From positions 124,001 to 188,000 of the forward strand of contig NZ_JGZI01000007.1 of the NCBI RefSeq assembly GCF_000741705.1: a DNA stretch of 64,000 nt. Direction: 5' to 3'. Source of the stretch: Bifidobacterium psychraerophilum. Lineage in GTDB: Bacteria; Actinomycetota; Actinomycetes; Actinomycetales; Bifidobacteriaceae. The notes below the pieces were generated by a model. It saw nothing but the letters and a program-made list of their open reading frames with translations, searched no databases and was not told the origin of the DNA. The translations under genes and the position numbers were made by a program. Positions 1-64,000 of the stretch are shown piece by piece. The first letter of the stretch is position 1. Each line of letters begins with the position of its first letter.

Positions 1-788
1 GTTATGGCGTTGCCCGGAACAATGGACTGCAACACCGATGGCTCATTGAAGAGCTGAAAACTGCCGATGATGCTGAAGATAACGGTTATCGCCAGGGAAC
101 CCTTCATCTCAGGAAGTTTGATTTTCTTTACTATCTGCCACTCGGTGGCACCATCAATCGCAGCTGCTTCGTAAAGACTGTGTGGAATCGTCGATAACGA
201 GCTGTAAAAGATCAACATGTTGTATCCGACGAATTCCCAGGTCACAATATTGCCTATGGCGGCGAGAAGGGTATCGGGACTCAGAACGTCAAAGGCAGTT
301 CCCAACACGCTGTTGAGGCTACCGACCAAACCATATTTAGATCCATAGATGAACCCCCACATGAGAGTCGAGACGACAGCTGGAACAGCGTATGGAAGGA
401 ATGTCGCGATCCTGAAGAATTTTGTACCATGCAATTTCATAGAATCTATCGCCAACGCCATCAATGCCGCCAGTGCCAGCATGATCGGCACCTGTACACA
501 CGTGAAAATCGTCACGCGACCGACGGCGCTCCAAAACTGTTCATCCGCGAACAACCGGGAATAGTTATCAAAACCCACATACTGTTCACCACCAATCATC
601 TTCTTCTGGAAGAAACTGATATATAGCGCATAACAGATGGGTACCACGAAGACAAAGGTAAACACCACAGCGAAGGGACCCACAAACTTCCAGCCTCGCC
701 AGTTGCGCCTGTGCTTCCTGACGAAGGTATCCTCGGCGGTAAGAGCTTCACCACGCGGCCGAGGATTTTCCGGATGCTGTTCTGTCAT
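1..788 (-). CDS. Sugar ABC transporter permease, MalF type (3' end outside the window)
   Basis: The reverse strand from an ATG at 786-788 reads open to the window edge, giving 262 codons without the C-terminus. A GAGGAG ribosome site lies about 6 nt before the ATG. The protein has a short basic N-terminus, then membrane segments and the binding-protein-dependent permease (EAA) loop, here EAAAIDGATEW. It would be one half of the membrane channel of a CUT1-type sugar importer. It is strikingly similar along its whole length to the permease at 17803-18762, for example both contain LHGTKFFRI and FLPYAVPAVVST. No binding-protein gene precedes it, so that partner must lie downstream outside the window or elsewhere. 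The upstream spacer carries two LacI-type palindromes. Family is certain; the sugar is unknown. Confidence 0.93.
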   Translation of the reverse strand, partial: MTEQHPENPRPRGEALTAEDTFVRKHRRNWRGWKFVGPFAVVFTFVFVVPICYALYISFFQKKMIGGEQYVGFDNYSRLFADEQFWSAVGRVTIFTCVQVPIMLALAALMALAIDSMKLHGTKFFRIATFLPYAVPAVVSTLMWGFIYGSKYGLVGSLNSVLGTAFDVLSPDTLLAAIGNIVTWEFVGYNMLIFYSSLSTIPHSLYEAAAIDGATEWQIVKKIKLPEMKGSLAITVIFSIIGSFQLFNEPSVLQSIVPGNAI

Positions 789-807
789 AGCAACTCCTCA
801 AAATTCA

Positions 808-819
808 TACATCGTTGTA
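808..819. promoter_or_regulatory. Candidate LacI-type operator near the permease start
   Basis: TACATCGTTGTA is a palindrome with a central CG and one mismatched pair. It lies about 20 nt upstream of the permease ATG, close to the ribosome site. LacI-family operators typically have a central CG. It shares the core CATCGTTG with the palindrome at 883-898. Assignment is inference. Confidence 0.4.
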
Positions 820-882
820 GTACGAGAAATCAATAAAATATATAGATTATTGGTACTTCTTAAGGCATAAATACAAATATTA

Positions 883-898
883 ACTTCATCGTTGAAGT
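883..898. promoter_or_regulatory. Candidate LacI-type operator, 16-bp palindrome
   Basis: ACTTCATCGTTGAAGT pairs at seven of eight positions around a central CG, inside an AT-rich stretch that contrasts with the GC-rich surroundings and probably holds the permease promoter. It shares the core CATCGTTG with the site at 808-819, so the two may bind the same repressor and loop the promoter. No lacI gene is adjacent on this side of the window. Confidence 0.5.
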
Positions 899-900
899 AA

Positions 901-1198
901 TAATATCACAACATATGAATGCGCACGCACGCGAGCACCGGATAGCAGACATTCAAAGGGGTGTTTCCGTATTCGCCTGTGGTGCTCGGGCCAGCCGCCA
1001 TAAAGCCGTTATGCTATCCGGCTACTTGCCGCATATTCTTGGAGCCGCCCAGCACCGCCGTATATGCGGTCGCCTGCGCCTCGTCACCTAGGTATTGCAT
1101 CAAGATGATGCGAAGACAAGGCATAGCCCATCCGAGGGCTGATTCTCATTCCATGCAGAACGATACCCAGCCCTTCGGTCCACGCAAAAGAACATAAA
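901..1198. other. Non-coding spacer with overlapping inverted repeats
   Basis: This stretch between the reductase stop (1199) and the permease promoter holds no convincing gene. It contains CCGGATAGCA at 938-947 with its exact complement TGCTATCCGG at 1012-1021, and GAGCACC at 933-939 with its complement GGTGCTC at 981-987. The two pairings share bases 938-939, so they would compete in RNA. On the minus strand this lies downstream of the reductase gene and could serve as its transcript end. Confidence 0.45.
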
Positions 1199-1852
1199 CT
1201 ATTTGCGCTTTGCTTTCCAACCCTTCGCGGTGGTGAGCAGGATGCGTTGGCCGATGCTTGCAGGATCGGCCACGATCCGCACGAGTTCCTGCGCCACATT
1301 GGTGAATGGCAGCGTCGGCATGCCGGGGACCTTATCCACTTGCTCCAGTGGCTTCGCCACCGCATTGATGCTCGCCGGGGCATCCTTGAGATTGACGGGA
1401 TACGCGATGGTGTAATCCAATCCTGATTGTTCAAGCAAGGCATCGCTGGCCGCTTTGTCACGGAAGAACTTACCCAACACCGTGCGATAGGCGAACTTCA
1501 TGAACCATGCCGCCTTATCCGCGGTATCGCCCGCGCCGAATGCGGAGACCATGACGATGCGCCTCACATCAGCGGCCTTCGCGGCTGTGATGATGCTGGG
1601 AACCGTCCGTTGCATGAAGGTGCCATCACTCACCGCTCCGGTTATCGCGACGATGATGGCATCCGCAGCCTTCGCGGCGCGCGCAAGCGCTACCGGATCC
1701 TGTGCATCCCCTTTGATTACCTGAACCTTGTCTGCGTTGCTCACGGATTCGGGTCGACGAGCATAGGCGATGACCTGATGACCGGCTTCCAAAGCGTACT
1801 TCATGGTTCGTGAGCCGACATTGCCCGTTGCCCCTACGATGACGATGTTCAT
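1199..1852 (-). CDS. NAD(P)-binding reductase/epimerase-like protein (atypical SDR, NmrA type)
   Basis: 217 residues, starting at an ATG with GGAGAA about 8 nt upstream. The N-terminus MNIVIVGATGNVGS carries the glycine-rich TGxxGxxG dinucleotide-binding motif of atypical short-chain dehydrogenases, followed by an arginine-rich stretch (YARRPES) that in this group often reads NADP. Soluble and cytosolic. Members act as flavin or quinone reductases, epimerases or redox sensors; the substrate cannot be read here. It starts 22 nt after the stop of the YhgE-like gene on the same strand, so it is probably the last gene of the Rrf2-YhgE-reductase operon. An Rrf2 regulator at the head would fit a redox or stress role, which is inference. 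Confidence 0.85.
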   Translation of the reverse strand: MNIVIVGATGNVGSRTMKYALEAGHQVIAYARRPESVSNADKVQVIKGDAQDPVALARAAKAADAIIVAITGAVSDGTFMQRTVPSIITAAKAADVRRIVMVSAFGAGDTADKAAWFMKFAYRTVLGKFFRDKAASDALLEQSGLDYTIAYPVNLKDAPASINAVAKPLEQVDKVPGMPTLPFTNVAQELVRIVADPASIGQRILLTTAKGWKAKRK

Positions 1853-1874
1853 GCTGCTTCTCCTTGTTGTTTCG

Positions 1875-4442
1875 TTATGCCGGTACTGCTGGCGCTATCG
1901 TTGCCGTCGCCCCGGAAGCACCTGTCGGCGCATCGGCGGCATAGTCCCGTGATCCGACGGAGTCGGAGGGTTTCACGAGGATGCTGCGTCTGCGAAGACT
2001 GAAGGTCAGGAGCATGATGAGGTTGGTCACCAGGAACATCACGAGGAACAAGGCCAATTGGCCATTGATGCTGCCTCCGATGGAGATGGCTTTACGCAGT
2101 CCGTCAATGGCGTGGGTCATAGGGAGCCACGGATTGACGGCTTTGAAGAAGCTGTTCGACAACACCACCGGGTAGGTTCCTCCCGACCCCGCCAACTGGA
2201 CCATCAGGAAGAGCAGCATCAGGAATGCGCCCACCTTGCCGAAGATGACATTGACCACCGTGATCAGCGACATATAACCCAGGGCTTCGAAGATCAACAT
2301 CAGCAGTGTGAGGGCAGGGTTCAGAGGATGAAGCCCCAGAAGCGTGACCGCAGCGAAGACCAGGCTTGCCTGCGCGATCGACACCAGCAGGAACAACGGC
2401 ATCTTCTGGCGCCACCAATGCCAGCCCGAACGTGGGCGGTACCTCGGCACACCGGCCTCGAACATCATATTGAAGGAAAGGGCACCGACGAATAATGCCA
2501 CGGACATCATGTATGGGGCCATCGCCGTGCCGTTGTTGGGCACGGAGGCCTCCACCGTTTTATTCAGCTTCAGCGGTGCGGAAACCGCGGCAGCACCAGA
2601 GGGTGTGGTGTTAAGAGCGCGAATGGCACTTGTCGCCTTCCCGAATTTCGTAGACATCGTCGACAAACCAGAAGACACCTGGGTCAATGCGGTCCCGACC
2701 GTGTCCTCGCCGCTTTTCAACTGTGCCGAACCATCCGCGATGCTCGATGATGCGCTTGCAAGTTTCTGCGAGCCCACAATCAGCGCGTCGCTTTGGGATA
2801 ACAGCTTCCCCGTTCCCTGTGCGAGTGTCGTGATGCCGGATCCCAGTGTGTTGATGCCCGATCCCAGGGTTCCGACCGCATCCACATAGGTACGCGAAGC
2901 ACTGCCAAGCTTGGTGGCACCTCCTGAAACCGCATTGCCGTAGGTGCTGATACCACTGCTGAGTTGTTGCGTCCCTGGCAGGAGTTGGGAGTCAATGGCC
3001 TTCTTCGCACTGCTCAGTCCGGAATCGAGGGTGTTGATGGCCTGTGCCGCACCCGGTAGAGCTTGGGTGGATTGCGCGGCGATGGCGGCCGAAGCCTGCT
3101 TCAATGCGGCCGTATCCTCCACCGCCTTGCTGCTCGCCTCCGGGCTGCTGACCGCGGACAACTTCTGATACAGAGCAGTTGAGTAGGTTTTCAGCGTGAC
3201 GATATGCGTCTTCAGACTCGTCACCTGCTTTGTCTGGCTGATGCCCGAATCGATAGCATCGAGAATCTGCTGCTGCTCCGCGCTTCCCAGCTGCTGGAAG
3301 GCAGCAGTGTTCTTGACGTTCTGGTCGGCTGAATCCTCCTGGGAGCTGAGTAGCGTATCGAATTCACTGCTCAGAGCCTGGGACTCCTCTTCAATCTTCT
3401 TGCTGGTGTTTGCCGCTTCGGCTAGGGCATTCATCTGACTGCTGGTATCGAGCTGCTGAATGGCGGCATTGAGCTGTTGTATGGCCGTATTGAGTTTTGG
3501 CAGGCCTGCGGTGAGTTGCTGGATCTGCGCGGTTTGCGCGTCACTCATCGTCATGGAGGACGACAATTGCTTCACCCCGGATGTCAGACTGTTGCTCGCC
3601 TGGGTGAGTTGCTGCGCTCCGCTCCGGCTGGAGGAAGACAGAGTGGATAATCCCGATACCAGCTCGTTGCCCTTCGCAACGAGCTGCGACGCTCCACTCG
3701 ATAATGCCGCGCTGCCCGTGGAGAGTTTGCCCACACCGGTATTGACCGAGGAAACCCCACCGGTGTATGCCTTGATGCCTACGGTCAGCGTATTGGCACC
3801 ATCCGAGAATTCCACAGCGCCCTTGGAGAGTTTGAGGAGATTGGCGGAAAGCTTATCGCTTCCCGCGGCGATCTGCACGGTGCCGTCCTGGAGCTTGGCC
3901 GTCCCCTGTTGCGCGGTCTGCAAAGCGCTTCCGGTATCGGAGAACTTGGCAAGAAGGGTTTTCACATAGATTTCGGTTATCTGCTGGGAGACGCTGTTTT
4001 TCAAGGAGGTGGCCGCACTGGTGACCATCTTTGAAGCGGTGTAGTTGCGACCCTCGGAAATGGTGTAGGTGATGGTCGGTACGGTCGGCGAATCTCCGAG
4101 CAGCGTCCCCGCCTGCTTCGAAAGCGTGCTGGGCAGCGTCACCTCCATGTAATAGGTACCGTCCGCGATACCGGCATCACCTTGCTCGGCGGAGACGAAA
4201 TGGTAGTCAAGCCCATCCTGCTTCTTGAGGCTCGTGACTATCTGCTTGCCCAGTGACAGCGAATTGCCAGAAACGGTGGCGGGCTCATCCTCGTTGACCA
4301 CGGCAACGGGAAGATTCTCCACATTCCCATACGGATCCCACATCGAACTGAGGAAGATCAGGTTGTATAAAGCCGGGATCAAGCTCACCGCGATGACGAC
4401 CAGTATCAGGAATATGCGACCCGCATTCTTAGTGTTCTTCAA
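1875..4442 (-). CDS. YhgE/Pip family membrane protein
   Basis: 855 residues. The start is a TTG at 4442 preceded by GGAGG at 6 nt spacing, and it overlaps the end of the Rrf2 gene by 14 nt. One membrane segment at the N-terminus is followed by a conserved extracellular region (LSSMWDPYGNVENLPVAVVN is typical of the family). Next comes about 450 residues of repeated heptad-like units (xxLxxGxxxL, for example GVGKLSTGSAALSSGASQL), and then five or six membrane segments resembling the ABC-2 export fold, with a Ser/Ala-rich tail. The family includes phage-infection protein Pip and relatives linked to export; the transported material is not known. Length and order fit the family. Confidence 0.9.
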   Translation of the reverse strand: MKNTKNAGRIFLILVVIAVSLIPALYNLIFLSSMWDPYGNVENLPVAVVNEDEPATVSGNSLSLGKQIVTSLKKQDGLDYHFVSAEQGDAGIADGTYYMEVTLPSTLSKQAGTLLGDSPTVPTITYTISEGRNYTASKMVTSAATSLKNSVSQQITEIYVKTLLAKFSDTGSALQTAQQGTAKLQDGTVQIAAGSDKLSANLLKLSKGAVEFSDGANTLTVGIKAYTGGVSSVNTGVGKLSTGSAALSSGASQLVAKGNELVSGLSTLSSSSRSGAQQLTQASNSLTSGVKQLSSSMTMSDAQTAQIQQLTAGLPKLNTAIQQLNAAIQQLDTSSQMNALAEAANTSKKIEEESQALSSEFDTLLSSQEDSADQNVKNTAAFQQLGSAEQQQILDAIDSGISQTKQVTSLKTHIVTLKTYSTALYQKLSAVSSPEASSKAVEDTAALKQASAAIAAQSTQALPGAAQAINTLDSGLSSAKKAIDSQLLPGTQQLSSGISTYGNAVSGGATKLGSASRTYVDAVGTLGSGINTLGSGITTLAQGTGKLLSQSDALIVGSQKLASASSSIADGSAQLKSGEDTVGTALTQVSSGLSTMSTKFGKATSAIRALNTTPSGAAAVSAPLKLNKTVEASVPNNGTAMAPYMMSVALFVGALSFNMMFEAGVPRYRPRSGWHWWRQKMPLFLLVSIAQASLVFAAVTLLGLHPLNPALTLLMLIFEALGYMSLITVVNVIFGKVGAFLMLLFLMVQLAGSGGTYPVVLSNSFFKAVNPWLPMTHAIDGLRKAISIGGSINGQLALFLVMFLVTNLIMLLTFSLRRRSILVKPSDSVGSRDYAADAPTGASGATATIAPAVPA

Positions 4443-4941
4443 CGACAGCCTCCTTGCGTGCTGGGCACTTGGGATCGTTCAGACCAAGCGAGGCCCAGTC
4501 GACGACCCCATCCGAGTAATCGATCCCTTCCAAGAAGTTCGAAAACGGATATCCGCCCAGCTCTTTGAGAAAGAGGTTCTCAGCCCGTGCGAGAACGTCC
4601 ATGATCTCGTTTTCGCTCTGCAGCACGCGGTCACCGTGGTGGAAGATCTTCTGTGCGAAATGCGATATGGCATAGAAATGACCATGACCCTCTATCGCAT
4701 AGAACGCATCCAACATCGTGATCTCACCGATCGGGCGGGCAAGCGTGTATCCACCACCTTTGCTGGCGTCCGATGCGACCAGGCCTTCGGCGACCAGACG
4801 AGGCATGATCTTCTTCAGATATGAGGAGGAGACATCGAGGCGCTTGCTGATGACAGCGCTCTTGACGGGTTTATGCTCCTTTTGCAAGGCCAGCATGAGC
4901 AACACACAGGCCGCCTGTTCAAGGCTTTTCTTGATCTTCAT
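4429..4941 (-). CDS. Rrf2 family transcriptional regulator
   Basis: 170 residues from the ATG at 4941; an in-frame TTG at 4965 would add eight residues, but the family normally begins MKI. The winged helix (SAVISKRLDVSSSYLKKIMPRL, then GLVASDASKGGGYTLAR as the wing) matches Rrf2/BadM proteins. The middle lacks the three clustered cysteines used by IscR and NsrR to hold an iron-sulfur cluster; only isolated cysteines are present, so it is probably a cluster-free member. It heads an operon with YhgE (14-nt overlap) and the reductase, and a palindrome at 4969-4982 is a natural self-control site. The ligand is unknown. Confidence 0.88.
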   Translation of the reverse strand: MKIKKSLEQAACVLLMLALQKEHKPVKSAVISKRLDVSSSYLKKIMPRLVAEGLVASDASKGGGYTLARPIGEITMLDAFYAIEGHGHFYAISHFAQKIFHHGDRVLQSENEIMDVLARAENLFLKELGGYPFSNFLEGIDYSDGVVDWASLGLNDPKCPARKEAVVEEH

Positions 4942-4968
4942 ATCAACACACCAATCCAGTGACAAACT

Positions 4969-4982
4969 TTATCCACGGATAA
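4969..4982. promoter_or_regulatory. Candidate operator upstream of the Rrf2 operon
   Basis: TTATCCACGGATAA consists of two perfect 6-bp inverted arms around AC, 27 nt before the regulator ATG. A second short palindrome, CGTTGTCAACG, lies at 5002-5012. Position suggests autoregulation by the Rrf2 protein; this is inference. Confidence 0.45.
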
Positions 4983-5228
4983 TCATGCATCCGGTGACAT
5001 ACGTTGTCAACGGATACCCGCGTGGCTTATGCCAGCAACGAACATTCGCACGCCGAGGGAAGCCCGGCGAAACAATCGACGGAACATAGCGCCCCAATGT
5101 ATGGGCCACCATCACCGACGATTGCGGGCAGAGCGAAATGACAAGCCTCCCGAAGAGCGCTGCTAGTACCGTTATGAATCGTGAACTATGATGCCGGAAC
5201 CACGAATATCGCAGCCGAACGGAACACC

Positions 5229-7775
5229 ATGAGCACCGGGAACAGTGCCGAACCGGATCACATCAGTGTGCGCGGGGCACGGGTGAACAATCTGAAGAAT
5301 GTCGATGTCGACATCCCCCTGCACCAGCTGGTCGGTATCGGCGGCGTATCAGGAAGCGGCAAATCCTCACTGGCACTCGGCGTGCTCTATGCCGAGGGAT
5401 CACGTCGATACATCGAAGCCCTGTCGACATACACCCGCAGACGGATGTCGCTGGCTCCACGGGCCGACGTTGATGAGGTGCGACACGTACCGGCCGCGCT
5501 CGCACTGCGCCAACGCCCCGGGGTGCCCGGCATCCGGTCGACCTTCGGCACATCCAGCGAACTGCTCAACGTGTTGCGCCTGATGTTTTCACGTCTCTCC
5601 AGCCACGTCTGCCCGAACGGGCACCACGTGCCACCCACCATCAACGTCGCAGCGGAACGACCCATCATCTGCCCCACCTGTGGGGCAAGCGTCGACGCTC
5701 CAGGTGCCGAGGCCCTTGCCTTCAACTCCGTCGGCGCCTGTCCACGATGCCAAGGCACCGGACTCGTGCGCGATGTGGACGATCGCACGTTGGTGCCCGA
5801 CCCGTCAAAGACCATTGACGAAGGCGCGGTGCTCCCCTGGCAGATGTTCGGATTCAACGTCCAACCCGATATCGTACGAGAATTCGGCGTGCGCACCGAT
5901 GTCCCCTGGAACGAGCTGAGCGAGCACGAGCGCGATATCGTATTCTCCGGCCCCGAAGAGAAGAAACACATCACACTCACCAGCGTCAAAGGCGTGCACA
6001 AACTTGATTTCACCTTCCGCAACGCACGGCTCACCGTCACCAAGGAGCTCGAGCGTGCGGACAACGAACGCAGACTCAAACGCGTCGCACGATTCCTCAG
6101 CGAAGGCACCTGCCCCGAGTGCAAGGGCACACGGCTGAGCGAGGCCGCACGCGCCCCACGGATCAACGGACTCAACCTGGCCGATGTCAGTGCCATGACC
6201 CTTGATGATGTGCTTGCCTGGGCTCCGACCGTGGCGCCCACCCTGCCGGAGGATATGCGATCGATGGCCCTGGGACTGGTGGACACCCTGGAGTCCATGG
6301 CACGTCGCCTGGTGGAACTAGGACTGGGCTATCTGACCCTGGACAGGGCCGGTTCGACACTCTCCACGGGCGAGCGGCAACGGGTCCAGCTGGCGCGTGC
6401 GGTGCGCAATGAGACCACAGGCGTGCTGTATGTTCTTGACGAGCCATCGGTCGGTCTGCATCCGGCCAATGTCGAAGGCCTGATCGGGGTGATGCAGGAC
6501 CTGCTGAGGGACGGCAATTCCGTGGTGTTCGTGGACCATGACGTCCAGGTGCTGCGTCAGGCCTCCTGGCTTATAGAAATCGGCCCCGATTCGGGCAGGC
6601 AGGGAGGCCGGGTCATCGCCGAGGGAAGGATTCACGATCTGATCGCGTCGCAACAGTCTGCCGAGGAGAAACGGCAAGGGGTGAAATCCCACCCGGACGG
6701 TTCTAAGCTGGCCGGATTCCTGGCGGGGACCGAGGACATCGTCATACGAGAGCGCATTCCATCCGCTCAGATGTTTGACGACGGACGCATCAGCATGTCC
6801 ACCGATGCGATCCACACCGTGCACCCTCTGGACATCAGCATCCCCAAAGGCAGACTTACCGCCATAACGGGCGTATCCGGTTCAGGGAAAACCACCATGC
6901 TCCTCGAATCGCTTGTTCCCGCCATCAATGCCGGCAGGAACGGGCATCTGATGCCCGAACACCTTCGGAGCATCGATCCTGTCGGCATCACCACTGCCCA
7001 CGAAGTGGACGCCACACCGATCGGCATCAATGTCCGCTCGACGGTGGCCACCTATTCAGGGGTTATGGATGAACTACGCAAGGCATATGCCCAGACACCC
7101 ACGGCACAGGCCGATGGGCTGACGGCATCGGACTTCTCCTATAACACCGGATCCCTCGCCTGCACACGCTGCGAGGGAACGGGCGAAATCTCACTCGATG
7201 TGCAATTCCTGCCCGATGTGGTCATTCCCTGCCCCGACTGCCATGCTTCAAGATTCCAGGCGCAGGCGCGCCGCTATCTCCTTGATGGAATTTCTCTGCC
7301 TGAAGTACTCGGTCTGACCATTCATGAAGCCATCGACCGATTGTCCGGCCTGCCTCGCGTAGCTCGCAAGCTGCATGCCTTCGACCAGTTGGGGCTCGGG
7401 TATCTGACCCTGGGCGAAGCCACTCCCTCATTATCCGGTGGTGAAGCCCAACGGCTCAAACTCGTCAACCAGCTGCACCGCGATCAATCGGATGCGGTAT
7501 TCGTACTCGATGAGCCGAGCGTCGGTCTGCACCCTCTGGATGTACGCATATTGCTCCATACCCTCGATCAATTGACCGAGCGAGGTGCCACGGTTCTGGT
7601 CATCGAGCATGACCTCGACATCATCGCCAACGCCGATTACATCATCGATATGGGACCCGGCGGAGGAGAGCAGGGCGGTCGCATCGTAGCCACCGGCACA
7701 CCGTCGCAGGTCGCCGACAACCCCCATTCAATAACCGGCCGCTATTTGCGCCCAGTGCTGTCACCCCGACGCTAG
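5229..7775 (+). CDS. UvrA-like ABC ATPase (UvrA2 class)
   Basis: 848 residues from the ATG at 5229; a GTG at 5181 in frame would add 16 residues, and neither has a strong ribosome site. Two ABC modules are visible: Walker A GVSGSGKSS and GVSGSGKTT, signatures STGERQR and SGGEAQR, and two copies of VLDEPSVGLHP. Zinc cysteines occur as CPRCQGTG, CPECKGT and CTRCEGTG paired with CPDC. The RSTFGTSSE segment is UvrA-specific. Only about 40 residues separate the first cysteine-rich knuckle from LAFNSVGACPRC, where canonical UvrA has the UvrB-binding domain of roughly 130 residues. It is therefore a UvrA2/DrrC-like paralogue, linked in other bacteria to tolerance of DNA-intercalating drugs, rather than the repair UvrA. 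Confidence 0.9.
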   Translation: MSTGNSAEPDHISVRGARVNNLKNVDVDIPLHQLVGIGGVSGSGKSSLALGVLYAEGSRRYIEALSTYTRRRMSLAPRADVDEVRHVPAALALRQRPGVPGIRSTFGTSSELLNVLRLMFSRLSSHVCPNGHHVPPTINVAAERPIICPTCGASVDAPGAEALAFNSVGACPRCQGTGLVRDVDDRTLVPDPSKTIDEGAVLPWQMFGFNVQPDIVREFGVRTDVPWNELSEHERDIVFSGPEEKKHITLTSVKGVHKLDFTFRNARLTVTKELERADNERRLKRVARFLSEGTCPECKGTRLSEAARAPRINGLNLADVSAMTLDDVLAWAPTVAPTLPEDMRSMALGLVDTLESMARRLVELGLGYLTLDRAGSTLSTGERQRVQLARAVRNETTGVLYVLDEPSVGLHPANVEGLIGVMQDLLRDGNSVVFVDHDVQVLRQASWLIEIGPDSGRQGGRVIAEGRIHDLIASQQSAEEKRQGVKSHPDGSKLAGFLAGTEDIVIRERIPSAQMFDDGRISMSTDAIHTVHPLDISIPKGRLTAITGVSGSGKTTMLLESLVPAINAGRNGHLMPEHLRSIDPVGITTAHEVDATPIGINVRSTVATYSGVMDELRKAYAQTPTAQADGLTASDFSYNTGSLACTRCEGTGEISLDVQFLPDVVIPCPDCHASRFQAQARRYLLDGISLPEVLGLTIHEAIDRLSGLPRVARKLHAFDQLGLGYLTLGEATPSLSGGEAQRLKLVNQLHRDQSDAVFVLDEPSVGLHPLDVRILLHTLDQLTERGATVLVIEHDLDIIANADYIIDMGPGGGEQGGRIVATGTPSQVADNPHSITGRYLRPVLSPRR

Positions 7776-7792
7776 ACGCATCACCCCTGAGG

Positions 7793-7957
7793 TCATCCCA
7801 ATGTTCGATGAGCGTCCCTTTTCCGGTTGAGCACCACCAGCACGAGTACACCCGCGGCAACCCAGATGAATGGGACCAGGTAGCCGGCCAACTGTCCGAC
7901 ACCCTCGAAATAGGATGCGGACAATACCGCTCTCACCACGTTGCCGGTCGGCAACAT
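7793..7957 (-). pseudogene. Remnant: C-terminal tail of an ABC-2/DUF3533-like membrane protein
   Basis: The minus strand encodes LPTGNVVRAVLSASYF, then a hydrophobic helix (YLVPFIWVAAGVLVLVVL) and a basic end. This is the typical last segment of ABC-2-like or DUF3533-type membrane proteins, in which an LPxG...YF element precedes the final helix. Upstream codons (above about 7957) lose all similarity and instead lie antisense to the TetR tail. The N-terminal several hundred residues are absent, so this is a fragment and not an expressed gene. Confidence 0.6.
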
Positions 7958-8201
7958 GCGGCTGCTCGCGCAGCTCTTCGCATGCGGTGGCGACGAGGAG
8001 ATCGGGCCCCTCGCCCGTGAGGGATTCCTCAGGATGTGCCACCTGCTGCACGACGATCTGAAGCTGCCGATCGAAGAGGTCAGGCGCATACTCGCCACCG
8101 GCATGCTTTCGATCACACTGTCCGCACTGGACTATCCACGCCCATCCGACGACATCATCGAGTATCTGGTCAGCGGGCAATCCACGGGCGCCTCACAATA
8201 G
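7957..8201 (+). pseudogene. Remnant: C-terminal half of a TetR-family regulator
   Basis: The plus strand encodes MRLLAQLFACGGDEE, then helices ending in EEVRRILATGMLSITLSAL and a short acidic tail. This pattern is characteristic of the ligand-binding C-terminus of TetR proteins (compare the common ATGML motif). No helix-turn-helix is found upstream; the preceding bases encode the tail of a membrane protein on the other strand. The opposed C-terminal fragments look like the ends of a once divergent TetR/transporter pair joined by one deletion. Confidence 0.6.
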
Positions 8202-8430
8202 ATAGCCGCGCACCGCATCAGCAGCCTCTCGACATGCGTAGCCCGCGCGTTTCCAGTATGACGGGCGGCGATCCCGCATCCACTCGCATGTTCGCGCCGA
8301 AGCACCTTTAATGGAATCCCAACAAATCTCGAACCGTCGGCTAACGCCCGTTCCATACGCTCCTGAGTACCAGGCAAGGCCCAAGCGCATTCGGACCTTC
8401 GACATCACCCAGTGAGAGGTATGGCAATCC
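8202..8430. other. Spacer before the acyltransferase gene
   Basis: About 230 nt after the TetR remnant. I see no convincing reading frame or strong hairpin. GAGAGG at 8414-8419 is the probable ribosome site for the next gene, 11 nt from its ATG. Confidence 0.4.
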
Positions 8431-9714
8431 ATGCAGAAGATCCAATCGGGACAATCATTCTTGTATCGCAATAACGGCTATAAAAGCACGGTTCTGGAAA
8501 CACGCATGACGGAGCGGGTACGTGGGGACTGCATGGATGTCGCACTGTCGAAAACAGCACGACGTTTCCCGGACATGACCCAAAAGCTGGTGGAGCGCGA
8601 TGGCAGCTACTACCTCCATCCCAACCCGCTGTCACTGCATGCGGCCAACACGGACAGATTCCGCACCTTGGGAGGCCTTGAGACCGGCTACCATCTGATC
8701 GACGTCACATATACCGGCAAACTCATCAGGGTCGCCTTCCACCACTCGTTGTGTGACGGCAGAGGCGTGAAGCCCTTTATGGAGACCTTGATCTACTACT
8801 ACTGCTGCGAGCGCTACGAGCAGGACTTCGACCACAGTGGAATCCTCACGCTCGATACGGCGATCGATCCCCGAGAATTCGAGGAGCCGCTACCTGGCGC
8901 TCCGTATGAGGTGGATCAGGAGGCGCTGAAAGCAGTCGACAAGGATGGTTACGCGCTACCTGAAAGCACAGCCGGCGCGCGGCACAGCTATCGCACGTCA
9001 ATCAGCGTGGAACAGCATGACTTCGTAACACTTGCCAAGCGCTACGGTGCGACACCCGGCATCCTGGCCGCAGCGTTATTCTCCGAGTCGGTGATGAAAC
9101 TGCACCCCGATGCGGATAAGGCGGTGCTCTGCAATATGGCGGCGGATATGCGATTCGCAGTCGGCGGATCACCCACCCGCAGGAACTGTACGGGCTCCAT
9201 CTATCTGCCCTATTCGACAGCGGAGCAAGACGCAGGGCTCAGCGAGGTGTCATCCGCCTACCGCGCACTCATCGCCGAACAGCGTTCCGAGGATGCGTCA
9301 AAGCAGTCGATCAATATGCAGGTATCGCTTTTCCAGAGGCTTGACGGTATGGAGACGCTTGAGGACAAGCGGGCGATGATGTCGATTTTCGAACACCTGC
9401 TGCTCAATACCTATGTGCTGAGCTATGTGGGACGGATGCAATTCAACGATTTCGCGCGATACGTGGAATCGGTGCATATGTACAGTGGCGGCATCAAAGG
9501 TCTCACCCTCAACATGGTCGCGGCGGGGAACGTCATCACCTTTGACGTGCTTCAAGGCTTTGAGGGCGATCAGTACGCGCAATCCTTCGCCAGGGAATTG
9601 AGGGAACTCGGTCTGGAGTGCTGCGTGGGTGAGACCCTGCTGTGCGAGACAGGCGCCGACCACAGCCACATCACGGCCTCGCAGCAGCCCGAACACTGGT
9701 GCGCAACCGCATAA
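8431..9714 (+). CDS. Condensation-type acyltransferase (CoA-dependent acyltransferase superfamily)
   Basis: 427 residues. The motif HHSLCDGRG is the HHxxxDG active site of the chloramphenicol acetyltransferase/condensation/alcohol-acetyltransferase superfamily, where the second histidine activates the acceptor. It sits about 110 residues from the N-terminus, the usual place for a stand-alone member, and the length matches the two-lobed fold. A later SYVGRMQF segment resembles the closing loop of this family. There is no carrier protein or NRPS module nearby, so it probably acylates an alcohol, amine or glycolipid from acyl-CoA. It lies upstream of the GT2/GT39 pair on the same strand but with a 218-nt gap, so a joint role is possible and unproven. 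Confidence 0.75.
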   Translation: MQKIQSGQSFLYRNNGYKSTVLETRMTERVRGDCMDVALSKTARRFPDMTQKLVERDGSYYLHPNPLSLHAANTDRFRTLGGLETGYHLIDVTYTGKLIRVAFHHSLCDGRGVKPFMETLIYYYCCERYEQDFDHSGILTLDTAIDPREFEEPLPGAPYEVDQEALKAVDKDGYALPESTAGARHSYRTSISVEQHDFVTLAKRYGATPGILAAALFSESVMKLHPDADKAVLCNMAADMRFAVGGSPTRRNCTGSIYLPYSTAEQDAGLSEVSSAYRALIAEQRSEDASKQSINMQVSLFQRLDGMETLEDKRAMMSIFEHLLLNTYVLSYVGRMQFNDFARYVESVHMYSGGIKGLTLNMVAAGNVITFDVLQGFEGDQYAQSFARELRELGLECCVGETLLCETGADHSHITASQQPEHWCATA

Positions 9715-9932
9715 AGCTCCCGGTTCGGCATATGCCGACCCTCATCCGCCCCTCTGTGGCACGCCCATGCGACACTGCACACATTCGATGCCGCACACAT
9801 CGGTACAACACACATTGGGCATCATCCGCACAGAAGACGTTCAGCAGGCATCCAGACCTTTCCACCAGAGAACACACCTCACTGTGATGGCTGCTCAAGA
9901 AAAGGGCAAGATAGCTGCTGTTCGATTGAATC

Positions 9933-10922
9933 ATGGACAGTATTACAACAGAGCAACACCGCACATCGCAGGACGATCAACCCACGTCATCGCATATCGG
10001 GATAGCTGAGCGCCTTGGGTATCCCAAACATGTGGACGCGGATATCGTAATTCCTGTTTACAACGAAGAACACACACTGGATGCATGCATACAGAAGCTC
10101 GGCGGGATGCTGGCAGGGCATCTGGAATCACCCAAGGCATTCACGTGGAATATCATCATCGCAGATAATGCGAGCACCGATGATACGTGGAAAGTGGCGG
10201 AGCGACTTTGCGCCATGCATCCCGCTTTTCTGCGGGCCGTACGCATCGACCGCAAAGGGCGTGGCGCCGCCCTGAAGGCGAGCTGGTCGGAATCCCTGGC
10301 TCGCGTGGTCGCCTATATGGATGTGGATCTTTCCACGGACATCAATTACACCGGCGCACTCATCGGCTCACTGCTTGCCGGTGGGGCTGACGTCGCGATA
10401 GGCTCACGCCTTCTCTCCGAATCGGATGTCACCCGTTCCACAAAACGCGAGTTCATCTCACGGACCTACAACCTTATGCTCCGCACCTATCTGGGGGTCA
10501 CATTCCATGATGCCCAGTGCGGCTTCAAAGCCCTCACCGCACGCGCCGCCCATATTCTGCTGCCGAAGGTCGAGGACAACGAATGGTTCTTCGACACGGA
10601 GCTCCTGGTACTGGCGGAAATGCGGCATATGAACATCTATGAGATTCCGGTCACCTGGGTTGAGGACAGCGACAGCAGGGTGAACATTCCGGACACGGTA
10701 AGCAAGGACCTGACCGGGATGCGACGCATGCGACGGACACTCAGGATGGAGAGAAGCGGACTTGAGACAGGACATTCGAGACCACGCTCGACGGCTGACA
10801 AATATTCGCGGCAGCGCTATCAACTATCGAGCGCGTACTCATCCATCGGATGGGACGCCCAAGGTCAACACGAATTACGCGGCTCACTCATCGAGCTTGC
10901 GAATGTGAAAGTGGGTGCATAA
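9933..10922 (+). CDS. Family 2 glycosyltransferase, dolichol-phosphate-mannose-synthase-like (YkcC type)
   Basis: 329 residues. Near the N-terminus DADIVIPVYNEEHTL begins a GT-A fold. A nucleotide-sugar site (IIADNASTDDT) and the metal-binding DVD-like motif YMDVDLSTD follow, then the family pattern HDAQCGFKALT and the NEWFFDTELL segment. Members transfer a sugar from a nucleotide donor to polyprenyl phosphate at the membrane. The C-terminus has no membrane segment. Its TAA stop overlaps the ATG of the following GT39 gene (TAATG), so the two are translationally coupled. The pairing matches ykcC-ykcB of Bacillus: this enzyme would make the lipid-linked sugar and the GT39 protein would use it. 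The ribosome site before the ATG is weak. Confidence 0.9.
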   Translation: MDSITTEQHRTSQDDQPTSSHIGIAERLGYPKHVDADIVIPVYNEEHTLDACIQKLGGMLAGHLESPKAFTWNIIIADNASTDDTWKVAERLCAMHPAFLRAVRIDRKGRGAALKASWSESLARVVAYMDVDLSTDINYTGALIGSLLAGGADVAIGSRLLSESDVTRSTKREFISRTYNLMLRTYLGVTFHDAQCGFKALTARAAHILLPKVEDNEWFFDTELLVLAEMRHMNIYEIPVTWVEDSDSRVNIPDTVSKDLTGMRRMRRTLRMERSGLETGHSRPRSTADKYSRQRYQLSSAYSSIGWDAQGQHELRGSLIELANVKVGA

Positions 10923-13267
10923 TGACCTCATCGAGCGAAGGCTTTGCCGGGGCGGAACCCCGGATCGGCAGATCACGCGGCCGTAGCACACACGGCACCA
11001 GGTCGCAGAGGATCAGATCACATGCCTCAAGCGACCACGACAGACAGCGTGAAGGCGTCACCATCTATCGGCTGCCCAAAAGGAAGTTGTCCGATTGGGT
11101 GCTGCTCGGGTTGCTGTTGGCCGCATCCTGCGCGATCTTCTTCATCAATCTCACCGCCTCCGGATACGCCAATGAATTCTATTCTGCGGCGGCCCAGGCC
11201 GGATCGGTCAATTGGGAATCCTTCCTATGGGGGTCACTGGATTCAGGGAACGCGATCACCGTGGATAAACCACCGGCATCCATCTGGCTGATGGCCCTTT
11301 CGATACGCATATTCGGCTTGAGTTCCTTCGCGATACTGCTTCCACAGGCGCTTATGGGTGTGGCCACCACCTATCTCCTGTATGCGACGGTACGTCGATA
11401 TTGGGGGAATAGCGCCGGACTCGCGACTGGCGTCGTATTCGCGCTCACCCCTGTGGCCGCCCTGATGTTCCGCTTCAACAACCCTGATGCGCTGCTGATT
11501 CTGCTGATGGTGGGAGCCGCGCACGCCGTGCTCCGCTCCTTGGAATACTCAGCCACGGCACGGGGCAACCGACGTCGCAGCTGGTGGATGGTGCTGGCTG
11601 GAGTCCTCATCGGCTTCGGTTTTCTCACCAAACAGATGCAGGTCTTCCTGGTACTCCCCGGATTCGCCATCGCATTCCTCATCGCTTCGCCAACCGGCTT
11701 GCTGCGTCGTATCGGCGATGGTCTGGCTGCGATGGGGGCCATCGTGGTGTCCGCGGGATGGTGGGTTCTGCTCACCGTGGTCGTTCCAGCCGATTCAAGG
11801 CCCTACATCGGTGGTTCGCAAAACAACTCCTTCCTGGAACTGACTTTCGGTTACAACGGTTTCGGCAGACTGACCGGCAGCGAGGAGGGATCGGTCGTCC
11901 CGGGTGGCTCCTCCACCGGTGGCACCAGCGGCGGCATGTGGGGCGAAACCGGTTGGACACGTCTGTTCGCAGGTGAATACGGCACTCAGATCGCCTGGCT
12001 GGCCCCGCTCGCATTCGCCGGAATCATCATCGGGCTGGTTGCCGTCGGCAGGGCGGCACGCATTGATCTGCGCCGGGCGAGCATCGTGATATTCGGTGGA
12101 TGGCTCGTTGTGACCTGGGTGACATTCAGTTTCATGGCCGGCATATTCCATCAGTACTATACGGTGGCATTGGCCCCCGCAATAGCGGTTCTTGCAGCCA
12201 TCGCCGTCGTCAGCCTATGGGTCTCGCGCAAATCCATATGGTCGAGAATCGTGTCACCAGTGCTGGTCATCGCCTCGGCGTATTGGGCTTTCACTCTTAT
12301 GGGACGCAGCAGCTGGCTTCCATGGCTGAAATGGTGCGTGTTGGCGGTTGGGATCGTGGGCGGCCTGACGCTGATAGTCGCGGGACTGGCGTCCTCCAAA
12401 CGGATCGCCCTGGCCGGGATGGCGCTCTCGGCGGCCTCTCTGCTCACCGGCCCCTTCGCCTGGACCGCATACACGATCAGCACAGGCCACACCGGTTCCA
12501 TCGTGCTGGCCGGCCCCAGTGTCACCTCCTCAACCGGAATGGGAGGAGGTGCGGGAGGCGGCCCCGGAGGCGGCATAGGCGGCGGTATGGGATCAAACAG
12601 TGAAACGAACAGCGGCAATGAAGGAAGCGGCAGCGAAGGCGGCACTTCCGGATCAGCAGAAGGATACGGTATGGGCGGCGGCCCGGGAGGCAGCGATGGC
12701 GAAGGCAATGCCGGAACCCCACCAGAGGGCATGAGCGGCATGGGCCAACCGCCGAGCGGCGAGGGCGGCTCGGCGCCTGCCGAAGGAGGCACACCTCCGC
12801 AATCGGATTCGGAACAGGGGTCAACTCCCCAGAACGGCTCATCCTCCACGGGCGAGTCAGGCTCGGACGGCGGGACGCCGGGACAAGGCGGTGGCATGGG
12901 CATGGGAGGCGGAAGCTCAACAAGTTCAAGTATCGTGGCCCTGCTGAAGCAGTCATCCAGCTCATATCGATGGGCCGCGGCAACCACCGGCTCCCAGAAC
13001 GCCGCGAGTTACCAATTGGCATCCGAGAAGGCCGTTATGGCGATCGGCGGCTTCAACGGATCCGACCCCGCCCCCACGCTCAAACAGTTCAAGGCTTACG
13101 TCAAGCAGGGGCTCATCCACTATTACATCGCCGGGAGCTCGATGGGAGGGACCCAGATGGGTGGATCGGATACGGCTTCAGAGATATCGGCGTGGGTCGC
13201 GAAACACTACACGGCAAAAACAGTCGATGGTGTGACCATATATGATCTGTCCTCATCCGCATCGTAG
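10922..13267 (+). CDS. Family 39 (ArnT/PMT-like) membrane glycosyltransferase, YkcB type
   Basis: 781 residues from the ATG at 10922, chosen because it overlaps the GT2 stop. An arginine-rich cytoplasmic leader of about 55 residues precedes roughly 12 membrane segments. The first outer loop holds FYSAAAQAGSVNWESF and GNAITVDKPP, the conserved acidic and DKPP elements of GT39 enzymes that take sugar from polyprenyl phosphate. From about residue 538 to 667 (12536-12925) the protein is almost pure Gly/Ser/Met/Glu/Pro, followed by a folded 105-residue extracellular domain ending TVDGVTIYDLSS. This layout is seen in actinobacterial YkcB-like proteins. It probably glycosylates a cell-envelope acceptor with the sugar supplied by the preceding GT2. 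Confidence 0.9.
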   Translation: MTSSSEGFAGAEPRIGRSRGRSTHGTRSQRIRSHASSDHDRQREGVTIYRLPKRKLSDWVLLGLLLAASCAIFFINLTASGYANEFYSAAAQAGSVNWESFLWGSLDSGNAITVDKPPASIWLMALSIRIFGLSSFAILLPQALMGVATTYLLYATVRRYWGNSAGLATGVVFALTPVAALMFRFNNPDALLILLMVGAAHAVLRSLEYSATARGNRRRSWWMVLAGVLIGFGFLTKQMQVFLVLPGFAIAFLIASPTGLLRRIGDGLAAMGAIVVSAGWWVLLTVVVPADSRPYIGGSQNNSFLELTFGYNGFGRLTGSEEGSVVPGGSSTGGTSGGMWGETGWTRLFAGEYGTQIAWLAPLAFAGIIIGLVAVGRAARIDLRRASIVIFGGWLVVTWVTFSFMAGIFHQYYTVALAPAIAVLAAIAVVSLWVSRKSIWSRIVSPVLVIASAYWAFTLMGRSSWLPWLKWCVLAVGIVGGLTLIVAGLASSKRIALAGMALSAASLLTGPFAWTAYTISTGHTGSIVLAGPSVTSSTGMGGGAGGGPGGGIGGGMGSNSETNSGNEGSGSEGGTSGSAEGYGMGGGPGGSDGEGNAGTPPEGMSGMGQPPSGEGGSAPAEGGTPPQSDSEQGSTPQNGSSSTGESGSDGGTPGQGGGMGMGGGSSTSSSIVALLKQSSSSYRWAAATTGSQNAASYQLASEKAVMAIGGFNGSDPAPTLKQFKAYVKQGLIHYYIAGSSMGGTQMGGSDTASEISAWVAKHYTAKTVDGVTIYDLSSSAS

Positions 13268-13288
13268 ATGATGACCTGACCGGCTCCC

Positions 13289-13340
13289 GAAGGTCTGCTT
13301 CCTGTCAGCGGCGCAGCGCGCTGACAGGAAGCAGACCTTC
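13289..13340. terminator. Strong hairpin between convergent genes
   Basis: A 22-bp perfect inverted repeat (13289-13310 with 13319-13340) flanks an 8-nt loop. It lies 21 nt after the GT39 stop and 70 nt from the stop of the convergent lacI gene. No T-run follows on either strand, so it is terminator-like rather than a classical intrinsic terminator. Confidence 0.7.
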
Positions 13341-13409
13341 ATCGGATGCGGACGTCGCGATGCTGACGCCCTTCGCATTCACTCCGCTCCGAACGCCCTC
13401 CCCCGCTCG

Positions 13410-14525
13410 TCACCGGGTGCTTTGCCTTTCGATAACCCTGGAACTGGTCATCAGCAGATCAGGATGCGTGATCTCTCCGCGTATGCGTCCCAATATCCTC
13501 TCAACAGCCGTAGGTGCAGTCCAATCCAGACGCGAATCCATGGTGGTGAGCGGAATCTGCATATATGCCGACTCCTCGATATTGTCGAAACCGATGACCT
13601 GCACATCCCGGGGAACGTTGATGCCGTTCGTCTGCAGGGCGAAGAGTGCGCCAATCGCCAACTGGTCGTTCAGCGCCACGATACCGTCAAAAGGAACGGC
13701 GGCATCAATGAGCTGCTGCGTGGTGCGTGCCCCCGAACCGATGGTCCAGTCCTTCCTGGTCACCCCGACGCAGTCCGCGTTGAGCAGCACTCCCCGGCGC
13801 ATGCACTCCTCGACGATCCCACGCAGACGCAACTCGGCGTTGCCTTCGACGGTCCGAAGCAGTTTGTCCTGGTCGAAGACCTCACGAGCCCCGATAACCG
13901 CCAGGGAGCGGCTGCCGTGATCGAAGAGATAGGCCGCGGCCGTGGATGCCGCCTGGACGTCATCGGGGGTCACATGGTCGGCACGCCCCCAGGTCGTGCG
14001 CGCTCCGACGACCACAAGGGGGAAATCCACGGTCAGATCATCCGCGGTGATGTCCTCCACCTCGCTCATGGAAAGAATCATGCCATCGGAAACCGTTGAA
14101 TTGAATGATTGCAGCAGATCACGGGCACCTTTGGCGGAACCTTCCGCATAGGTGGTGACGTAGACGGAGAAGCCCAGCTGCCGGGCCGCATCGATGGTGC
14201 GATTGGCGAGCTCCGCAAGATAGGGCGGGGTCAGCGAGGGAACAGCAAGGGTGATGAAACCCGTATGGTCACGGTTGAGGTTGCGCGCCGCAACGTTGAC
14301 ACGGTATCCGGTGCTCTTGATGACCGCTTCGACCCGTTCCCTGGTGAGCGCGGTCATGCGACCGGTGCCGTTGATGACATTGGAAGCGGTTTTCAACGAC
14401 ACACCGGCTTCCCTCGCCACATCACGCAAGGTCGATCGCCGCTTCACCGCAGTGGCATGTTCGATCCGAGGATCTGCGCCACTCTGGGCGGACACATCGC
14501 CATCCGCCGTTTCCGCTGTCGTCAT
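13410..14525 (-). CDS. LacI family transcriptional regulator of the GH42 operon
   Basis: 371 residues from the ATG at 14525, which has GAGAGG 8-9 nt upstream. After a 30-residue leader the helix-turn-helix reads TLRDVAREAGVSLKTASNVI with the usual hinge helix (RVNVAARNLNRD), then the periplasmic-binding-protein-like sensor domain (FITLAVPSL, VIGFDNIEESAYMQIPLTT). It follows the GH42 beta-galactosidase on the same strand with a 121-nt gap that contains a hairpin, so it is the last gene of, or separately read after, the galactoside operon. The likely inducer is a beta-galactoside or galactose; this is inferred from neighbours only. Confidence 0.93.
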   Translation of the reverse strand: MTTAETADGDVSAQSGADPRIEHATAVKRRSTLRDVAREAGVSLKTASNVINGTGRMTALTRERVEAVIKSTGYRVNVAARNLNRDHTGFITLAVPSLTPPYLAELANRTIDAARQLGFSVYVTTYAEGSAKGARDLLQSFNSTVSDGMILSMSEVEDITADDLTVDFPLVVVGARTTWGRADHVTPDDVQAASTAAAYLFDHGSRSLAVIGAREVFDQDKLLRTVEGNAELRLRGIVEECMRRGVLLNADCVGVTRKDWTIGSGARTTQQLIDAAVPFDGIVALNDQLAIGALFALQTNGINVPRDVQVIGFDNIEESAYMQIPLTTMDSRLDWTAPTAVERILGRIRGEITHPDLLMTSSRVIERQSTR

Positions 14526-14560
14526 TGAGTTCACCTCTCCATTAACCGGCCTCCTCAATC

Positions 14561-14600
14561 GTATCCTCTCTGGAATCGCTCAGCACCCAAGAGAGGATAC
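14561..14600. repeat. Inverted repeat between GH42 and lacI genes
   Basis: GTATCCTCTCT at 14561-14571 is repeated exactly in reverse at 14590-14600 with an 18-nt loop. In minus-strand RNA it forms a hairpin after the GH42 stop and before the lacI ribosome site. It could be a weak terminator, a processing stem, or paired half-sites for the regulator; no T-run follows. Confidence 0.55.
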
Positions 14601-14646
14601 CTTTGGCTGCCCGGAGCCGGCGGCTTCGGAGGTGGCCCTCAATGGT

Positions 14647-16767
14647 TCAACACGGCGACTTCATCACCAGGAAACCATCGCGGGAAAGCCGGTATGAAGC
14701 CGGCGTTTGAATCCTCTGGACACCTTTGCCCGCTATCGGGGAACCGGATATCTCCGAAAGCAGCACGGTCTCCCTCGAGCGGTTCAGATAGAAATCGAAA
14801 CAGGAGTCGGCGGAACGCCGGCGCATGTGCACGACGCCAGGGTCTTCATCCGCAGACAGCTTCATTCCCTCCCGCAGGAAAGCGGCGATATCCTCCCTGC
14901 CCAGATCGCATCCCACATAATAGACCTCGCCTCTGCCGTAGCGGTTTCGCACAATGGCCGGAACCCCATCCAGATCCCATTCACGGGCATCCCCTCCGGA
15001 ATACGTGGCCAGCACCTCGGCATGCTCACCGATCCCAGTGACCTCGTTCGCCCACAGGCGCGATACATAACCGTTCGAAAGAGCAATCGTCTCGGGTTCG
15101 CCGGGAAGCTCACCCAGAACATTGAACTCTTCGCTGCGAACGCCGGCGATGTCCCGGAGCATGCCGGGGTATCCACCCACAGCGATGTGATAGTTCTCAT
15201 CGGCCAGACCCGTGGCATATCCGATGACCACCCGTCCGCCTTCCTCGGCGAAGGCTGCGATACGCTTCACCGCATGCTCACTCAGCACCAGCATGGTCGG
15301 CAGAACGATGGTGTCATAGCCGCTCCAATCGGATCTGAGCGATACGACATCCGCGCGCTGCGAGACATCAAGGAATGCACGGTACCATTCCCGCACATCA
15401 TGCCAATGACTCAACTTCGTGGTGGGCAGGGTCCTGCATTGGGTGGCCCACTCGCAATCCGCATCGAAGAGAATCGCTGATCGCGAGCGCACCAGTTCGC
15501 TGCCCTGCACGCCACTCTCGGCGAGTCTGCCCAGGATACCGCCGAGCTCGCAGACCTCCCTGAACACCTTGGAATCCTCACCTGCATGCGGAAGCATCGA
15601 TGAATGGAACGCCTCCGCGCCGAAACGTGATTGCCTCCATTGGAAGAAATTGATCGCATCGGCGCCCATAGCCACATGTGCGAGCGCATCACGCATCAGC
15701 TCTCCGGACCGTTTCCTGCTGTTCAGCGGTTTCCACTGCACTGCGGATGTCGAATGCTCCATCAGATACCAGGGCTTGCCCAAGGCCAGGGAGCCTACCA
15801 GCGAATCGGAACAGAGCAGTTCATCCACATGGGACTCGCCTGGTGTGAAGTAGTGGTCATTCGATACAAAATCAACCTCATCGCTCCAATCCGCATAATC
15901 CATCGCGCATTGATCGGTGGACACCATGAAATTGGTCGTGAAGGGCTTATCCGGACAGATGCGTTCCAGCTCGTCACGCTCAGCCTTGTAGAAGGCCTTC
16001 AACGCATCCGAGCAGAAACGTTCGAAATCGAGTTGCTGGCTGGGATTCGCCATCGCATCGTTACCCATGTGGCATGGCAGCAGCACCTCATCGAAGGATT
16101 GCACCTCCTGTGACCAGAATGAAGTTCCCCAGGCCTCGTTGAGCGCGGATACGGAACCGTAGCGCTGCCTGCACCATTGGCGGAAGGACTGCAGCGCATC
16201 CGCGGAGTAGTCGTGACGATTGTTCCAGCCATACTCGTTGTTCACATGCCAAGCGGTGACATAGGGGTTGTGCCCGTAGCGGCGTGCCAGACGACGGCAT
16301 ACCTCAAGGGCGTAGGACTTGAATATCCCGCTCGTGGGGCGCCAGGATTGACGTGAACCCGGATTCACCACATCACCGTTACGCTCAAGCGGGAGCACCT
16401 CGGGATGCTTCTCATACAGCCACAAAGGTGCTGATGCGGTGGCCGTCGCCAGATCCACGGCGATACCGGCCTCACCGAGCTTGGTGATGATCCGATCCAG
16501 CCAAGCGAAATCCCAGCGCTGCTCCTCCGGTTGGATTCTGTCCCAACTGAATATGGCGATGGCCACGGTGTTGACGCCGGCCTTGCGCATCAGCCTGATG
16601 TCATCATCCCAAACATCCTCAGGCCACTGGTCAGGATTGTAATCCCCACCATAAGCGATGCCACCGCCCGTGGGCGTCAGCAATGCGGGCCATCGGAAAT
16701 CCCGTCGTCGGGAACCCTGTTGCCGACTCTGATCATGACCAAGCATGTCACCTTGCAGCGATGCCAT
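14647..16767 (-). CDS. Family GH42 beta-galactosidase
   Basis: 706 residues from the ATG at 16767 (GAGGGG ribosome site, about 9 nt). The GH42 catalytic barrel begins YGGDYNPDQWPEDVW. The acid/base is Glu178 in HVNNEYG and the nucleophile Glu337 in YLMEHSTSAVQW, followed by the trimerisation/GATase-like domain and a small beta domain. There is no signal peptide, so it hydrolyses imported beta-galactosides (lactose, galacto-oligosaccharides or galactan fragments) in the cytoplasm. Permease and binding-protein genes lie immediately upstream on the same strand, with 43 nt between the permease stop and this ATG. Specificity among GH42 enzymes cannot be told by eye. Confidence 0.95.
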   Translation of the reverse strand: MASLQGDMLGHDQSRQQGSRRRDFRWPALLTPTGGGIAYGGDYNPDQWPEDVWDDDIRLMRKAGVNTVAIAIFSWDRIQPEEQRWDFAWLDRIITKLGEAGIAVDLATATASAPLWLYEKHPEVLPLERNGDVVNPGSRQSWRPTSGIFKSYALEVCRRLARRYGHNPYVTAWHVNNEYGWNNRHDYSADALQSFRQWCRQRYGSVSALNEAWGTSFWSQEVQSFDEVLLPCHMGNDAMANPSQQLDFERFCSDALKAFYKAERDELERICPDKPFTTNFMVSTDQCAMDYADWSDEVDFVSNDHYFTPGESHVDELLCSDSLVGSLALGKPWYLMEHSTSAVQWKPLNSRKRSGELMRDALAHVAMGADAINFFQWRQSRFGAEAFHSSMLPHAGEDSKVFREVCELGGILGRLAESGVQGSELVRSRSAILFDADCEWATQCRTLPTTKLSHWHDVREWYRAFLDVSQRADVVSLRSDWSGYDTIVLPTMLVLSEHAVKRIAAFAEEGGRVVIGYATGLADENYHIAVGGYPGMLRDIAGVRSEEFNVLGELPGEPETIALSNGYVSRLWANEVTGIGEHAEVLATYSGGDAREWDLDGVPAIVRNRYGRGEVYYVGCDLGREDIAAFLREGMKLSADEDPGVVHMRRRSADSCFDFYLNRSRETVLLSEISGSPIAGKGVQRIQTPASYRLSRDGFLVMKSPC

Positions 16768-16810
16768 TATGCATTCCCCTCTCGTTTCGAACGTGAAAAC
16801 AGCTGCTTGG

Positions 16811-17797
16811 CTATTCCTTGACAGCACCTGCGGCGAGACCGGACTGCCAGTACTTCTGCAGGAGCAGGAAGGCGACCACGAGCGGGATGATGGTGACCAA
16901 AGAACCCGTGATCACCAGATTCTGTATGGCCTGGCCGCCTGCGGTGGATGCCTGGTCCTTCCACTGGTTCAGCCCGATGGTCAATGGGTACCAGTTGGAA
17001 TCCTTGAGCATGATCAGAGGCAGAAAATAGTTGTTCCACGTTGCGACAATCGTGAACAAGGCGGTTGTGACGATTCCCGGGGCCAGCAAAGGCAGAGAGA
17101 TCTGGAAGAAGGTGCGCATCTCACCCGCGCCATCCACCCTCGCGGCCTCCAGCAGTTCATCCGGTACGGCCTGATCCGAGAATATCCACATCAGATACAA
17201 GCCGAAGGTGCTCACCAGACTGGGGATGATCATGCTCCAAGGCGTGTTGGTCAGCCCTACCTTGGCGAAGAGCAGGAATTGCGGCACGGCCAAGGCGATT
17301 CCGGGAACCGAAATCGAGCCGATGATGATCGCGAAGCAGAGCCTACGGCCGGGGAAGCGGAACTTCGCGAGCGCGTACCCACCCATGATCGCCAGCAGCG
17401 TCGCACCTCCCGCACCCAGCACCACATAAAGGACGGTGTTCAGCAGCCAGCGTCCGAAGATGCCGTCCTGATAGGTGAAAACGGTGACCAGATTGTCCCA
17501 CAGCGCAAAGCTCTTTCCGAAACCCAGACCGAATGTCGATGTGAAATCGGCCTGTGTTTTCGTCGAATTCACCAGGAGGTACAGGAAGGGGAAAAGGCAA
17601 TAGATGACGAAGAGGGCGCAGACGAAGGTGAGGGCGATGCTCCGGCTCGGGTTCGCGGGGTTGCTGAAGCCGTTTTTCGCCGCGCGCCGTCGTTCGGCCT
17701 TCTCGTCGCTGATGGTTCTTCGCGCGCGATCGGCCTCGGCTTTCCTGGCTTTGCGCATCTCCTCTTTGAATTCGACAGATCGTTGGGCTTCCTGCAT
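16811..17797 (-). CDS. Sugar ABC transporter permease, MalG type (galactoside operon)
   Basis: 328 residues from an ATG at 17797, five bases after the previous permease stop. The first 50 residues are a highly charged cytoplasmic leader (EEMRKARKAEADRARR), longer than usual; a second in-frame ATG at 17749 would remove 16 residues. Six membrane segments follow, with the permease loop EAARVDGAGEMRTFFQISLPLL that contacts an ATPase. The long leader makes the start uncertain. It pairs with the gene at 17803-18762 and a lipoprotein binding protein. No ATPase is in the operon, so a shared MsiK-type ATPase encoded elsewhere is expected. Confidence 0.92.
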   Translation of the reverse strand: MQEAQRSVEFKEEMRKARKAEADRARRTISDEKAERRRAAKNGFSNPANPSRSIALTFVCALFVIYCLFPFLYLLVNSTKTQADFTSTFGLGFGKSFALWDNLVTVFTYQDGIFGRWLLNTVLYVVLGAGGATLLAIMGGYALAKFRFPGRRLCFAIIIGSISVPGIALAVPQFLLFAKVGLTNTPWSMIIPSLVSTFGLYLMWIFSDQAVPDELLEAARVDGAGEMRTFFQISLPLLAPGIVTTALFTIVATWNNYFLPLIMLKDSNWYPLTIGLNQWKDQASTAGGQAIQNLVITGSLVTIIPLVVAFLLLQKYWQSGLAAGAVKE

Positions 17798-17802
17798 CCT
17801 CT

Positions 17803-18762
17803 TCACTTCATCTGCTCCTTCATGCTCTTCAGCTGCACCATATAGGCGATGGCCATCGTCATCACGGCCATCACAATGGCCAATGCCGCCGCATAATTCG
17901 ATTGGCCGCCGGCGAAGCTGAGATTGTATGCATACATATTCGGCGTGTAATACGTCGTGATGGCATTGCCTGGAACCATGTTCTGCAGCACGGACGGTTC
18001 GTTGAACAGCTGGAAGCTGCCGATGATGCTGAAAATCACCGTTATCGCCAGAGAACCCCGCAACTCCGGTATTTTGATCCTTCTGATCGTCTGCCACTCG
18101 GATGCCCCGTCGATGCTGGCCGCCTCGTAGAGGGCATGGGGAATCGTGGAGAGGGAGCTGTAGAAGATCAGCATGTTGTACCCGGTGAATTCCCAGGTGT
18201 TGATGTTGCCGATCGCCGCAAGCAGCACAGAAGGTTTGAGCACATCGATATTCGTCCCGAACACATCGTTCAAGGAACCGACCAGACCGTATTTCGACCC
18301 GTATACGAAACCCCAGATCATGGTGGAGACGACGGCAGGCACCGCATACGGCAGGAAGGTCGAGATACGGAAGAACTTCGTTCCGTGAAGCTTCAGACTA
18401 TCCAGGGCGAGTGCCATGACGCCCGCGAGGAACAACATGATCGGCACCTGCACCACGGTGAACAGGGCGACCCTCCCCACGCTGCTCCAGAACTGCGCAT
18501 CAACAAACAGACGGGAATAGTTCTGCAGTCCGACAAAACTCGTGCCGCCTATCATCCTGTTCTGGAAGAAGGATATCCACACCGCGTAGACGATGGGGAC
18601 AACGAATACGAATACAAACACCAGCGCGAAGGGCCACATGAATTTCCATCCACGCCAATCCGCTCGATGCCTATGCACATATCCGGCCTCCTTTCGAGGC
18701 GAGGCCGTCGTCGACGGCTGCTGTGCGGCGACAGCGGATCTGTCTACCATTTGTTCAGACAT
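17803..18762 (-). CDS. Sugar ABC transporter permease, MalF type (galactoside operon)
   Basis: 319 residues, ATG at 18762 with AAGGA 7 nt upstream. A short basic leader precedes six membrane segments and the EAA loop EAASIDGASEWQTIRRIKIPEL. The protein is a near-copy of the truncated permease at 1-788, with long identical blocks, which indicates a duplicated transporter system 17 kb away. It forms the channel with the product of 16811-17797 and receives sugar from the binding protein of 18878-20227. Confidence 0.94.
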   Translation of the reverse strand: MSEQMVDRSAVAAQQPSTTASPRKEAGYVHRHRADWRGWKFMWPFALVFVFVFVVPIVYAVWISFFQNRMIGGTSFVGLQNYSRLFVDAQFWSSVGRVALFTVVQVPIMLFLAGVMALALDSLKLHGTKFFRISTFLPYAVPAVVSTMIWGFVYGSKYGLVGSLNDVFGTNIDVLKPSVLLAAIGNINTWEFTGYNMLIFYSSLSTIPHALYEAASIDGASEWQTIRRIKIPELRGSLAITVIFSIIGSFQLFNEPSVLQNMVPGNAITTYYTPNMYAYNLSFAGGQSNYAAALAIVMAVMTMAIAYMVQLKSMKEQMK

Positions 18763-18780
18763 GATTGTTCCTTAGATACT

Positions 18781-18845
18781 GGCGCGTGCCAGGCGCGCCG
18801 GATATAACCTCATGAAGCGGCGAGGCAAGGGTCCGATGCGGACCC
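18781..18845 (-). promoter_or_regulatory. Two hairpins between binding-protein and permease genes
   Basis: GGCGCG (18781-18786) pairs with CGCGCC (18794-18799), and GGGTCCG (18829-18835) pairs with CGGACCC (18839-18845). They fill the 115-nt gap after the binding-protein stop. Such intercistronic stems often stabilise or end part of the transcript so that the binding protein is made in excess over permeases; that role is inferred. Confidence 0.55.
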
Positions 18846-18877
18846 CGGCCTGCTGCGTGATATGCGTGTGCATGCGC

Positions 18878-20227
18878 CTACTTGAGCGTCACCGTGTAAC
18901 CTTGCTGCTTGCCGTGCTCGGCAAGATTCTTGGCATAGTTCTGCATGGCCTGCTCAAGTGAGATCTCCTTCGTATAGGCTTTTGCGATCTCATCGCCATA
19001 GGCATTCTGGGCATACGGGTTATAGGGGAGATACTGGAATGCGGTTACCGGGCGCTGGGCGGCCTCGGAGAGCACTTTGTTCACGTTCTGCCCGCCAAAG
19101 TAGTCATTCGTCTTCTTGTTGGAGGCCGTGGTCGGATCGACGAATTCCTTCGAAGACAGAATCGACTTCAGACTCGGGAAGGTACCGGTATCCGCCATGA
19201 TCTGCGCGCCATCACCATGCGTCAGATAATCTATGAATTTGTAGGCGGCAGCCTGGTTCTTGGACTGCGAGACGATCGACAGCGCAGAGCCGCCGTCTTC
19301 GGCGGAGACTTCCTCGCCCGATTTCCATTGGGGCAGCTGGGCCACACGCCAGTTGCCGGCCTGATCGGGAGCGCCGCTGATGAGGTTGACCGGCATCCAT
19401 GCCCCTATGGTCAAGGACGCCAGCGTGCCGTCATTCAGCTCCCTATTCCAGTCATCCGACCAATTCGTGGTTTTGGTATCGATCAGATCCTCGTCGATCA
19501 GTTTCTGTTGGAAGGCGATGTACTTCTGCATTCCAGCATCCTTGGTCATATTGATGGTGATGTTATCGCCATTGACCTTCCACGGCTGGGCGCCCGCCTG
19601 CCATGCCTGTGCGGTGAAGGGCTGGTAGTCGTTCGCGCCACCCGAGACGTTGGTGATATACGAACCTGTGGCACGGATCTTCTTGGCCGCCGCATAATAG
19701 TCGTCCCATGTCTTGATCTGTGCGGCATCGACCCCCGCCTTGTCGAAGACGGCCTTGTTGTAGAAGAACATTTCCGGTCCGGAATCGATGGGAAGGGCGT
19801 ATGGCTTGCTGTCGTACTGCACTTTGTTCCATGGGCCCTGCGCGAAATCGCTCTTGTACGAATCGGCCCCGAATTTGCTGAGGTCGACCAATCCTCCGGT
19901 GACCGCGAACTGCGTCACCGTGGGGTCTTCCAGCATCACCACGTCCGGGGCCCCGTTGCCCGCGGCGATCGCGTTCGACAAGGCCGTCGACGTGTCGTTG
20001 GCCGTTCCGGTGTTATTGAACTTAACGGTGATGCCCGGGTTCGCCTTTTCGAATTGTTTGATGATGTCCTTCATCGAATTGCCCGAGTCCCAACCCCAGA
20101 ACACGATCTGACCCGTCGCGTTCTCGGTGCTGGCATCGGTGCTATCTGCCGAGCTGCCGCATGCGGCGAAGCCGACAAGCGATGCGGCTGCCACAATCGC
20201 CGCAAGCGTCTTTTTGGAATTACGCAT
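18878..20227 (-). CDS. Sugar-binding lipoprotein of the galactoside ABC transporter
   Basis: 449 residues from the ATG at 20227, with AAGAGG about 7 nt upstream. The N-terminus is a lipoprotein signal, with basic residues, a hydrophobic core and the lipobox GFAAC, so the protein is tethered outside the membrane. The mature part has the family 1 extracellular solute-binding fold (IVFWGWDSGNSMKDIIKQFE, ITVKFNNTGTANDT). It should capture oligosaccharides and hand them to the two following permeases; the linked GH42 enzyme points to beta-galactosides. It is the first gene of the operon, with repeats in its upstream region that may be control sites. Confidence 0.94.
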   Translation of the reverse strand: MRNSKKTLAAIVAAASLVGFAACGSSADSTDASTENATGQIVFWGWDSGNSMKDIIKQFEKANPGITVKFNNTGTANDTSTALSNAIAAGNGAPDVVMLEDPTVTQFAVTGGLVDLSKFGADSYKSDFAQGPWNKVQYDSKPYALPIDSGPEMFFYNKAVFDKAGVDAAQIKTWDDYYAAAKKIRATGSYITNVSGGANDYQPFTAQAWQAGAQPWKVNGDNITINMTKDAGMQKYIAFQQKLIDEDLIDTKTTNWSDDWNRELNDGTLASLTIGAWMPVNLISGAPDQAGNWRVAQLPQWKSGEEVSAEDGGSALSIVSQSKNQAAAYKFIDYLTHGDGAQIMADTGTFPSLKSILSSKEFVDPTTASNKKTNDYFGGQNVNKVLSEAAQRPVTAFQYLPYNPYAQNAYGDEIAKAYTKEISLEQAMQNYAKNLAEHGKQQGYTVTLK

Positions 20228-20712
20228 GATGTCCTCTTTCCACCTTTCAGGAGTAACGATGCCCAACCGTCGTTGTTGTGCATTGCCGTCCGAATATGAC
20301 CCTCAATCACTTGGATGTCCCGATGGTACTGCTGTGTACCAATACAAACGATACTCCGGTGTACCAAAATGTCAAATACCTGTTTTCTGCTTAGTGAGCT
20401 GATACGAATCATCATGGATCCGCCCCACTGGGAAGCACGACAACACGGGAAAAAGAATCCACACATCAGCACGCCGAAGACTCGGCATGTGCCCTATCCG
20501 CATACCCCTCCGACCGCCGCCACCTGCCCCGGACCGATCCGCCGCGACTGCCGATACGGCGGGGATCGATGATCCTCACGCCCTACGTCAATCCGCCATG
20601 TGCCCATAACCCCATACGGCCGCACGGTCAGGCACGCGGGAGGCGCCGCCCGATAGCCGTCGGGCGATGATAAGCTGGCCCTTCCCTGCACATCATCGAA
20701 AGACAGGCAAGC
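20228..20712. other. Divergent spacer between the galactoside operon and nhaA
   Basis: About 485 nt with no convincing reading frame. It should hold the promoters of both flanking transcripts. Visible signals are the direct repeats at 20334-20367 and a stem of 7 bp, CGCCCGA (20647-20653) with TCGGGCG (20660-20666), 46 nt before the nhaA start. The part around 20320-20400 is richer in A and T than its surroundings and is the best place for the operon promoter. Confidence 0.5.
20334..20367. promoter_or_regulatory. Candidate regulator half-sites upstream of the galactoside operon
   Basis: GTGTACCAA occurs twice, at 20334-20342 and 20359-20367, 25 bp apart on the same strand. The first is also part of GGTAC(6 nt)GTACC. 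They lie 107-140 nt upstream of the binding-protein ATG. Spacing of about 2.5 helical turns and the promoter position suggest a regulator site, possibly for the LacI protein at 13410-14525. Confidence 0.35.
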
Positions 20713-21951
20713 ATGCGTTCAGTCCGTCAAACAGGTATGGGCATGATGAAACGCATGGGCAGCTTCGCAAGGAACGAGAGACAGACCGGCCTGCTCATGC
20801 TGGTCATGGCGCTGGCAGGGCTCCTCGCTTCGAATATCCCCGGGGCATCGCAGATCTACCGGCTCGTCTCTGACGCCACCACGAATCTTCCGCTGCCGCA
20901 TCTCGATCTCTCCGTATCGCAATGGGTGCAGGACGGGCTGCTGACATTGTTCTTCCTGGTCATAGGCCTTGATCTGCGACAGGAGATGGCGAGCGGATTC
21001 CTCAAGAATCCACGCAACGCCGCCACCCCCATATTCGGTGCGATCGGCGGGGTCATCATCCCCTCCCTGCTGTTCCTCGCCATCAACCTATCCTCGCCAT
21101 CAACCTCCCATGGGTGGACCATTCCCACAGCCACGGATATCGCGTTCTCCGTAACGGTGCTCTCCCTGGCTTCGAAGCACGTGCAACCGGCGGTCAGGGC
21201 CTTTCTGCTCACGCTGGCCACAGTCGACGACGTGATAGGCATCCTCCTGATCGCAGTCGTGTATTCGCATCCCTCATCGGCTTGGGCGCTGCTGGCATTG
21301 GCGATCTGTCTGTCGGCCTGGTTTCTGCTCATCCGGATGCGCAGACCCTTCTGGCCACTGCTTATCCTCGTCGGTGTCGGTGCATGGTACGCGATGATCG
21401 TGGCCGGCATCCACCCCACGCTCTCCGGGGTCGCCATCGGACTGCTCACGCCTGCGCTGCCCATCCACCAGGAAGACTCCCCACGGGCGGAGCGGTACAG
21501 ACGAAAGCTTTCGCCCCTCTCCGCCCTGATCGCACTGCCGCTCTTCGCCTTCTTCGCCATGGGGATCCCCCTGAGTGAAATCAGCATCAATACCATCGCC
21601 AGCCCGGTCTTCCTGGGTGTGGTCACCGGGCTTGTCGTCGGCAAACCTCTTGGCATCATGATCGCAGTGAAATTGTGCGGGTTCGCAGGACTCAGAGTCG
21701 GCAATGCCACGCGCCCCATGCAGCTGTTCGGTGTCAGTCAGCTATGCGGCATCGGTTTCACCGTGTCGTTCCTGATGTCGGGGCTGGCGTTCAACGAACA
21801 ATCCATCGTCGACACGGCTCGTTTCGCGGTGCTCGTCGGGTCATTGATCGCATGCCTTCTCGGCGTGCTGACCCTCAGGATCGATGAGCGTCGACGTCCC
21901 GGGTCTTCCCGCGACGGTAGAGGATCAGGCTCGGTGCGGCAAGTGCGATGA
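20713..21951 (+). CDS. nhaA: NhaA-type Na+/H+ antiporter
   Basis: 412 residues with about 11-12 membrane segments. Diagnostic NhaA elements are present: LTLFFLVIGLDLRQEM near the N-terminus, TIPTATDIAFSV, and ATVDDVIGIL, where the paired aspartates carry Na+ and protons, followed by GIHPTLSGVAIGLL. It exchanges sodium for protons at the cytoplasmic membrane and supports salt and pH balance. Several ATG codons lie in the first 15 residues, so the exact start is uncertain. The C-terminus overlaps the tail of the convergent amino-acid transporter gene by 77 nt, which is unusual for two well-conserved families and means the last basic residues are probably dispensable. Confidence 0.92.
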   Translation: MRSVRQTGMGMMKRMGSFARNERQTGLLMLVMALAGLLASNIPGASQIYRLVSDATTNLPLPHLDLSVSQWVQDGLLTLFFLVIGLDLRQEMASGFLKNPRNAATPIFGAIGGVIIPSLLFLAINLSSPSTSHGWTIPTATDIAFSVTVLSLASKHVQPAVRAFLLTLATVDDVIGILLIAVVYSHPSSAWALLALAICLSAWFLLIRMRRPFWPLLILVGVGAWYAMIVAGIHPTLSGVAIGLLTPALPIHQEDSPRAERYRRKLSPLSALIALPLFAFFAMGIPLSEISINTIASPVFLGVVTGLVVGKPLGIMIAVKLCGFAGLRVGNATRPMQLFGVSQLCGIGFTVSFLMSGLAFNEQSIVDTARFAVLVGSLIACLLGVLTLRIDERRRPGSSRDGRGSGSVRQVR

Positions 21952-23395
21952 CCACGACCGCAGCAATCACCGGATACAGCGAGGTCGGGATGCCGGACTG
22001 CCCTGCGGCGGGAATGAAGGTCATGACGAAGGCGCAGATGCATGCCACGATGCCCATACCCGCCATCAGGTAGAGCGCGGGGGCGCGATATCCGCTGTTT
22101 CCTGTTTTATGCAGACGACGCAGGTTGATGCTGGCGACGAACATCAGGATGTACATCATCACATACAAGGCGACGGCCATGCCGATCAGCAGCGAGAACA
22201 CCATGGAGACGCTCTTGGGGAAGACGATGTACAGGCAGGCCAGAACCGTGACGATCACACCCATCAGCAGCAGAATCCCCGACTGGGCCCCGTTCCTGTT
22301 GGTCTTTCGGAAATAGTCAGGCAGGCAGCCATCCTCGGCGGCATTGAAAAGGCCGCGGGAAGGACCGGAAATCCAACTGATGATAGAGGCGATCGCACCG
22401 AAGACGATCGCCAGTCCGACGACACTGCCCATGAATCCGATGTGGAAGGTACTGAACATCGTTTGGAATGCCTTGACCGTGCCATCGGAAAGATTGACAT
22501 CCTTGGGCAGCACCATCGAAAGGATCAGTGTGGGGACAATGAAAATCGCGAGCGCACTGACGAAAGCGATACCGACCACATGGGTGTAACGCTTGGGATG
22601 CTCCATATGCTGGGCGTGGACCGCGTTGACCTCCATGCCGCCGAAGGCCAGGACATTCTGCACGACCAACGCGATGCCCGCGATGTTGGTGAAGTCCGGC
22701 ATCACGGAGCTCTCGGTGAGCGTTCCCGAGATATGCTGACCAGTCGCCAGCCAGGCCACACCCAGCACCAGCAGCAGGCAGGCGGGGATGATCGTGCCGA
22801 TCAGCCCGGCACCCGACGCGACCTTGGCGAACAGATTCCCGCCCTTGAGCGTAAGCCATACGGCCCACCAGAAAACCACGATGATGACGATGGTGATATA
22901 GATGCCGGAATCAGGCAAGGAGTTGAGGCCGAAAGCAGAGGCGCCGGCAGCGGCGACGAATGCGAGCTGAGCTGGGTACCACACCACATTGTGTATCCAT
23001 TGCATCCAGACGGCTATGAATCCGAAGCGTCTCCCCAGGCCTTCCTTGACCCATTCATACACACCGCCCTCGTAGGTCGCTCCGAGCTCGGCGGAAACCA
23101 GTGCAGTGGGCACGAAGAACATGACGGCAGGAATCAGATACAGGATGATGGACTGCCACCCCATAACCGCCATAGCGGGCAAACCACGCAGGCCTGCAAT
23201 CGTGATGATCGTCATGATTGACATTTGCGATACTGTGATCAGGGTTTTCTGAGGTTTCACCGGCGATGTGCTTTCCGAGCCACGGGATTGACCGTTCGGC
23301 TTCTCGACTCCATGGACGTGGAAAACCTTACTCTTATTTTCCTCCACGGCTTTCCTGTGTCCGTATGCGGGCCGGAGAGATCGGTCCATGCCCAT
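21875..23395 (-). CDS. APC superfamily amino-acid transporter (glutamate/GABA antiporter-like)
   Basis: 506 residues, ATG at 23395 with GGAG about 9-10 nt upstream. A 50-residue hydrophilic leader precedes 12 or more membrane segments. The first helices (QMSIMTIITIAGLRGLPAMA) and the TYEGGVYEWVKEGLGRRFGF segment match the glutamate:GABA antiporter branch of the APC superfamily. It probably exchanges amino acids, possibly for acid resistance, but no decarboxylase gene is adjacent. The gene ends inside the convergent nhaA reading frame. Confidence 0.88.
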   Translation of the reverse strand: MGMDRSLRPAYGHRKAVEENKSKVFHVHGVEKPNGQSRGSESTSPVKPQKTLITVSQMSIMTIITIAGLRGLPAMAVMGWQSIILYLIPAVMFFVPTALVSAELGATYEGGVYEWVKEGLGRRFGFIAVWMQWIHNVVWYPAQLAFVAAAGASAFGLNSLPDSGIYITIVIIVVFWWAVWLTLKGGNLFAKVASGAGLIGTIIPACLLLVLGVAWLATGQHISGTLTESSVMPDFTNIAGIALVVQNVLAFGGMEVNAVHAQHMEHPKRYTHVVGIAFVSALAIFIVPTLILSMVLPKDVNLSDGTVKAFQTMFSTFHIGFMGSVVGLAIVFGAIASIISWISGPSRGLFNAAEDGCLPDYFRKTNRNGAQSGILLLMGVIVTVLACLYIVFPKSVSMVFSLLIGMAVALYVMMYILMFVASINLRRLHKTGNSGYRAPALYLMAGMGIVACICAFVMTFIPAAGQSGIPTSLYPVIAAVVVIALAAPSLILYRRGKTRDVDAHRS

Positions 23396-23415
23396 ACCCG
23401 ATGTCTCCCATCCGG

Positions 23416-24075
23416 TCAGCAGACCCGTGCATGGTCAGGCACCCCTTGGCCTCCGACACCACCTCTCGACTGCACAGGCTCCGCCTTGGATCGGATCGCG
23501 GGAGAGGCCTTGGAAACATAGAGATTGCCCTCGATCACGAAACGTCGTAGGCGATCAGCTGCTTTGGATATACCGATGCGAGGCGTGCGAAGGATGCGCT
23601 CCCCTGGCCGAAGCGGGGCATATTGCAGGATCAGGGGAGCCTCTTCCAAGTGGTGACCGTACAAACGCATATCGATACCGAGCGCCTGGCAGAGTTTGGC
23701 CGGCCCATTCGTCAGCTCGACCGACCGCTTGTCCCGCCTTGACCGCAATGCCTCGATCCCCTCGATCGGCTCGACGGCACGCAGCAGCGCACCAGCCCCG
23801 AAGCCCTCGGCACCGGCAGTGATGTTGCAGCAGTGGTATATACCGTGGGAGACATAGATGTATGTGCATCCGGCACGTCCGAACAACGCCCGGTTGCGAT
23901 TACTGATGCCGTGGAAAGCATGGCTTGCCGGATCATCCTGGTCATAGGCCTCGGTCTCGACGATGCGCACGCTCACCCGGTCACCATGCAGACCACTCGA
24001 CAACACGCATCCCAGGAGCCCGATGGCGGCATCATCAGCAGACCGCTCCAGGAAATCAAATTCAGAATTCAACAT
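23416..24075 (-). CDS. 3-methyladenine DNA glycosylase (AAG/MPG family)
   Basis: 219 residues from the ATG at 24075 with a purine-rich GGAG about 9-10 nt upstream; longer in-frame starts exist but add sequence unlike the family. RIVETEAYDQDDPASHAFHG carries the catalytic Glu42 and the intercalating Tyr44 equivalent of AAG enzymes, followed by YIYVSHGIYHCCNI, AGALLRAVEP and the LTNGPAKLCQALGI block. It removes alkylated and deaminated purines in base-excision repair. It sits just upstream of the APC transporter gene (20-nt gap on the same strand), so they may share a transcript. Confidence 0.93.
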   Translation of the reverse strand: MLNSEFDFLERSADDAAIGLLGCVLSSGLHGDRVSVRIVETEAYDQDDPASHAFHGISNRNRALFGRAGCTYIYVSHGIYHCCNITAGAEGFGAGALLRAVEPIEGIEALRSRRDKRSVELTNGPAKLCQALGIDMRLYGHHLEEAPLILQYAPLRPGERILRTPRIGISKAADRLRRFVIEGNLYVSKASPAIRSKAEPVQSRGGVGGQGVPDHARVC

Positions 24076-24337
24076 GCTGTCGTCTCCGCTCCGATCGGCC
24101 ATCCGCATCCCACTGCACCTGTATATATCCGTTATAGGCCCTCGATGAGCCGTCCCATGCCTACACGGTGTTCCTTTCCTCACTGCAACGGCATGCATCA
24201 GACCAATTCCCAAGCCAAGCCCCTCGCAAGCGGGCAACCGACGCTATACTGCTAGGCAGCATGGAGAGTGGGGACATCGGCAGCAGCACTCAGGCCTGAG
24301 TCCCCCGAAGAGAGATGGCAGGAGGTCATCACCCGCA

Positions 24338-25633
24338 ATGGTCGAAGGCACGGAGCAGACGGCGAAATCGGAACAGACGGATTTTCTGCATCATCTCTTC
24401 GTGCCGGTCTATATGCCGGCGATACTCTTCGCCACCGGTGAAGGCGCCCTTATCCCTGTGGTTCCCCTGACCGCCAGAGCGCTCGGTGCCGATCTGGCGA
24501 CCTCCGGCATCATATCGGGCCTTCTGATGATCGGGGTCGTACTCGGCGACATCCCCAGCGGTTTCGCCGTCTCCCGATGGGGTGAGACCTTCGCGATGCG
24601 GGGTGCCGCCATCATCGCCATCATCTCCGCCATCGTGTGTTGGAAGGCGCCCAATCTCACGGTTCTTGCCGTGGGCGTGCTCATGATCGGCATCGCATCC
24701 GCCACCTTCAATCTTGCGCGCCACGCCTTTCTGACCACATGGACCCCACCGTGGTATCGGGCCAGGGCCATGTCGCTACTCGGAGGCACCTCCCGAATCG
24801 GATATTTCGTCGGCCCCTTCCTCGCATCCCCTGTGATCGCGTTCGCCGGCGCGCAAAGCGTGTATTGGATCCATGTGTTCGCATGCGTCACGGTTCTCAT
24901 CGTGCTTCAGGTGATGCCGGACCCCGAGAAAGCACTCGCCCACAATCGCGCAAGCGCCGAATCACACAGGCCGCAGACCCTGCCAGGCGCATCTGCCCCT
25001 TCCCCAACCCCACTCGCCGCATCACTCAGCCCCACGACGAGGCACCGTCACCGCTTGCCTATCATCACCTACTTCCCCGTCCTCATCAGGATGGGTACGG
25101 CAGCTGGCATCCTGCAGATGATGAGGGCGTCGCGTCAGGTGATCCTCCCTCTTTGGGGCGTGCAACTCGGCATATCCTCACCTCATATCGCACTGATCAT
25201 GGGCATCGCCGGGGCGGTGGACCTCTCGCTGTTCTATACCTCCGGACAGGTAATGGATCGCTTTGGACGACGCTGGGCTGCGGTGCCCGTTCTGGCGGGT
25301 ATGAGCATAGGGCACTTGGCGATGCCCTTCGCAACCGCGGAATGGGGATATATCCTCGTCGCCATCGTCATATCGGTAGCCAACGGCCTTGGCAGCGGCA
25401 TCGTGATGACACTGGGATCGGACCTTGCCTCACGTTACGCGCCGGATGACATGCCCAGCTTCCTGGGAGGATGGCGTACCTCCACAGACTCCGGGTCGGC
25501 GCTCGGACCGCTGGCCATATCCGCCATGACGGCAGTCGCGGGGCTGTCTTCGGCGGCATTGCTGATGGGCTGTTGCGGCCTCTTCGGGGCCTTCATGATG
25601 CAACGCTACATACCGCGGATCGTTGGCAAGTAG
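24338..25633 (+). CDS. MFS transporter
   Basis: 431 residues with about 12 membrane segments in two halves. A loop 2-3 motif-A remnant (GDIPSGFAVSRWGE) and the second-half counterpart (SGQVMDRFGRRWAAVP) are clear major-facilitator signals. A Pro/Ser-rich cytoplasmic loop near residues 205-245 separates the halves. The sequence looks like a drug or metabolite exporter; the substrate is unknown. AGGAGG lies about 12 nt before the ATG. It is divergent from the glycosylase gene and convergent with the ABC permease, with a hairpin between. Confidence 0.88.
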   Translation: MVEGTEQTAKSEQTDFLHHLFVPVYMPAILFATGEGALIPVVPLTARALGADLATSGIISGLLMIGVVLGDIPSGFAVSRWGETFAMRGAAIIAIISAIVCWKAPNLTVLAVGVLMIGIASATFNLARHAFLTTWTPPWYRARAMSLLGGTSRIGYFVGPFLASPVIAFAGAQSVYWIHVFACVTVLIVLQVMPDPEKALAHNRASAESHRPQTLPGASAPSPTPLAASLSPTTRHRHRLPIITYFPVLIRMGTAAGILQMMRASRQVILPLWGVQLGISSPHIALIMGIAGAVDLSLFYTSGQVMDRFGRRWAAVPVLAGMSIGHLAMPFATAEWGYILVAIVISVANGLGSGIVMTLGSDLASRYAPDDMPSFLGGWRTSTDSGSALGPLAISAMTAVAGLSSAALLMGCCGLFGAFMMQRYIPRIVGK

Positions 25634-25686
25634 CGCTTTCTGCCTTCCGTACCGCACCGTTGCCGACCCTGTGGCCTTCTGCGCAT

Positions 25687-25719
25687 CGGCTATGACGGCA
25701 CGGTCCGCCGCCATAGCCG
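25687..25719. terminator. Hairpin between convergent MFS and ABC permease genes
   Basis: CGGCTATG (25687-25694) pairs with CATAGCCG (25712-25719), and inside it CGGC pairs with GCCG around a 7-nt loop. It ends four bases before the stop of the minus-strand gene and 54 nt after the MFS stop, so it can serve both transcripts. No T-run is present. Confidence 0.6.
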
Positions 25720-25722
25720 GCA

Positions 25723-27807
25723 CTACTGATTCATCAGTTTCCGGGTATCGGAGACCATCGTGTCATACAGCCCTTTGTCCTTCAGCCACTGGATGGTGCG
25801 TGTGTACTCTTTGGTGATGCCGTAGAACACCGATCCGGAGGACAGGTCTCCCCCGCCGGACAGCTGGAAGGAGACCCCTATCAGCAGGCGCTCCCTGGCC
25901 GGGTTGGTGGTACTGGCATCCGGATCCGAACTCAGCATCGTAGAGGCGAAATCCGTGTCCGGCATCGATTCATAATCCTCGTCAAGCAACCTCGCAAAGG
26001 TCTGGGCATCGGACGCACCCATCGAGGTATCAGGACCATTCAGGTCTTCCAAGCCGTTCGGGAAGGCGGTGTTGCCATAGAGATCACTTAACGATGACGA
26101 CTGTATGTTGCCATATCCCAGATGCTGCAGGCTGGTGGCTTTGCGGAATCCCGGATCATTGATCAGGCGCTGATATGCGGGACTGCTGCCGATGTACTTC
26201 TGATACAGGGTGTAGCTGCGATCCATCGAGGATCCCGAGCGCATCCGGTAATGGAAGTTCATGAACCAGGTATTATCCCCGTCCGAAGAGCACCCCGGGC
26301 AGTTCGCCGAGGATGCATTCTCCGTGGAATCCCCACTGGCACTCGAGGCACTGCCCGGAGTAAAGAGGGAATCATATTGCGGGTCCTTGGCCCTGTCGAC
26401 TATCTCCGCATGCAACTCACGTACCGCGGCGAGCGATTTCGCGTCAGTGAGCTCCAGCTCGCCTCCATATGTACCGGCATACGGCAGAGTCATCAGATCC
26501 ATGACGGGGAGCGTGGCCTCCGCTATGTCCTTCTCCTCCGGCAGACGACTCTCATACCCGGTGATGTCGGTGCATGTCAAGGAGAAGAACACCGCCGCCA
26601 AAACCAGGAAAGCTCCGAAACGCTTCAGGCTGCCCATCGTGAACACCTTGATGGTTCCGCATAGGATCATCGAAACCACGACGAAGATCACGGGTGCGCC
26701 AAGCGCGACGCCGAGGAAGAAGAACGCATGATGCGGCCTGACCGGCTCATATGTCGATGCGATGGATTCGATCAGCAATCCGATCAGACATGCGCCCACG
26801 AAAGTGGTCAACACGGTGGCTATCAGGTTGAATCCACTGAAGGTGACGTGGTTCCCCGCATGCTCCGACTGGAAACGACGATACAGCGCCATCGAAGCGT
26901 AGAGGATCAAAGCGCTCACCCCGATGAACACCACCATCGGCCATGGGGACAGACGGGCGCCGTTCCTTGCCAGGTCAAGCAGGGGGTGCATCCAGGCGAT
27001 GCCATCGACCGTCCCGTATGAGAAGCCATACAGAAACATGCTGAGCACAAGCAGTGTCAGTGCATACAGTGCAGGGACTATGGCGTTGAGCAGAACGGAC
27101 ACCAGCGCCGCGATGCCTATGTTGCCGGTGAGGATCGCGGCGAGCACCGAGAGGGAGTAGACGAACAGCATGATGACCGAGGCGAGGATGAACCAACGCA
27201 GCAGGTCCCCCATATCGGGGATACGCTGTCGTGCGCTCGTCGACCCACCGGCCAGACCGACTTCCGCGGAAACAGGTGAGCTCCCGACCGGAACCACATT
27301 GCCGTATCCAGTGCCCGATCCCAGGAAACCTTTGAAACCACCGCGCACGAAAGGCAATAGCGTTATCGTCAACAGCAGCTGCGGGATGAAGAGCAATATG
27401 AAGCCTGCAATCACATTGCTGCGGAACAGGCTCCCGCGGGTCAGCGGCATGGAATGGACCACGGCGACCCGGCCCGTCGAATCAAGATAGGAGAAGACGG
27501 CGATGGCCATAAGCATCGGGGCGAGTATCTGATACGCCAGAAAGCCGATATTCTCGTCGTTCAGCATCGATTGGATGGCATACACTCTCGCATCCTGCGC
27601 AGTATTCGAGAGCATCGCCACAACCGGTCCCGATATCAGCAGAACGGCGCTTCCAACCACCGACATCGGCCACAGACGTTTGATATTGTGCCTCACCATG
27701 GGCCAAGAGACGAAACTTCCGGTGCTTCTGGTTCCGCTGCGCTTGCCCTTCGCCTGGATCACGATAGGGCCGCCCGTCGTCACCTCAGAGGATGCTGCCA
27801 TGTTCAT
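25723..27807 (-). CDS. ABC-2-type exporter permease with large extracellular domain
   Basis: 694 residues from the ATG at 27807, with GGAGG 8 nt upstream; this start overlaps the ATPase gene by 23 nt. The N-terminal half has about 10 membrane segments (SAVLLISGPVVAML, VIAGFILLFIPQLLLTITLL). The C-terminal 270 residues are a soluble region after a further helix at residues near 400, containing a CPGC pair. It resembles YtrC/YtrD-type permeases of GntR-controlled ABC systems. Together with the ATPase it would form a GntR-ATPase-permease unit, typical of systems that respond to cell-wall or antimicrobial stress. The substrate is unknown. Confidence 0.8.
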   Translation of the reverse strand: MNMAASSEVTTGGPIVIQAKGKRSGTRSTGSFVSWPMVRHNIKRLWPMSVVGSAVLLISGPVVAMLSNTAQDARVYAIQSMLNDENIGFLAYQILAPMLMAIAVFSYLDSTGRVAVVHSMPLTRGSLFRSNVIAGFILLFIPQLLLTITLLPFVRGGFKGFLGSGTGYGNVVPVGSSPVSAEVGLAGGSTSARQRIPDMGDLLRWFILASVIMLFVYSLSVLAAILTGNIGIAALVSVLLNAIVPALYALTLLVLSMFLYGFSYGTVDGIAWMHPLLDLARNGARLSPWPMVVFIGVSALILYASMALYRRFQSEHAGNHVTFSGFNLIATVLTTFVGACLIGLLIESIASTYEPVRPHHAFFFLGVALGAPVIFVVVSMILCGTIKVFTMGSLKRFGAFLVLAAVFFSLTCTDITGYESRLPEEKDIAEATLPVMDLMTLPYAGTYGGELELTDAKSLAAVRELHAEIVDRAKDPQYDSLFTPGSASSASGDSTENASSANCPGCSSDGDNTWFMNFHYRMRSGSSMDRSYTLYQKYIGSSPAYQRLINDPGFRKATSLQHLGYGNIQSSSLSDLYGNTAFPNGLEDLNGPDTSMGASDAQTFARLLDEDYESMPDTDFASTMLSSDPDASTTNPARERLLIGVSFQLSGGGDLSSGSVFYGITKEYTRTIQWLKDKGLYDTMVSDTRKLMNQ

Positions 27808-28690
27808 TGCCTTCGCCTCCCAGTTGATACATGAATACTTCCTCAAGGGTCAGTGGAATCCTGTCGAACAGAATCGGACGGGTACGCCGTACGAAGTCGT
27901 CAAGCTCTTCCGCGGAGTTGCGTACGACCAGGTAATCGACTGAACCGCTGTCGCGTCGATCCAAAACGTTCAGGGAATCATAGAGGTCAGGAGCCTGTTG
28001 CTTCCCTGGGCCATAAGAAACCTGGAGTTTATGGATGTCGGATTTGAGATCGTCCAGATCCTTCTCGATCACAACGCTTCCTGTGTTGATGGCGCAGATG
28101 CTGTCGCAGTAGCCTTCCAACTCGCGTAGATTATGCGAGGACACGACACTGGTCATACCCCTATCCGCCGCCGCATCAACGATCAGCTCCCATATGCTCC
28201 GACGCACGATGGGATCAAGACCATCCAACGGTTCGTCCAACAGCATGAAGGCGGGTTGACGCGCGAATGACAGGCAGAACACCGCCTGTTTGCGCATACC
28301 TTTGGACATGCGTGAAATCTGCATGGTCCTGTCAAGTTTGAAATGGGTAACCGAAACGTCAAACAGATCCTTGTTCCAGACACCGTCGTACAGGCCGCTG
28401 AACAATCTGCCTGCCTCCCGCAGCGTGAATCCGTTGAAGAAGGAGAGATCGTCCGGAATGAACGCCAAGTCTCTTTTGACGGCGGCGTTCTCATACACCT
28501 CTCGCCCATCGTATGCGATAGTGCCACCATCCGGTCTGAGCACACCTGCCAGCAGGTTCAGGATGGTGGTTTTACCCGAACCGTTAGTGCCGACAAGGCC
28601 ATATATCGAACCCGACGGGATCGTCATATCAATATTCGACACCGCGGTATAAGACCCGAAAGTCTTGGTAACGGACCGTATTTCAATCAT
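27785..28690 (-). CDS. ABC transporter ATP-binding protein (YtrB-like)
   Basis: 301 residues from the ATG at 28690, preceded by GGGGGA; this start overlaps the GntR stop by 8 nt. The order is Walker A GTNGSGKTT, Q-loop region FIPDD, a divergent signature ISRMSKGMRKQ, Walker B FMLLDEPLDGLDP and the H-loop VVSSHN. A C-terminal regulatory segment of about 90 residues follows. It energises the permease encoded next. Overlapping genes on both sides indicate one tightly coupled operon. Confidence 0.93.
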   Translation of the reverse strand: MIEIRSVTKTFGSYTAVSNIDMTIPSGSIYGLVGTNGSGKTTILNLLAGVLRPDGGTIAYDGREVYENAAVKRDLAFIPDDLSFFNGFTLREAGRLFSGLYDGVWNKDLFDVSVTHFKLDRTMQISRMSKGMRKQAVFCLSFARQPAFMLLDEPLDGLDPIVRRSIWELIVDAAADRGMTSVVSSHNLRELEGYCDSICAINTGSVVIEKDLDDLKSDIHKLQVSYGPGKQQAPDLYDSLNVLDRRDSGSVDYLVVRNSAEELDDFVRRTRPILFDRIPLTLEEVFMYQLGGEGNEHGSIL

Positions 28691-29102
28691 TGTTCCCCCT
28701 TCGATCCTCCCGTGGTGAGAGTTCCGAAACACCCATCTCCTCCAAAGCCTGTGCGACGACATCATTGAAGACCGCATCGTCCGGAATGAGAAGACGAAGT
28801 TCCCGCAGGTCGTCCCGAAGACGGGACTGGGCTTCAAGCAGGAGCCTGTGATCCGGACGTATATCCTGTGGCGCATGCGCGAAACTGCCCACGCCGGTGA
28901 CACTGTATATATATCCCTGCTCTTCAAGCTTGTGGAAGGCCTTTTGTATCGTGTTCGGGTTGACGGTGAGCTCTTTGGACAGTTCACGTACGGATGGGAG
29001 CTTCGCTTCGGCGGCGATGAGCCCCGTAAGGATCTGTTCCTTGATACCCGCCACCACCTGCTCATAAATGGATTTGCGGCTTTTAAGATCTATTTCAATC
29101 AT
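28683..29102 (-). CDS. GntR family regulator, YtrA subfamily
   Basis: 139 residues, ATG at 29102 with AGGAGG 7 nt upstream. The short length and the pattern SIYEQVVAGIKEQILTG, LPSVRELSKELTVNPNTIQKA and GYIYSVTGVGSF are those of YtrA-type GntR proteins, which have a winged helix and only a small dimerisation tail. Such proteins repress their own ABC operon. A 13-bp-arm palindrome lies 118 nt upstream and is the best candidate target. First gene of the regulator-ATPase-permease operon. Confidence 0.93.
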   Translation of the reverse strand: MIEIDLKSRKSIYEQVVAGIKEQILTGLIAAEAKLPSVRELSKELTVNPNTIQKAFHKLEEQGYIYSVTGVGSFAHAPQDIRPDHRLLLEAQSRLRDDLRELRLLIPDDAVFNDVVAQALEEMGVSELSPREDRRGNND

Positions 29103-29219
29103 CTACCGCCTCCTGCATGTGTCGTTGCGCCAATGTATCGGAGCTCGCGGCAACGGCGAGACCCAATGACCGATGCCCAGCCACGGCGTTTGGCGACAAC
29201 AGCCACAGCAACAAGCGAA

Positions 29220-29250
29220 CTAACTGTACTATATCACATAGTACAGTTAG
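29220..29250. promoter_or_regulatory. Probable GntR (YtrA-type) operator
   Basis: CTAACTGTACTAT (29220-29232) and its exact complement (29238-29250) flank ATCAC, giving 13-bp perfect arms. It is the strongest palindrome in the divergent region between the GntR operon (minus) and the VIT-family gene (plus) and contains TATA-like sequence that may be part of the minus-strand promoter. Location supports repression of the GntR operon; an effect on the VIT gene 143 nt away is possible. Confidence 0.75.
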
Positions 29251-29392
29251 CGATTACTCCAGCTCCACTCTCGGAACATCAGGCCATTCCCCAGCCCACT
29301 GCCAGGCCGGCATGCAGGAGAAATCCCGCCCACCGTCGGAGCCTCAACAGGCCGAATTCGTTTTGGCGTATCTCATTACTAGATTGAACAGT

Positions 29393-30133
29393 ATGGCGAA
29401 TAGACTGCGGCAGACGGTAACACCCCATCCAGGCGAACAACATCAATTGGGAGGTGAACAATCAAAACTCAATTGGCTTCGCGCCGGGGTCCTCGGCGCG
29501 AATGACGGCATCGTCTCGGTGGCCGGCACCATCATCGGTGTCGCAGGCGCGGGGTCGGATGTGCGGGCGCTGCTTGTCGCCGGTTTCGCAGCGCTGGCAG
29601 CAGGCGCCTTCTCAATGGCAGGAGGCGAATACGTTTCCGTAAGCACGCAGCGGGACACGGAACGGGCGATGCTCGACAAGGAACGATGGGAACTCGAGAA
29701 CTGCTGGGACGATGAGGTCGACGAACTCGCGCAGATCTACGAGACCAAGGGCATCTCGCCAACCACGGCAAGGACTGCCGCATTGGAGGCGATGCACACC
29801 GATGCCCTGTACGCACATGCCACTGATGAGCTGGGGCTCGACCCGAACGAACTCATCAACCCGTGGAGCGCGGCCTTCTCCTCCTTCGTTTCCTTCACCG
29901 CAGGCGGTTTGATTCCCCTGCTCTTCGCGCTGCTGCCGATCCCCACGGTCGGGAAAATCGTCGGCATTGTCTTCGCCGCAGCGATCGCACTCTGCCTCAC
30001 CGGATTCATCTCGGCCAAACTCGGAGGGGCCGACTGGAGGAAAGCCGTCATCAGAAACGCCGGGATGGGCCTGGGTACCATGCTCTTCGCCTGGCTCGTC
30101 GGCCTGGCCTTCAACGTTTCCACCGGGGCGTAG
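29393..30133 (+). CDS. VIT1/CCC1 family metal transporter
   Basis: 246 residues from the ATG at 29393, chosen by family length; the ribosome site is weak. LNWLRAGVLGANDGIVSVAG is the conserved first helix of VIT1/CCC1 proteins. AAGAFSMAGGEYVSVSTQRD follows as the second signature, then an acidic cytoplasmic region (ERWELENCWDDEVDELAQIY) that binds metals in this family, and three more helices. It likely moves Fe2+ or Mn2+ out of the cytoplasm in exchange for protons. Confidence 0.9.
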   Translation: MANRLRQTVTPHPGEQHQLGGEQSKLNWLRAGVLGANDGIVSVAGTIIGVAGAGSDVRALLVAGFAALAAGAFSMAGGEYVSVSTQRDTERAMLDKERWELENCWDDEVDELAQIYETKGISPTTARTAALEAMHTDALYAHATDELGLDPNELINPWSAAFSSFVSFTAGGLIPLLFALLPIPTVGKIVGIVFAAAIALCLTGFISAKLGGADWRKAVIRNAGMGLGTMLFAWLVGLAFNVSTGA

Positions 30134-30231
30134 CGTCGAGTCTCCACAGACCCCCTGCACCCTCACCAGCCCGATCGGCAAGCCGGGAGACACCACGGGC
30201 CATTGGCATCATGCCGAATCCGACCACCCGC

Positions 30232-31434
30232 TTACACGCCGATGTCACCGCCCCGATAACGACGGGGACGTGATGCCACCGCACCCAGGATGGCAAGAAG
30301 GGACAGGATGACGCCGGTCAGCCCGAAAGCCGCGGGCGTACCCAGCAGGCGAATCAATGATGCAAGAGCGATGATGGGAACGATCATGCCCACATAAGCC
30401 ATCATGAAAAAGCCGGCTTGCGAAGCGGCGGCCGTATCCGGATGAGAGCTCGATGTGACCGATCGCAAGGCTTCGGCGAACAGTATCCCGGAACCAAGCC
30501 CCAGTACGATGCCACCGACTTCGAATTCAGGCAGAATCACCCGAATCACGGCGGCGGTGACAACGCCAAAACCACCAATGAACAGTGCGATGCCGATCCA
30601 TTGCCTCCATCCGGTGCGGATATGCAGCACCGTCAATTGCCCGACCGCGCTGAAAGCCATAACCGCGCAATACAACGCAGGCCCCGCGATCGGTGTCCTG
30701 ACGGAGAACACATCCGCCAGGACACCGGGCCCCAAAGAGGCGTAGACGGAGAATGCCGCGAAAGCGGCCAAAGCGGAAACACCGGCTCCGACGTATCTCA
30801 TCAACCCACCGTCAGGAACCCGGGGCAGACGTACGGCGAATCCGGACCAGGCCCTGTCCTCGGCGGCACCTCTGCCACACGGCACCAAGGCGGTGCAGAG
30901 GAGCACCGCAATCGATATGTAGGGCGCGCTGAAGGGATGCCCCACCGTACGCACCACACCTGCCGAGAGCATGCTCCCCATGCCCAGACCTCCCAGATTC
31001 GCCAATGTTGACACTGCCGCGGCCAGTGCGGTGCGCGCTTCCCCACCCCGTGCGAGCCCCTCGCTTATCGCAGGAGGCACCGAGGATACGGTCAGGGCCA
31101 CGGCGAAACCCTGCATCACTCTCGCGACAAGCAATGCCGCCACTCCCGGCAACAGCAGGATGCCGACAGCCAGCAGGGAGACGATGATGGCCAGGGTCAT
31201 TACCTTGAACCTCCCCCACGAATCCGAAAGGCCACCGAACAGCGGCAGGGCCACGAAAACACCCAAGGCCATGGCACCGAAGGCAATGCTGACCCCGGTG
31301 CTTCCAAAGTCATATCTGACCTCGTAATACCCCCACAACGGCGTGGTGATGGTGACCGACGACATGACAACGAAAAAACACCAGGCCGCTGCCCAGGGAT
31401 TCCTTGCAGATACGCCATGCTCACGCTGATGCAC
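30232..31434 (-). CDS. MFS transporter
   Basis: 400 residues from a GTG at 31434; AGGAGG ends 6 nt before it, while the upstream in-frame codons overlap that site. About 12 membrane segments are present, with the motif-A loop LFGGLSDSWGRFKVM between helices 2 and 3. The sequence is closest in style to drug-efflux or sugar-efflux facilitators; the substrate cannot be assigned. It is divergent from the DJ-1/PfpI gene (267 nt) and convergent with the VIT gene. Confidence 0.87.
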   Translation of the reverse strand: MHQREHGVSARNPWAAAWCFFVVMSSVTITTPLWGYYEVRYDFGSTGVSIAFGAMALGVFVALPLFGGLSDSWGRFKVMTLAIIVSLLAVGILLLPGVAALLVARVMQGFAVALTVSSVPPAISEGLARGGEARTALAAAVSTLANLGGLGMGSMLSAGVVRTVGHPFSAPYISIAVLLCTALVPCGRGAAEDRAWSGFAVRLPRVPDGGLMRYVGAGVSALAAFAAFSVYASLGPGVLADVFSVRTPIAGPALYCAVMAFSAVGQLTVLHIRTGWRQWIGIALFIGGFGVVTAAVIRVILPEFEVGGIVLGLGSGILFAEALRSVTSSSHPDTAAASQAGFFMMAYVGMIVPIIALASLIRLLGTPAAFGLTGVILSLLAILGAVASRPRRYRGGDIGV

Positions 31435-31700
31435 GACCACCCTCCTCTCTGACCACCCATATCGTCCCGACTGCCGTTCCGATCGTTTCGAATGCCGTCG
31501 CCACCCCAGCCATTGCGGACCGGCCGGGAACACCGGCGGCATCACTCCTCGGTTCTTTCACACGAATCAGTTCTTTCACACGAAGAAGATACGACCTGGA
31601 GCGCAGACCATGTCAAGCCGCAGGGGGATACACTGTTCCCAGATGTTTCCCGAAATGGTGTGTGCTGTTGACGCCATCAGAGGACACGGAGGGGGAAAGC

Positions 31701-32312
31701 ATGAAGGACATTGCGATACTGCTGTTCGATGGATTCGAACCGCTGGATGTGTACGGCCCTGCCGAGGTGTTCGGCTGCATCGAGCGCCTGGACACCTCGG
31801 GCAAAGCCCCACATGTCATTTACTGCTCACTCGAGGGTGGCATCGTGCATGGTTCCTTCAACACCGATGTTCAGACCATCGCGCTGTCGGCGGTGCAGGA
31901 CGGCGTGACGATGCTCATTCCCGGTGGGCCGGGCACCCGTGTGCTGGTAAAGGATCAGGAGTTCCTGCGCACCTTGAGGCAACAGCTTCCGCGCTTCTCA
32001 CAATTGCTCACCGTATGCACCGGTTCAGCGGTGCTCGCGGCCACAGGCGCGATCGACGGCAGACGGGCCACGTCCAATAAGCGCTCCTTCACCTGGGTGA
32101 CAAGCGTGCGCGAAGAGGTGCACTGGATCGGCCACGCGCGTTGGGTCATCGACGGTGATCTGGTGTCGTCTTCCGGCGTGAGCGCCGGAATCGACATGGC
32201 CCTGGATGTCACGGCCCGCAGCTATGGCAGGGCATTCGCCCAATCGCTCAGCACAGTCATCGAATATGTCTGGAACGACAAGTCCGAAGAGGATCCCTTC
32301 GCGGCCGTATAG
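31701..32312 (+). CDS. DJ-1/PfpI family protein (isonitrile-hydratase-like)
   Basis: 203 residues from the ATG at 31701 with GGAGGGGG upstream. The fold signature is ILLFDGFEPLDVYGPAEVF, then LIPGGPGTR and the nucleophile elbow LLTVCTGSAVLAATG with Cys106. A further SSGVSAGIDMALDV segment is typical of the isonitrile-hydratase/GATase1-AraC-like branch. There is no C-terminal AraC domain, so it is the stand-alone enzyme or chaperone-like form. Members include glyoxalase-III-like and stress-response proteins; the actual reaction is unknown. Confidence 0.88.
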   Translation: MKDIAILLFDGFEPLDVYGPAEVFGCIERLDTSGKAPHVIYCSLEGGIVHGSFNTDVQTIALSAVQDGVTMLIPGGPGTRVLVKDQEFLRTLRQQLPRFSQLLTVCTGSAVLAATGAIDGRRATSNKRSFTWVTSVREEVHWIGHARWVIDGDLVSSSGVSAGIDMALDVTARSYGRAFAQSLSTVIEYVWNDKSEEDPFAAV

Positions 32313-32337
32313 TCGATCCCACCCATGACGACACCGG

Positions 32338-33867
32338 CTATACGGCTATGGTGCTGAAACTGATCGCGCCGAAGCATGCCTCGCCCGATTGCGCATGCAC
32401 TGACACCCCGGTATCACCCTGCTGAAAATACACCTGATCGGAATGAACGCATTCGCCGTCATTGACGAAGACCTCCACCGATTGCGTATCCACCAGCACC
32501 GTCACCCGGACATCCACGGCATCCGGGGGCAAAGGCGAGCGGGTGACCAGATGCGGCGCGAAGAGGAAATGCTCAAGCTCCGCATGGGTGCGATCGAGAT
32601 AGAAGCCCTGCGAATCCACACCAAACTCCGTGTATCTGCTCCCGTCGGCGGACTCACCGATTCGGATGCTCGCCCCTTGTGCGGATTTCATCGATATGCA
32701 TGCATCCATGCGGTAGGACCGCGCACAGAAGGGCAGTCTGATGCCCTCATCGATCCCATCACCCGCCCGCACGAGAGCGTCCGGGATTTCGAGTCTGTCA
32801 CTGGCATACCGTTCCAGGGCATCAACCGGTCGGGAACGCAGGGTGTACCGGCCATCATGAGCATGCAGCCGTATCTGGCGAACAAGCGACATCATGCCGT
32901 TGAAGCCGTCACTGGCATCGCTCGGCACGCTTCGGGCCGCGTAATCCCAATTGTTCATCCAGCCCATCCCGTAACGCTGCCCCGGATCATCGGGATCCTC
33001 CCACGTCACCGCCGCATACCAATCCCAGCCGTAATCCAGCCATTGTGGTTCAGGATCGTCGGCGAGGAACCGCCCACCCTGCCATGAACCCGTCCAGTAC
33101 GCATAGGTATTCACTTTGCCCGCCAGCGTACCTTGCACACTGATGCCCAACACCCAGTGCGATGTGCCGTCGTCGGCCCGCATCTCGAACAGGTCAGGGC
33201 ACTCCGCTCCGCCGATGTTCTGCCCCTCATAAGTAAATGGCGGCAACTCCCACCAATCCTTGAGATTATGGGATTCATAGAATGCGACTGCGTGCTTGCA
33301 CCCTATGGCCGCGATCCAACGGCCCTCCTTCGCATCCCATGCGACCTTGGGATCCCTGAACCAATCCGAAGCCGTTGTATTCGGGATGACGGGCTTGCCG
33401 TATGGCTCGAAACTCGCACCCCCATCATGCGAGTACCAGAGATACTGCTCCTGTCGATGACCGTCCCCGTCGGTGGGCTGCGTCACCAGGGCGATAACCG
33501 TTCCGGCACCGAAGCCTGCGGTGTCGCCGGTGTCGACCACAGCCGAGCCGGACCACGCGGCGAAGTCACCATCCAGGGGGATGGCAATGCCTTTGTCCTC
33601 AAAGCTCACGCAGTCCTTGCTCTGCACCCGTCGCCATTCCCCCGGCAGGTAATACGTGGTGCTGTATAGGTAATACAGGCTGAATGACCCGTTGACGTAT
33701 ATTGCCCGTTGCGGATCGTTGAGCCATTGCTCGGGAACCGTCAGATGATAGGCAGGCCGCAGGGAGACGGCCGCCGGTCCAGCCGCTTTGCCTGCGTCAT
33801 CCGAAACAACTGCGTGCCCTGGAATTCGGGCTCCGCTGAGTTCGGGATTGTTGGCGTCATTGCTCAC
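32338..33867 (-). CDS. Family GH32 beta-fructosidase
   Basis: 509 residues from a GTG at 33867 with AGGAGG 7 nt upstream. The five-bladed propeller begins WLNDPQ with the nucleophile Asp51, continues with the transition-state stabiliser Asp172 in FRDPK and the acid/base Glu222 in ECPD, and ends with the GH32 C-terminal beta-sandwich (VTVLVDTQSVEVFVNDG). There is no signal peptide, so it acts on imported sucrose, fructo-oligosaccharide or another fructoside. It lies 29 nt after a lacI gene that follows a complete ABC transporter and a PfkB-type kinase, so fructose released here may be phosphorylated by that kinase. Confidence 0.94.
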   Translation of the reverse strand: MSNDANNPELSGARIPGHAVVSDDAGKAAGPAAVSLRPAYHLTVPEQWLNDPQRAIYVNGSFSLYYLYSTTYYLPGEWRRVQSKDCVSFEDKGIAIPLDGDFAAWSGSAVVDTGDTAGFGAGTVIALVTQPTDGDGHRQEQYLWYSHDGGASFEPYGKPVIPNTTASDWFRDPKVAWDAKEGRWIAAIGCKHAVAFYESHNLKDWWELPPFTYEGQNIGGAECPDLFEMRADDGTSHWVLGISVQGTLAGKVNTYAYWTGSWQGGRFLADDPEPQWLDYGWDWYAAVTWEDPDDPGQRYGMGWMNNWDYAARSVPSDASDGFNGMMSLVRQIRLHAHDGRYTLRSRPVDALERYASDRLEIPDALVRAGDGIDEGIRLPFCARSYRMDACISMKSAQGASIRIGESADGSRYTEFGVDSQGFYLDRTHAELEHFLFAPHLVTRSPLPPDAVDVRVTVLVDTQSVEVFVNDGECVHSDQVYFQQGDTGVSVHAQSGEACFGAISFSTIAV

Positions 33868-33896
33868 TCGGTGACCTCCTCATCGTGTCAAGGAAA

Positions 33897-34970
33897 TTAC
33901 TTGTCCGTCTGCATGGATTCCGAACCGACCACCGATTCCTTCTCCACCAAGGCACAGGCGATTTTTACCTCAGAATCCTCCAAAGAGGGCAGAACCGCCC
34001 TCGTGGGTGGTGGCAGCACATCCGACACATCCCGATCCTCGATCAGCGATATCAGCTTGCGCGTCCCCCAGCAACCCATCTCATAGTGAGGCAATTCAAC
34101 CGTCGTCAGATAGGGCGAAAGGGTCTCCGCGAGGACCTGGTGGTTATCCACCCCGATAACCGAGAGATCCTTGCCCACCGCCAGCTTGTGCCATGCGGCG
34201 GCCTGATACACGCCCCATGCCCGGGCATCGTTGAAACAGAAGAATCCGTCCGGATGCAGATCATCCATCAGACGTTCCGTCGATGCCATCGCTTCGGCAC
34301 CGATCACGGGATTCGTAACCAAACGCTCGTCGAATGCAAGTCCGCGTTCCGCCAGCGCCTGACGATAGCCTTTGAAACGACCGACCTGAGCGGCGATATC
34401 GTCATCCAAACCGATGTATGCGATGCGTCGGCATCCTGCGTCGATCAGACGCTCGGTGATGTCTTTGCCGATCTTCACCTCATCCGGCACGATCGATGGC
34501 AGCTCGCCCTCCACATCCGTTGCGTCCACCAATACCAGGGGGTAATCACGCAGCGTGCCCGGTACGGATGTCCTTTGGTTGAACATCCGTGCATACAGGA
34601 AACCATCAACACCGTATTGCTTGAGCGTTTCGATCTCGCTGGATTCCAAGGCCTTCTCACCGTTGGTGTTGACGGTGAGCAAGGTGTACCCGAAGGCACG
34701 TGCGGCATCCTGGGCCCCGAGGATCAGGCGCCCGGCGAATGGCGTTGTGGCGATCTCATCACTGATGAAGCCGAGTATGCGGGTCCGGTTCGTCCGCATG
34801 CTGCTGGCGATACGGTTGGGCCTGTACCCCAGACGTTTGGCCTCCTCGCGGATCCGGCTGGCTATGTCAGGCTTGATCCGACCCATATCCCTGTTGTTGA
34901 GAACGAGCGAAACGGACGAAACGGAGACGCCTGTGCGCTCGGCTATCTCCTTCATCGTGACAGCTGCCAT
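33897..34970 (-). CDS. LacI family regulator of the GH32/ABC locus
   Basis: 357 residues from the ATG at 34970, with GGGGAAG about 6 nt before it. The helix-turn-helix reads MKEIAERTGVSVSSVSLVLN, with hinge RPNRIASSMR and a sugar-sensing domain (ILGFISDEIATTPFAGRLILGAQ, SVIGVDNHQ, LTTVELPHYEMG). It stands between the transporter genes and the GH32 gene on the same strand. A site resembling half of the kinase-promoter palindrome lies 67 nt upstream of its ATG (35037-35048), suggesting it controls itself and the operon. Confidence 0.94.
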   Translation of the reverse strand: MAAVTMKEIAERTGVSVSSVSLVLNNRDMGRIKPDIASRIREEAKRLGYRPNRIASSMRTNRTRILGFISDEIATTPFAGRLILGAQDAARAFGYTLLTVNTNGEKALESSEIETLKQYGVDGFLYARMFNQRTSVPGTLRDYPLVLVDATDVEGELPSIVPDEVKIGKDITERLIDAGCRRIAYIGLDDDIAAQVGRFKGYRQALAERGLAFDERLVTNPVIGAEAMASTERLMDDLHPDGFFCFNDARAWGVYQAAAWHKLAVGKDLSVIGVDNHQVLAETLSPYLTTVELPHYEMGCWGTRKLISLIEDRDVSDVLPPPTRAVLPSLEDSEVKIACALVEKESVVGSESMQTDK

Positions 34971-35036
34971 CCTGAACTTCCCCTCACTCTGCCCGTGCTC
35001 GCATTGGAATTCATCCGATATGGCGAGCAATCATAC

Positions 35037-35048
35037 GTCAAACGTTAC
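35037..35048. promoter_or_regulatory. Candidate LacI site before the regulator gene
   Basis: GTCAAACGTTAC shares GTCAAACG with the palindrome GTCAAACGATTGAC at 40566-40579, but only the left half is well kept. It lies between the permease stop (35125) and the lacI start (34970). A weaker second site for the same repressor is the simplest reading. Confidence 0.4.
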
Positions 35049-35124
35049 ACTCGTTGCGACCCGGTCTCAGCCGCAACAGATGAACCTCACAAGGGTTTTC
35101 ACCTGCTCCGGCCTCCGCGATGAG

Positions 35125-36066
35125 TCAGCCTTTGACTCCCGACGATGCCACCGAATTCACGAACTGCTTCTGGAAGATCACGAAAACGAGGATGATCGGC
35201 ACCGTTATCAGTGAGGAGTATGCCATGATCTGCCCCCAGGATGTCGTCATCTGCTTGAAATACTGGACGCCGACCATAACCGGACGAAGATTCTCCGATT
35301 GGACCACCATCAGCGGCCAGACATATTGGTTCCACATCGGCAGGAAGCTCAGGATCACCACGGTCGCGGTCGCGGGGCCGGAAAGCGGCATTACAATGCG
35401 CGAATAGATGCGGAACCATCCGGCGCCGTCGACACGGGCCGCCTCATCCAGGTCACGGGGTATCGACTCGAAGTACTGCATATACAGGTATACCGAGAAG
35501 GCGTTCGCGATGAAGGGAACGATCTGCACATGCAGGGTATCCACCCACCCCTGGGTGAAGTAGATGCCGAACTGGTCGAATGCGACGTTAGGGAGCTGGT
35601 TCACCCACCACAGCAGCGGAATCGCGTAGGTCTCAAAAGGAACCATCAAGGTCGCCAGGATGAACATGAAGATGATCTGCTTGCCCCTCACCCGCAGGCG
35701 GCTTATCGCAAAGGCCGCCATCGAGTTGATGATGACGCCCAGGACGACGGTCACCACGGTGATGATTACCGAATTCATCAGGAAGGTGGCGGCCGGTACA
35801 CGTTCGAATACCTGCTCGTAGTTGTAGAAGGACATCTGCCCGACGGGCAGGAAGGCCTTCCACGAGCCGATATCGGACATGATCTGGTCGTCCGGTTTGA
35901 ACGATGACACCACCATGAACAGCAGGGGGAATGCGAAGAGGCATGCGAAGAGGATGCGCACGATCCATCCGCCCAAACCCACATGCCCGTTCCTGGCTTG
36001 GCGTTTTCCTCTGCTGCGCACATCATGCTTGGTCACATCGGCAATGGCATGAGTTGAATCCGTCAT
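35125..36066 (-). CDS. Sugar ABC transporter permease, MalG type (GH32 locus)
   Basis: 313 residues with six membrane segments and the permease loop DEAARVDGAGWFRIYSRIVMPL. The first periplasmic element VSSFKPDDQIMSDIGSW is characteristic of CUT1 MalG-like subunits. The ribosome site (AAGAGAT) is weak and the gene starts 31 nt after the preceding permease. Partners are the permease at 36098-37084 and the lipoprotein at 37081-38439; no ATPase is encoded locally. Confidence 0.93.
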   Translation of the reverse strand: MTDSTHAIADVTKHDVRSRGKRQARNGHVGLGGWIVRILFACLFAFPLLFMVVSSFKPDDQIMSDIGSWKAFLPVGQMSFYNYEQVFERVPAATFLMNSVIITVVTVVLGVIINSMAAFAISRLRVRGKQIIFMFILATLMVPFETYAIPLLWWVNQLPNVAFDQFGIYFTQGWVDTLHVQIVPFIANAFSVYLYMQYFESIPRDLDEAARVDGAGWFRIYSRIVMPLSGPATATVVILSFLPMWNQYVWPLMVVQSENLRPVMVGVQYFKQMTTSWGQIMAYSSLITVPIILVFVIFQKQFVNSVASSGVKG

Positions 36067-36097
36067 ATCGATCTCTTTCTCAAAAGCTCAGGTACTG

Positions 36098-37084
36098 TTA
36101 TTTCTCACGCGTCAGATAGCGCAGAATTCCAGTGATAACCATGATGATGATGAAGTACACCAAGGTGATCGCGGAGGCGTAGCCGGTTTCCTGCTGTTGG
36201 AATCCGGAGCGGATGGCTTCGTAGACGACCGTCGTCGTCGAATCCCTGGGACCGCCCGAAGTCATGACGTTCACCTGGGTGAACACGCTGGTCGCAGCGA
36301 TGGTGATGGTGATCAGGATCATGTTGCGCGTGTTGATCAGGCATGGCCAGGTCACGTTCTTGAACTGCTCCCAAGGAGAGCAGCCGTCCAGCTCCGAAGC
36401 CTCGTACAACTCCTCCGGCACGGTCTGCAGACCCGACAACCAGATCAGCATATGGTTGCCGACAGCCTGCCAGATCGACATGAAGATGATCGCACCCAAG
36501 GCCGTTTTGGGATTGTTGAGCCAATCCACACCGTGGAAATGGCCGAAGGTGATCTTCTCGATCACCACATTGAGCATGCCGTCGTTCTGGTAGATGAACA
36601 GCCAGAGCAGCGAGACGACGACCATCGAGGTGACGACCGGCAGAAAGTACACGGTCCGGAAGAACACCGAACTTCTGACCTTCTTATTGACCAGTACGGC
36701 AAGCAGCAGGCCCAGACCCGCCTGAAGCGGCACCACCGCCACGGTGAAGATCGTCACATTCCTCAATGCGGCCCAGAAGGTCGGATCCGAGAACATCCTC
36801 GTGAAATTGTCGACTCCGATGAAGCGCATGGGCACAGGTGAGACCGAACGCGAATTCGTGAAGGCCAGCACGAAGGAGAGCACGACAGGAATCGCCACGA
36901 ACAGCAGCAGGAGCAGCGATGCCGGGGCCAGCATGGCCCAACCGACACGGCTTTCGTTTCGTAGCTCACCGCTGCCATGTTTGGCGGTATGAGTCTTCCC
37001 CGTCCGCACGGTGTTCACACCGGCATGTCCACTGCCGCCGACGCTGCTGCTGCCACTTGCGATATTCATGCTTGAGGTGCTCAT
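36098..37084 (-). CDS. Sugar ABC transporter permease, MalF type (GH32 locus)
   Basis: 328 residues. Its ATG overlaps the stop of the binding-protein gene (ATGA), so it is translationally coupled. A Ser/Gly/Thr-rich leader of about 45 residues precedes six membrane segments and the loop EASELDGCSPWEQFKNVTWPCL, a slightly unusual EAA motif. It forms the channel with the following permease. Confidence 0.93.
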   Translation of the reverse strand: MSTSSMNIASGSSSVGGSGHAGVNTVRTGKTHTAKHGSGELRNESRVGWAMLAPASLLLLLFVAIPVVLSFVLAFTNSRSVSPVPMRFIGVDNFTRMFSDPTFWAALRNVTIFTVAVVPLQAGLGLLLAVLVNKKVRSSVFFRTVYFLPVVTSMVVVSLLWLFIYQNDGMLNVVIEKITFGHFHGVDWLNNPKTALGAIIFMSIWQAVGNHMLIWLSGLQTVPEELYEASELDGCSPWEQFKNVTWPCLINTRNMILITITIAATSVFTQVNVMTSGGPRDSTTTVVYEAIRSGFQQQETGYASAITLVYFIIIMVITGILRYLTREK

Positions 37085-38439
37085 GATTGGTCCTTGTCCT
37101 CGGCGGTGGCATCGGTGCTCGCCTGGTATCCGTCGGCACCCTTGATGTTGCCGTCGATATGGTTGACCGCCTTATCGAGGGAGGCCTGGATGTCGGCGCC
37201 GTTGATGATGTCGTTCATGGTTTTGGCGAATTCCACGGAGATGAAACTGTACGCGGGCGTCTCGGGACGCATCTTCACATTACGTTTCGAGATCTCCACA
37301 AAGATCTCCATCACCCCGCCTGCGGAGAATTCTGGAACCATCTCGCGCGCGGCCTGGCTGGCGGGAATATTCATCCCGGCCTTGGAGATCGGAGCCATGT
37401 ACTTGTCCTGCAGGGAGAAGCGAATGTAGTCCTGCGCGGCGGCTTTGTTGGCGCAGGTCTTGGAGAGGGCGATCTCCCATGACCCACCTGGGCTGATCGA
37501 GCCCTGCCCGAAATCAGTCATGGGCATGGCTACGATATCGTCGATATCCTTCGCGTACTTCTGGAATGTGGACCAGACCCACATGCCGCCATAGAGCAGT
37601 CCTGATTTGTTATTGGCGAAATCCAGTCCGGTATCCGAAGCGCCTTTGGTGGTGATGTAGCCCTGCTGCACCAGATTGCGCATCCACTGGGAGAATTCCA
37701 CGGCTTTCTTGCCGTTGAGCTCGCCGTCCGCGCTCTGGTAACCATTCCGATTGATCAGATCGCCGCCGAAGGATTGCAGGATCGGGCCGAATCCATAGGC
37801 GTACCATTCGCTGGTGGTGTCCGCCGTCCCCATTTCGAAGGGATAGCGCCACTCGCCGCTGTCTTTGAGTTTGGCGAGCGCGTCCTCCATCTCGGATTTG
37901 CTCCAGGGCCGGTCGATGGTAGCCACGCGAATGCCGAGTTTCTTCAGAACCGAGCGTCTGGCGAATAGGCCCACCGTCGCATCGTAATTACTGAATCCAT
38001 AGACCTTGCCGTTCCACTTTCCCGATGACGAGGGCAGCAGCTGATCGCCTCTGGCCAGTAGCTGTTTCTCGGTGAAGGGTGTGATGATGTTCGCCCAGGC
38101 CCAGTACGGGACGTTCGGCTGATCCACATCGACCACACAAGGCAATGAGCCCCCGGTGGCCGCAGAGATCACGGATGTGTTGTATGAGGCCTGCGGGAAG
38201 GTTTCCAGCTTGATGGTGGCCTTTTTGTCGGGGCTGGCGTTGTAGTCCTTGACGATCTGCTTGACGACCGCCAGTTCCCCATCGTTCCCGGCCAGATGGG
38301 ACCATACGGTTATCTCATCCGCATTCGCGCTGGCCGCCGCGCGTGCGGCCTCCCCACAGCCCGACATCGCCACGATGCCGAGTATGACCAGGCCGGTTGC
38401 CGCTCGTACCAGCATCGGCCGTTTCCTTGATGATGACAT
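37081..38439 (-). CDS. Sugar-binding lipoprotein (GH32 locus)
   Basis: 452 residues from the ATG at 38439 with AAAGG upstream. A signal with the lipobox AMSGC leads to lipid anchoring. The family 1 binding-protein fold follows (ITVWSHLAGNDGELAVVKQIVKDY, GGSLPCVVDVDQPNVPYWAW). The ligand should be the substrate of the locus; GH32 points to a fructoside, while the ADP-ribosylglycohydrolase-like gene leaves a pentose or nucleoside-type ligand possible. It is coupled to the permease downstream, and a 70-nt gap separates it from the upstream hydrolase gene. Confidence 0.92.
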   Translation of the reverse strand: MSSSRKRPMLVRAATGLVILGIVAMSGCGEAARAAASANADEITVWSHLAGNDGELAVVKQIVKDYNASPDKKATIKLETFPQASYNTSVISAATGGSLPCVVDVDQPNVPYWAWANIITPFTEKQLLARGDQLLPSSSGKWNGKVYGFSNYDATVGLFARRSVLKKLGIRVATIDRPWSKSEMEDALAKLKDSGEWRYPFEMGTADTTSEWYAYGFGPILQSFGGDLINRNGYQSADGELNGKKAVEFSQWMRNLVQQGYITTKGASDTGLDFANNKSGLLYGGMWVWSTFQKYAKDIDDIVAMPMTDFGQGSISPGGSWEIALSKTCANKAAAQDYIRFSLQDKYMAPISKAGMNIPASQAAREMVPEFSAGGVMEIFVEISKRNVKMRPETPAYSFISVEFAKTMNDIINGADIQASLDKAVNHIDGNIKGADGYQASTDATAEDKDQS

Positions 38440-38509
38440 GGCGCCTACCTTTCTCCCTCGTATCTCTGCTGTTTCATAAGCTCTGCTTCTCTTATCGCAT
38501 ATCCGTCGT

Positions 38510-39514
38510 TCAGTGACGCGCCTGATCGACCAGAGGTGCCATCTCCCTGGCGACCCTATCGAAATCGATGGTGTTGGCTTTGCGCAGCACCGCGATCTCA
38601 TCCTCGCCGAGATTGCAGTCGTACCCTCCGCAGATTCCTCCGCAGATGGCGCCCAGGGTATCCGTATCACCGCCTATGCCTGCGCATGTGCGCACGCATT
38701 GCCGGGTGTTGCCCCGGTAGCGATAGACCATCGAGATCGCGGCAGGAACCGTTTGGATGGTGTCCAGGCCCGTTCCCAGGAAGTAATACAGTTCATTCCT
38801 GAACTCTTCTTCGTCAGGGATCCCGGCGATGCCGCGACCGTATTCGATTCGCTTGAGAATATCCGGCGTTGGGAGTTTGTTCCCATAGCGCGACGCGATC
38901 GAGGCGCTTCGCGCGATGACGTCGTAGTATTCATCCCAATCGACATCGTCATTGGCGAAGAGATAGCTGACCGCTGCGGCGACCACGGATGCCCCCTGAA
39001 TCGCGATCTGCGTATTGTGCGTGGGCAGGCATATGGCGGATACATTGCTCACCAGTCGCTCCATATCGTCGCAGCTGGAGATCAGACCGATCGGGGCGAT
39101 CTTCATGGCCGCGCCGTTCGTGGTTCCCCAGATCCCAGATTCGCTCAGCGGAGTGCCATTCTTGATCTCCTCCACCGCGCGTTTGGTGCTCGGCCCCGCG
39201 ACGACGGCGCTTTTCTCGTCATGATCGAGCCAGTCAATCAGATATCTGACAAAGATCTCCGCTTCGACCTTCCCGCCGCTCTCGATGAGCATGTCGCACA
39301 GGAATACGGCGTTTTCCGTATCATCCGTGACGGTTCCCGCATCCAGATGGCGGATGAAGGTGCCCAGATCGTCAGGGCTCGGCTCGAAAGTCGTGATTTC
39401 GCCATATCGCTTTTCGATCTGCTCCTTCGTGAGGTTCTCGGTCGGCATCCCCATCGCATCACCGTAGGCGATGGACAGCAACGTATCGAGCACGCGATCT
39501 GCGGTTGTTTTCAT
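38510..39514 (-). CDS. ADP-ribosylglycohydrolase family protein
   Basis: 334 residues from the ATG at 39514, which overlaps the kinase stop by 4 nt (ATGA). The family fold is all-helical with two magnesium sites; the metal ligands are visible as SIAYGDAMGMP near the start, TVTDDTENA, and GIGGDTDTLGAICGG near the C-terminus. Known members remove ADP-ribose from arginine or hydrolyse related N- or O-glycosidic ribosyl bonds. Here it is embedded in a sugar-import operon between a PfkB kinase and a binding protein, with no ADP-ribosyltransferase in sight, so a catabolic role on an imported glycoside is more likely than protein de-modification. That is inference. Confidence 0.9.
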   Translation of the reverse strand: MKTTADRVLDTLLSIAYGDAMGMPTENLTKEQIEKRYGEITTFEPSPDDLGTFIRHLDAGTVTDDTENAVFLCDMLIESGGKVEAEIFVRYLIDWLDHDEKSAVVAGPSTKRAVEEIKNGTPLSESGIWGTTNGAAMKIAPIGLISSCDDMERLVSNVSAICLPTHNTQIAIQGASVVAAAVSYLFANDDVDWDEYYDVIARSASIASRYGNKLPTPDILKRIEYGRGIAGIPDEEEFRNELYYFLGTGLDTIQTVPAAISMVYRYRGNTRQCVRTCAGIGGDTDTLGAICGGICGGYDCNLGEDEIAVLRKANTIDFDRVAREMAPLVDQARH

Positions 39515-40464
39515 ATGCGATCTCCTTGCATGTGTTCGGAAAGGAAGGTCTCCGCTTCCTCCCTGGTTGGAGAAGACAGGGCTCCATATTCCATACAGGT
39601 CAACGCGGCGCATGCCGAGGCGAAACGCAATGATGATTCGAGGGGCTGATCGCGCAGCAGATGTTCGGTCATCAGTGCCCCGATGAAGGAATCGCCGGCT
39701 CCTGTGGTGTCCTTCGCTGCGATGCTGAAGGCGGGGATATCGTAGCGAGAACCGAGCTCATCCACGGCGGTAACCCCTCTGCCGCCTTTCGTCAGCACGA
39801 TCAGGCCACTGAAGAATCCACGGATGAAATCGATCTGCTCATCAGTCTGGTAACTGCCCGAAAATGGTCCGATGCCCTCCTGGCAGGGGGCGAACACATC
39901 GACGTGATTCAAGAATTCAATGAGGAAATCCCTGTCCACGCCTTTGGAGAGCACCGTTGCGAAATCCTCCTGCATGTTGAACACCACAAGCTTGCCTTGT
40001 TCCTTCGCACGAATTGCGGCGGTAAGCGACAACCGCGCCGGGTTCAGATCCAGATACACAATAGATGCCTCATCGATCAGCTGAAGCGACGCCTCGGCTT
40101 CCTCGACGGCAGGAAGGCTTTTACCGCCGTCCGAATCGAGCACCAATGCCTTTTCGCCGTTTTCATCGACGTAGATCAGACAATGCGGGGCCTGATAACC
40201 TCCGCTTTGCCGGATGACCCCGCGGGTGTCCACACCAAGTTCCTGCAGGCTTGAGATGATGAGGTCGCTGTCGGCATCCTGGGCGACTTTCGAAATCGTC
40301 GCGCTTCGGGCACCGAGCCGTTGGGCCTGGACGAGGACGTTCGTCCCGCTGCCGCCCAGCATCCGCCGGGTTGAAAGCACTGTGCAAAAGCCATCGCGAA
40401 TGGGCAGATGATCTACGACCTTGATGGTGTCGAGAGCGCTTCCTCCCAATCCGAGAATATCCAT
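39511..40464 (-). CDS. PfkB family carbohydrate kinase
   Basis: 317 residues, ATG at 40464 with GAGGGGG about 5 nt upstream. The PfkB signatures are GGSGTNVLVQAQRLG in the N-terminal part and AKDTTGAGDSFIGAL with catalytic Asp258. The lid and substrate residues do not decide between ribose, fructose and nucleosides by eye. It opens the operon and overlaps the ADP-ribosylglycohydrolase-like gene, so it probably phosphorylates the sugar that enzyme or the GH32 releases. A LacI-type palindrome lies about 100 nt upstream. Confidence 0.92.
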   Translation of the reverse strand: MDILGLGGSALDTIKVVDHLPIRDGFCTVLSTRRMLGGSGTNVLVQAQRLGARSATISKVAQDADSDLIISSLQELGVDTRGVIRQSGGYQAPHCLIYVDENGEKALVLDSDGGKSLPAVEEAEASLQLIDEASIVYLDLNPARLSLTAAIRAKEQGKLVVFNMQEDFATVLSKGVDRDFLIEFLNHVDVFAPCQEGIGPFSGSYQTDEQIDFIRGFFSGLIVLTKGGRGVTAVDELGSRYDIPAFSIAAKDTTGAGDSFIGALMTEHLLRDQPLESSLRFASACAALTCMEYGALSSPTREEAETFLSEHMQGDRI

Positions 40465-40565
40465 AGTTCCCCCTCATGGCACCGGTGCTTCCTTGCAGAA
40501 CCGAATGCTTCTGATCTTCGCTGACCAACCTTTCGCAGTCGAGACTATCGTGTCAAGAACGTGAT

Positions 40566-40579
40566 GTCAAACGATTGAC
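40566..40579. promoter_or_regulatory. LacI-type operator at the kinase promoter
   Basis: GTCAAACGATTGAC pairs at six of seven positions around a central CG, the usual form of a LacI-family operator. It stands 102 nt upstream of the kinase start at the head of the operon. Its left half recurs at 35037 before the lacI gene of the same locus, supporting that regulator as the binder. Confidence 0.6.
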
Positions 40580-40670
40580 GTTTCCCTAGACCGACAGTCT
40601 CCTCCCTCATGCGAAACGCGCGAATTCACGCATTTCCCCAAAAAAGAAACCATGTGGTAACTTAATTGCG

Positions 40671-40684
40671 TCACAACGTTGTGA
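40671..40684. promoter_or_regulatory. LacI-type operator upstream of the MFS/GH1/GH3 genes
   Basis: TCACAACGTTGTGA is a perfect 14-bp palindrome with a central CG, directly before the AAGGAGG ribosome site (40687-40693) of the MFS gene. Binding here would block transcription at or just after the start point. Its half-site differs from the GTCAAACG type, so a different repressor, not encoded next to it, is expected. Confidence 0.65.
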
Positions 40685-40700
40685 AACAAGGAGGATTCTT

Positions 40701-42098
40701 ATGTCCGAACAACACACGCCCACACCCATCCCCGATCCGGATGCCCTGGTCCATGCCATACCTGCCGACCAATCGCTGCCGGTGCAGGAGGAGACCGCCG
40801 AGGTGGCGGCGAGCAATTTCTCTGCGGATTCGTCGCCCTTCAACGACTTCGGCGAACGTCGCTTCGTCAACAAACTCAGCTGGTTCGGCCCGCTGAACCT
40901 CGTCACCATCCTCGCCTTCACCATTCCGACAGCAGCCGCCGCGTCACTGTTCTCATTCATGTATACGGTCGTGCTGCCGGAGTCCGCAGCGAACACCGCC
41001 ATCGGGTTGACGAATGTTTCAGGCGCCATGACCGGGGCCGTCTTCGCAGTCCTCATCGGATTCCTCTCCGATAGGACGCGCAGCCGCCTGGGAAGGAGGA
41101 ATCCCTGGATACTCACCGGCACGGCGCTGTCGGCCCTCGGTCTGCTTGGATTGGGCGCGGTCAGCTACTCCGCGGTCTGGGCCGTCATCATCTTCTTCTG
41201 CCTCTTCCAGGCGGGGCTCAACATGTTCTATGCCGCATACACCGCACTGCTGCCTGATCGCGTGCATTCATCACTGCTCGGCCGCGCATCCGCATATTCG
41301 GGTTTCGGCAGCCTGGCAGGCACGGCGCTCGGCTCGATACTCACGCAGCTGCTGGTCAGCGTCTTCGGCGCAGAGAACCTGAAAGACGGCTTCTATACAC
41401 TGCCCTGGCTGATGATCATCATTTCGATCGTCATCGTCATCGTGCTACCCGGTGCTGATATGCGCAAGAAGAAAGCCGTTGAGGGACAGGGTGACATCGG
41501 TGAGGAGGCCAAGTCCAAGTTCCGCATCCCACGTGATCGCGATTTCTGGCTTGCGTATTTCGGCCGCTTCTCGATAGTCCTCGGCATCATGCTCATTCTG
41601 CAGACCGCGACCCAGATATTGCGCTACCACTACGGTCTCACGGTTGCACAGGCGGCCGGAGTCGGCGCTATTGCGGGTCTGCTGATGGCCGGTGCCGGTG
41701 CCGTCTCCTCACTGCTCGCCGGTTTCATCTCCGACAAGATCGGCAAGCGCAAGCCCCTGATCGCCGTCACCGTCGGACTGTTCATCATCGGCACCCTGCT
41801 GCTGATCTTCAGCAAAAACATCACCATGTACTATGCCTATACGGTTTTCGCGGCGCTCTCCTACGGCAGTTTCCAGGCCATCGACCAAGCGCTGATGGTT
41901 GAGGTGCTTCCCGACAAGGAACATGTCGCGCAGGATATGGGCATGCTCGGCACCACGAACACCCTGACCGGAGTCGTGGCCGGAGGCCTCGGCGCCCTGC
42001 TCATCGCGGTTCTCGGCTACGAGACGATGTTCCTGCTGGCGGCCGTCCTGGCATTCGTGGGAATCCTCATCTTCATCCCCATCCGTCGCGTCAAGTAG
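40701..42098 (+). CDS. MFS sugar symporter (SLC45/GPH-like)
   Basis: 465 residues, ATG at 40701 with AAGGAGG 7 nt upstream. A 60-residue hydrophilic leader precedes 12 membrane segments. GFLSDRTRSRLGRRNPWILTG is the loop 2-3 motif of sugar:cation symporters related to sucrose transporters, and the second half repeats it as GFISDKIGKRKPLI. It should bring in an intact glycoside by proton symport. It is the first gene of a run with a hydrolase, GH1 and GH3, so the likely cargo is a beta-glucoside. Confidence 0.9.
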   Translation: MSEQHTPTPIPDPDALVHAIPADQSLPVQEETAEVAASNFSADSSPFNDFGERRFVNKLSWFGPLNLVTILAFTIPTAAAASLFSFMYTVVLPESAANTAIGLTNVSGAMTGAVFAVLIGFLSDRTRSRLGRRNPWILTGTALSALGLLGLGAVSYSAVWAVIIFFCLFQAGLNMFYAAYTALLPDRVHSSLLGRASAYSGFGSLAGTALGSILTQLLVSVFGAENLKDGFYTLPWLMIIISIVIVIVLPGADMRKKKAVEGQGDIGEEAKSKFRIPRDRDFWLAYFGRFSIVLGIMLILQTATQILRYHYGLTVAQAAGVGAIAGLLMAGAGAVSSLLAGFISDKIGKRKPLIAVTVGLFIIGTLLLIFSKNITMYYAYTVFAALSYGSFQAIDQALMVEVLPDKEHVAQDMGMLGTTNTLTGVVAGGLGALLIAVLGYETMFLLAAVLAFVGILIFIPIRRVK

Positions 42099-42107
42099 GG
42101 GATACCC

Positions 42108-43010
42108 TTGTCTTCCATCGACTCCAAGGGTGCACATGCGGCGCCCACGCTCAAGCCCATCCCGTTGTTCGGGCCGGATCTGAGTGCAGGCACCGCAAGA
42201 GGCGTCGCCATTCACTGTTCATGCGGCACCCTTACGGGGGCCGTAACAGAGCATTATGCCCATGCGGAACACCTCTCGGTATTCATCCCCGGGTTCACCG
42301 GTTCAAAAGAGGATTTCCTCGGGTTCTTTCCCGGTCTGCTGGGCTCAGGCTCCCAAGGCAGAGCCTATGCCGCTTACAGCCAGAGGGGACAGGCCGATTC
42401 AGCCGCCCCGCAGGAGACGGAATCATATGCGCTTGCAGACTTTGTGAGCGACGGAATCGAGGCGCTGCTCCAATTCGGAGCGGACGCACGCCCGGTGGAT
42501 CTCGTCGGACACAGCTTCGGGGGCGTGGTCGCACGTCGAATCGCCATCGCCCGACCGGAGCTCATCCGCTCGCTGACGCTGATTTCAAGCGGCGCCAAAT
42601 CCCTGCAGGAAAGGCCCGAGCAGAAGGCGGGAATCGAAGCCCTGCGGAGGTACGGCACCTCTCTCCTCTTCCAGGCCGCCTATCCGGATCTACCCGACGA
42701 GCGGCAAGCCGACCCCTATACCGAAATGTACCGCCTGCGCGCGCACGCCAGTTCCTTGGCCGGTATCCTCGGCATCTCGGCACTCCTCAAGGACTATCCG
42801 GATGCCAGCGACGCATTGTCCGCACTCGGCCTCCCCATCGCCATCATGTATGGCAGTGAGGATGACGTGTGGCCTCAGGAACTCTACCGTTGGGAGGCCG
42901 ATCGGCTGGCAGTCACACCGCTGATCATCCCGGGTGCAGGCCACAGTGCCCAGCTGGACCGACCAATAGCCCTGAGCCGGGCCCTGCAGCGCTTTTGGGA
43001 GCTGGGGTAG
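42108..43010 (+). CDS. Alpha/beta hydrolase
   Basis: 300 residues from a TTG at 42108, nine bases after the MFS stop, with AGGGGA 4 nt before it; no ATG is available nearby. The nucleophile elbow is VDLVGHSFGGVV, the acid lies in YGSEDDVWP and the histidine in IPGAGHSAQLDRP, the complete triad of an esterase or lipase-type hydrolase. Placed between a sugar symporter and glucosidases, it may remove an acyl group from imported glycosides. The substrate is not readable. Confidence 0.88.
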   Translation: MSSIDSKGAHAAPTLKPIPLFGPDLSAGTARGVAIHCSCGTLTGAVTEHYAHAEHLSVFIPGFTGSKEDFLGFFPGLLGSGSQGRAYAAYSQRGQADSAAPQETESYALADFVSDGIEALLQFGADARPVDLVGHSFGGVVARRIAIARPELIRSLTLISSGAKSLQERPEQKAGIEALRRYGTSLLFQAAYPDLPDERQADPYTEMYRLRAHASSLAGILGISALLKDYPDASDALSALGLPIAIMYGSEDDVWPQELYRWEADRLAVTPLIIPGAGHSAQLDRPIALSRALQRFWELG

Positions 43011-43077
43011 ACCCTGATCATCAGTACGGTTCACCGCCGTGGAATCGTCGTCAACATTGCAGAAAGGAACATCGACC

Positions 43078-44307
43078 ATGAATGTCGGTATCAATGACAC
43101 CCCTCACCGGGCCCTGCCGTCAGGATTCCTCTTCGGAGCGGCAACCTCGCCCCATCAGACCGAAGGCGGCAACATCCACAGCGATTGGTGGCAACTTGAG
43201 CACGCCGAAGACTCATCGATGCGCGAGCAGTCGGGCATGGCCTGCGACTCCTATCACCGCTGGCAGGAGGATATGGATCTGCTGGCGGCATCCGGCCTTA
43301 ATGCCTACCGTTTCGGCATCGAATGGTCTCGCATAGAACCCGAGGAAGGCAAGTTCGACGAATCCGCGATACGCCATTACGCGGATATGGTCAGCACCGC
43401 GCACCGGCTCGGCATACGTCCTTTCGTCACGCTCCACCACTTCACCTCACCTGAATGGTTCAGCGACAAAGGCGGCTGGGCCTCGAAGGACTGCGTGCAG
43501 TCCTTCCTCTCCTATGTGGACGCGATCCTGCCGATACTCAGACTCGGGGTCTCGGGAATCGTCACCATCAACGAGCCGAATATGGTCGCGATCATGGGCC
43601 GTATCCGCGCCGGGGAGGTCAGCTTCTCCGATCTCGAACCGGGTGTGCTTCCGGAACCGGATGCGGGAATCACCGCCAATCTCATCGAATCGCATCTGAG
43701 GGCCGTGGCATTCCTGCACCAGGAGCTGCCCGGCACTCCCGTGGGCTGGAGCGTGGCCAACCAATGCGTTGAATATCTGGACGGCGGTGAGGCGAGGGCC
43801 GTCGAATACTCCCGAACCGTCGAGGAGCAGTTCATCCTCCCGGCCCGCAGCGATGATTTCATCGGCATCCAGTCCTATACCCGCACCGTTTTCGGCGAGG
43901 GAGGCAGAAAAGTCGAAGCCGACCCCGGCGATCTGACCTCGAATGGCTGGGAATATTATCCCCAGGCGGTGGCGGGTGCGCTCAGGCTCACGCACCAGAT
44001 GGCTCCGCAGACACCACTCATCGTGACGGAGAACGGCATTTCGACCAAGGATGACGCTCTGCGTATCCGCTACACCGAAACAGCCTTGAGCTGCATCGCG
44101 GATCTGCTCGACGATGGCCTGCCTATTCGCGGCTACTTCCACTGGTCCCTGCTGGACAACTACGAGTGGGGTAGCTGGGAGCCGACCTTCGGCCTTATCG
44201 CGGTCGATAGGCATAGCGGGCATTACGAGCGGACACCCAAACCCTCGCTCGCCTGGCTGGGCGGCTGGGCGTCCAAGGGCTGCCTGCCGAAGGTCCGGAA
44301 GAACTGA
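43078..44307 (+). CDS. Family GH1 beta-glycosidase
   Basis: 409 residues from the ATG at 43078 with AAAGGA about 10 nt upstream. GH1 elements in order: FLFGAATSPHQTEGG, FGIEWSRIEPEEG, acid/base Glu166 in TINEPN, nucleophile Glu318 in VTENG, and HWSLLDNYEWGSWEPTFGL near the C-terminus. It is shorter than most GH1 proteins (about 450-480) yet keeps all catalytic parts. There is no signal peptide: it hydrolyses imported beta-glucosides or phospho-free aryl glycosides in the cytoplasm. Confidence 0.94.
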   Translation: MNVGINDTPHRALPSGFLFGAATSPHQTEGGNIHSDWWQLEHAEDSSMREQSGMACDSYHRWQEDMDLLAASGLNAYRFGIEWSRIEPEEGKFDESAIRHYADMVSTAHRLGIRPFVTLHHFTSPEWFSDKGGWASKDCVQSFLSYVDAILPILRLGVSGIVTINEPNMVAIMGRIRAGEVSFSDLEPGVLPEPDAGITANLIESHLRAVAFLHQELPGTPVGWSVANQCVEYLDGGEARAVEYSRTVEEQFILPARSDDFIGIQSYTRTVFGEGGRKVEADPGDLTSNGWEYYPQAVAGALRLTHQMAPQTPLIVTENGISTKDDALRIRYTETALSCIADLLDDGLPIRGYFHWSLLDNYEWGSWEPTFGLIAVDRHSGHYERTPKPSLAWLGGWASKGCLPKVRKN

Positions 44308-44384
44308 GGCACACGGTCACGCATCGCACAGCCGGCAGGCAATAACACGACAACATGTATATGAATGCAGCAAGGAATGGAAGC

Positions 44385-46616
44385 ATGCACGAACTTTCAC
44401 TGGAACAACAAGCATCACTGAGCTCAGGTGCCAGCACCTGGACCAGCCAGCCCGCAGGAGACATCGAATCGATGCATATGAGCGACGGCCCTCATGGACT
44501 GCGGTACCAAGGGAGCGAAGGGGATTCGCTCGGACTGGGAAGCAGCACCCCGGCCACCTGCTTCCCCACCGCCTCGGGCATGGCATCCACATGGGATCGG
44601 AATATGATCTTCGCCGTCGGCAAGGCCCTTGGGGAAGAAGCCCGCATGCTCAACGTCAGCATGCTGCTTGGACCGGGGCTCAACATCAGACGCTCCGCGC
44701 TGGGGGGACGCAACTTCGAGTATGCCTCGGAGGACCCGTTCCTCTCGGGTTCGTACGGTTCCGCTTTCGTCAAAGGCGTCCAGTCCCAAGGGGTGAGCGC
44801 GGTACCGAAACACTTCGCCGTCAACAACCAGGAGACGGACAGATTCCGCATCAGCGCACAGGTCGATGAACGGAGCCTGCGGGAAATATATCTCACCGCC
44901 TTCGAGATGACGGTCAAACAGGCGCGACCGTGGGCACTGATGTGCTCCTACAACAAGGTGAACGGCGTATATGCCAGCGAGAATCGCGAACTCCTCACCG
45001 ACATCCTCCGTGAGGAGTGGGGATTCGATGGCGTTGTCGTATCCGATTGGGGTGCTGTGGTGAACAGGGTCGCGGCGCTCAACGCCGGGCTGGATATAGA
45101 GATGCCGCCCTCCAACACCGACGATCAGATCGTGCACGCCGTCGAATCCGGCGACTGTTCGCGGGAGACGCTCGACACACTGGTGTCCCGCGTCGCCACC
45201 CTGGCCGAGCGAAGCAAACCGTCGCGATCAGGCGATATGCAGTCGCTGGAATCCTGCGCACAGGAGCATGACGCAATCGCGCGCGAAGCCGCTCAGGAGT
45301 CCGTGGTCATGTTGAAGAATGACGGCATCCTCCCCTTGGACCCGAGTGGAGAGGGAGTCATCGGCGTCATCGGCGAACTGGCCCGTACGCCACGGTATCA
45401 GGGAGGCGGATCATCGCATGTGACACCTATCCTGCTGCACAATCTCCTTGATGAGCTCGGCAAGGCGATGCCGCAGCGCAGGCTGGACTTCGCGCCCGCT
45501 TATTCCCTACAGGCCGGCGACCATAGCACCAGGGACGATCTCATCGCCGAGGCGGTGTCTGTCGCTGAACGGTCATCCGCGGTCATCGTCAATGTCGGCT
45601 ATGCGCAGTCCGATGAATCCGAGGGCTCCGACAAACACGACATCGAATTGGGCGACGACCAGCAGGCGGTGCTCCGGGCCGTACAAGGCACCGGCACTCC
45701 GATCATCCTCGTGATCTATGGTGGCGGGGTGATCAGACTCGGTCAATGGGCACAATCCTCAAGCGCGATTGTGGAGGCCTGGCTCCCTGGTCAGGCCGGA
45801 GGTGCGGCCCTGGCCGACATCCTCACCGGCAAGGTGTCTCCCAGCGGAAAACTGACCGAGAGCATCCCCCTACGTCTGGAAGACACTCCCAGCTACCTGC
45901 ATTTCCCCGGCTCCAACGGCGTGGTCTGCTACGGCGAAGGCCTCTACGTCGGATACCGTTACTACGACACGGCCAATGTCGACGTCGCCTATCCTTTCGG
46001 ATTCGGACTGAGCTACACCACATTCGAATATTCGAATCTGAAGGTCGAGCCGCGCGGCGCCTGCGAAGCCGATGTGCATTTCACAGTGAGCAACACGGGC
46101 CGCCGCAAGGGGGCCGCCGTACCCCAGATATACGTCCGGAACGGTATGCCCGACCGCCCGAAGCATGAGCTCAAAGGTTTTGACCGCATCGACCTTGAAG
46201 CCGGCGAAAGCCATGACGTGACCATCCATCTGGATCAACGGGCATTCTCCGTCTGGGATACCCGCGACCATCGCTGGCGTGCGTACGAAGGAAACTACAC
46301 CGTGGAGCTGGCCACCTCAAGCAGAACCATCGTGGACGAAAGCACCATCACCATCGCAGGGGACGGTTCCGTTCCCCCCTTGGAGGATATGTCGACCATC
46401 GAGGAGTGGATGGCGAGTCCGTACGGGGCGGCAGTGCTCTCCCCCCTGGTGAATCGAATCCACGATTCCGTCCCGGACCCGTCTCCTGAAATGACCGCGA
46501 TGTTCAATCAGATGCCGCTGATCAAGCTCGCCTCATGGAATATCGGTCTGGATACGGCGGCAGTCGAGAGGATGGTCGCCAAGGCGAATGCGCTCAGATC
46601 GGCGCAGCAGGGCTGA
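44385..46616 (+). CDS. Family GH3 beta-glucosidase
   Basis: 743 residues from the ATG at 44385 (AAGGA 8 nt upstream), preferred over an ATG at 44355 without a ribosome site. The N-terminal barrel has MSDGPHGLR, the KHF substrate motif (Lys142-His143) and the nucleophile Asp221 in VVSDWGA. The alpha/beta sandwich follows, then a C-terminal fibronectin-like domain (TVSNTGRRKGAAVPQIYV). There is no signal peptide. Together with the GH1 enzyme it would finish beta-glucan or plant glucoside breakdown inside the cell. Confidence 0.94.
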   Translation: MHELSLEQQASLSSGASTWTSQPAGDIESMHMSDGPHGLRYQGSEGDSLGLGSSTPATCFPTASGMASTWDRNMIFAVGKALGEEARMLNVSMLLGPGLNIRRSALGGRNFEYASEDPFLSGSYGSAFVKGVQSQGVSAVPKHFAVNNQETDRFRISAQVDERSLREIYLTAFEMTVKQARPWALMCSYNKVNGVYASENRELLTDILREEWGFDGVVVSDWGAVVNRVAALNAGLDIEMPPSNTDDQIVHAVESGDCSRETLDTLVSRVATLAERSKPSRSGDMQSLESCAQEHDAIAREAAQESVVMLKNDGILPLDPSGEGVIGVIGELARTPRYQGGGSSHVTPILLHNLLDELGKAMPQRRLDFAPAYSLQAGDHSTRDDLIAEAVSVAERSSAVIVNVGYAQSDESEGSDKHDIELGDDQQAVLRAVQGTGTPIILVIYGGGVIRLGQWAQSSSAIVEAWLPGQAGGAALADILTGKVSPSGKLTESIPLRLEDTPSYLHFPGSNGVVCYGEGLYVGYRYYDTANVDVAYPFGFGLSYTTFEYSNLKVEPRGACEADVHFTVSNTGRRKGAAVPQIYVRNGMPDRPKHELKGFDRIDLEAGESHDVTIHLDQRAFSVWDTRDHRWRAYEGNYTVELATSSRTIVDESTITIAGDGSVPPLEDMSTIEEWMASPYGAAVLSPLVNRIHDSVPDPSPEMTAMFNQMPLIKLASWNIGLDTAAVERMVAKANALRSAQQG

Positions 46617-46660
46617 GGGCCATGCGACACGGCAGGTCCCCAGCCACGGAGTGGCGTCGC

Positions 46661-47791
46661 TTAACCCTGGCGCTCGAGCTTTGCCAGCGCTTCCGGCAAG
46701 GCGACTGCGAATCGACGCGCGATGAGGTCGATCCCCTGCTGGTTCGGATGCAGATTATCATCCAGGTATCCGGTGTCTTCCTCACCCAGCAGGGATCTGC
46801 CGTCGATCAGGCCGATCTTCGGATCCGCACGCTTCGCGAGCGCCTCTTCGACCAGTACCCTAGTGCGGGAAAGCGTCAACGCCCCCTCGTCATAGTCGAC
46901 GTGCCTGCCTACGACGTTGAAGACACCGTCCGCCCCACAGATCACCGGCCCCGGGGTATTCTCCTGCATCGGACACGAGCATGCCGTTATCATGATCAGC
47001 GGGGTATCCGGCTGGCCTTCGCGTATGGTGTCAAGGAAGCCATGCAGGGCCGGGACGAAGGCCCGTTCACGCATGGAATCGGCGTTGACGAGGTTGATTC
47101 CCACCGCGCAGCTGATGAAGTCGGCAGGCTCATTGGCGATGGCGCGCGCGAGACATTGGTCGAGTTGTGCGTTACCGGACAGGGAAAAGTCCCTGGTGCG
47201 CAGGTCAAGCTCTCGGGCGACCTGGGACATCCATCGGTCGGCAGGGTTGACGGACTGGCCGCTGTGGCTGATGGAGCTGCCGTAATGCGTCCATCGGCGT
47301 CTCGATTCAGGCCCATGCCAGGGCAGCACATCCTCATCGGAGTCGATGCCGATGATTTCCGCAAGGCATGTATGCGAAAGAGTGAGCGTGAAATTCCCGT
47401 CGTCGCTCTGGGCAGGGTCGAGATCGATCCGCATCGGCTTTCCCGGTCGCAGCTCCAGGGTGCGGGATACCAGATCCGGTACCGCCCTGCCCAGATCCTG
47501 CATGGCGATATCCCGTCTGACCTGCCTGCCATCGACGACGCTGTTCAGCGACATCCATTGGGGCGCATCATCGAGTGTGTATCCGGTCAGGTACACCGTG
47601 CATGGTGCCGTGATGGACACACCGACATGGGTGCCTACCGGGCAGAACTCATTCCAGACAAACCACGGATCCGGAATCTGCGTGCGCAGCCTTTCGGCGA
47701 TACGATGCGGCATGACTCCCCCAAGGGGCCCCGGTACCGAGTCGGCAACATTGTCAAGAAACCCTATGGTCTCATTTCCCGTATATCGCAT
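46661..47791 (-). CDS. SGNH/GDSL-type esterase with N-terminal beta domain
   Basis: 376 residues from the ATG at 47791 (GGGGAGG, about 6 nt). The first 180 residues look like a beta-sandwich accessory region (TVYLTGYTLDD, KPMRIDLDP). The catalytic domain begins WTHYGSSISHSG with the nucleophile serine, continues with ISCAVGINLVNA, and closes with the acid-histidine block YLDDNLHPNQQG. This two-domain layout is found in carbohydrate acetyl-esterases. There is no signal peptide. It sits among glycosidases, divergent from GH20, so it probably deacylates sugars; that is inference. Confidence 0.85.
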   Translation of the reverse strand: MRYTGNETIGFLDNVADSVPGPLGGVMPHRIAERLRTQIPDPWFVWNEFCPVGTHVGVSITAPCTVYLTGYTLDDAPQWMSLNSVVDGRQVRRDIAMQDLGRAVPDLVSRTLELRPGKPMRIDLDPAQSDDGNFTLTLSHTCLAEIIGIDSDEDVLPWHGPESRRRWTHYGSSISHSGQSVNPADRWMSQVARELDLRTRDFSLSGNAQLDQCLARAIANEPADFISCAVGINLVNADSMRERAFVPALHGFLDTIREGQPDTPLIMITACSCPMQENTPGPVICGADGVFNVVGRHVDYDEGALTLSRTRVLVEEALAKRADPKIGLIDGRSLLGEEDTGYLDDNLHPNQQGIDLIARRFAVALPEALAKLERQG

Positions 47792-47931
47792 TGCGATCCT
47801 CCCCTGGCGGATGCAGCTCGTCATCGACCCCGCACCCGCATCATGTGGCATGACATACATTCGGCGTCCTCCATCAGGAAGCCGTCGAGGAACCAGACCC
47901 ATACTAGACACACCAAGAGCAAGGACAAGCC

Positions 47932-49494
47932 ATGAACAGTGAAATGACCGTGTTGAAGATGTCCGACGATTTTGGATCGGCGGCATATGAACGTTTTCTG
48001 GATCTGTGTGCCTCGCGGGGATGCGATTCCTCACCCTTGGGCGACGGACGGGAGTTGCGGATCAGACGTGTGGATCAGGAGACCCGAGGCTCTTCGCCGC
48101 ATCTGGATGACGGCATCCACCCGCAGCATGCACACACCGATGAAAGTTACACAATCACCGGCGAGGAGGAAGCTCAGACACTCGAGATCCTCGCCAGCAC
48201 CGAAAACGGCGTGTTCAGGGCATTATGCGCGATCGCCATGAATCCCGGCCCCGCTTCGGGACTGATCGGCACGCACATCCCCGTATACCCCTGGCGGGCG
48301 TTGTCGCTCGATGTCGCGCGATACCAGGCATCACCGTCCGAGATCGAAAGCGTAATCGATCTGGCGGCGTTGCAGGGTCTTTCCGCTCTGCACCTGCATC
48401 TGAGCGACCACCAATCCTGGCGGGTACCGGTCGAAGGCTTCGAAGCGCTGTCCGAAGGCGGTGCCTTCTCATGGGCCGATCTGGAAGAGCTTGGCGAATA
48501 TGCCCGCCGCCGGTACATCACCATCATCCCCGAAATCGACATGCCGGGTCATTGCGCGTCACTGTTGCGGACATATCCCGAGCTGTCCGGGCGGAGCTCC
48601 TTTGCACACCCCTTCGTCTCATACATCGATGTGCATCAGCAACGCTCACGCCGCTTTCTTGAATCCTGCGTGGACAGCTTGGCGCGAATCGCCACAGGAC
48701 CATACATCCACATCGGCGGTGATGAGGTGCTGGGCATGCCGGAGCAGGATTACGACAAAGCCATCACCATCATGGGGGATCATGCCCATCATCGTGGGTG
48801 CAAAGTCATGGCGTGGCAGGAAGCATGCAGAGCCACTTTCACCGCCGATGCCTATCAGTACTGGATGGCCGATGAGGACATTCCCAGTGAGGAGAGCCTG
48901 CTGAAGGAGTGGCCGGACGAATTCGCATCCGTCGCCCATCAGGCCGCGGTCATGTATGCACAGTGTCGTGATGATCTGGAGCGCATACGCAGCAAGGGTG
49001 CGGCGCTTATCGATTCACGCCAGTCCTACCTGTATCTGGATCGCAGATATGCGGAGAGAAGCGGCCGCGAAGGGCAGAACATCCGCCTGCGGTCACTGGG
49101 CTTCCCCGGCTATGAAGCGAAGGATTCGATGGAAGTGCTGCAATGGTCCCCTCTTGAACGGAGCGAAGTCGCGCAGGGAGGCATCGCCGGCCACACGGAC
49201 GGTATCGAGGCGGCATTATGGACGGAGACCGTGCGCTCACTGAGTGATATGACCATGCTGCTGCTGCCCCGACTGTCTATGGTGTCGAGCCTGTCTTGGC
49301 GGACAACACCGCTGCGTCATTCGGATGCACCGGGGACGTCGAAGCGGGAGCAGGTACTCACCAGGATCCGCCGTCAACTCGCGAACAGCGCAGGCGCATG
49401 GGAACGTTTCGGATATGACGACTATTACCGCTCATCATCCGTGTTCGACGGCTCCGCAGCGCCGCGGACGGCAAGGCCAGCAGTGGATAAGTAG
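47932..49494 (+). CDS. Family GH20 beta-N-acetylhexosaminidase
   Basis: 520 residues, ATG at 47932 with AAGGA 6 nt upstream. A GH20b-like N-terminal domain precedes the barrel, which starts PWRALSLDVARY. The catalytic pair Asp264-Glu265 is in YIHIGGDEVLG, and IPEIDMPGHCASLL is a further conserved block. There is no signal peptide or anchor, unlike the surface GH20 enzymes of bifidobacteria, so it acts on imported N-acetylhexosaminides. It is divergent from the SGNH esterase with a 140-nt shared promoter region. Confidence 0.93.
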   Translation: MNSEMTVLKMSDDFGSAAYERFLDLCASRGCDSSPLGDGRELRIRRVDQETRGSSPHLDDGIHPQHAHTDESYTITGEEEAQTLEILASTENGVFRALCAIAMNPGPASGLIGTHIPVYPWRALSLDVARYQASPSEIESVIDLAALQGLSALHLHLSDHQSWRVPVEGFEALSEGGAFSWADLEELGEYARRRYITIIPEIDMPGHCASLLRTYPELSGRSSFAHPFVSYIDVHQQRSRRFLESCVDSLARIATGPYIHIGGDEVLGMPEQDYDKAITIMGDHAHHRGCKVMAWQEACRATFTADAYQYWMADEDIPSEESLLKEWPDEFASVAHQAAVMYAQCRDDLERIRSKGAALIDSRQSYLYLDRRYAERSGREGQNIRLRSLGFPGYEAKDSMEVLQWSPLERSEVAQGGIAGHTDGIEAALWTETVRSLSDMTMLLLPRLSMVSSLSWRTTPLRHSDAPGTSKREQVLTRIRRQLANSAGAWERFGYDDYYRSSSVFDGSAAPRTARPAVDK

Positions 49495-49562
49495 GGCACC
49501 CGCATGCTGATTGTGCGTCAGGGAGACAATAGACGCCCACAGCAGACGGAGAGGACGAAGTC

Positions 49563-50273
49563 TTACGCGCCGACCCCCGTGGCGGGGACCGGCGCGGCTG
49601 CGGCCTCCACCACGGCCCGATCGATTCCCATTCGGATCATCATATTCATCGCCAGATCAAGCATGTCGACGGATTCCGGCTTCAGGAGCCATTGCGTCTG
49701 TATGCCGTCCACGAAGGCCACGAACTCCTGCGCGCAGCGTCTGGACTCATCCATGTCCTTGGAGGTCAGATCATGGATGCTGTTGCACATCAGATCGACG
49801 ACGACGCGGTACCTATGTTCGAAATAGTCATGGCCGGGATGGTGGGCATCAGTTGCTTCGGCGGCTATCTTCACATAGGTCGCGACCATGCCTTTGGCCT
49901 GCGTATTGCTGCGTATCGAATCGAGCATGACCCTGATCACGGCCTGCGAACTGGCCTTGCCGAGCTGTTCCAGAGCGAATCTCGAGGTTTCCGCCTTCAT
50001 ATCGCGTCGACGGATGGCGGCCATCACCAGATCGTCCTTGTTGGCGAAGTACCGAAGCACTCCGGGATGGGATATGCCCGCTTCGTTCGCGATCGCACGG
50101 ATCGAAACCGCGTTGGACCCGCTTTGCGCGAAGAGACTGAGCGCCGCATCGAGAATATGGTCTTTGGTGCGAGCGCCTTTGGACCCCTCTTTGGGATGGA
50201 TGACGCTGCGCCTGCGGCCTGGGCCGTCCGCGGCGTGCTGCGCGGAGGCATCCTTCGTGCCTGCGCCCTTCAC
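49563..50273 (-). CDS. TetR family transcriptional regulator
   Basis: 236 residues from a GTG at 50273 with AGAGGA 9 nt upstream. A 40-residue basic leader precedes the DNA-binding domain (TKDHILDAALSLFAQSG, SIRAIANEAGISHPGVLRYFANKDDL). The C-terminal ligand domain is of ordinary length. It is convergent with GH20 and stands 170 nt after the start side of no obvious partner, so the target is unclear; the glycosidase cluster is one option. Confidence 0.9.
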   Translation of the reverse strand: MKGAGTKDASAQHAADGPGRRRSVIHPKEGSKGARTKDHILDAALSLFAQSGSNAVSIRAIANEAGISHPGVLRYFANKDDLVMAAIRRRDMKAETSRFALEQLGKASSQAVIRVMLDSIRSNTQAKGMVATYVKIAAEATDAHHPGHDYFEHRYRVVVDLMCNSIHDLTSKDMDESRRCAQEFVAFVDGIQTQWLLKPESVDMLDLAMNMMIRMGIDRAVVEAAAAPVPATGVGA

Positions 50274-50442
50274 AGCGCCGTCCTCTCGGAGATCCGCCCG
50301 TTGATGGCCAGCGCTTGCATTGGTGCCAAGCCGCTCGGCAAGGAACTGTTCATACCTTCCGTCTTCCCTCGATATTCGAATGCCTTACTGACCTTCCCAG
50401 CATAACGAAGTCATGCAATCTCTTCGGTGTCCGGCCTCGCAT

Positions 50443-53400
50443 CTAGCCGAGCAATGCAAGCAGATCGTCCTTGGTAAGTGCGGAAAGCGAACTCCCGGTG
50501 GCCGTCGAGGCATCATCCACAAAGCGCGCGGCCAGATCGGTTTTGGAATGCTGCAGGTTCAGGATGCGTTCCTCTATGGTGTCTTTGGCCACGACCTGGT
50601 ACACATTCACATCCTGCGTCTGACCGATGCGATGCGCGCGATCCGTCGCCTGATCCTGAGCCGCCGCGTTCCACCAGGGGTCGGCGTGGACCACGACGCA
50701 TGCGCCCGTGAGGTTCAGTCCGGTATTGCCCGCCTTCAAGGAGATCAGGAAAACCGGGGTCTGGTCACGATTGAACTGCTCGACCAGATCGAGCCTGCGC
50801 TTCTTCGGTGTGGCTCCGGTGATGACGTCATACTGCACACCCTGGGTGCGCAGGCGTTCGGCTATCAGATCGAGGTAACTGGTGAACTGGGAGAAGATCA
50901 GCATCTTGCGACCCGCATCACGGCAGTTCGACACCAGTTCCTCGATGGCGTCAAGTTTCGCCGAGGTCCCGGCTTTGCCCTTGGGAGGCGTCGCATCGCT
51001 GTTCGCATAGATCAGGCGAGGATCGCAGCAGACCTGTCTCAGGCGCATCAATTGGGCGAGGATCTGGATCTTACCCTGCGCGAATTCGATATCCCGCTGC
51101 TTGTTCAGGCTGGCGCGGAGCTGTTGTTCAAGGGCCGCGTAGAGTTTGCGCTGTTCCCCTTCGAGCCTCACGGTGACCACATTCTCGATTTTGTCGGGAA
51201 GATCCTTCAGGACCTGTGACTTCAACCTTCTGAGCATGAAGGGACCGACGAAAGCCTGCAGTTTACGCTGCGCATGCTCATCCTCACTGAGGATGGGCAT
51301 CTCGAAACGCTCGCGGAAATGCCTGTAGCTGCCGAGGATCCCGGGCATCAGCACATCGAAGATGCTCCAGAGTTCCGACAGGCGGTTCTCGATCGGCGTG
51401 CCCGTCAGGGCATAACGGTGGCGTGCGCTTATCGCCCGGACGGCACGGGATGACAGTGTCGCATGGTTCTTGATGTATTGGGCCTCGTCCAGCACCATGG
51501 AGAAGCATTCGATACCCGTATAATCCTCAACGTCACGGCGCAGCAGGTCATATGAAGTGATCAGCACATCCGCCTCCTGGGGGCTGCGCAGCATGGCCCT
51601 GCGTTCGGCTTTGCTCCCCGCCACCACCGAAACCCTGAGATCCGGGGCGAATTTCGAACATTCTGCGGCCCAGTTGTAGACCAGCGAAGCCGGGCATACG
51701 ATCAGATTCGGTCCGACCTTTCGGGATTCCTCGATCCTCCCGCACAGGAAGGAAAGCAGCTGCACGGTTTTGCCCAGACCCATCTCATCCGCGAGGATCC
51801 CGCCGAAACCTTTGTCGCATAGTGCATTCAGCCAGCGGAAGCCCTCCGTCTGATACGGCCTGAGCACCCCCTCGAAGTTCTTGGGCAACTCATAGGTCCG
51901 AGGATCGACTGCCTTCACATCCTGCAGATATGCCAGGAAACTGTCGTCCTTGTCCTCATCCTCAACCTGGCTGTCCAGATAGTAGGCTTCGAAAGCCGGC
52001 ACCTGCACCGAGCCCTTGTCCACGTCGGCGACTGAAAGCCCCAGATCGGCCGATACCTCGTCCAACGCCGAAACATCCAGATCACGCACATCGACGAATG
52101 CTCCGTTGCGCAGACGATGGTAACGCTTGCGTTTGCGGTAGCTGTTCAGCAGCTCCGGAACATCCTCGGGGGCGATCTCATCGGCTATCGGGGATATCTC
52201 GACCAGACCGGATCGCACCGAAAGCCCCAGCTTGATGACCGGATGACTCACTGCGCTAAGACCATCGAAGGCAGGGGTGGAGAACACCTCACCAAGCCCT
52301 CTCAGGACCGCGAGCCCCTCATTCAGCAGCTTGTAGATGGCATCGTCATCGGATTCAGGGATCCGGGCCACATATCCATCAGGACGTGGGAAGTAATGGC
52401 GGAGGGCTTCAACGGCCAAACGCTCGCTTTCCTTGTCCCGCAAAACACCCGAGTCGGGATCCATACCGTTGAAGACATGAAAATGGTCATCTCCGTATCT
52501 CGCCTGCAGATCGCAGGTGACACCGTCGCGGTCCCGGTCCAGGAAGCTTTCGATGACGCAGGGAAGTCTGCGCAGACGTAGCAACTCCTCCGGCAATGCC
52601 GCGGGTATCCCCGATGCCGCCGAAGCGTCATGCACCGGTGGGTCACCATGCGCCGCAGGGTCATCCGGGTCGCCGCCGACCTTGGCCGCCGTCGCCTGCA
52701 ATGCCGGTAGAACCGTGCGCACGAAAGCGTCGACGTCCTGCTTGCCGAGATACAAGGATTCGCCCTCGCCGCTGCCGCAGAGCACTTCCAGGAGTTTGCG
52801 GTTGCGGATGAAGGCATCGGAACAACGATAGATACGCGGGTATTCCGATCCTTCGAGCGATTTCCCTCCCGCGGGCCGCACCATGACGAAGGAGGAACGG
52901 TGTCCTTTGACGAAACGCTCGACACAGGCATCCGCATGGATGGTGAAACCCTTCACCGCGCTGCCGCCATCCCCCGCCTCGCCGACGGTCGAATCATCGC
53001 CGGCATCCGTTCGTTTGGCTTCGATGGTCAGGCCCAGGTCCGGATTGCCATCAACGACCAACGCAGGCATCGAAGCCATGAAATACTGCTCAGGCGGAGC
53101 ATAATCAACCGAGATGCCGGAATCGACGTACAGATCGAGCAACTCTGCGATCTCATCCTCGGAAAGGGGCATGGCGCTTGATGCCGCTTTCCTCGTACGC
53201 CTGTATGTATTGATGTTGCGGTCGCCGACGCTTTCACGAATCTCCAAGGCCCTGTCAAGGATGTCAAGCACACCTCTGGCCCGTTCATCGAAAGCGTCAC
53301 GTGTATGCACGAAGCCAAGTTTCTTGCCATAGGCTGCGTACTGCTGCCATCTGACCGCACGCACGAGTTCCTGCACGTCCTTGACCACATAATTGATGCC

Positions 53401-54114
53401 ATGTGCGGCAACTATGATGTGCAGACGTATCTGCCACCCCTGTGCCATGCACTCGACGCTCGGACGCAGCCCGACCGTGGCGATGCCCATGCGACGGTTC
53501 GGTTGGGAGGCCACACCGGCCCCGCCGGAATCGGCAAGGCTGCCCACCTCCTTAAGTAATTCCAGCTGGCGCGCTTTGGCCCGTTGCTGCTGATCGGCGT
53601 CCTCCTGCAGCATGAATGCCTGAAGCTGCCTCGATGTACGCCGCACAGGCTCCCGTGGGCCATCGCCCTCACGCTGGTGGAAATCCTCAGGAGAGTCGTT
53701 GTAATGCATCACCAAAGCGATCACATGCTTGCACAAGGCTCCGAATCTGCCAAAGGCCGGGCACGTACACGAGGCTTCCGTGATGTCCCCCGCACTCTGA
53801 TCGATTCTTGCGGAGACCTGATAATCGGAGCTGATTCCCTCGACCCCATCCACGGAAGCCGACAGCAGCAGGGTGTCATCCATCGAAGCGACGCTCACAT
53901 GGTGCAGGCGTCCGCTGCTGATGACCTGATAGGCGCGAAAATATGCCGACCCTCCGCGCTTCTTCAACGTGGCGTCCGGAACCGCCTGCCATTGGCCATA
54001 GGTCACCCCGTCACCGAAGCCCTGATCATCATCGTCAGCGAGACCCAAACGGGAGTTGCCGCCAAGTCGCCCTGTTCTCGATCCATATACCGGCGAGTGC
54101 CAATCCAATGCCAA
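50443..54114 (-). CDS. SWIM-domain SNF2-type helicase
   Basis: 1223 residues. The start is a TTG at 54114; no better start was found upstream. Near residue 115 a SWIM zinc finger reads CTCPAFGRFGALCKH. A long middle region with unassigned helices and beta strands covers residues 140-730. The SNF2 ATPase follows: motif I ILADEMGLGKTVQLLSF at about residue 771, motif II VLDEAQYIKN at about 875, and the RecA-like second lobe with LISLKAGNTGLNLTGA and TDRAHRIGQTQ. Bacterial proteins of this form are thought to remodel nucleic-acid/protein complexes; the actual role is unknown. No methylase, nuclease or other defence gene is beside it. Confidence 0.93.
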   Translation of the reverse strand: MALDWHSPVYGSRTGRLGGNSRLGLADDDDQGFGDGVTYGQWQAVPDATLKKRGGSAYFRAYQVISSGRLHHVSVASMDDTLLLSASVDGVEGISSDYQVSARIDQSAGDITEASCTCPAFGRFGALCKHVIALVMHYNDSPEDFHQREGDGPREPVRRTSRQLQAFMLQEDADQQQRAKARQLELLKEVGSLADSGGAGVASQPNRRMGIATVGLRPSVECMAQGWQIRLHIIVAAHGINYVVKDVQELVRAVRWQQYAAYGKKLGFVHTRDAFDERARGVLDILDRALEIRESVGDRNINTYRRTRKAASSAMPLSEDEIAELLDLYVDSGISVDYAPPEQYFMASMPALVVDGNPDLGLTIEAKRTDAGDDSTVGEAGDGGSAVKGFTIHADACVERFVKGHRSSFVMVRPAGGKSLEGSEYPRIYRCSDAFIRNRKLLEVLCGSGEGESLYLGKQDVDAFVRTVLPALQATAAKVGGDPDDPAAHGDPPVHDASAASGIPAALPEELLRLRRLPCVIESFLDRDRDGVTCDLQARYGDDHFHVFNGMDPDSGVLRDKESERLAVEALRHYFPRPDGYVARIPESDDDAIYKLLNEGLAVLRGLGEVFSTPAFDGLSAVSHPVIKLGLSVRSGLVEISPIADEIAPEDVPELLNSYRKRKRYHRLRNGAFVDVRDLDVSALDEVSADLGLSVADVDKGSVQVPAFEAYYLDSQVEDEDKDDSFLAYLQDVKAVDPRTYELPKNFEGVLRPYQTEGFRWLNALCDKGFGGILADEMGLGKTVQLLSFLCGRIEESRKVGPNLIVCPASLVYNWAAECSKFAPDLRVSVVAGSKAERRAMLRSPQEADVLITSYDLLRRDVEDYTGIECFSMVLDEAQYIKNHATLSSRAVRAISARHRYALTGTPIENRLSELWSIFDVLMPGILGSYRHFRERFEMPILSEDEHAQRKLQAFVGPFMLRRLKSQVLKDLPDKIENVVTVRLEGEQRKLYAALEQQLRASLNKQRDIEFAQGKIQILAQLMRLRQVCCDPRLIYANSDATPPKGKAGTSAKLDAIEELVSNCRDAGRKMLIFSQFTSYLDLIAERLRTQGVQYDVITGATPKKRRLDLVEQFNRDQTPVFLISLKAGNTGLNLTGACVVVHADPWWNAAAQDQATDRAHRIGQTQDVNVYQVVAKDTIEERILNLQHSKTDLAARFVDDASTATGSSLSALTKDDLLALLG

Positions 54115-54267
54115 ACCCTACCTTGCCCTTGATCCGATAGCACCACACGACAATACTCGGCCGACGCTAATTCTTCGGTGGATGAAACACACCGCGGGGC
54201 GCCAGACACATCCGTACCGACCTTCGCTGGGCGCACCCGCCATCACACCATGCCCGGGCGCAGGCGC

Positions 54268-55452
54268 CTACTGGTCTTTCGGGGACGAAGCGGAATCCAC
54301 GCGCGCAGTCTCACCCGCAGGGCCACCGGTCACCGCATCCAGCAGACGGCCGCTCAGCACCGTCACCACCAGGATGGTGATCAGGGCGCCGAGCAGCAGC
54401 GCCGTCGCCTCACCGCTGGAGAAAACACCGAGCGTCTTGCCCATGGCCACAGCCCCGACCGGAACACCGAGTTGGGCCGACGTGGCCAAGGCGATGGGCC
54501 AGGGCTGGTGGCTCACGGCGAGCAGGCCGTGAGCCACCAGCGATGCCACGGCAAGGCATATACCGAGCAGTATGGCCTGCGGATCGGCGATCAGACTGTG
54601 CAGATCCAGGGAACTGCCGACCCAGACGAAGAAGATCGGCTCGAAGAAGCCTTGTGTGATGGCGAAAGTCTGATTGGCGACCCTGTGGGGTTCATGTGCC
54701 GCGGCCATAGCAAGACCCATGGCGAATCCGGCCAGCATCACAGAAACGCCCATCGAGACGGCTATGGCCGCGAGCGCGAACAACATCGTGAGGGTCATCC
54801 TCAACTCGATTGCGAGCCCACGCTCCTCACTGAGGTGATGCACGCGATGCCAGTAGCCCGTTCTGCGCGCCCACATCAGCACCATGCTAAACACCGCTGC
54901 GACCAGCAGGACGGCGGCGGCACCCAACGCGGTCACACCCGCCCGCTGCGGTTCCAGAACCAAAGGCAGAATGATGATGGACGACGCATCCGCAACCGCG
55001 AGCTGCACCAGCATTTCGATACCCGCCGGGCTGCTCACCCGTACTCCCCCGAGAGCGGGCATCACGATACTTGCCGATGAGGATGCGATAACCACCGCAT
55101 AGACGGCCCCATGCCCCGTACCGAACAGGGATGCGACGAGCAGGCCAAGGGGAATCGCGAGGACGGAGACAGCGATCGCCCGCAGTATGCCCCGTGCCAG
55201 TCCCCTCACCATCGACGCCTGGCGCAGCGGTACGTGGGTGCCTGCAACGAACATCACAAGCGCGAAGCCAATCTGCGCCAGGAAGGCGAGAATCGTGTTA
55301 TTCGAGTCGATGACCTGGAATCCCGAACGTCCGAGCACCATGCCGACAAGCAGTTCGCCGATGACCACAGGGATATGCACCACGCGGTTCAGACTGAGCA
55401 CGGGACCGAGCATCGCAACCGCGCATAACAGCGCCAGCAATGCAAAACTCAT
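54268..55452 (-). CDS. CPA2-type cation:proton antiporter (Kef-like)
   Basis: 394 residues with about 12 membrane segments. Family features: VIGELLVGMVLGRSGF in helix 2, ALVMFVAGTHVPLRQ, and a conserved acidic residue in AVADASSIIILPLVL that carries the ion. The usual C-terminal nucleotide-binding (RCK) domain of Kef proteins is missing; the protein ends after a short charged tail. The ATG overlaps the TGA of the upstream ParB-like gene by 4 nt, so their production is coupled. Confidence 0.9.
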   Translation of the reverse strand: MSFALLALLCAVAMLGPVLSLNRVVHIPVVIGELLVGMVLGRSGFQVIDSNNTILAFLAQIGFALVMFVAGTHVPLRQASMVRGLARGILRAIAVSVLAIPLGLLVASLFGTGHGAVYAVVIASSSASIVMPALGGVRVSSPAGIEMLVQLAVADASSIIILPLVLEPQRAGVTALGAAAVLLVAAVFSMVLMWARRTGYWHRVHHLSEERGLAIELRMTLTMLFALAAIAVSMGVSVMLAGFAMGLAMAAAHEPHRVANQTFAITQGFFEPIFFVWVGSSLDLHSLIADPQAILLGICLAVASLVAHGLLAVSHQPWPIALATSAQLGVPVGAVAMGKTLGVFSSGEATALLLGALITILVVTVLSGRLLDAVTGGPAGETARVDSASSPKDQ

Positions 55453-55853
55453 AGATCAACCAGCACGCACGGGATATCGGTATTCTCATCATTGTGATAG
55501 CAGGCGCAAACGCGATGATATCCATCGGCGATCTGCAAAGGCCTGGCCCCATGCAGATCGCCACGAAGCAGGAGAATCGGAGAGATCTCCTCACCGGATC
55601 GAATCTTCTTCAGATCAGAGAGCACATGCGGATTATCCTCCGTCAGCAGCGGCAATCTCGCCGCACGCAGAATATCCTTGGCCTTGAAACGCTCCAACTC
55701 ATTCACTTCATGCATGGCCGTAATCACGCGATCGGCCTCATCCGCATCGTCCAATAAGGTCAGATACGACCGGGCCGCGGGATAGTCATGTTCCTGCGGC
55801 ATCGACTTCCACAACACCTCGACGCCCTTGGATTCCTTCTCTTGTTTAGCCAT
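55449..55853 (-). CDS. Small ParB/sulfiredoxin-fold protein
   Basis: 134 residues from the ATG at 55853, with CGGGGG about 5 nt upstream. The C-terminal half (ISPILLLRGDLHGARPLQIADGYHRVCACYH) has the DGxHR motif of the ParB/sulfiredoxin superfamily, used there to bind nucleotides. The N-terminus is a helical region (PAARSYLTLLDDADEADRVI). There is no DNA-binding helix-turn-helix, so it is not a segregation ParB. It is translationally coupled to a cation:proton antiporter that lacks its own nucleotide-sensing domain, suggesting a regulatory partner; this is inference. Confidence 0.72.
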   Translation of the reverse strand: MAKQEKESKGVEVLWKSMPQEHDYPAARSYLTLLDDADEADRVITAMHEVNELERFKAKDILRAARLPLLTEDNPHVLSDLKKIRSGEEISPILLLRGDLHGARPLQIADGYHRVCACYHNDENTDIPCVLVDL

Positions 55854-55918
55854 CAGTGCCCCCGTTCCGAACTGCCTTGCGCACACATCATAGTCCCGTC
55901 AGCATTCCAGGGAATATC

Positions 55919-55968
55919 ATGCCGGGTGTGCGGATGGGCGCAAGCGGCACCATCCTCACACCCGGCAT
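55919..55968 (-). terminator. Strong hairpin after the GH92 gene
   Basis: 19-nt arms (55919-55937 and 55950-55968) pair at 18 of 19 positions around a 12-nt loop; the core is GCCGGGTGTG with CACACCCGGC. It begins 22 nt beyond the GH92 stop on the minus strand, before the ParB-like gene, and is the natural end of the surface-protein operon. A pure T-run is absent. Confidence 0.75.
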
Positions 55969-55989
55969 TGTCCCCTTCGCTGGCGCACG

Positions 55990-58900
55990 CTACAGGCGTC
56001 GCTTCAGGAAACGGCTGATGGTCACCTTGGCACCGCCAAGCGCCAGCAGCATGACCAGCAGCGACAGAGCGGCGACCCCTGCCGTCATCCGGTGAGATTC
56101 GACCGCTCCACCCGTGCCCACACTCGCCCCTGCGGCTGAAGCTCCCTGATCGCCGCCGGTGGCCGAGGCTGCACCATGAGTGCTGCCCGCATTGTTTCCC
56201 GTCGCCGCAGGTGGCTTCGGCAGGTCAACGGTCCCCGATGCCGAGCCATCGCTTTTCGAAACCAGCACGCTTGTTGCTGCGGACGCCTTGGAATCACCGA
56301 TCTGATTGCTGGCAATGACGGCAACCGTGTGCTTTCCGGCACCCGTCGCGCCCAGATCGATGGTGGCGGAGGTATCCGTGAAGACGCCTCTCGCCTTGCC
56401 ATCGACGAGCACCTGGTAGGAGATGATCGGGCTTCCCCCGTTATCAGGCGCATCCCAACTGATGTGAAGCACCGTCTTATCGACGCTCACCTTAGGCATG
56501 CCCGGAGTCTCGGGCACCACTGCGCCAACCGTAACGCTGTTCACGCTCTTCGCGGCTTCTGAATTCCCCACACCGTTGCTTGCCGCAACGGTCGCCGAAT
56601 AGCTGGTGCCGCGCTGCTTCGCTGTGAAGGTGTAGCTCAGCTTGTCGCTTTGCGCGGTGCTGCCATCCGAAAGCACCACGGTGTAGGCGGTGATGGATGA
56701 TCCACCGTCACTCTCCGGAGCCGACCAGGAAACCGTCACATCCTGGCCTTCGGCACTCATCGTCACATTGGCGGGCGAGGAAGGAGCCGTTGCCTTCGGG
56801 GTGGTGACAAGCGCTTCAATCGCCGTATTGAGCGCTTTCGCGGCCGAATTCATCTGCTCGTCCGTCGATGATGCGTCCTCATCCACCTGCTTTCCGGCGC
56901 TGATCGCATCCCGTACCGCCGACCAGCTCTCGACGGTATATGCGCTCTCATCCAATGCCGCGGCATTCGCAAGTTGGTATTCCAATTGGAGCCGGGCATC
57001 AGAGACAAGCTGGTCCGCAGCCAATGCCAAGGATCTGGTCTGCTCGTCCACATCCGACTGGCTGTCCGGCTGCGATTCGAGCATGGCGTATGAGGATTGC
57101 ATCTGAGCCGCAAAGGTGGAGTAATAGATGCTGTTGTATTGCCGGGCATCATTATTGATATCCGCATACTTCTTGTACGCGGCCGCCAGTTCGGTGGTAT
57201 CGACACCTGACAGGAACGTCAGGGAATCAATGTTCGAGACGTAGGGATGCCCGTCATAGGCCTCGGTCAGCAGTTGCAGATACACCGTGTGCTTCCCGGT
57301 GATCGCCGTCGGCAGATGTACGGTGGTGTTTCCCGCCGAACTCCAATTGCTGCCCGTGAACGGCAAGGCGATCGTCGTGTATGGCGTTCCAAGATCCGAG
57401 GAGGAAGACGGATCGAGGTAGACGGCGATTCGTGAATTCAAACCGTCGCGGCTGCTGTTATTGACGTAATGCACGCTGATGTCGGTTCTGGCCACATCGG
57501 AGAAATCGATATCGTCGTAGCGAAGCCAATCGCCGTTCGAAGTCCCCTTGAGGTTACGAACACCCGTCCCATCGTTCCAGCTTGACTGCTCGTCCCCCAG
57601 GGAACCGCCGCTATCCGCATTCCGTGATGCCGCTTTGACGACCAGTGACGATGCGGTGGCGCTGAAGGAGATCGTCTTCACATTCGCCACATATGGCAGA
57701 CTGCTGGTCTCGGTGGTGGATACGAAGCTCGCGAAAACGGTCTGGACGCCCTTGAACACCGTAGGATCCACACTCGCGGTCGCGGTCGCATAGCTTCCCC
57801 ACGAGCTACCGGTATAGGCGAGTGGGATGCTGGCCACAACAGGACCGTCCTTCGAAGCAAGATGCAGTTCGATATGGGAATCCGAAGCAGCTCTGGAGGT
57901 CGGCTTGTCATACAGCACGCTGACCTTGTCCACGCCGCTGCCGAAATCCTGCGAGTCCCATTCGACCCATGCCCCCGTGGTGAGATTCTCGAACATGCCG
58001 TTGGAGGTATTGATCGCTTTGGCGCCATCCCCTTTCGCGCTCAGATTGCTTGCCTGAAGGGTTGGATAGCTCAGCTCGTCCGAACCGAATCTGAACCAGT
58101 CGAAGTTGCCGACCCACTGCCTTGACGAAGGCTTGTGGAACACGAAGGTAACTCCTGATGCGGCTTTCAGGGCCTTGACGGCGCTGGCGTCCAAGGAGAC
58201 GGTCGACGTGGTGTAATTGCCGAAACCGCTGGTCCCGGAAAGATCCACCGTTGCGATAACGGTGCCGCTCGCATCACCGGCATGCACCTCGACGGTACTG
58301 GCCTCATCCGAAGCTCCGTAACTCGTGGCGTACCGTATGGTCAGGTTCTGCGGATCCGACGACGAGGAGAAGTCCATATCCTGATAGCTGACCCATGAGC
58401 CCTCCGATACGCCTCCCAGATCACCGGCGGACTGGTAGCTTTCGTTCTTCAGATCACCACCGGACCATGAGTCGCTCTGCTCCGCCTGAAGAGTCCGGTA
58501 TGGGCCGGCGACGATGGCGAGGGCCGCAGTCGCCGCGGAGAGATCATCCTGCGCCGCCGAAATATCGTCGTCGTTCAATGTGCTTGCGGACAGCGCCTGC
58601 TTGGCCGAGGCCAGAGCCGTGCTCAGTCGCTGATACGATGCCGATGAGTAATGCTTCTGTTGCAGGATTTGAACCCCATCGACCAGCGAGCTCAACTTCG
58701 CCGCTTTGAGTTTCGTCACACTCACGGTAAGAGGCAATTGCTCGGACAACCCCTTTCCGCTTACCTTGGATGCGTCGACCGATACGCCATCCACCTTCTC
58801 GAAGAGAGCGTCACCCAGGCTGAGATATGGATGCGCGCTTTGCGTCGCGGTGCCCTCAATACTCACTTCGAGGGTGGACGCCCCGGTGACCCTCGCCGTG

Positions 58901-61581
58901 GCGGTGAGCGTGGATGGCAGATCGTTCATTCTGATCGCGCCCTCGGCAATCGGATCGCTGCCTGCGGCACCCTGTTTCAGGGTCGCCCCTTTGAAGGTGA
59001 AGGTGTAGGTGCCCCTGACCTTGCCCTCGCCATCGGCATCCACGCTGGCCCTGTCCAGTATGGCGGACCACTGGCTTTCCGTGGTGCCGCCGTGGCTGGC
59101 GGCGTTGCTCATGGAATAGGCCGCCGCCGAATGTTCACCCCAATCGGAGGCGGTGGACTGCATACCGAAGTCGAGTGTGCCTCCACTGGTCATATCCGAA
59201 TAATCCACCCAGGTGTTCGCATAGCTCTTCCCGTTCAGAGAAGCCGAAGCTATGTAGTAATTCGTGGATGACGCACCGGAGGCGTTCACCGTGAAGTTGC
59301 GCCCACTGGGATAGCTGACGCTGACGGAGTCGAAGAAGGGCGAACCGACCTGGTACTGGCTGGATCCCATGGTCACCGGGAACAGCCCGACCGCTGCGGC
59401 AACATACATCGAGGACATCGTGCCCGCATCGTTATCCATGGTGGGCAGGAAACCCTTCGGATCCAGCTTGTACACCTTCGTCTTGATCGGAGGGGTGAAT
59501 TCACCGTTCGAACTTGAGTACTCATCGGTGCTGCCGGTCGCGATGTAACGGTTCCAGGACTCCCCGGCGTATATCTGACGGACCCACTTCTGTGTTTGGC
59601 TCGGCATCCCCACATAATTGAAGAGATAAGGGGTTTGGAGCTCCACTTCGTTGGCGTTGGAGTGCAGCATACCGGTGCCGTCGTCGGCACCGTCCTCACC
59701 GAACATGTGCTGCAGCGCCAGCCTGGTGGCCGTTGTGCCTCCCATGGCCTTGATCATGGCTTCCATATCGTAGGTGTCGTACCAGTTGTACTGCCATAAT
59801 GTGCCCTGGTACAGATTGGCAGCCTGGAATGATTCAAGGCTGTCATTGCCCCAATTCCCACTGCTGTCCCTGGAGGAGAGCACGCTGACCGCGGTGCCGT
59901 CCTTGGCCGTCCAAGCGGAGGGTTTGTATTGCGTGGCGAATGGGTATGCGGCCTGCTTCTCATAGGTGGCCGCATCCGTGCTGTTGCCGATTGATGTGGC
60001 GATTATGGACAGCGCCCAGTCGTCATAACCAAGCTGCACGCTGCTTCCCGGATTGTCCGGGATGTATCCCCTGGCATCATTTTCGCTCGAATACGAACCC
60101 ACCAGCCGTTGCAGAGCCGGGTACGCCTTGCTCACGCGCTTGAGCGAGAATCCTTTGTTCAATGCATCCGCGATGATCTCCGCCGAACGCTCCCAACGAA
60201 CATTCGGCACCGACTGCATCAGTGAGGACATACTGGCCGTCGTGCTGGCCGCCTGACTGTCGGCGAAGGTATCGACCAATGATTGCGCCATATCCTTGTA
60301 CATATCGGGATAGAGCATCGCGATCACACCGAATTTATGCCAATCATCCCAGGTCGCCCAACCGTCATAATGGACGGCCCCATCCGTGCTGTGGACCACA
60401 CCGTCGACTCCCCGGTAGGTGCCGGAAGTGCTCGTGGCATTGGTCGGAAGGGCCATCAGACGATACAGATGCGTGTAGAAGAGCTTCTTCATCGAACCGT
60501 CCGGATCGTTCTCGGCGGATGCCGTGACCTGCACTCGCCCGAGCACGTCGTTCCAGCTGTCATACGCCTGCTGCTGGATGTCGGCGAAACTCTTCGAGGC
60601 GATTTCGGCGCTCTGATCGATTTTCGCCTGCTCGGCGCTGATAGGGGAAACCGTTACGTCCAGTCCTATGGTCTGCCCCGCACTCGGATCGAATGTCAGC
60701 ACGGCACCGGTATCGGTACCTGACTGGTTGAGCGCGGAGGACAATGTGCCCGCATCGCCCCACGTGCTGAGGGTCTTTACCGCACTGCTGGTTGTCGCGT
60801 AGTAGTACATCGTGTATTTGGCACCGTTGAACTGTCCCGCGAAACTCCCTGAGATCGCCTTACGCCCGTCTGAGAGATCGCTGACGCTCAGGCTCGAGGA
60901 GATGCGTTCGGTGAAGTTGTTCTTCATGTCGAACACCAGCGATTGCGCTTGGCCGCTGGGGAAGGTGAAACGATCCAAACCCGTTCGGACCGATGCCGTC
61001 ATTTTCGCTTCGATACTGCCGGTACCTGTGCTGATCGATGAATCCTGACCTGTCGTTTGGCTCAGACCGACCTGATAGTAGCCCGGCTTGGCGCTTTCAT
61101 CACTGTGCGAGAAGGTGTGCGCATATGAGGAGGTGTCCGGACGCTTCGAATAGTTGACGGAGGTGGGAACCACAAGGATGTCGCCGCCACCGCCCGAACC
61201 GCCGACACCATCAAGATTCGTATGCGTGAAACCGGAAATCTTCGTATCCGAATAGTTGTACCCGCTATGCGTGCGATTCTGACTGGTCATCGGATTGACT
61301 TTGACGATGCCATGCGGGGACTGCGCGCCCGGCAGATCCTGTCCATCGTCATCCGCCGTGGAAACGAAGGGATTGACGTATTGGGACACGTCGGTGTCGC
61401 TTTGCGTCGCGGCCTGAGCGGTGCCTGCCGCAGCGATGCCTATGCCAGACACCAAGACGACACTCGCCATGAAGGCGGCCGTCCGGACGAACATGCGACG
61501 TGCCGATCTGCCCGCGCGTGCGCCCTTTCCTGTGTTCGGAACCATGAACATGAACCTTCCTGCTGATTGTGCTTTCCTCAT
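55990..61581 (-). CDS. Multidomain surface alpha-mannosidase, family GH92
   Basis: 1863 residues from the ATG at 61581 (GAGGAA, about 6-7 nt). A long signal peptide ends near AQA (residue 57). The GH92 part, about residues 68-800, shows QYVNPFVSTADDDGQDLPGA, GFTHTNLDGVGGSGGGGD, DGWATWDDWH and MDNDAGTMSSMY, where the acidic residues include the calcium ligands and base of this calcium-dependent family. After it come a FIVAR-like helix bundle (about 963-1025), three CBM6-like domains (about 1028-1440), more FIVAR-like helices and two Fn3 domains. The C-terminus has GASVGTGGAV (1818-1827), a hydrophobic helix and a basic tail. It would trim alpha-1,2-mannose from N-glycans or yeast mannan outside the cell. 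There is no LPXTG. Confidence 0.92.
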   Translation of the reverse strand: MRKAQSAGRFMFMVPNTGKGARAGRSARRMFVRTAAFMASVVLVSGIGIAAAGTAQAATQSDTDVSQYVNPFVSTADDDGQDLPGAQSPHGIVKVNPMTSQNRTHSGYNYSDTKISGFTHTNLDGVGGSGGGGDILVVPTSVNYSKRPDTSSYAHTFSHSDESAKPGYYQVGLSQTTGQDSSISTGTGSIEAKMTASVRTGLDRFTFPSGQAQSLVFDMKNNFTERISSSLSVSDLSDGRKAISGSFAGQFNGAKYTMYYYATTSSAVKTLSTWGDAGTLSSALNQSGTDTGAVLTFDPSAGQTIGLDVTVSPISAEQAKIDQSAEIASKSFADIQQQAYDSWNDVLGRVQVTASAENDPDGSMKKLFYTHLYRLMALPTNATSTSGTYRGVDGVVHSTDGAVHYDGWATWDDWHKFGVIAMLYPDMYKDMAQSLVDTFADSQAASTTASMSSLMQSVPNVRWERSAEIIADALNKGFSLKRVSKAYPALQRLVGSYSSENDARGYIPDNPGSSVQLGYDDWALSIIATSIGNSTDAATYEKQAAYPFATQYKPSAWTAKDGTAVSVLSSRDSSGNWGNDSLESFQAANLYQGTLWQYNWYDTYDMEAMIKAMGGTTATRLALQHMFGEDGADDGTGMLHSNANEVELQTPYLFNYVGMPSQTQKWVRQIYAGESWNRYIATGSTDEYSSSNGEFTPPIKTKVYKLDPKGFLPTMDNDAGTMSSMYVAAAVGLFPVTMGSSQYQVGSPFFDSVSVSYPSGRNFTVNASGASSTNYYIASASLNGKSYANTWVDYSDMTSGGTLDFGMQSTASDWGEHSAAAYSMSNAASHGGTTESQWSAILDRASVDADGEGKVRGTYTFTFKGATLKQGAAGSDPIAEGAIRMNDLPSTLTATARVTGASTLEVSIEGTATQSAHPYLSLGDALFEKVDGVSVDASKVSGKGLSEQLPLTVSVTKLKAAKLSSLVDGVQILQQKHYSSASYQRLSTALASAKQALSASTLNDDDISAAQDDLSAATAALAIVAGPYRTLQAEQSDSWSGGDLKNESYQSAGDLGGVSEGSWVSYQDMDFSSSSDPQNLTIRYATSYGASDEASTVEVHAGDASGTVIATVDLSGTSGFGNYTTSTVSLDASAVKALKAASGVTFVFHKPSSRQWVGNFDWFRFGSDELSYPTLQASNLSAKGDGAKAINTSNGMFENLTTGAWVEWDSQDFGSGVDKVSVLYDKPTSRAASDSHIELHLASKDGPVVASIPLAYTGSSWGSYATATASVDPTVFKGVQTVFASFVSTTETSSLPYVANVKTISFSATASSLVVKAASRNADSGGSLGDEQSSWNDGTGVRNLKGTSNGDWLRYDDIDFSDVARTDISVHYVNNSSRDGLNSRIAVYLDPSSSSDLGTPYTTIALPFTGSNWSSAGNTTVHLPTAITGKHTVYLQLLTEAYDGHPYVSNIDSLTFLSGVDTTELAAAYKKYADINNDARQYNSIYYSTFAAQMQSSYAMLESQPDSQSDVDEQTRSLALAADQLVSDARLQLEYQLANAAALDESAYTVESWSAVRDAISAGKQVDEDASSTDEQMNSAAKALNTAIEALVTTPKATAPSSPANVTMSAEGQDVTVSWSAPESDGGSSITAYTVVLSDGSTAQSDKLSYTFTAKQRGTSYSATVAASNGVGNSEAAKSVNSVTVGAVVPETPGMPKVSVDKTVLHISWDAPDNGGSPIISYQVLVDGKARGVFTDTSATIDLGATGAGKHTVAVIASNQIGDSKASAATSVLVSKSDGSASGTVDLPKPPAATGNNAGSTHGAASATGGDQGASAAGASVGTGGAVESHRMTAGVAALSLLVMLLALGGAKVTISRFLKRRL
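56101..56124 (-). other. Sorting-signal motif SVGTGGAV in the GH92 protein
   Basis: Codons for SVGTGGAV precede a hydrophobic helix and a basic end (RFLKRRL), the three-part layout of a sortase substrate. The identical pattern, SVKTGGAV, is found at 62526-62549 in the phosphatase, with the sortase gene between the two. Confidence 0.6.
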
Positions 61582-61696
61582 ACTGATTTCCTCTGTACGG
61601 CACTCGCCCGTGCCGAATGCCCTCATGTGAAGCGCGATGGCCGTATAGGGCCGACTCTTCATCCCGTTGCCGCCATCCGTGACGGCCACATCGCAT

Positions 61697-62401
61697 TCAT
61701 GACTGCAATGTGGCGTATATGACGGCATTCTGCAGGGATCTGCCACTTACGCGCTCAAGGCAGGTGATGACCACCAGCCTGCCCGGAGTGTTCTGCCATA
61801 CCCGGCTTTCATCCTGCAATGAACTCTTGGGAAGCAACTCGCCACCTGTTACCTGATAGCTGCGTTCACCCACCTGTATGCGTGCACCCTTGGCGAGCTT
61901 GATGCTCCCCTGCTCCACATTCGTCAGATAGTTACCTGGGGCCAGACCCCCCTGAACCGAATGCATAACCACAAACACCGTTCCGTCCTTGGCCTGGTCA
62001 AGACCCACCCCGAGGTTGCGGACCAGATAGGCATCCCGGAATCCGGGAGGCACGATGACCCCGTCGACAACGCTTAACGACTGCATGCCGACATCCAAAC
62101 CCACGCTGGGAACCGTGAATCGCATCCCCGATTCCTGTTGGGGCTTCATGGCGGCGACCTGCTGTTTGGTGGGCTGCTGACCGTCGTCGAGGACGACGGT
62201 GTTGCCCGCAAGATCCTTGGCGCCACCGGCTGCCGACGACATCGACCCTTGTTGCAGCAGCGCCATCAGTAGGGAAGCCACCGCAAGCGCAGCCATGAGG
62301 ACGAACACCACGGCCAGAACGATCAGCCCCAGTGGACGTTTGGTGTCTGCCCCGACACGAGGCCGTTGGCTGTGGGATGCCCGCCGTCGCATACCTCGCA
62401 T
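61697..62401 (-). CDS. Sortase (cysteine transpeptidase)
   Basis: 234 residues from the ATG at 62401, ten bases after the phosphatase stop, with AAGGGTGAGGAG upstream. A basic leader and one membrane helix (residues about 24-48) are followed by the sortase barrel. The active-site residues are His147 in VVMHSVQGG, Cys214 in LVVITCLER and probably Arg221. It would anchor surface proteins to the cell wall. Its neighbours on both sides end with the same TGGAV-type signal, so they are its likely substrates. The class (E or F style) cannot be settled by eye. Confidence 0.9.
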   Translation of the reverse strand: MRGMRRRASHSQRPRVGADTKRPLGLIVLAVVFVLMAALAVASLLMALLQQGSMSSAAGGAKDLAGNTVVLDDGQQPTKQQVAAMKPQQESGMRFTVPSVGLDVGMQSLSVVDGVIVPPGFRDAYLVRNLGVGLDQAKDGTVFVVMHSVQGGLAPGNYLTNVEQGSIKLAKGARIQVGERSYQVTGGELLPKSSLQDESRVWQNTPGRLVVITCLERVSGRSLQNAVIYATLQS

Positions 62402-62411
62402 CTCCTCACCC

Positions 62412-64000
62412 TTACTGTCGTCTGCGCCTGACCACAATGACACCCGCCACCGCCAGTGCGATCAGTGCCAGAACGCTCAACGCACAGAGAGCCCAGACCC
62501 ATCGTGATCCCTGATTGGCCGTGACCACCGCACCGCCCGTTTTCACGCTGGCCCCGGAGCCCTTCGTGTCCGCGTCAGCGGCGGTGCCCTTTGTCGGAGA
62601 CTTCGACGCATCGCTTGAGTTGCCGCCCGTGGAAGGCTTTGTGGCCTGCGAACCACTGCCCGGTGTCGAAGCGTTCGAGCCCGGGGTGCTGCCGTTGCCG
62701 GATCCGGAGCCCCCATCATTCCCGGAACCGTTGTCGTTTCCGGAACCGTTGTCGCCGCCGGCATCGGAGCCCGACCCGACGTGCAGGTCACCGTTGTTGT
62801 CGATGGTGTAGCTTGCGGTCAACGCGGCGCTCAGATTCACACGCTGCCAGTTGCTGGATTCCACATCCGCGTTATCAAGCGGATACCCGGCTGCCAGCGC
62901 CGTCTGCTCGATGAGTTGTTTGCGCTGATTATCGCTCAGATTCGGATACTTGGTCAGCAACAGGTCTTCCGCACCCGTCGGAACCGTGAATCCCTCGCTC
63001 GCAGTGGCTGCCTTGCTCTCGGTAAGTTGGGGCAAACCGTAGGTGAGCCTCTCGGTGTATGTGGAGACCGCCTCACTCGTGCTTGAAGCGCCCGAGGAGC
63101 ATGCCTCCAGAGTGCTGCCCGCCCCGGATGAGATGCACTGTCCGAGGAGCACGGTTTCCAGCTCCTGATGGGCCTCGATCAACAGGCTCCTGAACTGTGC
63201 GTCACTCCATCGGTATCCGACCATCGACTGCCCGCCCATGCGTCCGCCGATCACATCAATCGGGTAATGGAATCCAAGCACGATCCTGTTGTTCCCATAC
63301 TCCGAAGCACGTTCGAGAATCTGCGGTGCCAGTTGCGGGAGCAAGGTGGCCAGAGTGGTTCCGACCTCATATCCCGCGGTCGTGTGTCCGCTGGGGAAGG
63401 AGTCGTTATGAAAGCCGTAACCGATGTTTGCGGCCTTGATGTAACCGCCGCTGGTGGTGAATCCGAGCCTGTCATAAGGTCTGGTTTCGGTGTACACGCC
63501 TTTGGCCGCATCATGCCCATCGATGCCGTTGGTGATCATCGTGTTGACCAGGGCCGAGGTCTTCGGGAGCTTGCCCGCGTTGTAGGCGTTGATGTACAGC
63601 TCACCGAGTGTGGAACCGAGACTGTCGTACATCGTGACCGCAGGCGAATTGTTCGCATCGGTGATGGCTTTGCTGATCTGCGCGTCGCTCGCCGTATTGT
63701 TGATCTCGACGAGCTTCTTGTCATTCGCCGCCGTCAATGCGCTTCCTGAGGCAAGGGTTGAATTCCCTCCCCAGATCTCCGAGTGATCGCCGAGCGCGGT
63801 GTACCCGCTGAGCATATCCACGAAGTAGTTGTTGCCATCTGAGGTGGCGGGCCATGCGTTCGAAGCATAGGTGGCGGACTGCTGGCTGTCGGTGTAGGGC
63901 AGGGACAGGTATTCGGAGGTGTAATACAGCGCAGGCATATCGAAGTAGGCATCGGAACTGCTCGAGTTGCATTGGTGGACCTCGACGGCTATCACGTTCT
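62412..64000 (-). CDS. Secreted PAP2-family phosphatase with sorting signal (start outside the window)
   Basis: 529 codons are visible and the frame is open to the right edge. The segment next to the edge, VIAVEVHQCNSSSSDAYFD, resembles the end of a jelly-roll domain found before phosphoesterase or cell-wall domains. The PAP2 domain then shows SFPSGHTTAGYEV and NRIVLGFHYPIDVIGG, the C2 and C3 acid-phosphatase motifs; the first motif is unclear. A Gly/Asn/Ser/Asp/Thr-rich linker with a tandem repeat leads to GASVKTGGAV, a membrane helix and RRRRQ. It would be a wall-anchored phosphatase, first visible gene of the operon with the sortase and GH92. Confidence 0.85.
   Translation of the reverse strand, partial: NVIAVEVHQCNSSSSDAYFDMPALYYTSEYLSLPYTDSQQSATYASNAWPATSDGNNYFVDMLSGYTALGDHSEIWGGNSTLASGSALTAANDKKLVEINNTASDAQISKAITDANNSPAVTMYDSLGSTLGELYINAYNAGKLPKTSALVNTMITNGIDGHDAAKGVYTETRPYDRLGFTTSGGYIKAANIGYGFHNDSFPSGHTTAGYEVGTTLATLLPQLAPQILERASEYGNNRIVLGFHYPIDVIGGRMGGQSMVGYRWSDAQFRSLLIEAHQELETVLLGQCISSGAGSTLEACSSGASSTSEAVSTYTERLTYGLPQLTESKAATASEGFTVPTGAEDLLLTKYPNLSDNQRKQLIEQTALAAGYPLDNADVESSNWQRVNLSAALTASYTIDNNGDLHVGSGSDAGGDNGSGNDNGSGNDGGSGSGNGSTPGSNASTPGSGSQATKPSTGGNSSDASKSPTKGTAADADTKGSGASVKTGGAVVTANQGSRWVWALCALSVLALIALAVAGVIVVRRRRQ
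62526..62549 (-). other. Sorting-signal motif SVKTGGAV in the phosphatase
   Basis: Codons for SVKTGGAV stand before a 25-residue hydrophobic helix and four arginines. The preceding residues GA are also shared with the GH92 protein, giving the common string GASVxTGGAV. The TG pair matches the cleavage position of LPXTG, with SV in place of LP. Confidence 0.6.
62722..62754. repeat. Two tandem 18-bp units in the phosphatase linker
   Basis: CCGGAACCGTTGTCG occurs at 62722-62736 and again at 62740-62754, an 18-bp period encoding repeated Gly-Asn-Asp/Gly-Ser residues. It lies in the flexible linker before the sorting signal and could vary in copy number. Confidence 0.6.

Follow-up and report, generated by a model that had tools for sequence, protein, structure and literature searches.

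A divergent class F-type sortase of Bifidobacterium psychraerophilum flanked by two predicted surface proteins that share an SVxTG sorting signal

Sortases generally consist of an N-terminal membrane helix followed by a catalytic domain. The described type closest to the enzyme analyzed here is class F, which in Actinobacteria has Asn instead of the catalytic Arg (PMC6998099); by contrast, PMC13257024 ascribes His-Cys-Arg to all sortases. The role of class F has been called unknown or undesignated (PMC13251363, 2026; PMC6998099, 2020), an Actinoplanes in which the four class F genes had all been deleted showed no phenotype, and the only patterns with which sortase substrates were sought there were LPXTG, NPXTG, SPXTG, PPXTG, LPXTA and LAXTG (PMC13251363). 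LPQTGE peptides are substrates of an assayed class F enzyme from C. acnes (PMC7451113), so that membership in class F is compatible with LPXTG. Class E sortases, which read LAXTG, are also actinobacterial and share a non-proline second position with the signals described below, but differ in the first-position Leu and the catalytic Arg (PMC5148588). Second-position Val, no first-position Leu and a linked dedicated sortase come together in the group A streptococcal pilus signals QVPTG, EVPTG and VVPTG, which, however, have Pro at the third position and belong to pilus-building sortases of a different phylum (PMC7900414). The C. difficile signal NVQTG combines second-position Val with the absence of Leu and Pro from the first two positions, and C. 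difficile SrtB did not cleave an NVQTG peptide (PMC4371152); the same letters occur beside the actinobacterial class F-like sortases of loci L088 and L157.

We analyzed a 64,000-nucleotide stretch of the B. psychraerophilum genome (hereinafter the window), which contains the following features, all on the reverse strand:

62412..64000, minus strand: PAP2-domain cargo protein, running off the window edge (likely start at window-equivalent 65153)
62526-62555, minus strand: sorting signal GASVKTGGAV of the PAP2 protein, followed by a hydrophobic helix and RRRRQ
61697..62401, minus strand: divergent class F-like sortase, 234 aa (ATG at 62401, TGA at 61697-61699)
61961..61963, minus strand: His147 codon, catalytic His by family, invariant in 10/10 and 53/53 rows
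61760..61762, minus strand: Cys214 codon (in ITCL), catalytic Cys by family, invariant in 10/10 and 53/53 rows
61727..61729, minus strand: Asn225 codon, in the catalytic Arg position, a class F trait
55990..61581, minus strand: GH92 cargo protein, 1863 aa from the likely ATG at 61581
56101-56130, minus strand: sorting signal GASVGTGGAV of the GH92 protein, followed by a hydrophobic helix and RFLKRRL

The two tails, each a shared ten-residue pattern with a hydrophobic stretch and a basic end, were confirmed at the positions given, and the coordinates bear out the gene order, with the sortase gene between both cargo genes on the same strand. Its ATG lies 10 bases downstream of the PAP2 stop codon (62412-62414; intervening bases GGGTGAGGAG), and the likely ATG of the GH92 gene is 115 bases past its TGA. 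A scan for promoters and terminators performed no better than on shuffled sequences. The GH92 protein contains a signal peptide and CBM6, CBM35 and fn3 domains. Against the LPXTG anchor profile PF00746 (cut-off 20 bits), the PAP2 tail scores only 16.2 bits, and no match is listed for the GH92 tail at E<=10.

The sortase gene is too divergent for standard annotation: the protein has no match in Pfam or NCBIfam at E<=1, a sequence search of solved structures found no match, and the same search with a sortase profile gave a single weak hit (E 0.22), named Listeria sortase A by Foldseek. Its identity, which Pfam and NCBIfam could not show, is borne out by the predicted fold. The best of five AlphaFold models has a mean pLDDT of 78 (63-64 for the other four), and the best 50 of 100 Foldseek matches to the PDB with this model (E<=0.001) are all sortases, with a top E of 1.7e-07; on this predicted fold, the gene encodes a sortase. 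The model has the membrane helix (residues 24-49) and catalytic domain typical of the family. At strand 8, where sortases carry the catalytic Arg, the window protein has Asn225, a placement based on sequence register and a predicted strand (224-232). Asn occupies this site in 52/52 class F-like rows and in 26/27 rows in a separate reading; as a published feature of class F, it is no novelty of the window gene. The 53 rows counted for His147 and Cys214 are those in which a TC motif could be read.

Two positions were considered for a relocated catalytic Arg and rejected. R128 is present in 20/25 rows of the window branch (it is missing in L138 and L053-L056) and in 1/27 others, so it marks the branch and is not general. 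At the R208 site, 45/52 class F-like rows have Arg, whereas L147 and L152 have K and L157 and L053-L056 have Q or E; no universal Arg substitute emerged among the 52 rows. With respect to class, the class F model NF033748 (cut-off 166 bits) does not match the window protein at E<=1, and 6/10 rows of sortase alignment A3 match it weakly (best E 0.0025). Class C membership was rejected; class E membership was rejected as well, with no match to NF033747 at E<=1 and neighbors that carry SVxTG, not LAXTG.

The shared tag recurs once more in the same genome. We searched the 2.6-Mb genome with a degenerate DNA pattern for SVxTG[GA]xV, which gave 6 matches compared to 9 for a reversed control pattern, so that the raw count is uninformative. 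Three of the 6, however, occur in long frames at 44-46 residues from the stop codon and are followed by a helix and basic tail, which the remaining 3 lack. They belong to the PAP2 protein, the GH92 protein and one more protein, encoded next to a sortase paralog, and the search revealed no further C-terminal signal of this form. A stricter pattern with Gly/Ala before Ser gave 8 matches (control, 13), in which the only real signals are the two of the window. The paralog (G000:C9:428429-428980; 48% identity over 183 residues) directly follows the third cargo gene, whose product has the signal PSVHTGGTV, a SpaA domain and a match to an isopeptide fimbrial domain just under the cut-off. In addition to the paralog, the genome encodes class C and class E sortases, both scoring above their class cut-offs. 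The 13 other anchored proteins that we found carry L[PAS]xTG, with Leu first and P/A/S second. Surface proteins with LPXTG or LAXTG had been named as half of the outcome that would speak against the original prediction, but class C and class E enzymes are present for those.

Similar pairs are found in other genomes. In the same-genus species G142, the sortase is followed by a rhamnosidase-like cargo with the signal GASVHTGGSAV. Further members of the sortase branch are paired with SVNTGG in Leifsonia, AVNTGG in two Curtobacterium, AVHTGG in Microbacterium, TVETGG in Arthrobacter and VVKTGA in seven genomes of one other genus. The paired cargos are largely unrelated across loci and, among nine tails compared, only G, V, T, G and G are invariant, whereas helix and tail sequences diverge. 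Strong tail matches were detected in 2/189 family genomes, the same two that have an intact close sortase, with a profile that included the four tails it ranked best; among the 189, four genomes with a distant sortase relative have no strong tail match. A two-row search of genome contigs and viral contigs and a plasmid search gave no matches.

Given that longest-frame gene calls are unreliable in high-GC loci, signals were located with a tail scanner that requires T[GA], a hydrophobic stretch and a basic end and leaves the first two motif positions free. The scanner also lists false or distant tails, and each label is the nearest tail, chosen by eye. Two examples classed as false or distant, both on the strand opposite to the sortase, are LPFTGS at L138 and, 6.3 kb from L149, a GVETG-like tail. 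The signal of L081, missed by the scanner, was taken from longest-frame calls. The same calls show an LPDTGG frame on the other strand at L084. At L105, the cargo is encoded on the other strand at a distance of 3.6 kb. Among 20 order-wide loci, four (L146, L149, L151 and L155) have neither a same-strand neighboring signal nor a near one on the opposite strand, and the scanner found no signal at L102, which is cut by a contig end, or at the four small-genome relatives L053-L056.

The neighboring signals follow the sortase tree, with exceptions. In a tree of 52 sortases, the window branch comprises 25 rows with support of 100/100; L149 (no readable Cys motif), L094 (removed by hand) and the class E and class C enzymes of the window genome were left out, the class C enzyme because it was not caught by the motif expression. 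The 39 signal labels, one of which (L091) is 'none', require 18 changes on this tree, compared to a minimum of 17 and a mean of 29.0 for shuffled labels, with 0/200 shuffles as low. When signals are scored simply as valine or not, the bare count is 5 changes. Second-position Val occurs in 17/19 branch signals vs 0/13 other anchored proteins of the window genome, as counted on hand-collected lists that exclude the opposite-strand VVKTA (L147) and include the opposite-strand AVHTG (L105). The two exceptions are VSDTGG (L107) and NGATGG (L152).

These observations, namely the second locus, the same-genus species, four named genera and the tree, support the prediction that the sortase reads SVxTG, except that the first position is not fixed. 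Members of the branch have S, A, T or V there, and in one case L, which makes xVxTG[GA] the more fitting form of the code, apart from the two exceptions above. A valine at the second position also has precedents, in the pilins mentioned above (PMC7900414) and in the NCBIfam family GVDTG_CTERM (NF058571), a C-terminal signal that also has Val second, Thr-Gly, a helix and a basic end. The window cargos do not match NF058571 (cut-off 29 bits) at E<=1, nor do the cargos of the second locus, L101, L103 and L052; below the cut-off, it is matched by 4/4 tested neighbors of class F sortases. Textbook class F sortases resemble the window enzyme in fold type, His and Cys, Asn for Arg, a gene often directly downstream of the cargo, and V or I at the second position of most cargo signals found (e.g., GVATG and GVETG), but their signal is GVxTGxGG as opposed to (S/A/T/V)VxTG(G/A). 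The system is thus best seen as a new form of class F-type sorting, in which a divergent branch of the enzymes has a code to itself. In the openly licensed PubMed Central literature, we found no paper on SVxTG-type signals, PTAVDAG, VVKTG, AVNTG or NVQTGA with a sortase; GGVATG, VATGAGG and VETGGGS are absent among the matches listed there.

Because unlike surface proteins share the tag and relatives of the enzyme keep the pairing, the enzyme very probably reads this tag instead of the textbook one. We predict with considerable confidence that these three genes make up a self-sufficient unit for surface display. Signal peptides would direct the export of both cargos, and the C-terminal helix would keep them in the membrane; the membrane-bound sortase would recognize xVxTG[GA] (here GASVxTGG), use Cys214 and His147 to cleave the T-G bond, and pass the Thr-acyl end to a peptidoglycan precursor. 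In this way, the wall would come to display a secreted α-mannosidase-type GH92 enzyme together with a PAP2 phosphatase. The code would keep these two proteins apart from the L[PAS]xTG proteins, presumably handled by the resident class E and class C sortases, which would not read SVxTG.

The replacement of the catalytic Arg by Asn, together with the SpaA domain and the near-cut-off fimbrial match of the second-locus cargo, would also fit a sorting peptidase or a pilin-type ligase that cuts at xVxTG and then hydrolyzes the acyl-enzyme or links the cargo to a second protein rather than to peptidoglycan. We consider this unlikely given that Asn is a class F trait (PMC6998099), that a class F enzyme performs transpeptidation (PMC7451113) and that the GH92 and PAP2 proteins are unlike pilins. 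It appears still less probable that the tails are read by the resident class E or class C enzyme, the small sortase having another substrate or being redundant: both enzymes are present, and a class E enzyme cleaves LAETG as well as LPETG peptides (PMC5148588), but the 13 other anchored proteins are unlike SVxTG in their first two positions, the only strong tail matches in the family come from the two genomes that encode a close relative of the window sortase, and the co-variation on the tree concerns class F-like enzymes. The resemblance of the two window tails over ten residues and the low-complexity linkers that precede both could, in principle, mean that gene conversion or module shuffling has spread a simple membrane anchor whose motif no enzyme reads; the divergence of the nine tails outside G, V, T, G and G and the recurrent pairing with a sortase in several genera make this highly improbable.

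Whether this extends to class F as a whole is evenly balanced: these may be dedicated enzymes encoded beside their own cargo, each of which reads a lineage-specific signal with second-position valine (xVxTG, with drift to SxTG, PTAVDAG and NIQTA in side branches), not LPXTG, the window branch being a divergent, so far unannotated part. If true, this would explain why searches for LPXTG-type substrates left the role of class F unknown. Because enzyme and neighboring signal co-vary across genera, the pairs described here provide concrete enzyme-peptide combinations for testing. They would also offer a wider search pattern for surface proteins missed by present annotation, and an orthogonal sortase-peptide pair may be useful for protein labeling.

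The sortase and its two cargos are encoded on one strand of the window in the following order.

Stop codon at 62412-62414, minus strand: PAP2 cargo gene, first in order
62401 to 61697, minus strand: sortase gene, second in order, between both cargos
Likely ATG at 61581, stop codon at 55990-55992, minus strand: GH92 cargo gene, third in order

These coordinates agree with the original prediction, which placed the sortase between the cargos, on the same strand, ten bases past the phosphatase stop: 10 bases separate the PAP2 stop from the sortase ATG, and 115 the sortase stop from the likely GH92 ATG. Pfam identifies both cargos (PAP2, E 2.6e-11; GH92, E 1.5e-82), an export-type signal sequence is seen directly at both N-termini, and both C-termini carry the shared ten-residue pattern, GASV(K/G)TGGAV, ahead of a hydrophobic helix and a basic end.

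Neither Pfam nor NCBIfam has a model that the window sortase matches at E<=1; in this genome, the Pfam sortase model picks out just two sortases, both of them different genes. The best of five AlphaFold models, built from eight sequences, has a mean pLDDT of 78 (63-64 for the other four) and, from residue 91 on, mostly 81-96 per ten-residue block, with one block at 73; the 50 Foldseek matches listed of 100 at E<=0.001 are all sortases, of named types A and C. In an alignment of ten relatives, His147 and Cys214 are invariant and Asn225 stands at the place of the catalytic Arg. Asn occupies this place in 52/52 class F-like rows and in 26 of the 27 readable rows among 30 fetched by the class F model; the single exception has Arg, which supports the register. 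Given that class F enzymes of Actinobacteria are described as having Asn in place of Arg (PMC6998099), this residue, the His/Cys pair and the fold indicate that the window sortase is of the class F kind, although its sequence is too distant for the class F model to recognise it.

The genome search proposed with the original prediction, run here for the pattern SVxTG[GA]xV, gave six matches, of which only three are C-terminal signals, each adjoining the window sortase or its paralogue (contig C9:428429-428980; 48% identity over 183 residues). The third cargo, next to the paralogue, is a DUF6923/DUF11/SpaA-type surface protein. The remaining two sortases, the listing of which had also been proposed, belong to classes E and C, both over class cut-offs; the class C enzyme comes after LPYTGG and LARTG proteins. 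A Pfam anchor scan (E<=10) marked 21 places in this genome, namely the PAP2 tail, 13 with L[PAS]xTG and seven without such a motif, and may miss further tails because the other two SVxTG tails escaped it. Four frames of about 1000 aa (L024, L025, L026, L030, on contigs C10 and C9) with LPYTGG ends near-identical over the last 80 residues are scattered across the genome, separate from the pilin-like LPYTGG frame by the class C sortase, and are perhaps a repeated surface protein family.

At E<=1e-5, a two-row sortase profile has matches in seven of 189 family genomes: the window genome, two same-genus species (G142 and, with a truncated remnant, G130) and four small genomes with distant matches. 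In G142, the gene after the sortase encodes a rhamnosidase-like protein that bears GASVHTGGSAV (L052:9466-13818). The G130 locus (L057:9363-9863) has, by eye, similar neighbors, but the cargo is absent and the sortase is reduced to a fragment, so that enzyme and substrate appear to have been lost together. A tail profile (E<=0.001) gave no strong match (E<=2.9e-11) beyond three in the window genome and one in G142, and none of the other 26 matches (E>=1.6e-6) has xVxTG before a helix. Since the profile was built with these four tails among its rows, this bears on absence elsewhere, among the up to 35 candidates scored per genome, and not on independent presence. The four incomplete 0.7-1.0 Mb genomes (G166-G169; loci L053-L056) each retain a distant class F-like sortase, which in three of them adjoins an exported-looking protein with QTG or QTSG near its end and no clear helix and basic tail. 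An integrase-like frame (by eye; L014:5149-6018) is located upstream of the window genome's second sortase-cargo pair; together with the patchy distribution, it suggests that the sortase-cargo module moves between genomes.

A three-row scan of named genomes detected seven sortase loci. Signals lie directly upstream of the sortase in Leifsonia (SVNTGG), two Curtobacterium (AVNTGG) and Arthrobacter (TVETGG); that of Microbacterium (AVHTGG) is on the opposite strand, 3.6 kb away, the Humibacillus locus has VSDTGG, and the Corynebacterium MAG locus is cut. By Pfam, the cargos contain a beta helix (below its cut-off), DUF6923/GEVED or DUF7507/DUF11/SdrD_B; no Pfam domain was found in the Curtobacterium cargos, whose tails are near-alike. 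DUF6923 or DUF11-type repeats are common to the second-locus, Microbacterium and Arthrobacter cargos, and the cargos of the branch are thus largely, not wholly, unrelated. Among nine tails compared, only the columns G..V.TGG are invariant.

An order-wide search of 396 genomes, 29 of which matched at E<=1e-10, found 31 matches in genomes other than the window genome. Among the best 20, 15 have a same-strand neighboring signal (VVKTGA, seven; RSNTG, three; LVATGG, SSATG, NGATGG, NIQTA and NVQTG, one each), one has VVKTA on the opposite strand and four have none. Among 20 of the 23 class-wide matches, PTAVDAG-like tails are present at nine loci and read LPTAVNAG at two of these, so this group includes signals with Leu; the others have NVQTG (L088), NAQTA (L082), SAQTG and AAETG (L098), RSNTG (L081), an indistinct tail (L091) or, in six, no signal within 2.5 kb. 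At L083, L084, L086, L087, L092, L095 and L096, the class F-like sortases form a branch and are encoded immediately downstream of cargos that end in (V/A/L)PTAV(D/N)AG or a close variant, a helix and a basic tail, a sorting signal that may be cut at T-A. At L098, one class F-like sortase is flanked by two cargos, with MSAQTGDN and MAAETGSN.

In a tree of 52 sortases, the branch of the window sortase (25 rows) has 100/100 support; the bootstrap had not fully settled, and seven rows are near-copies. Over 39 labelled rows, the signals require 18 label changes (least possible, 17; shuffled mean, 29.0), a value reached in 0/200 shuffles; scored as valine or not valine, they require five. Valine is second in 17/19 listed signals of the branch, versus 0/13 other anchored proteins of the window genome.

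We also surveyed 20 loci of class F sortases that pass NCBI's cut-off, taking the top match of each genome from a search of 149. A same-strand upstream neighbor with an x-(V/I/M/A)-x-T-G signal is present in 11 (GVATG in four; GIATG, GIQTG, GVETG, GMQTG, GAETG, PIDTG, SVKTG), with V or I second in 9/11 and Leu first in 0/11; no such signal was found upstream in the other nine. NCBIfam GVDTG_CTERM matches all four class F cargos tested, each under its cut-off, so curators have already captured part of the class-wide rule; the SVxTGG branch has no such coverage. Ice-binding-like proteins (Pfam PF11999) lie upstream of two of the class F sortases over the cut-off (L205, L206).

The shared tag is real, and the original prediction that the window sortase reads SVxTG is well supported at the sequence level by the second locus, the pairing in relatives and the co-variation along the tree. 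A PPGFxxAYxVRN stretch precedes His147, and its Arg128 is present in 20/25 rows of the branch versus 1/27 others; this stretch may be the part that reads the valine. In class E enzymes, a loop after strand 3 serves the second motif position, and sortases attack the Thr carbonyl with Cys, cut between T and G and join the protein to lipid II (both from PMC5148588); the class F enzyme of C. acnes transpeptidates LPQTGE peptides (PMC7451113). The pairing of sortase and signal is the directly observed part of the proposed mechanism, in which the PAP2 and GH92 cargos would be exported and retained in the membrane, the window sortase would cleave GASVxT|GG, and the cleaved cargos would be transferred to the wall.
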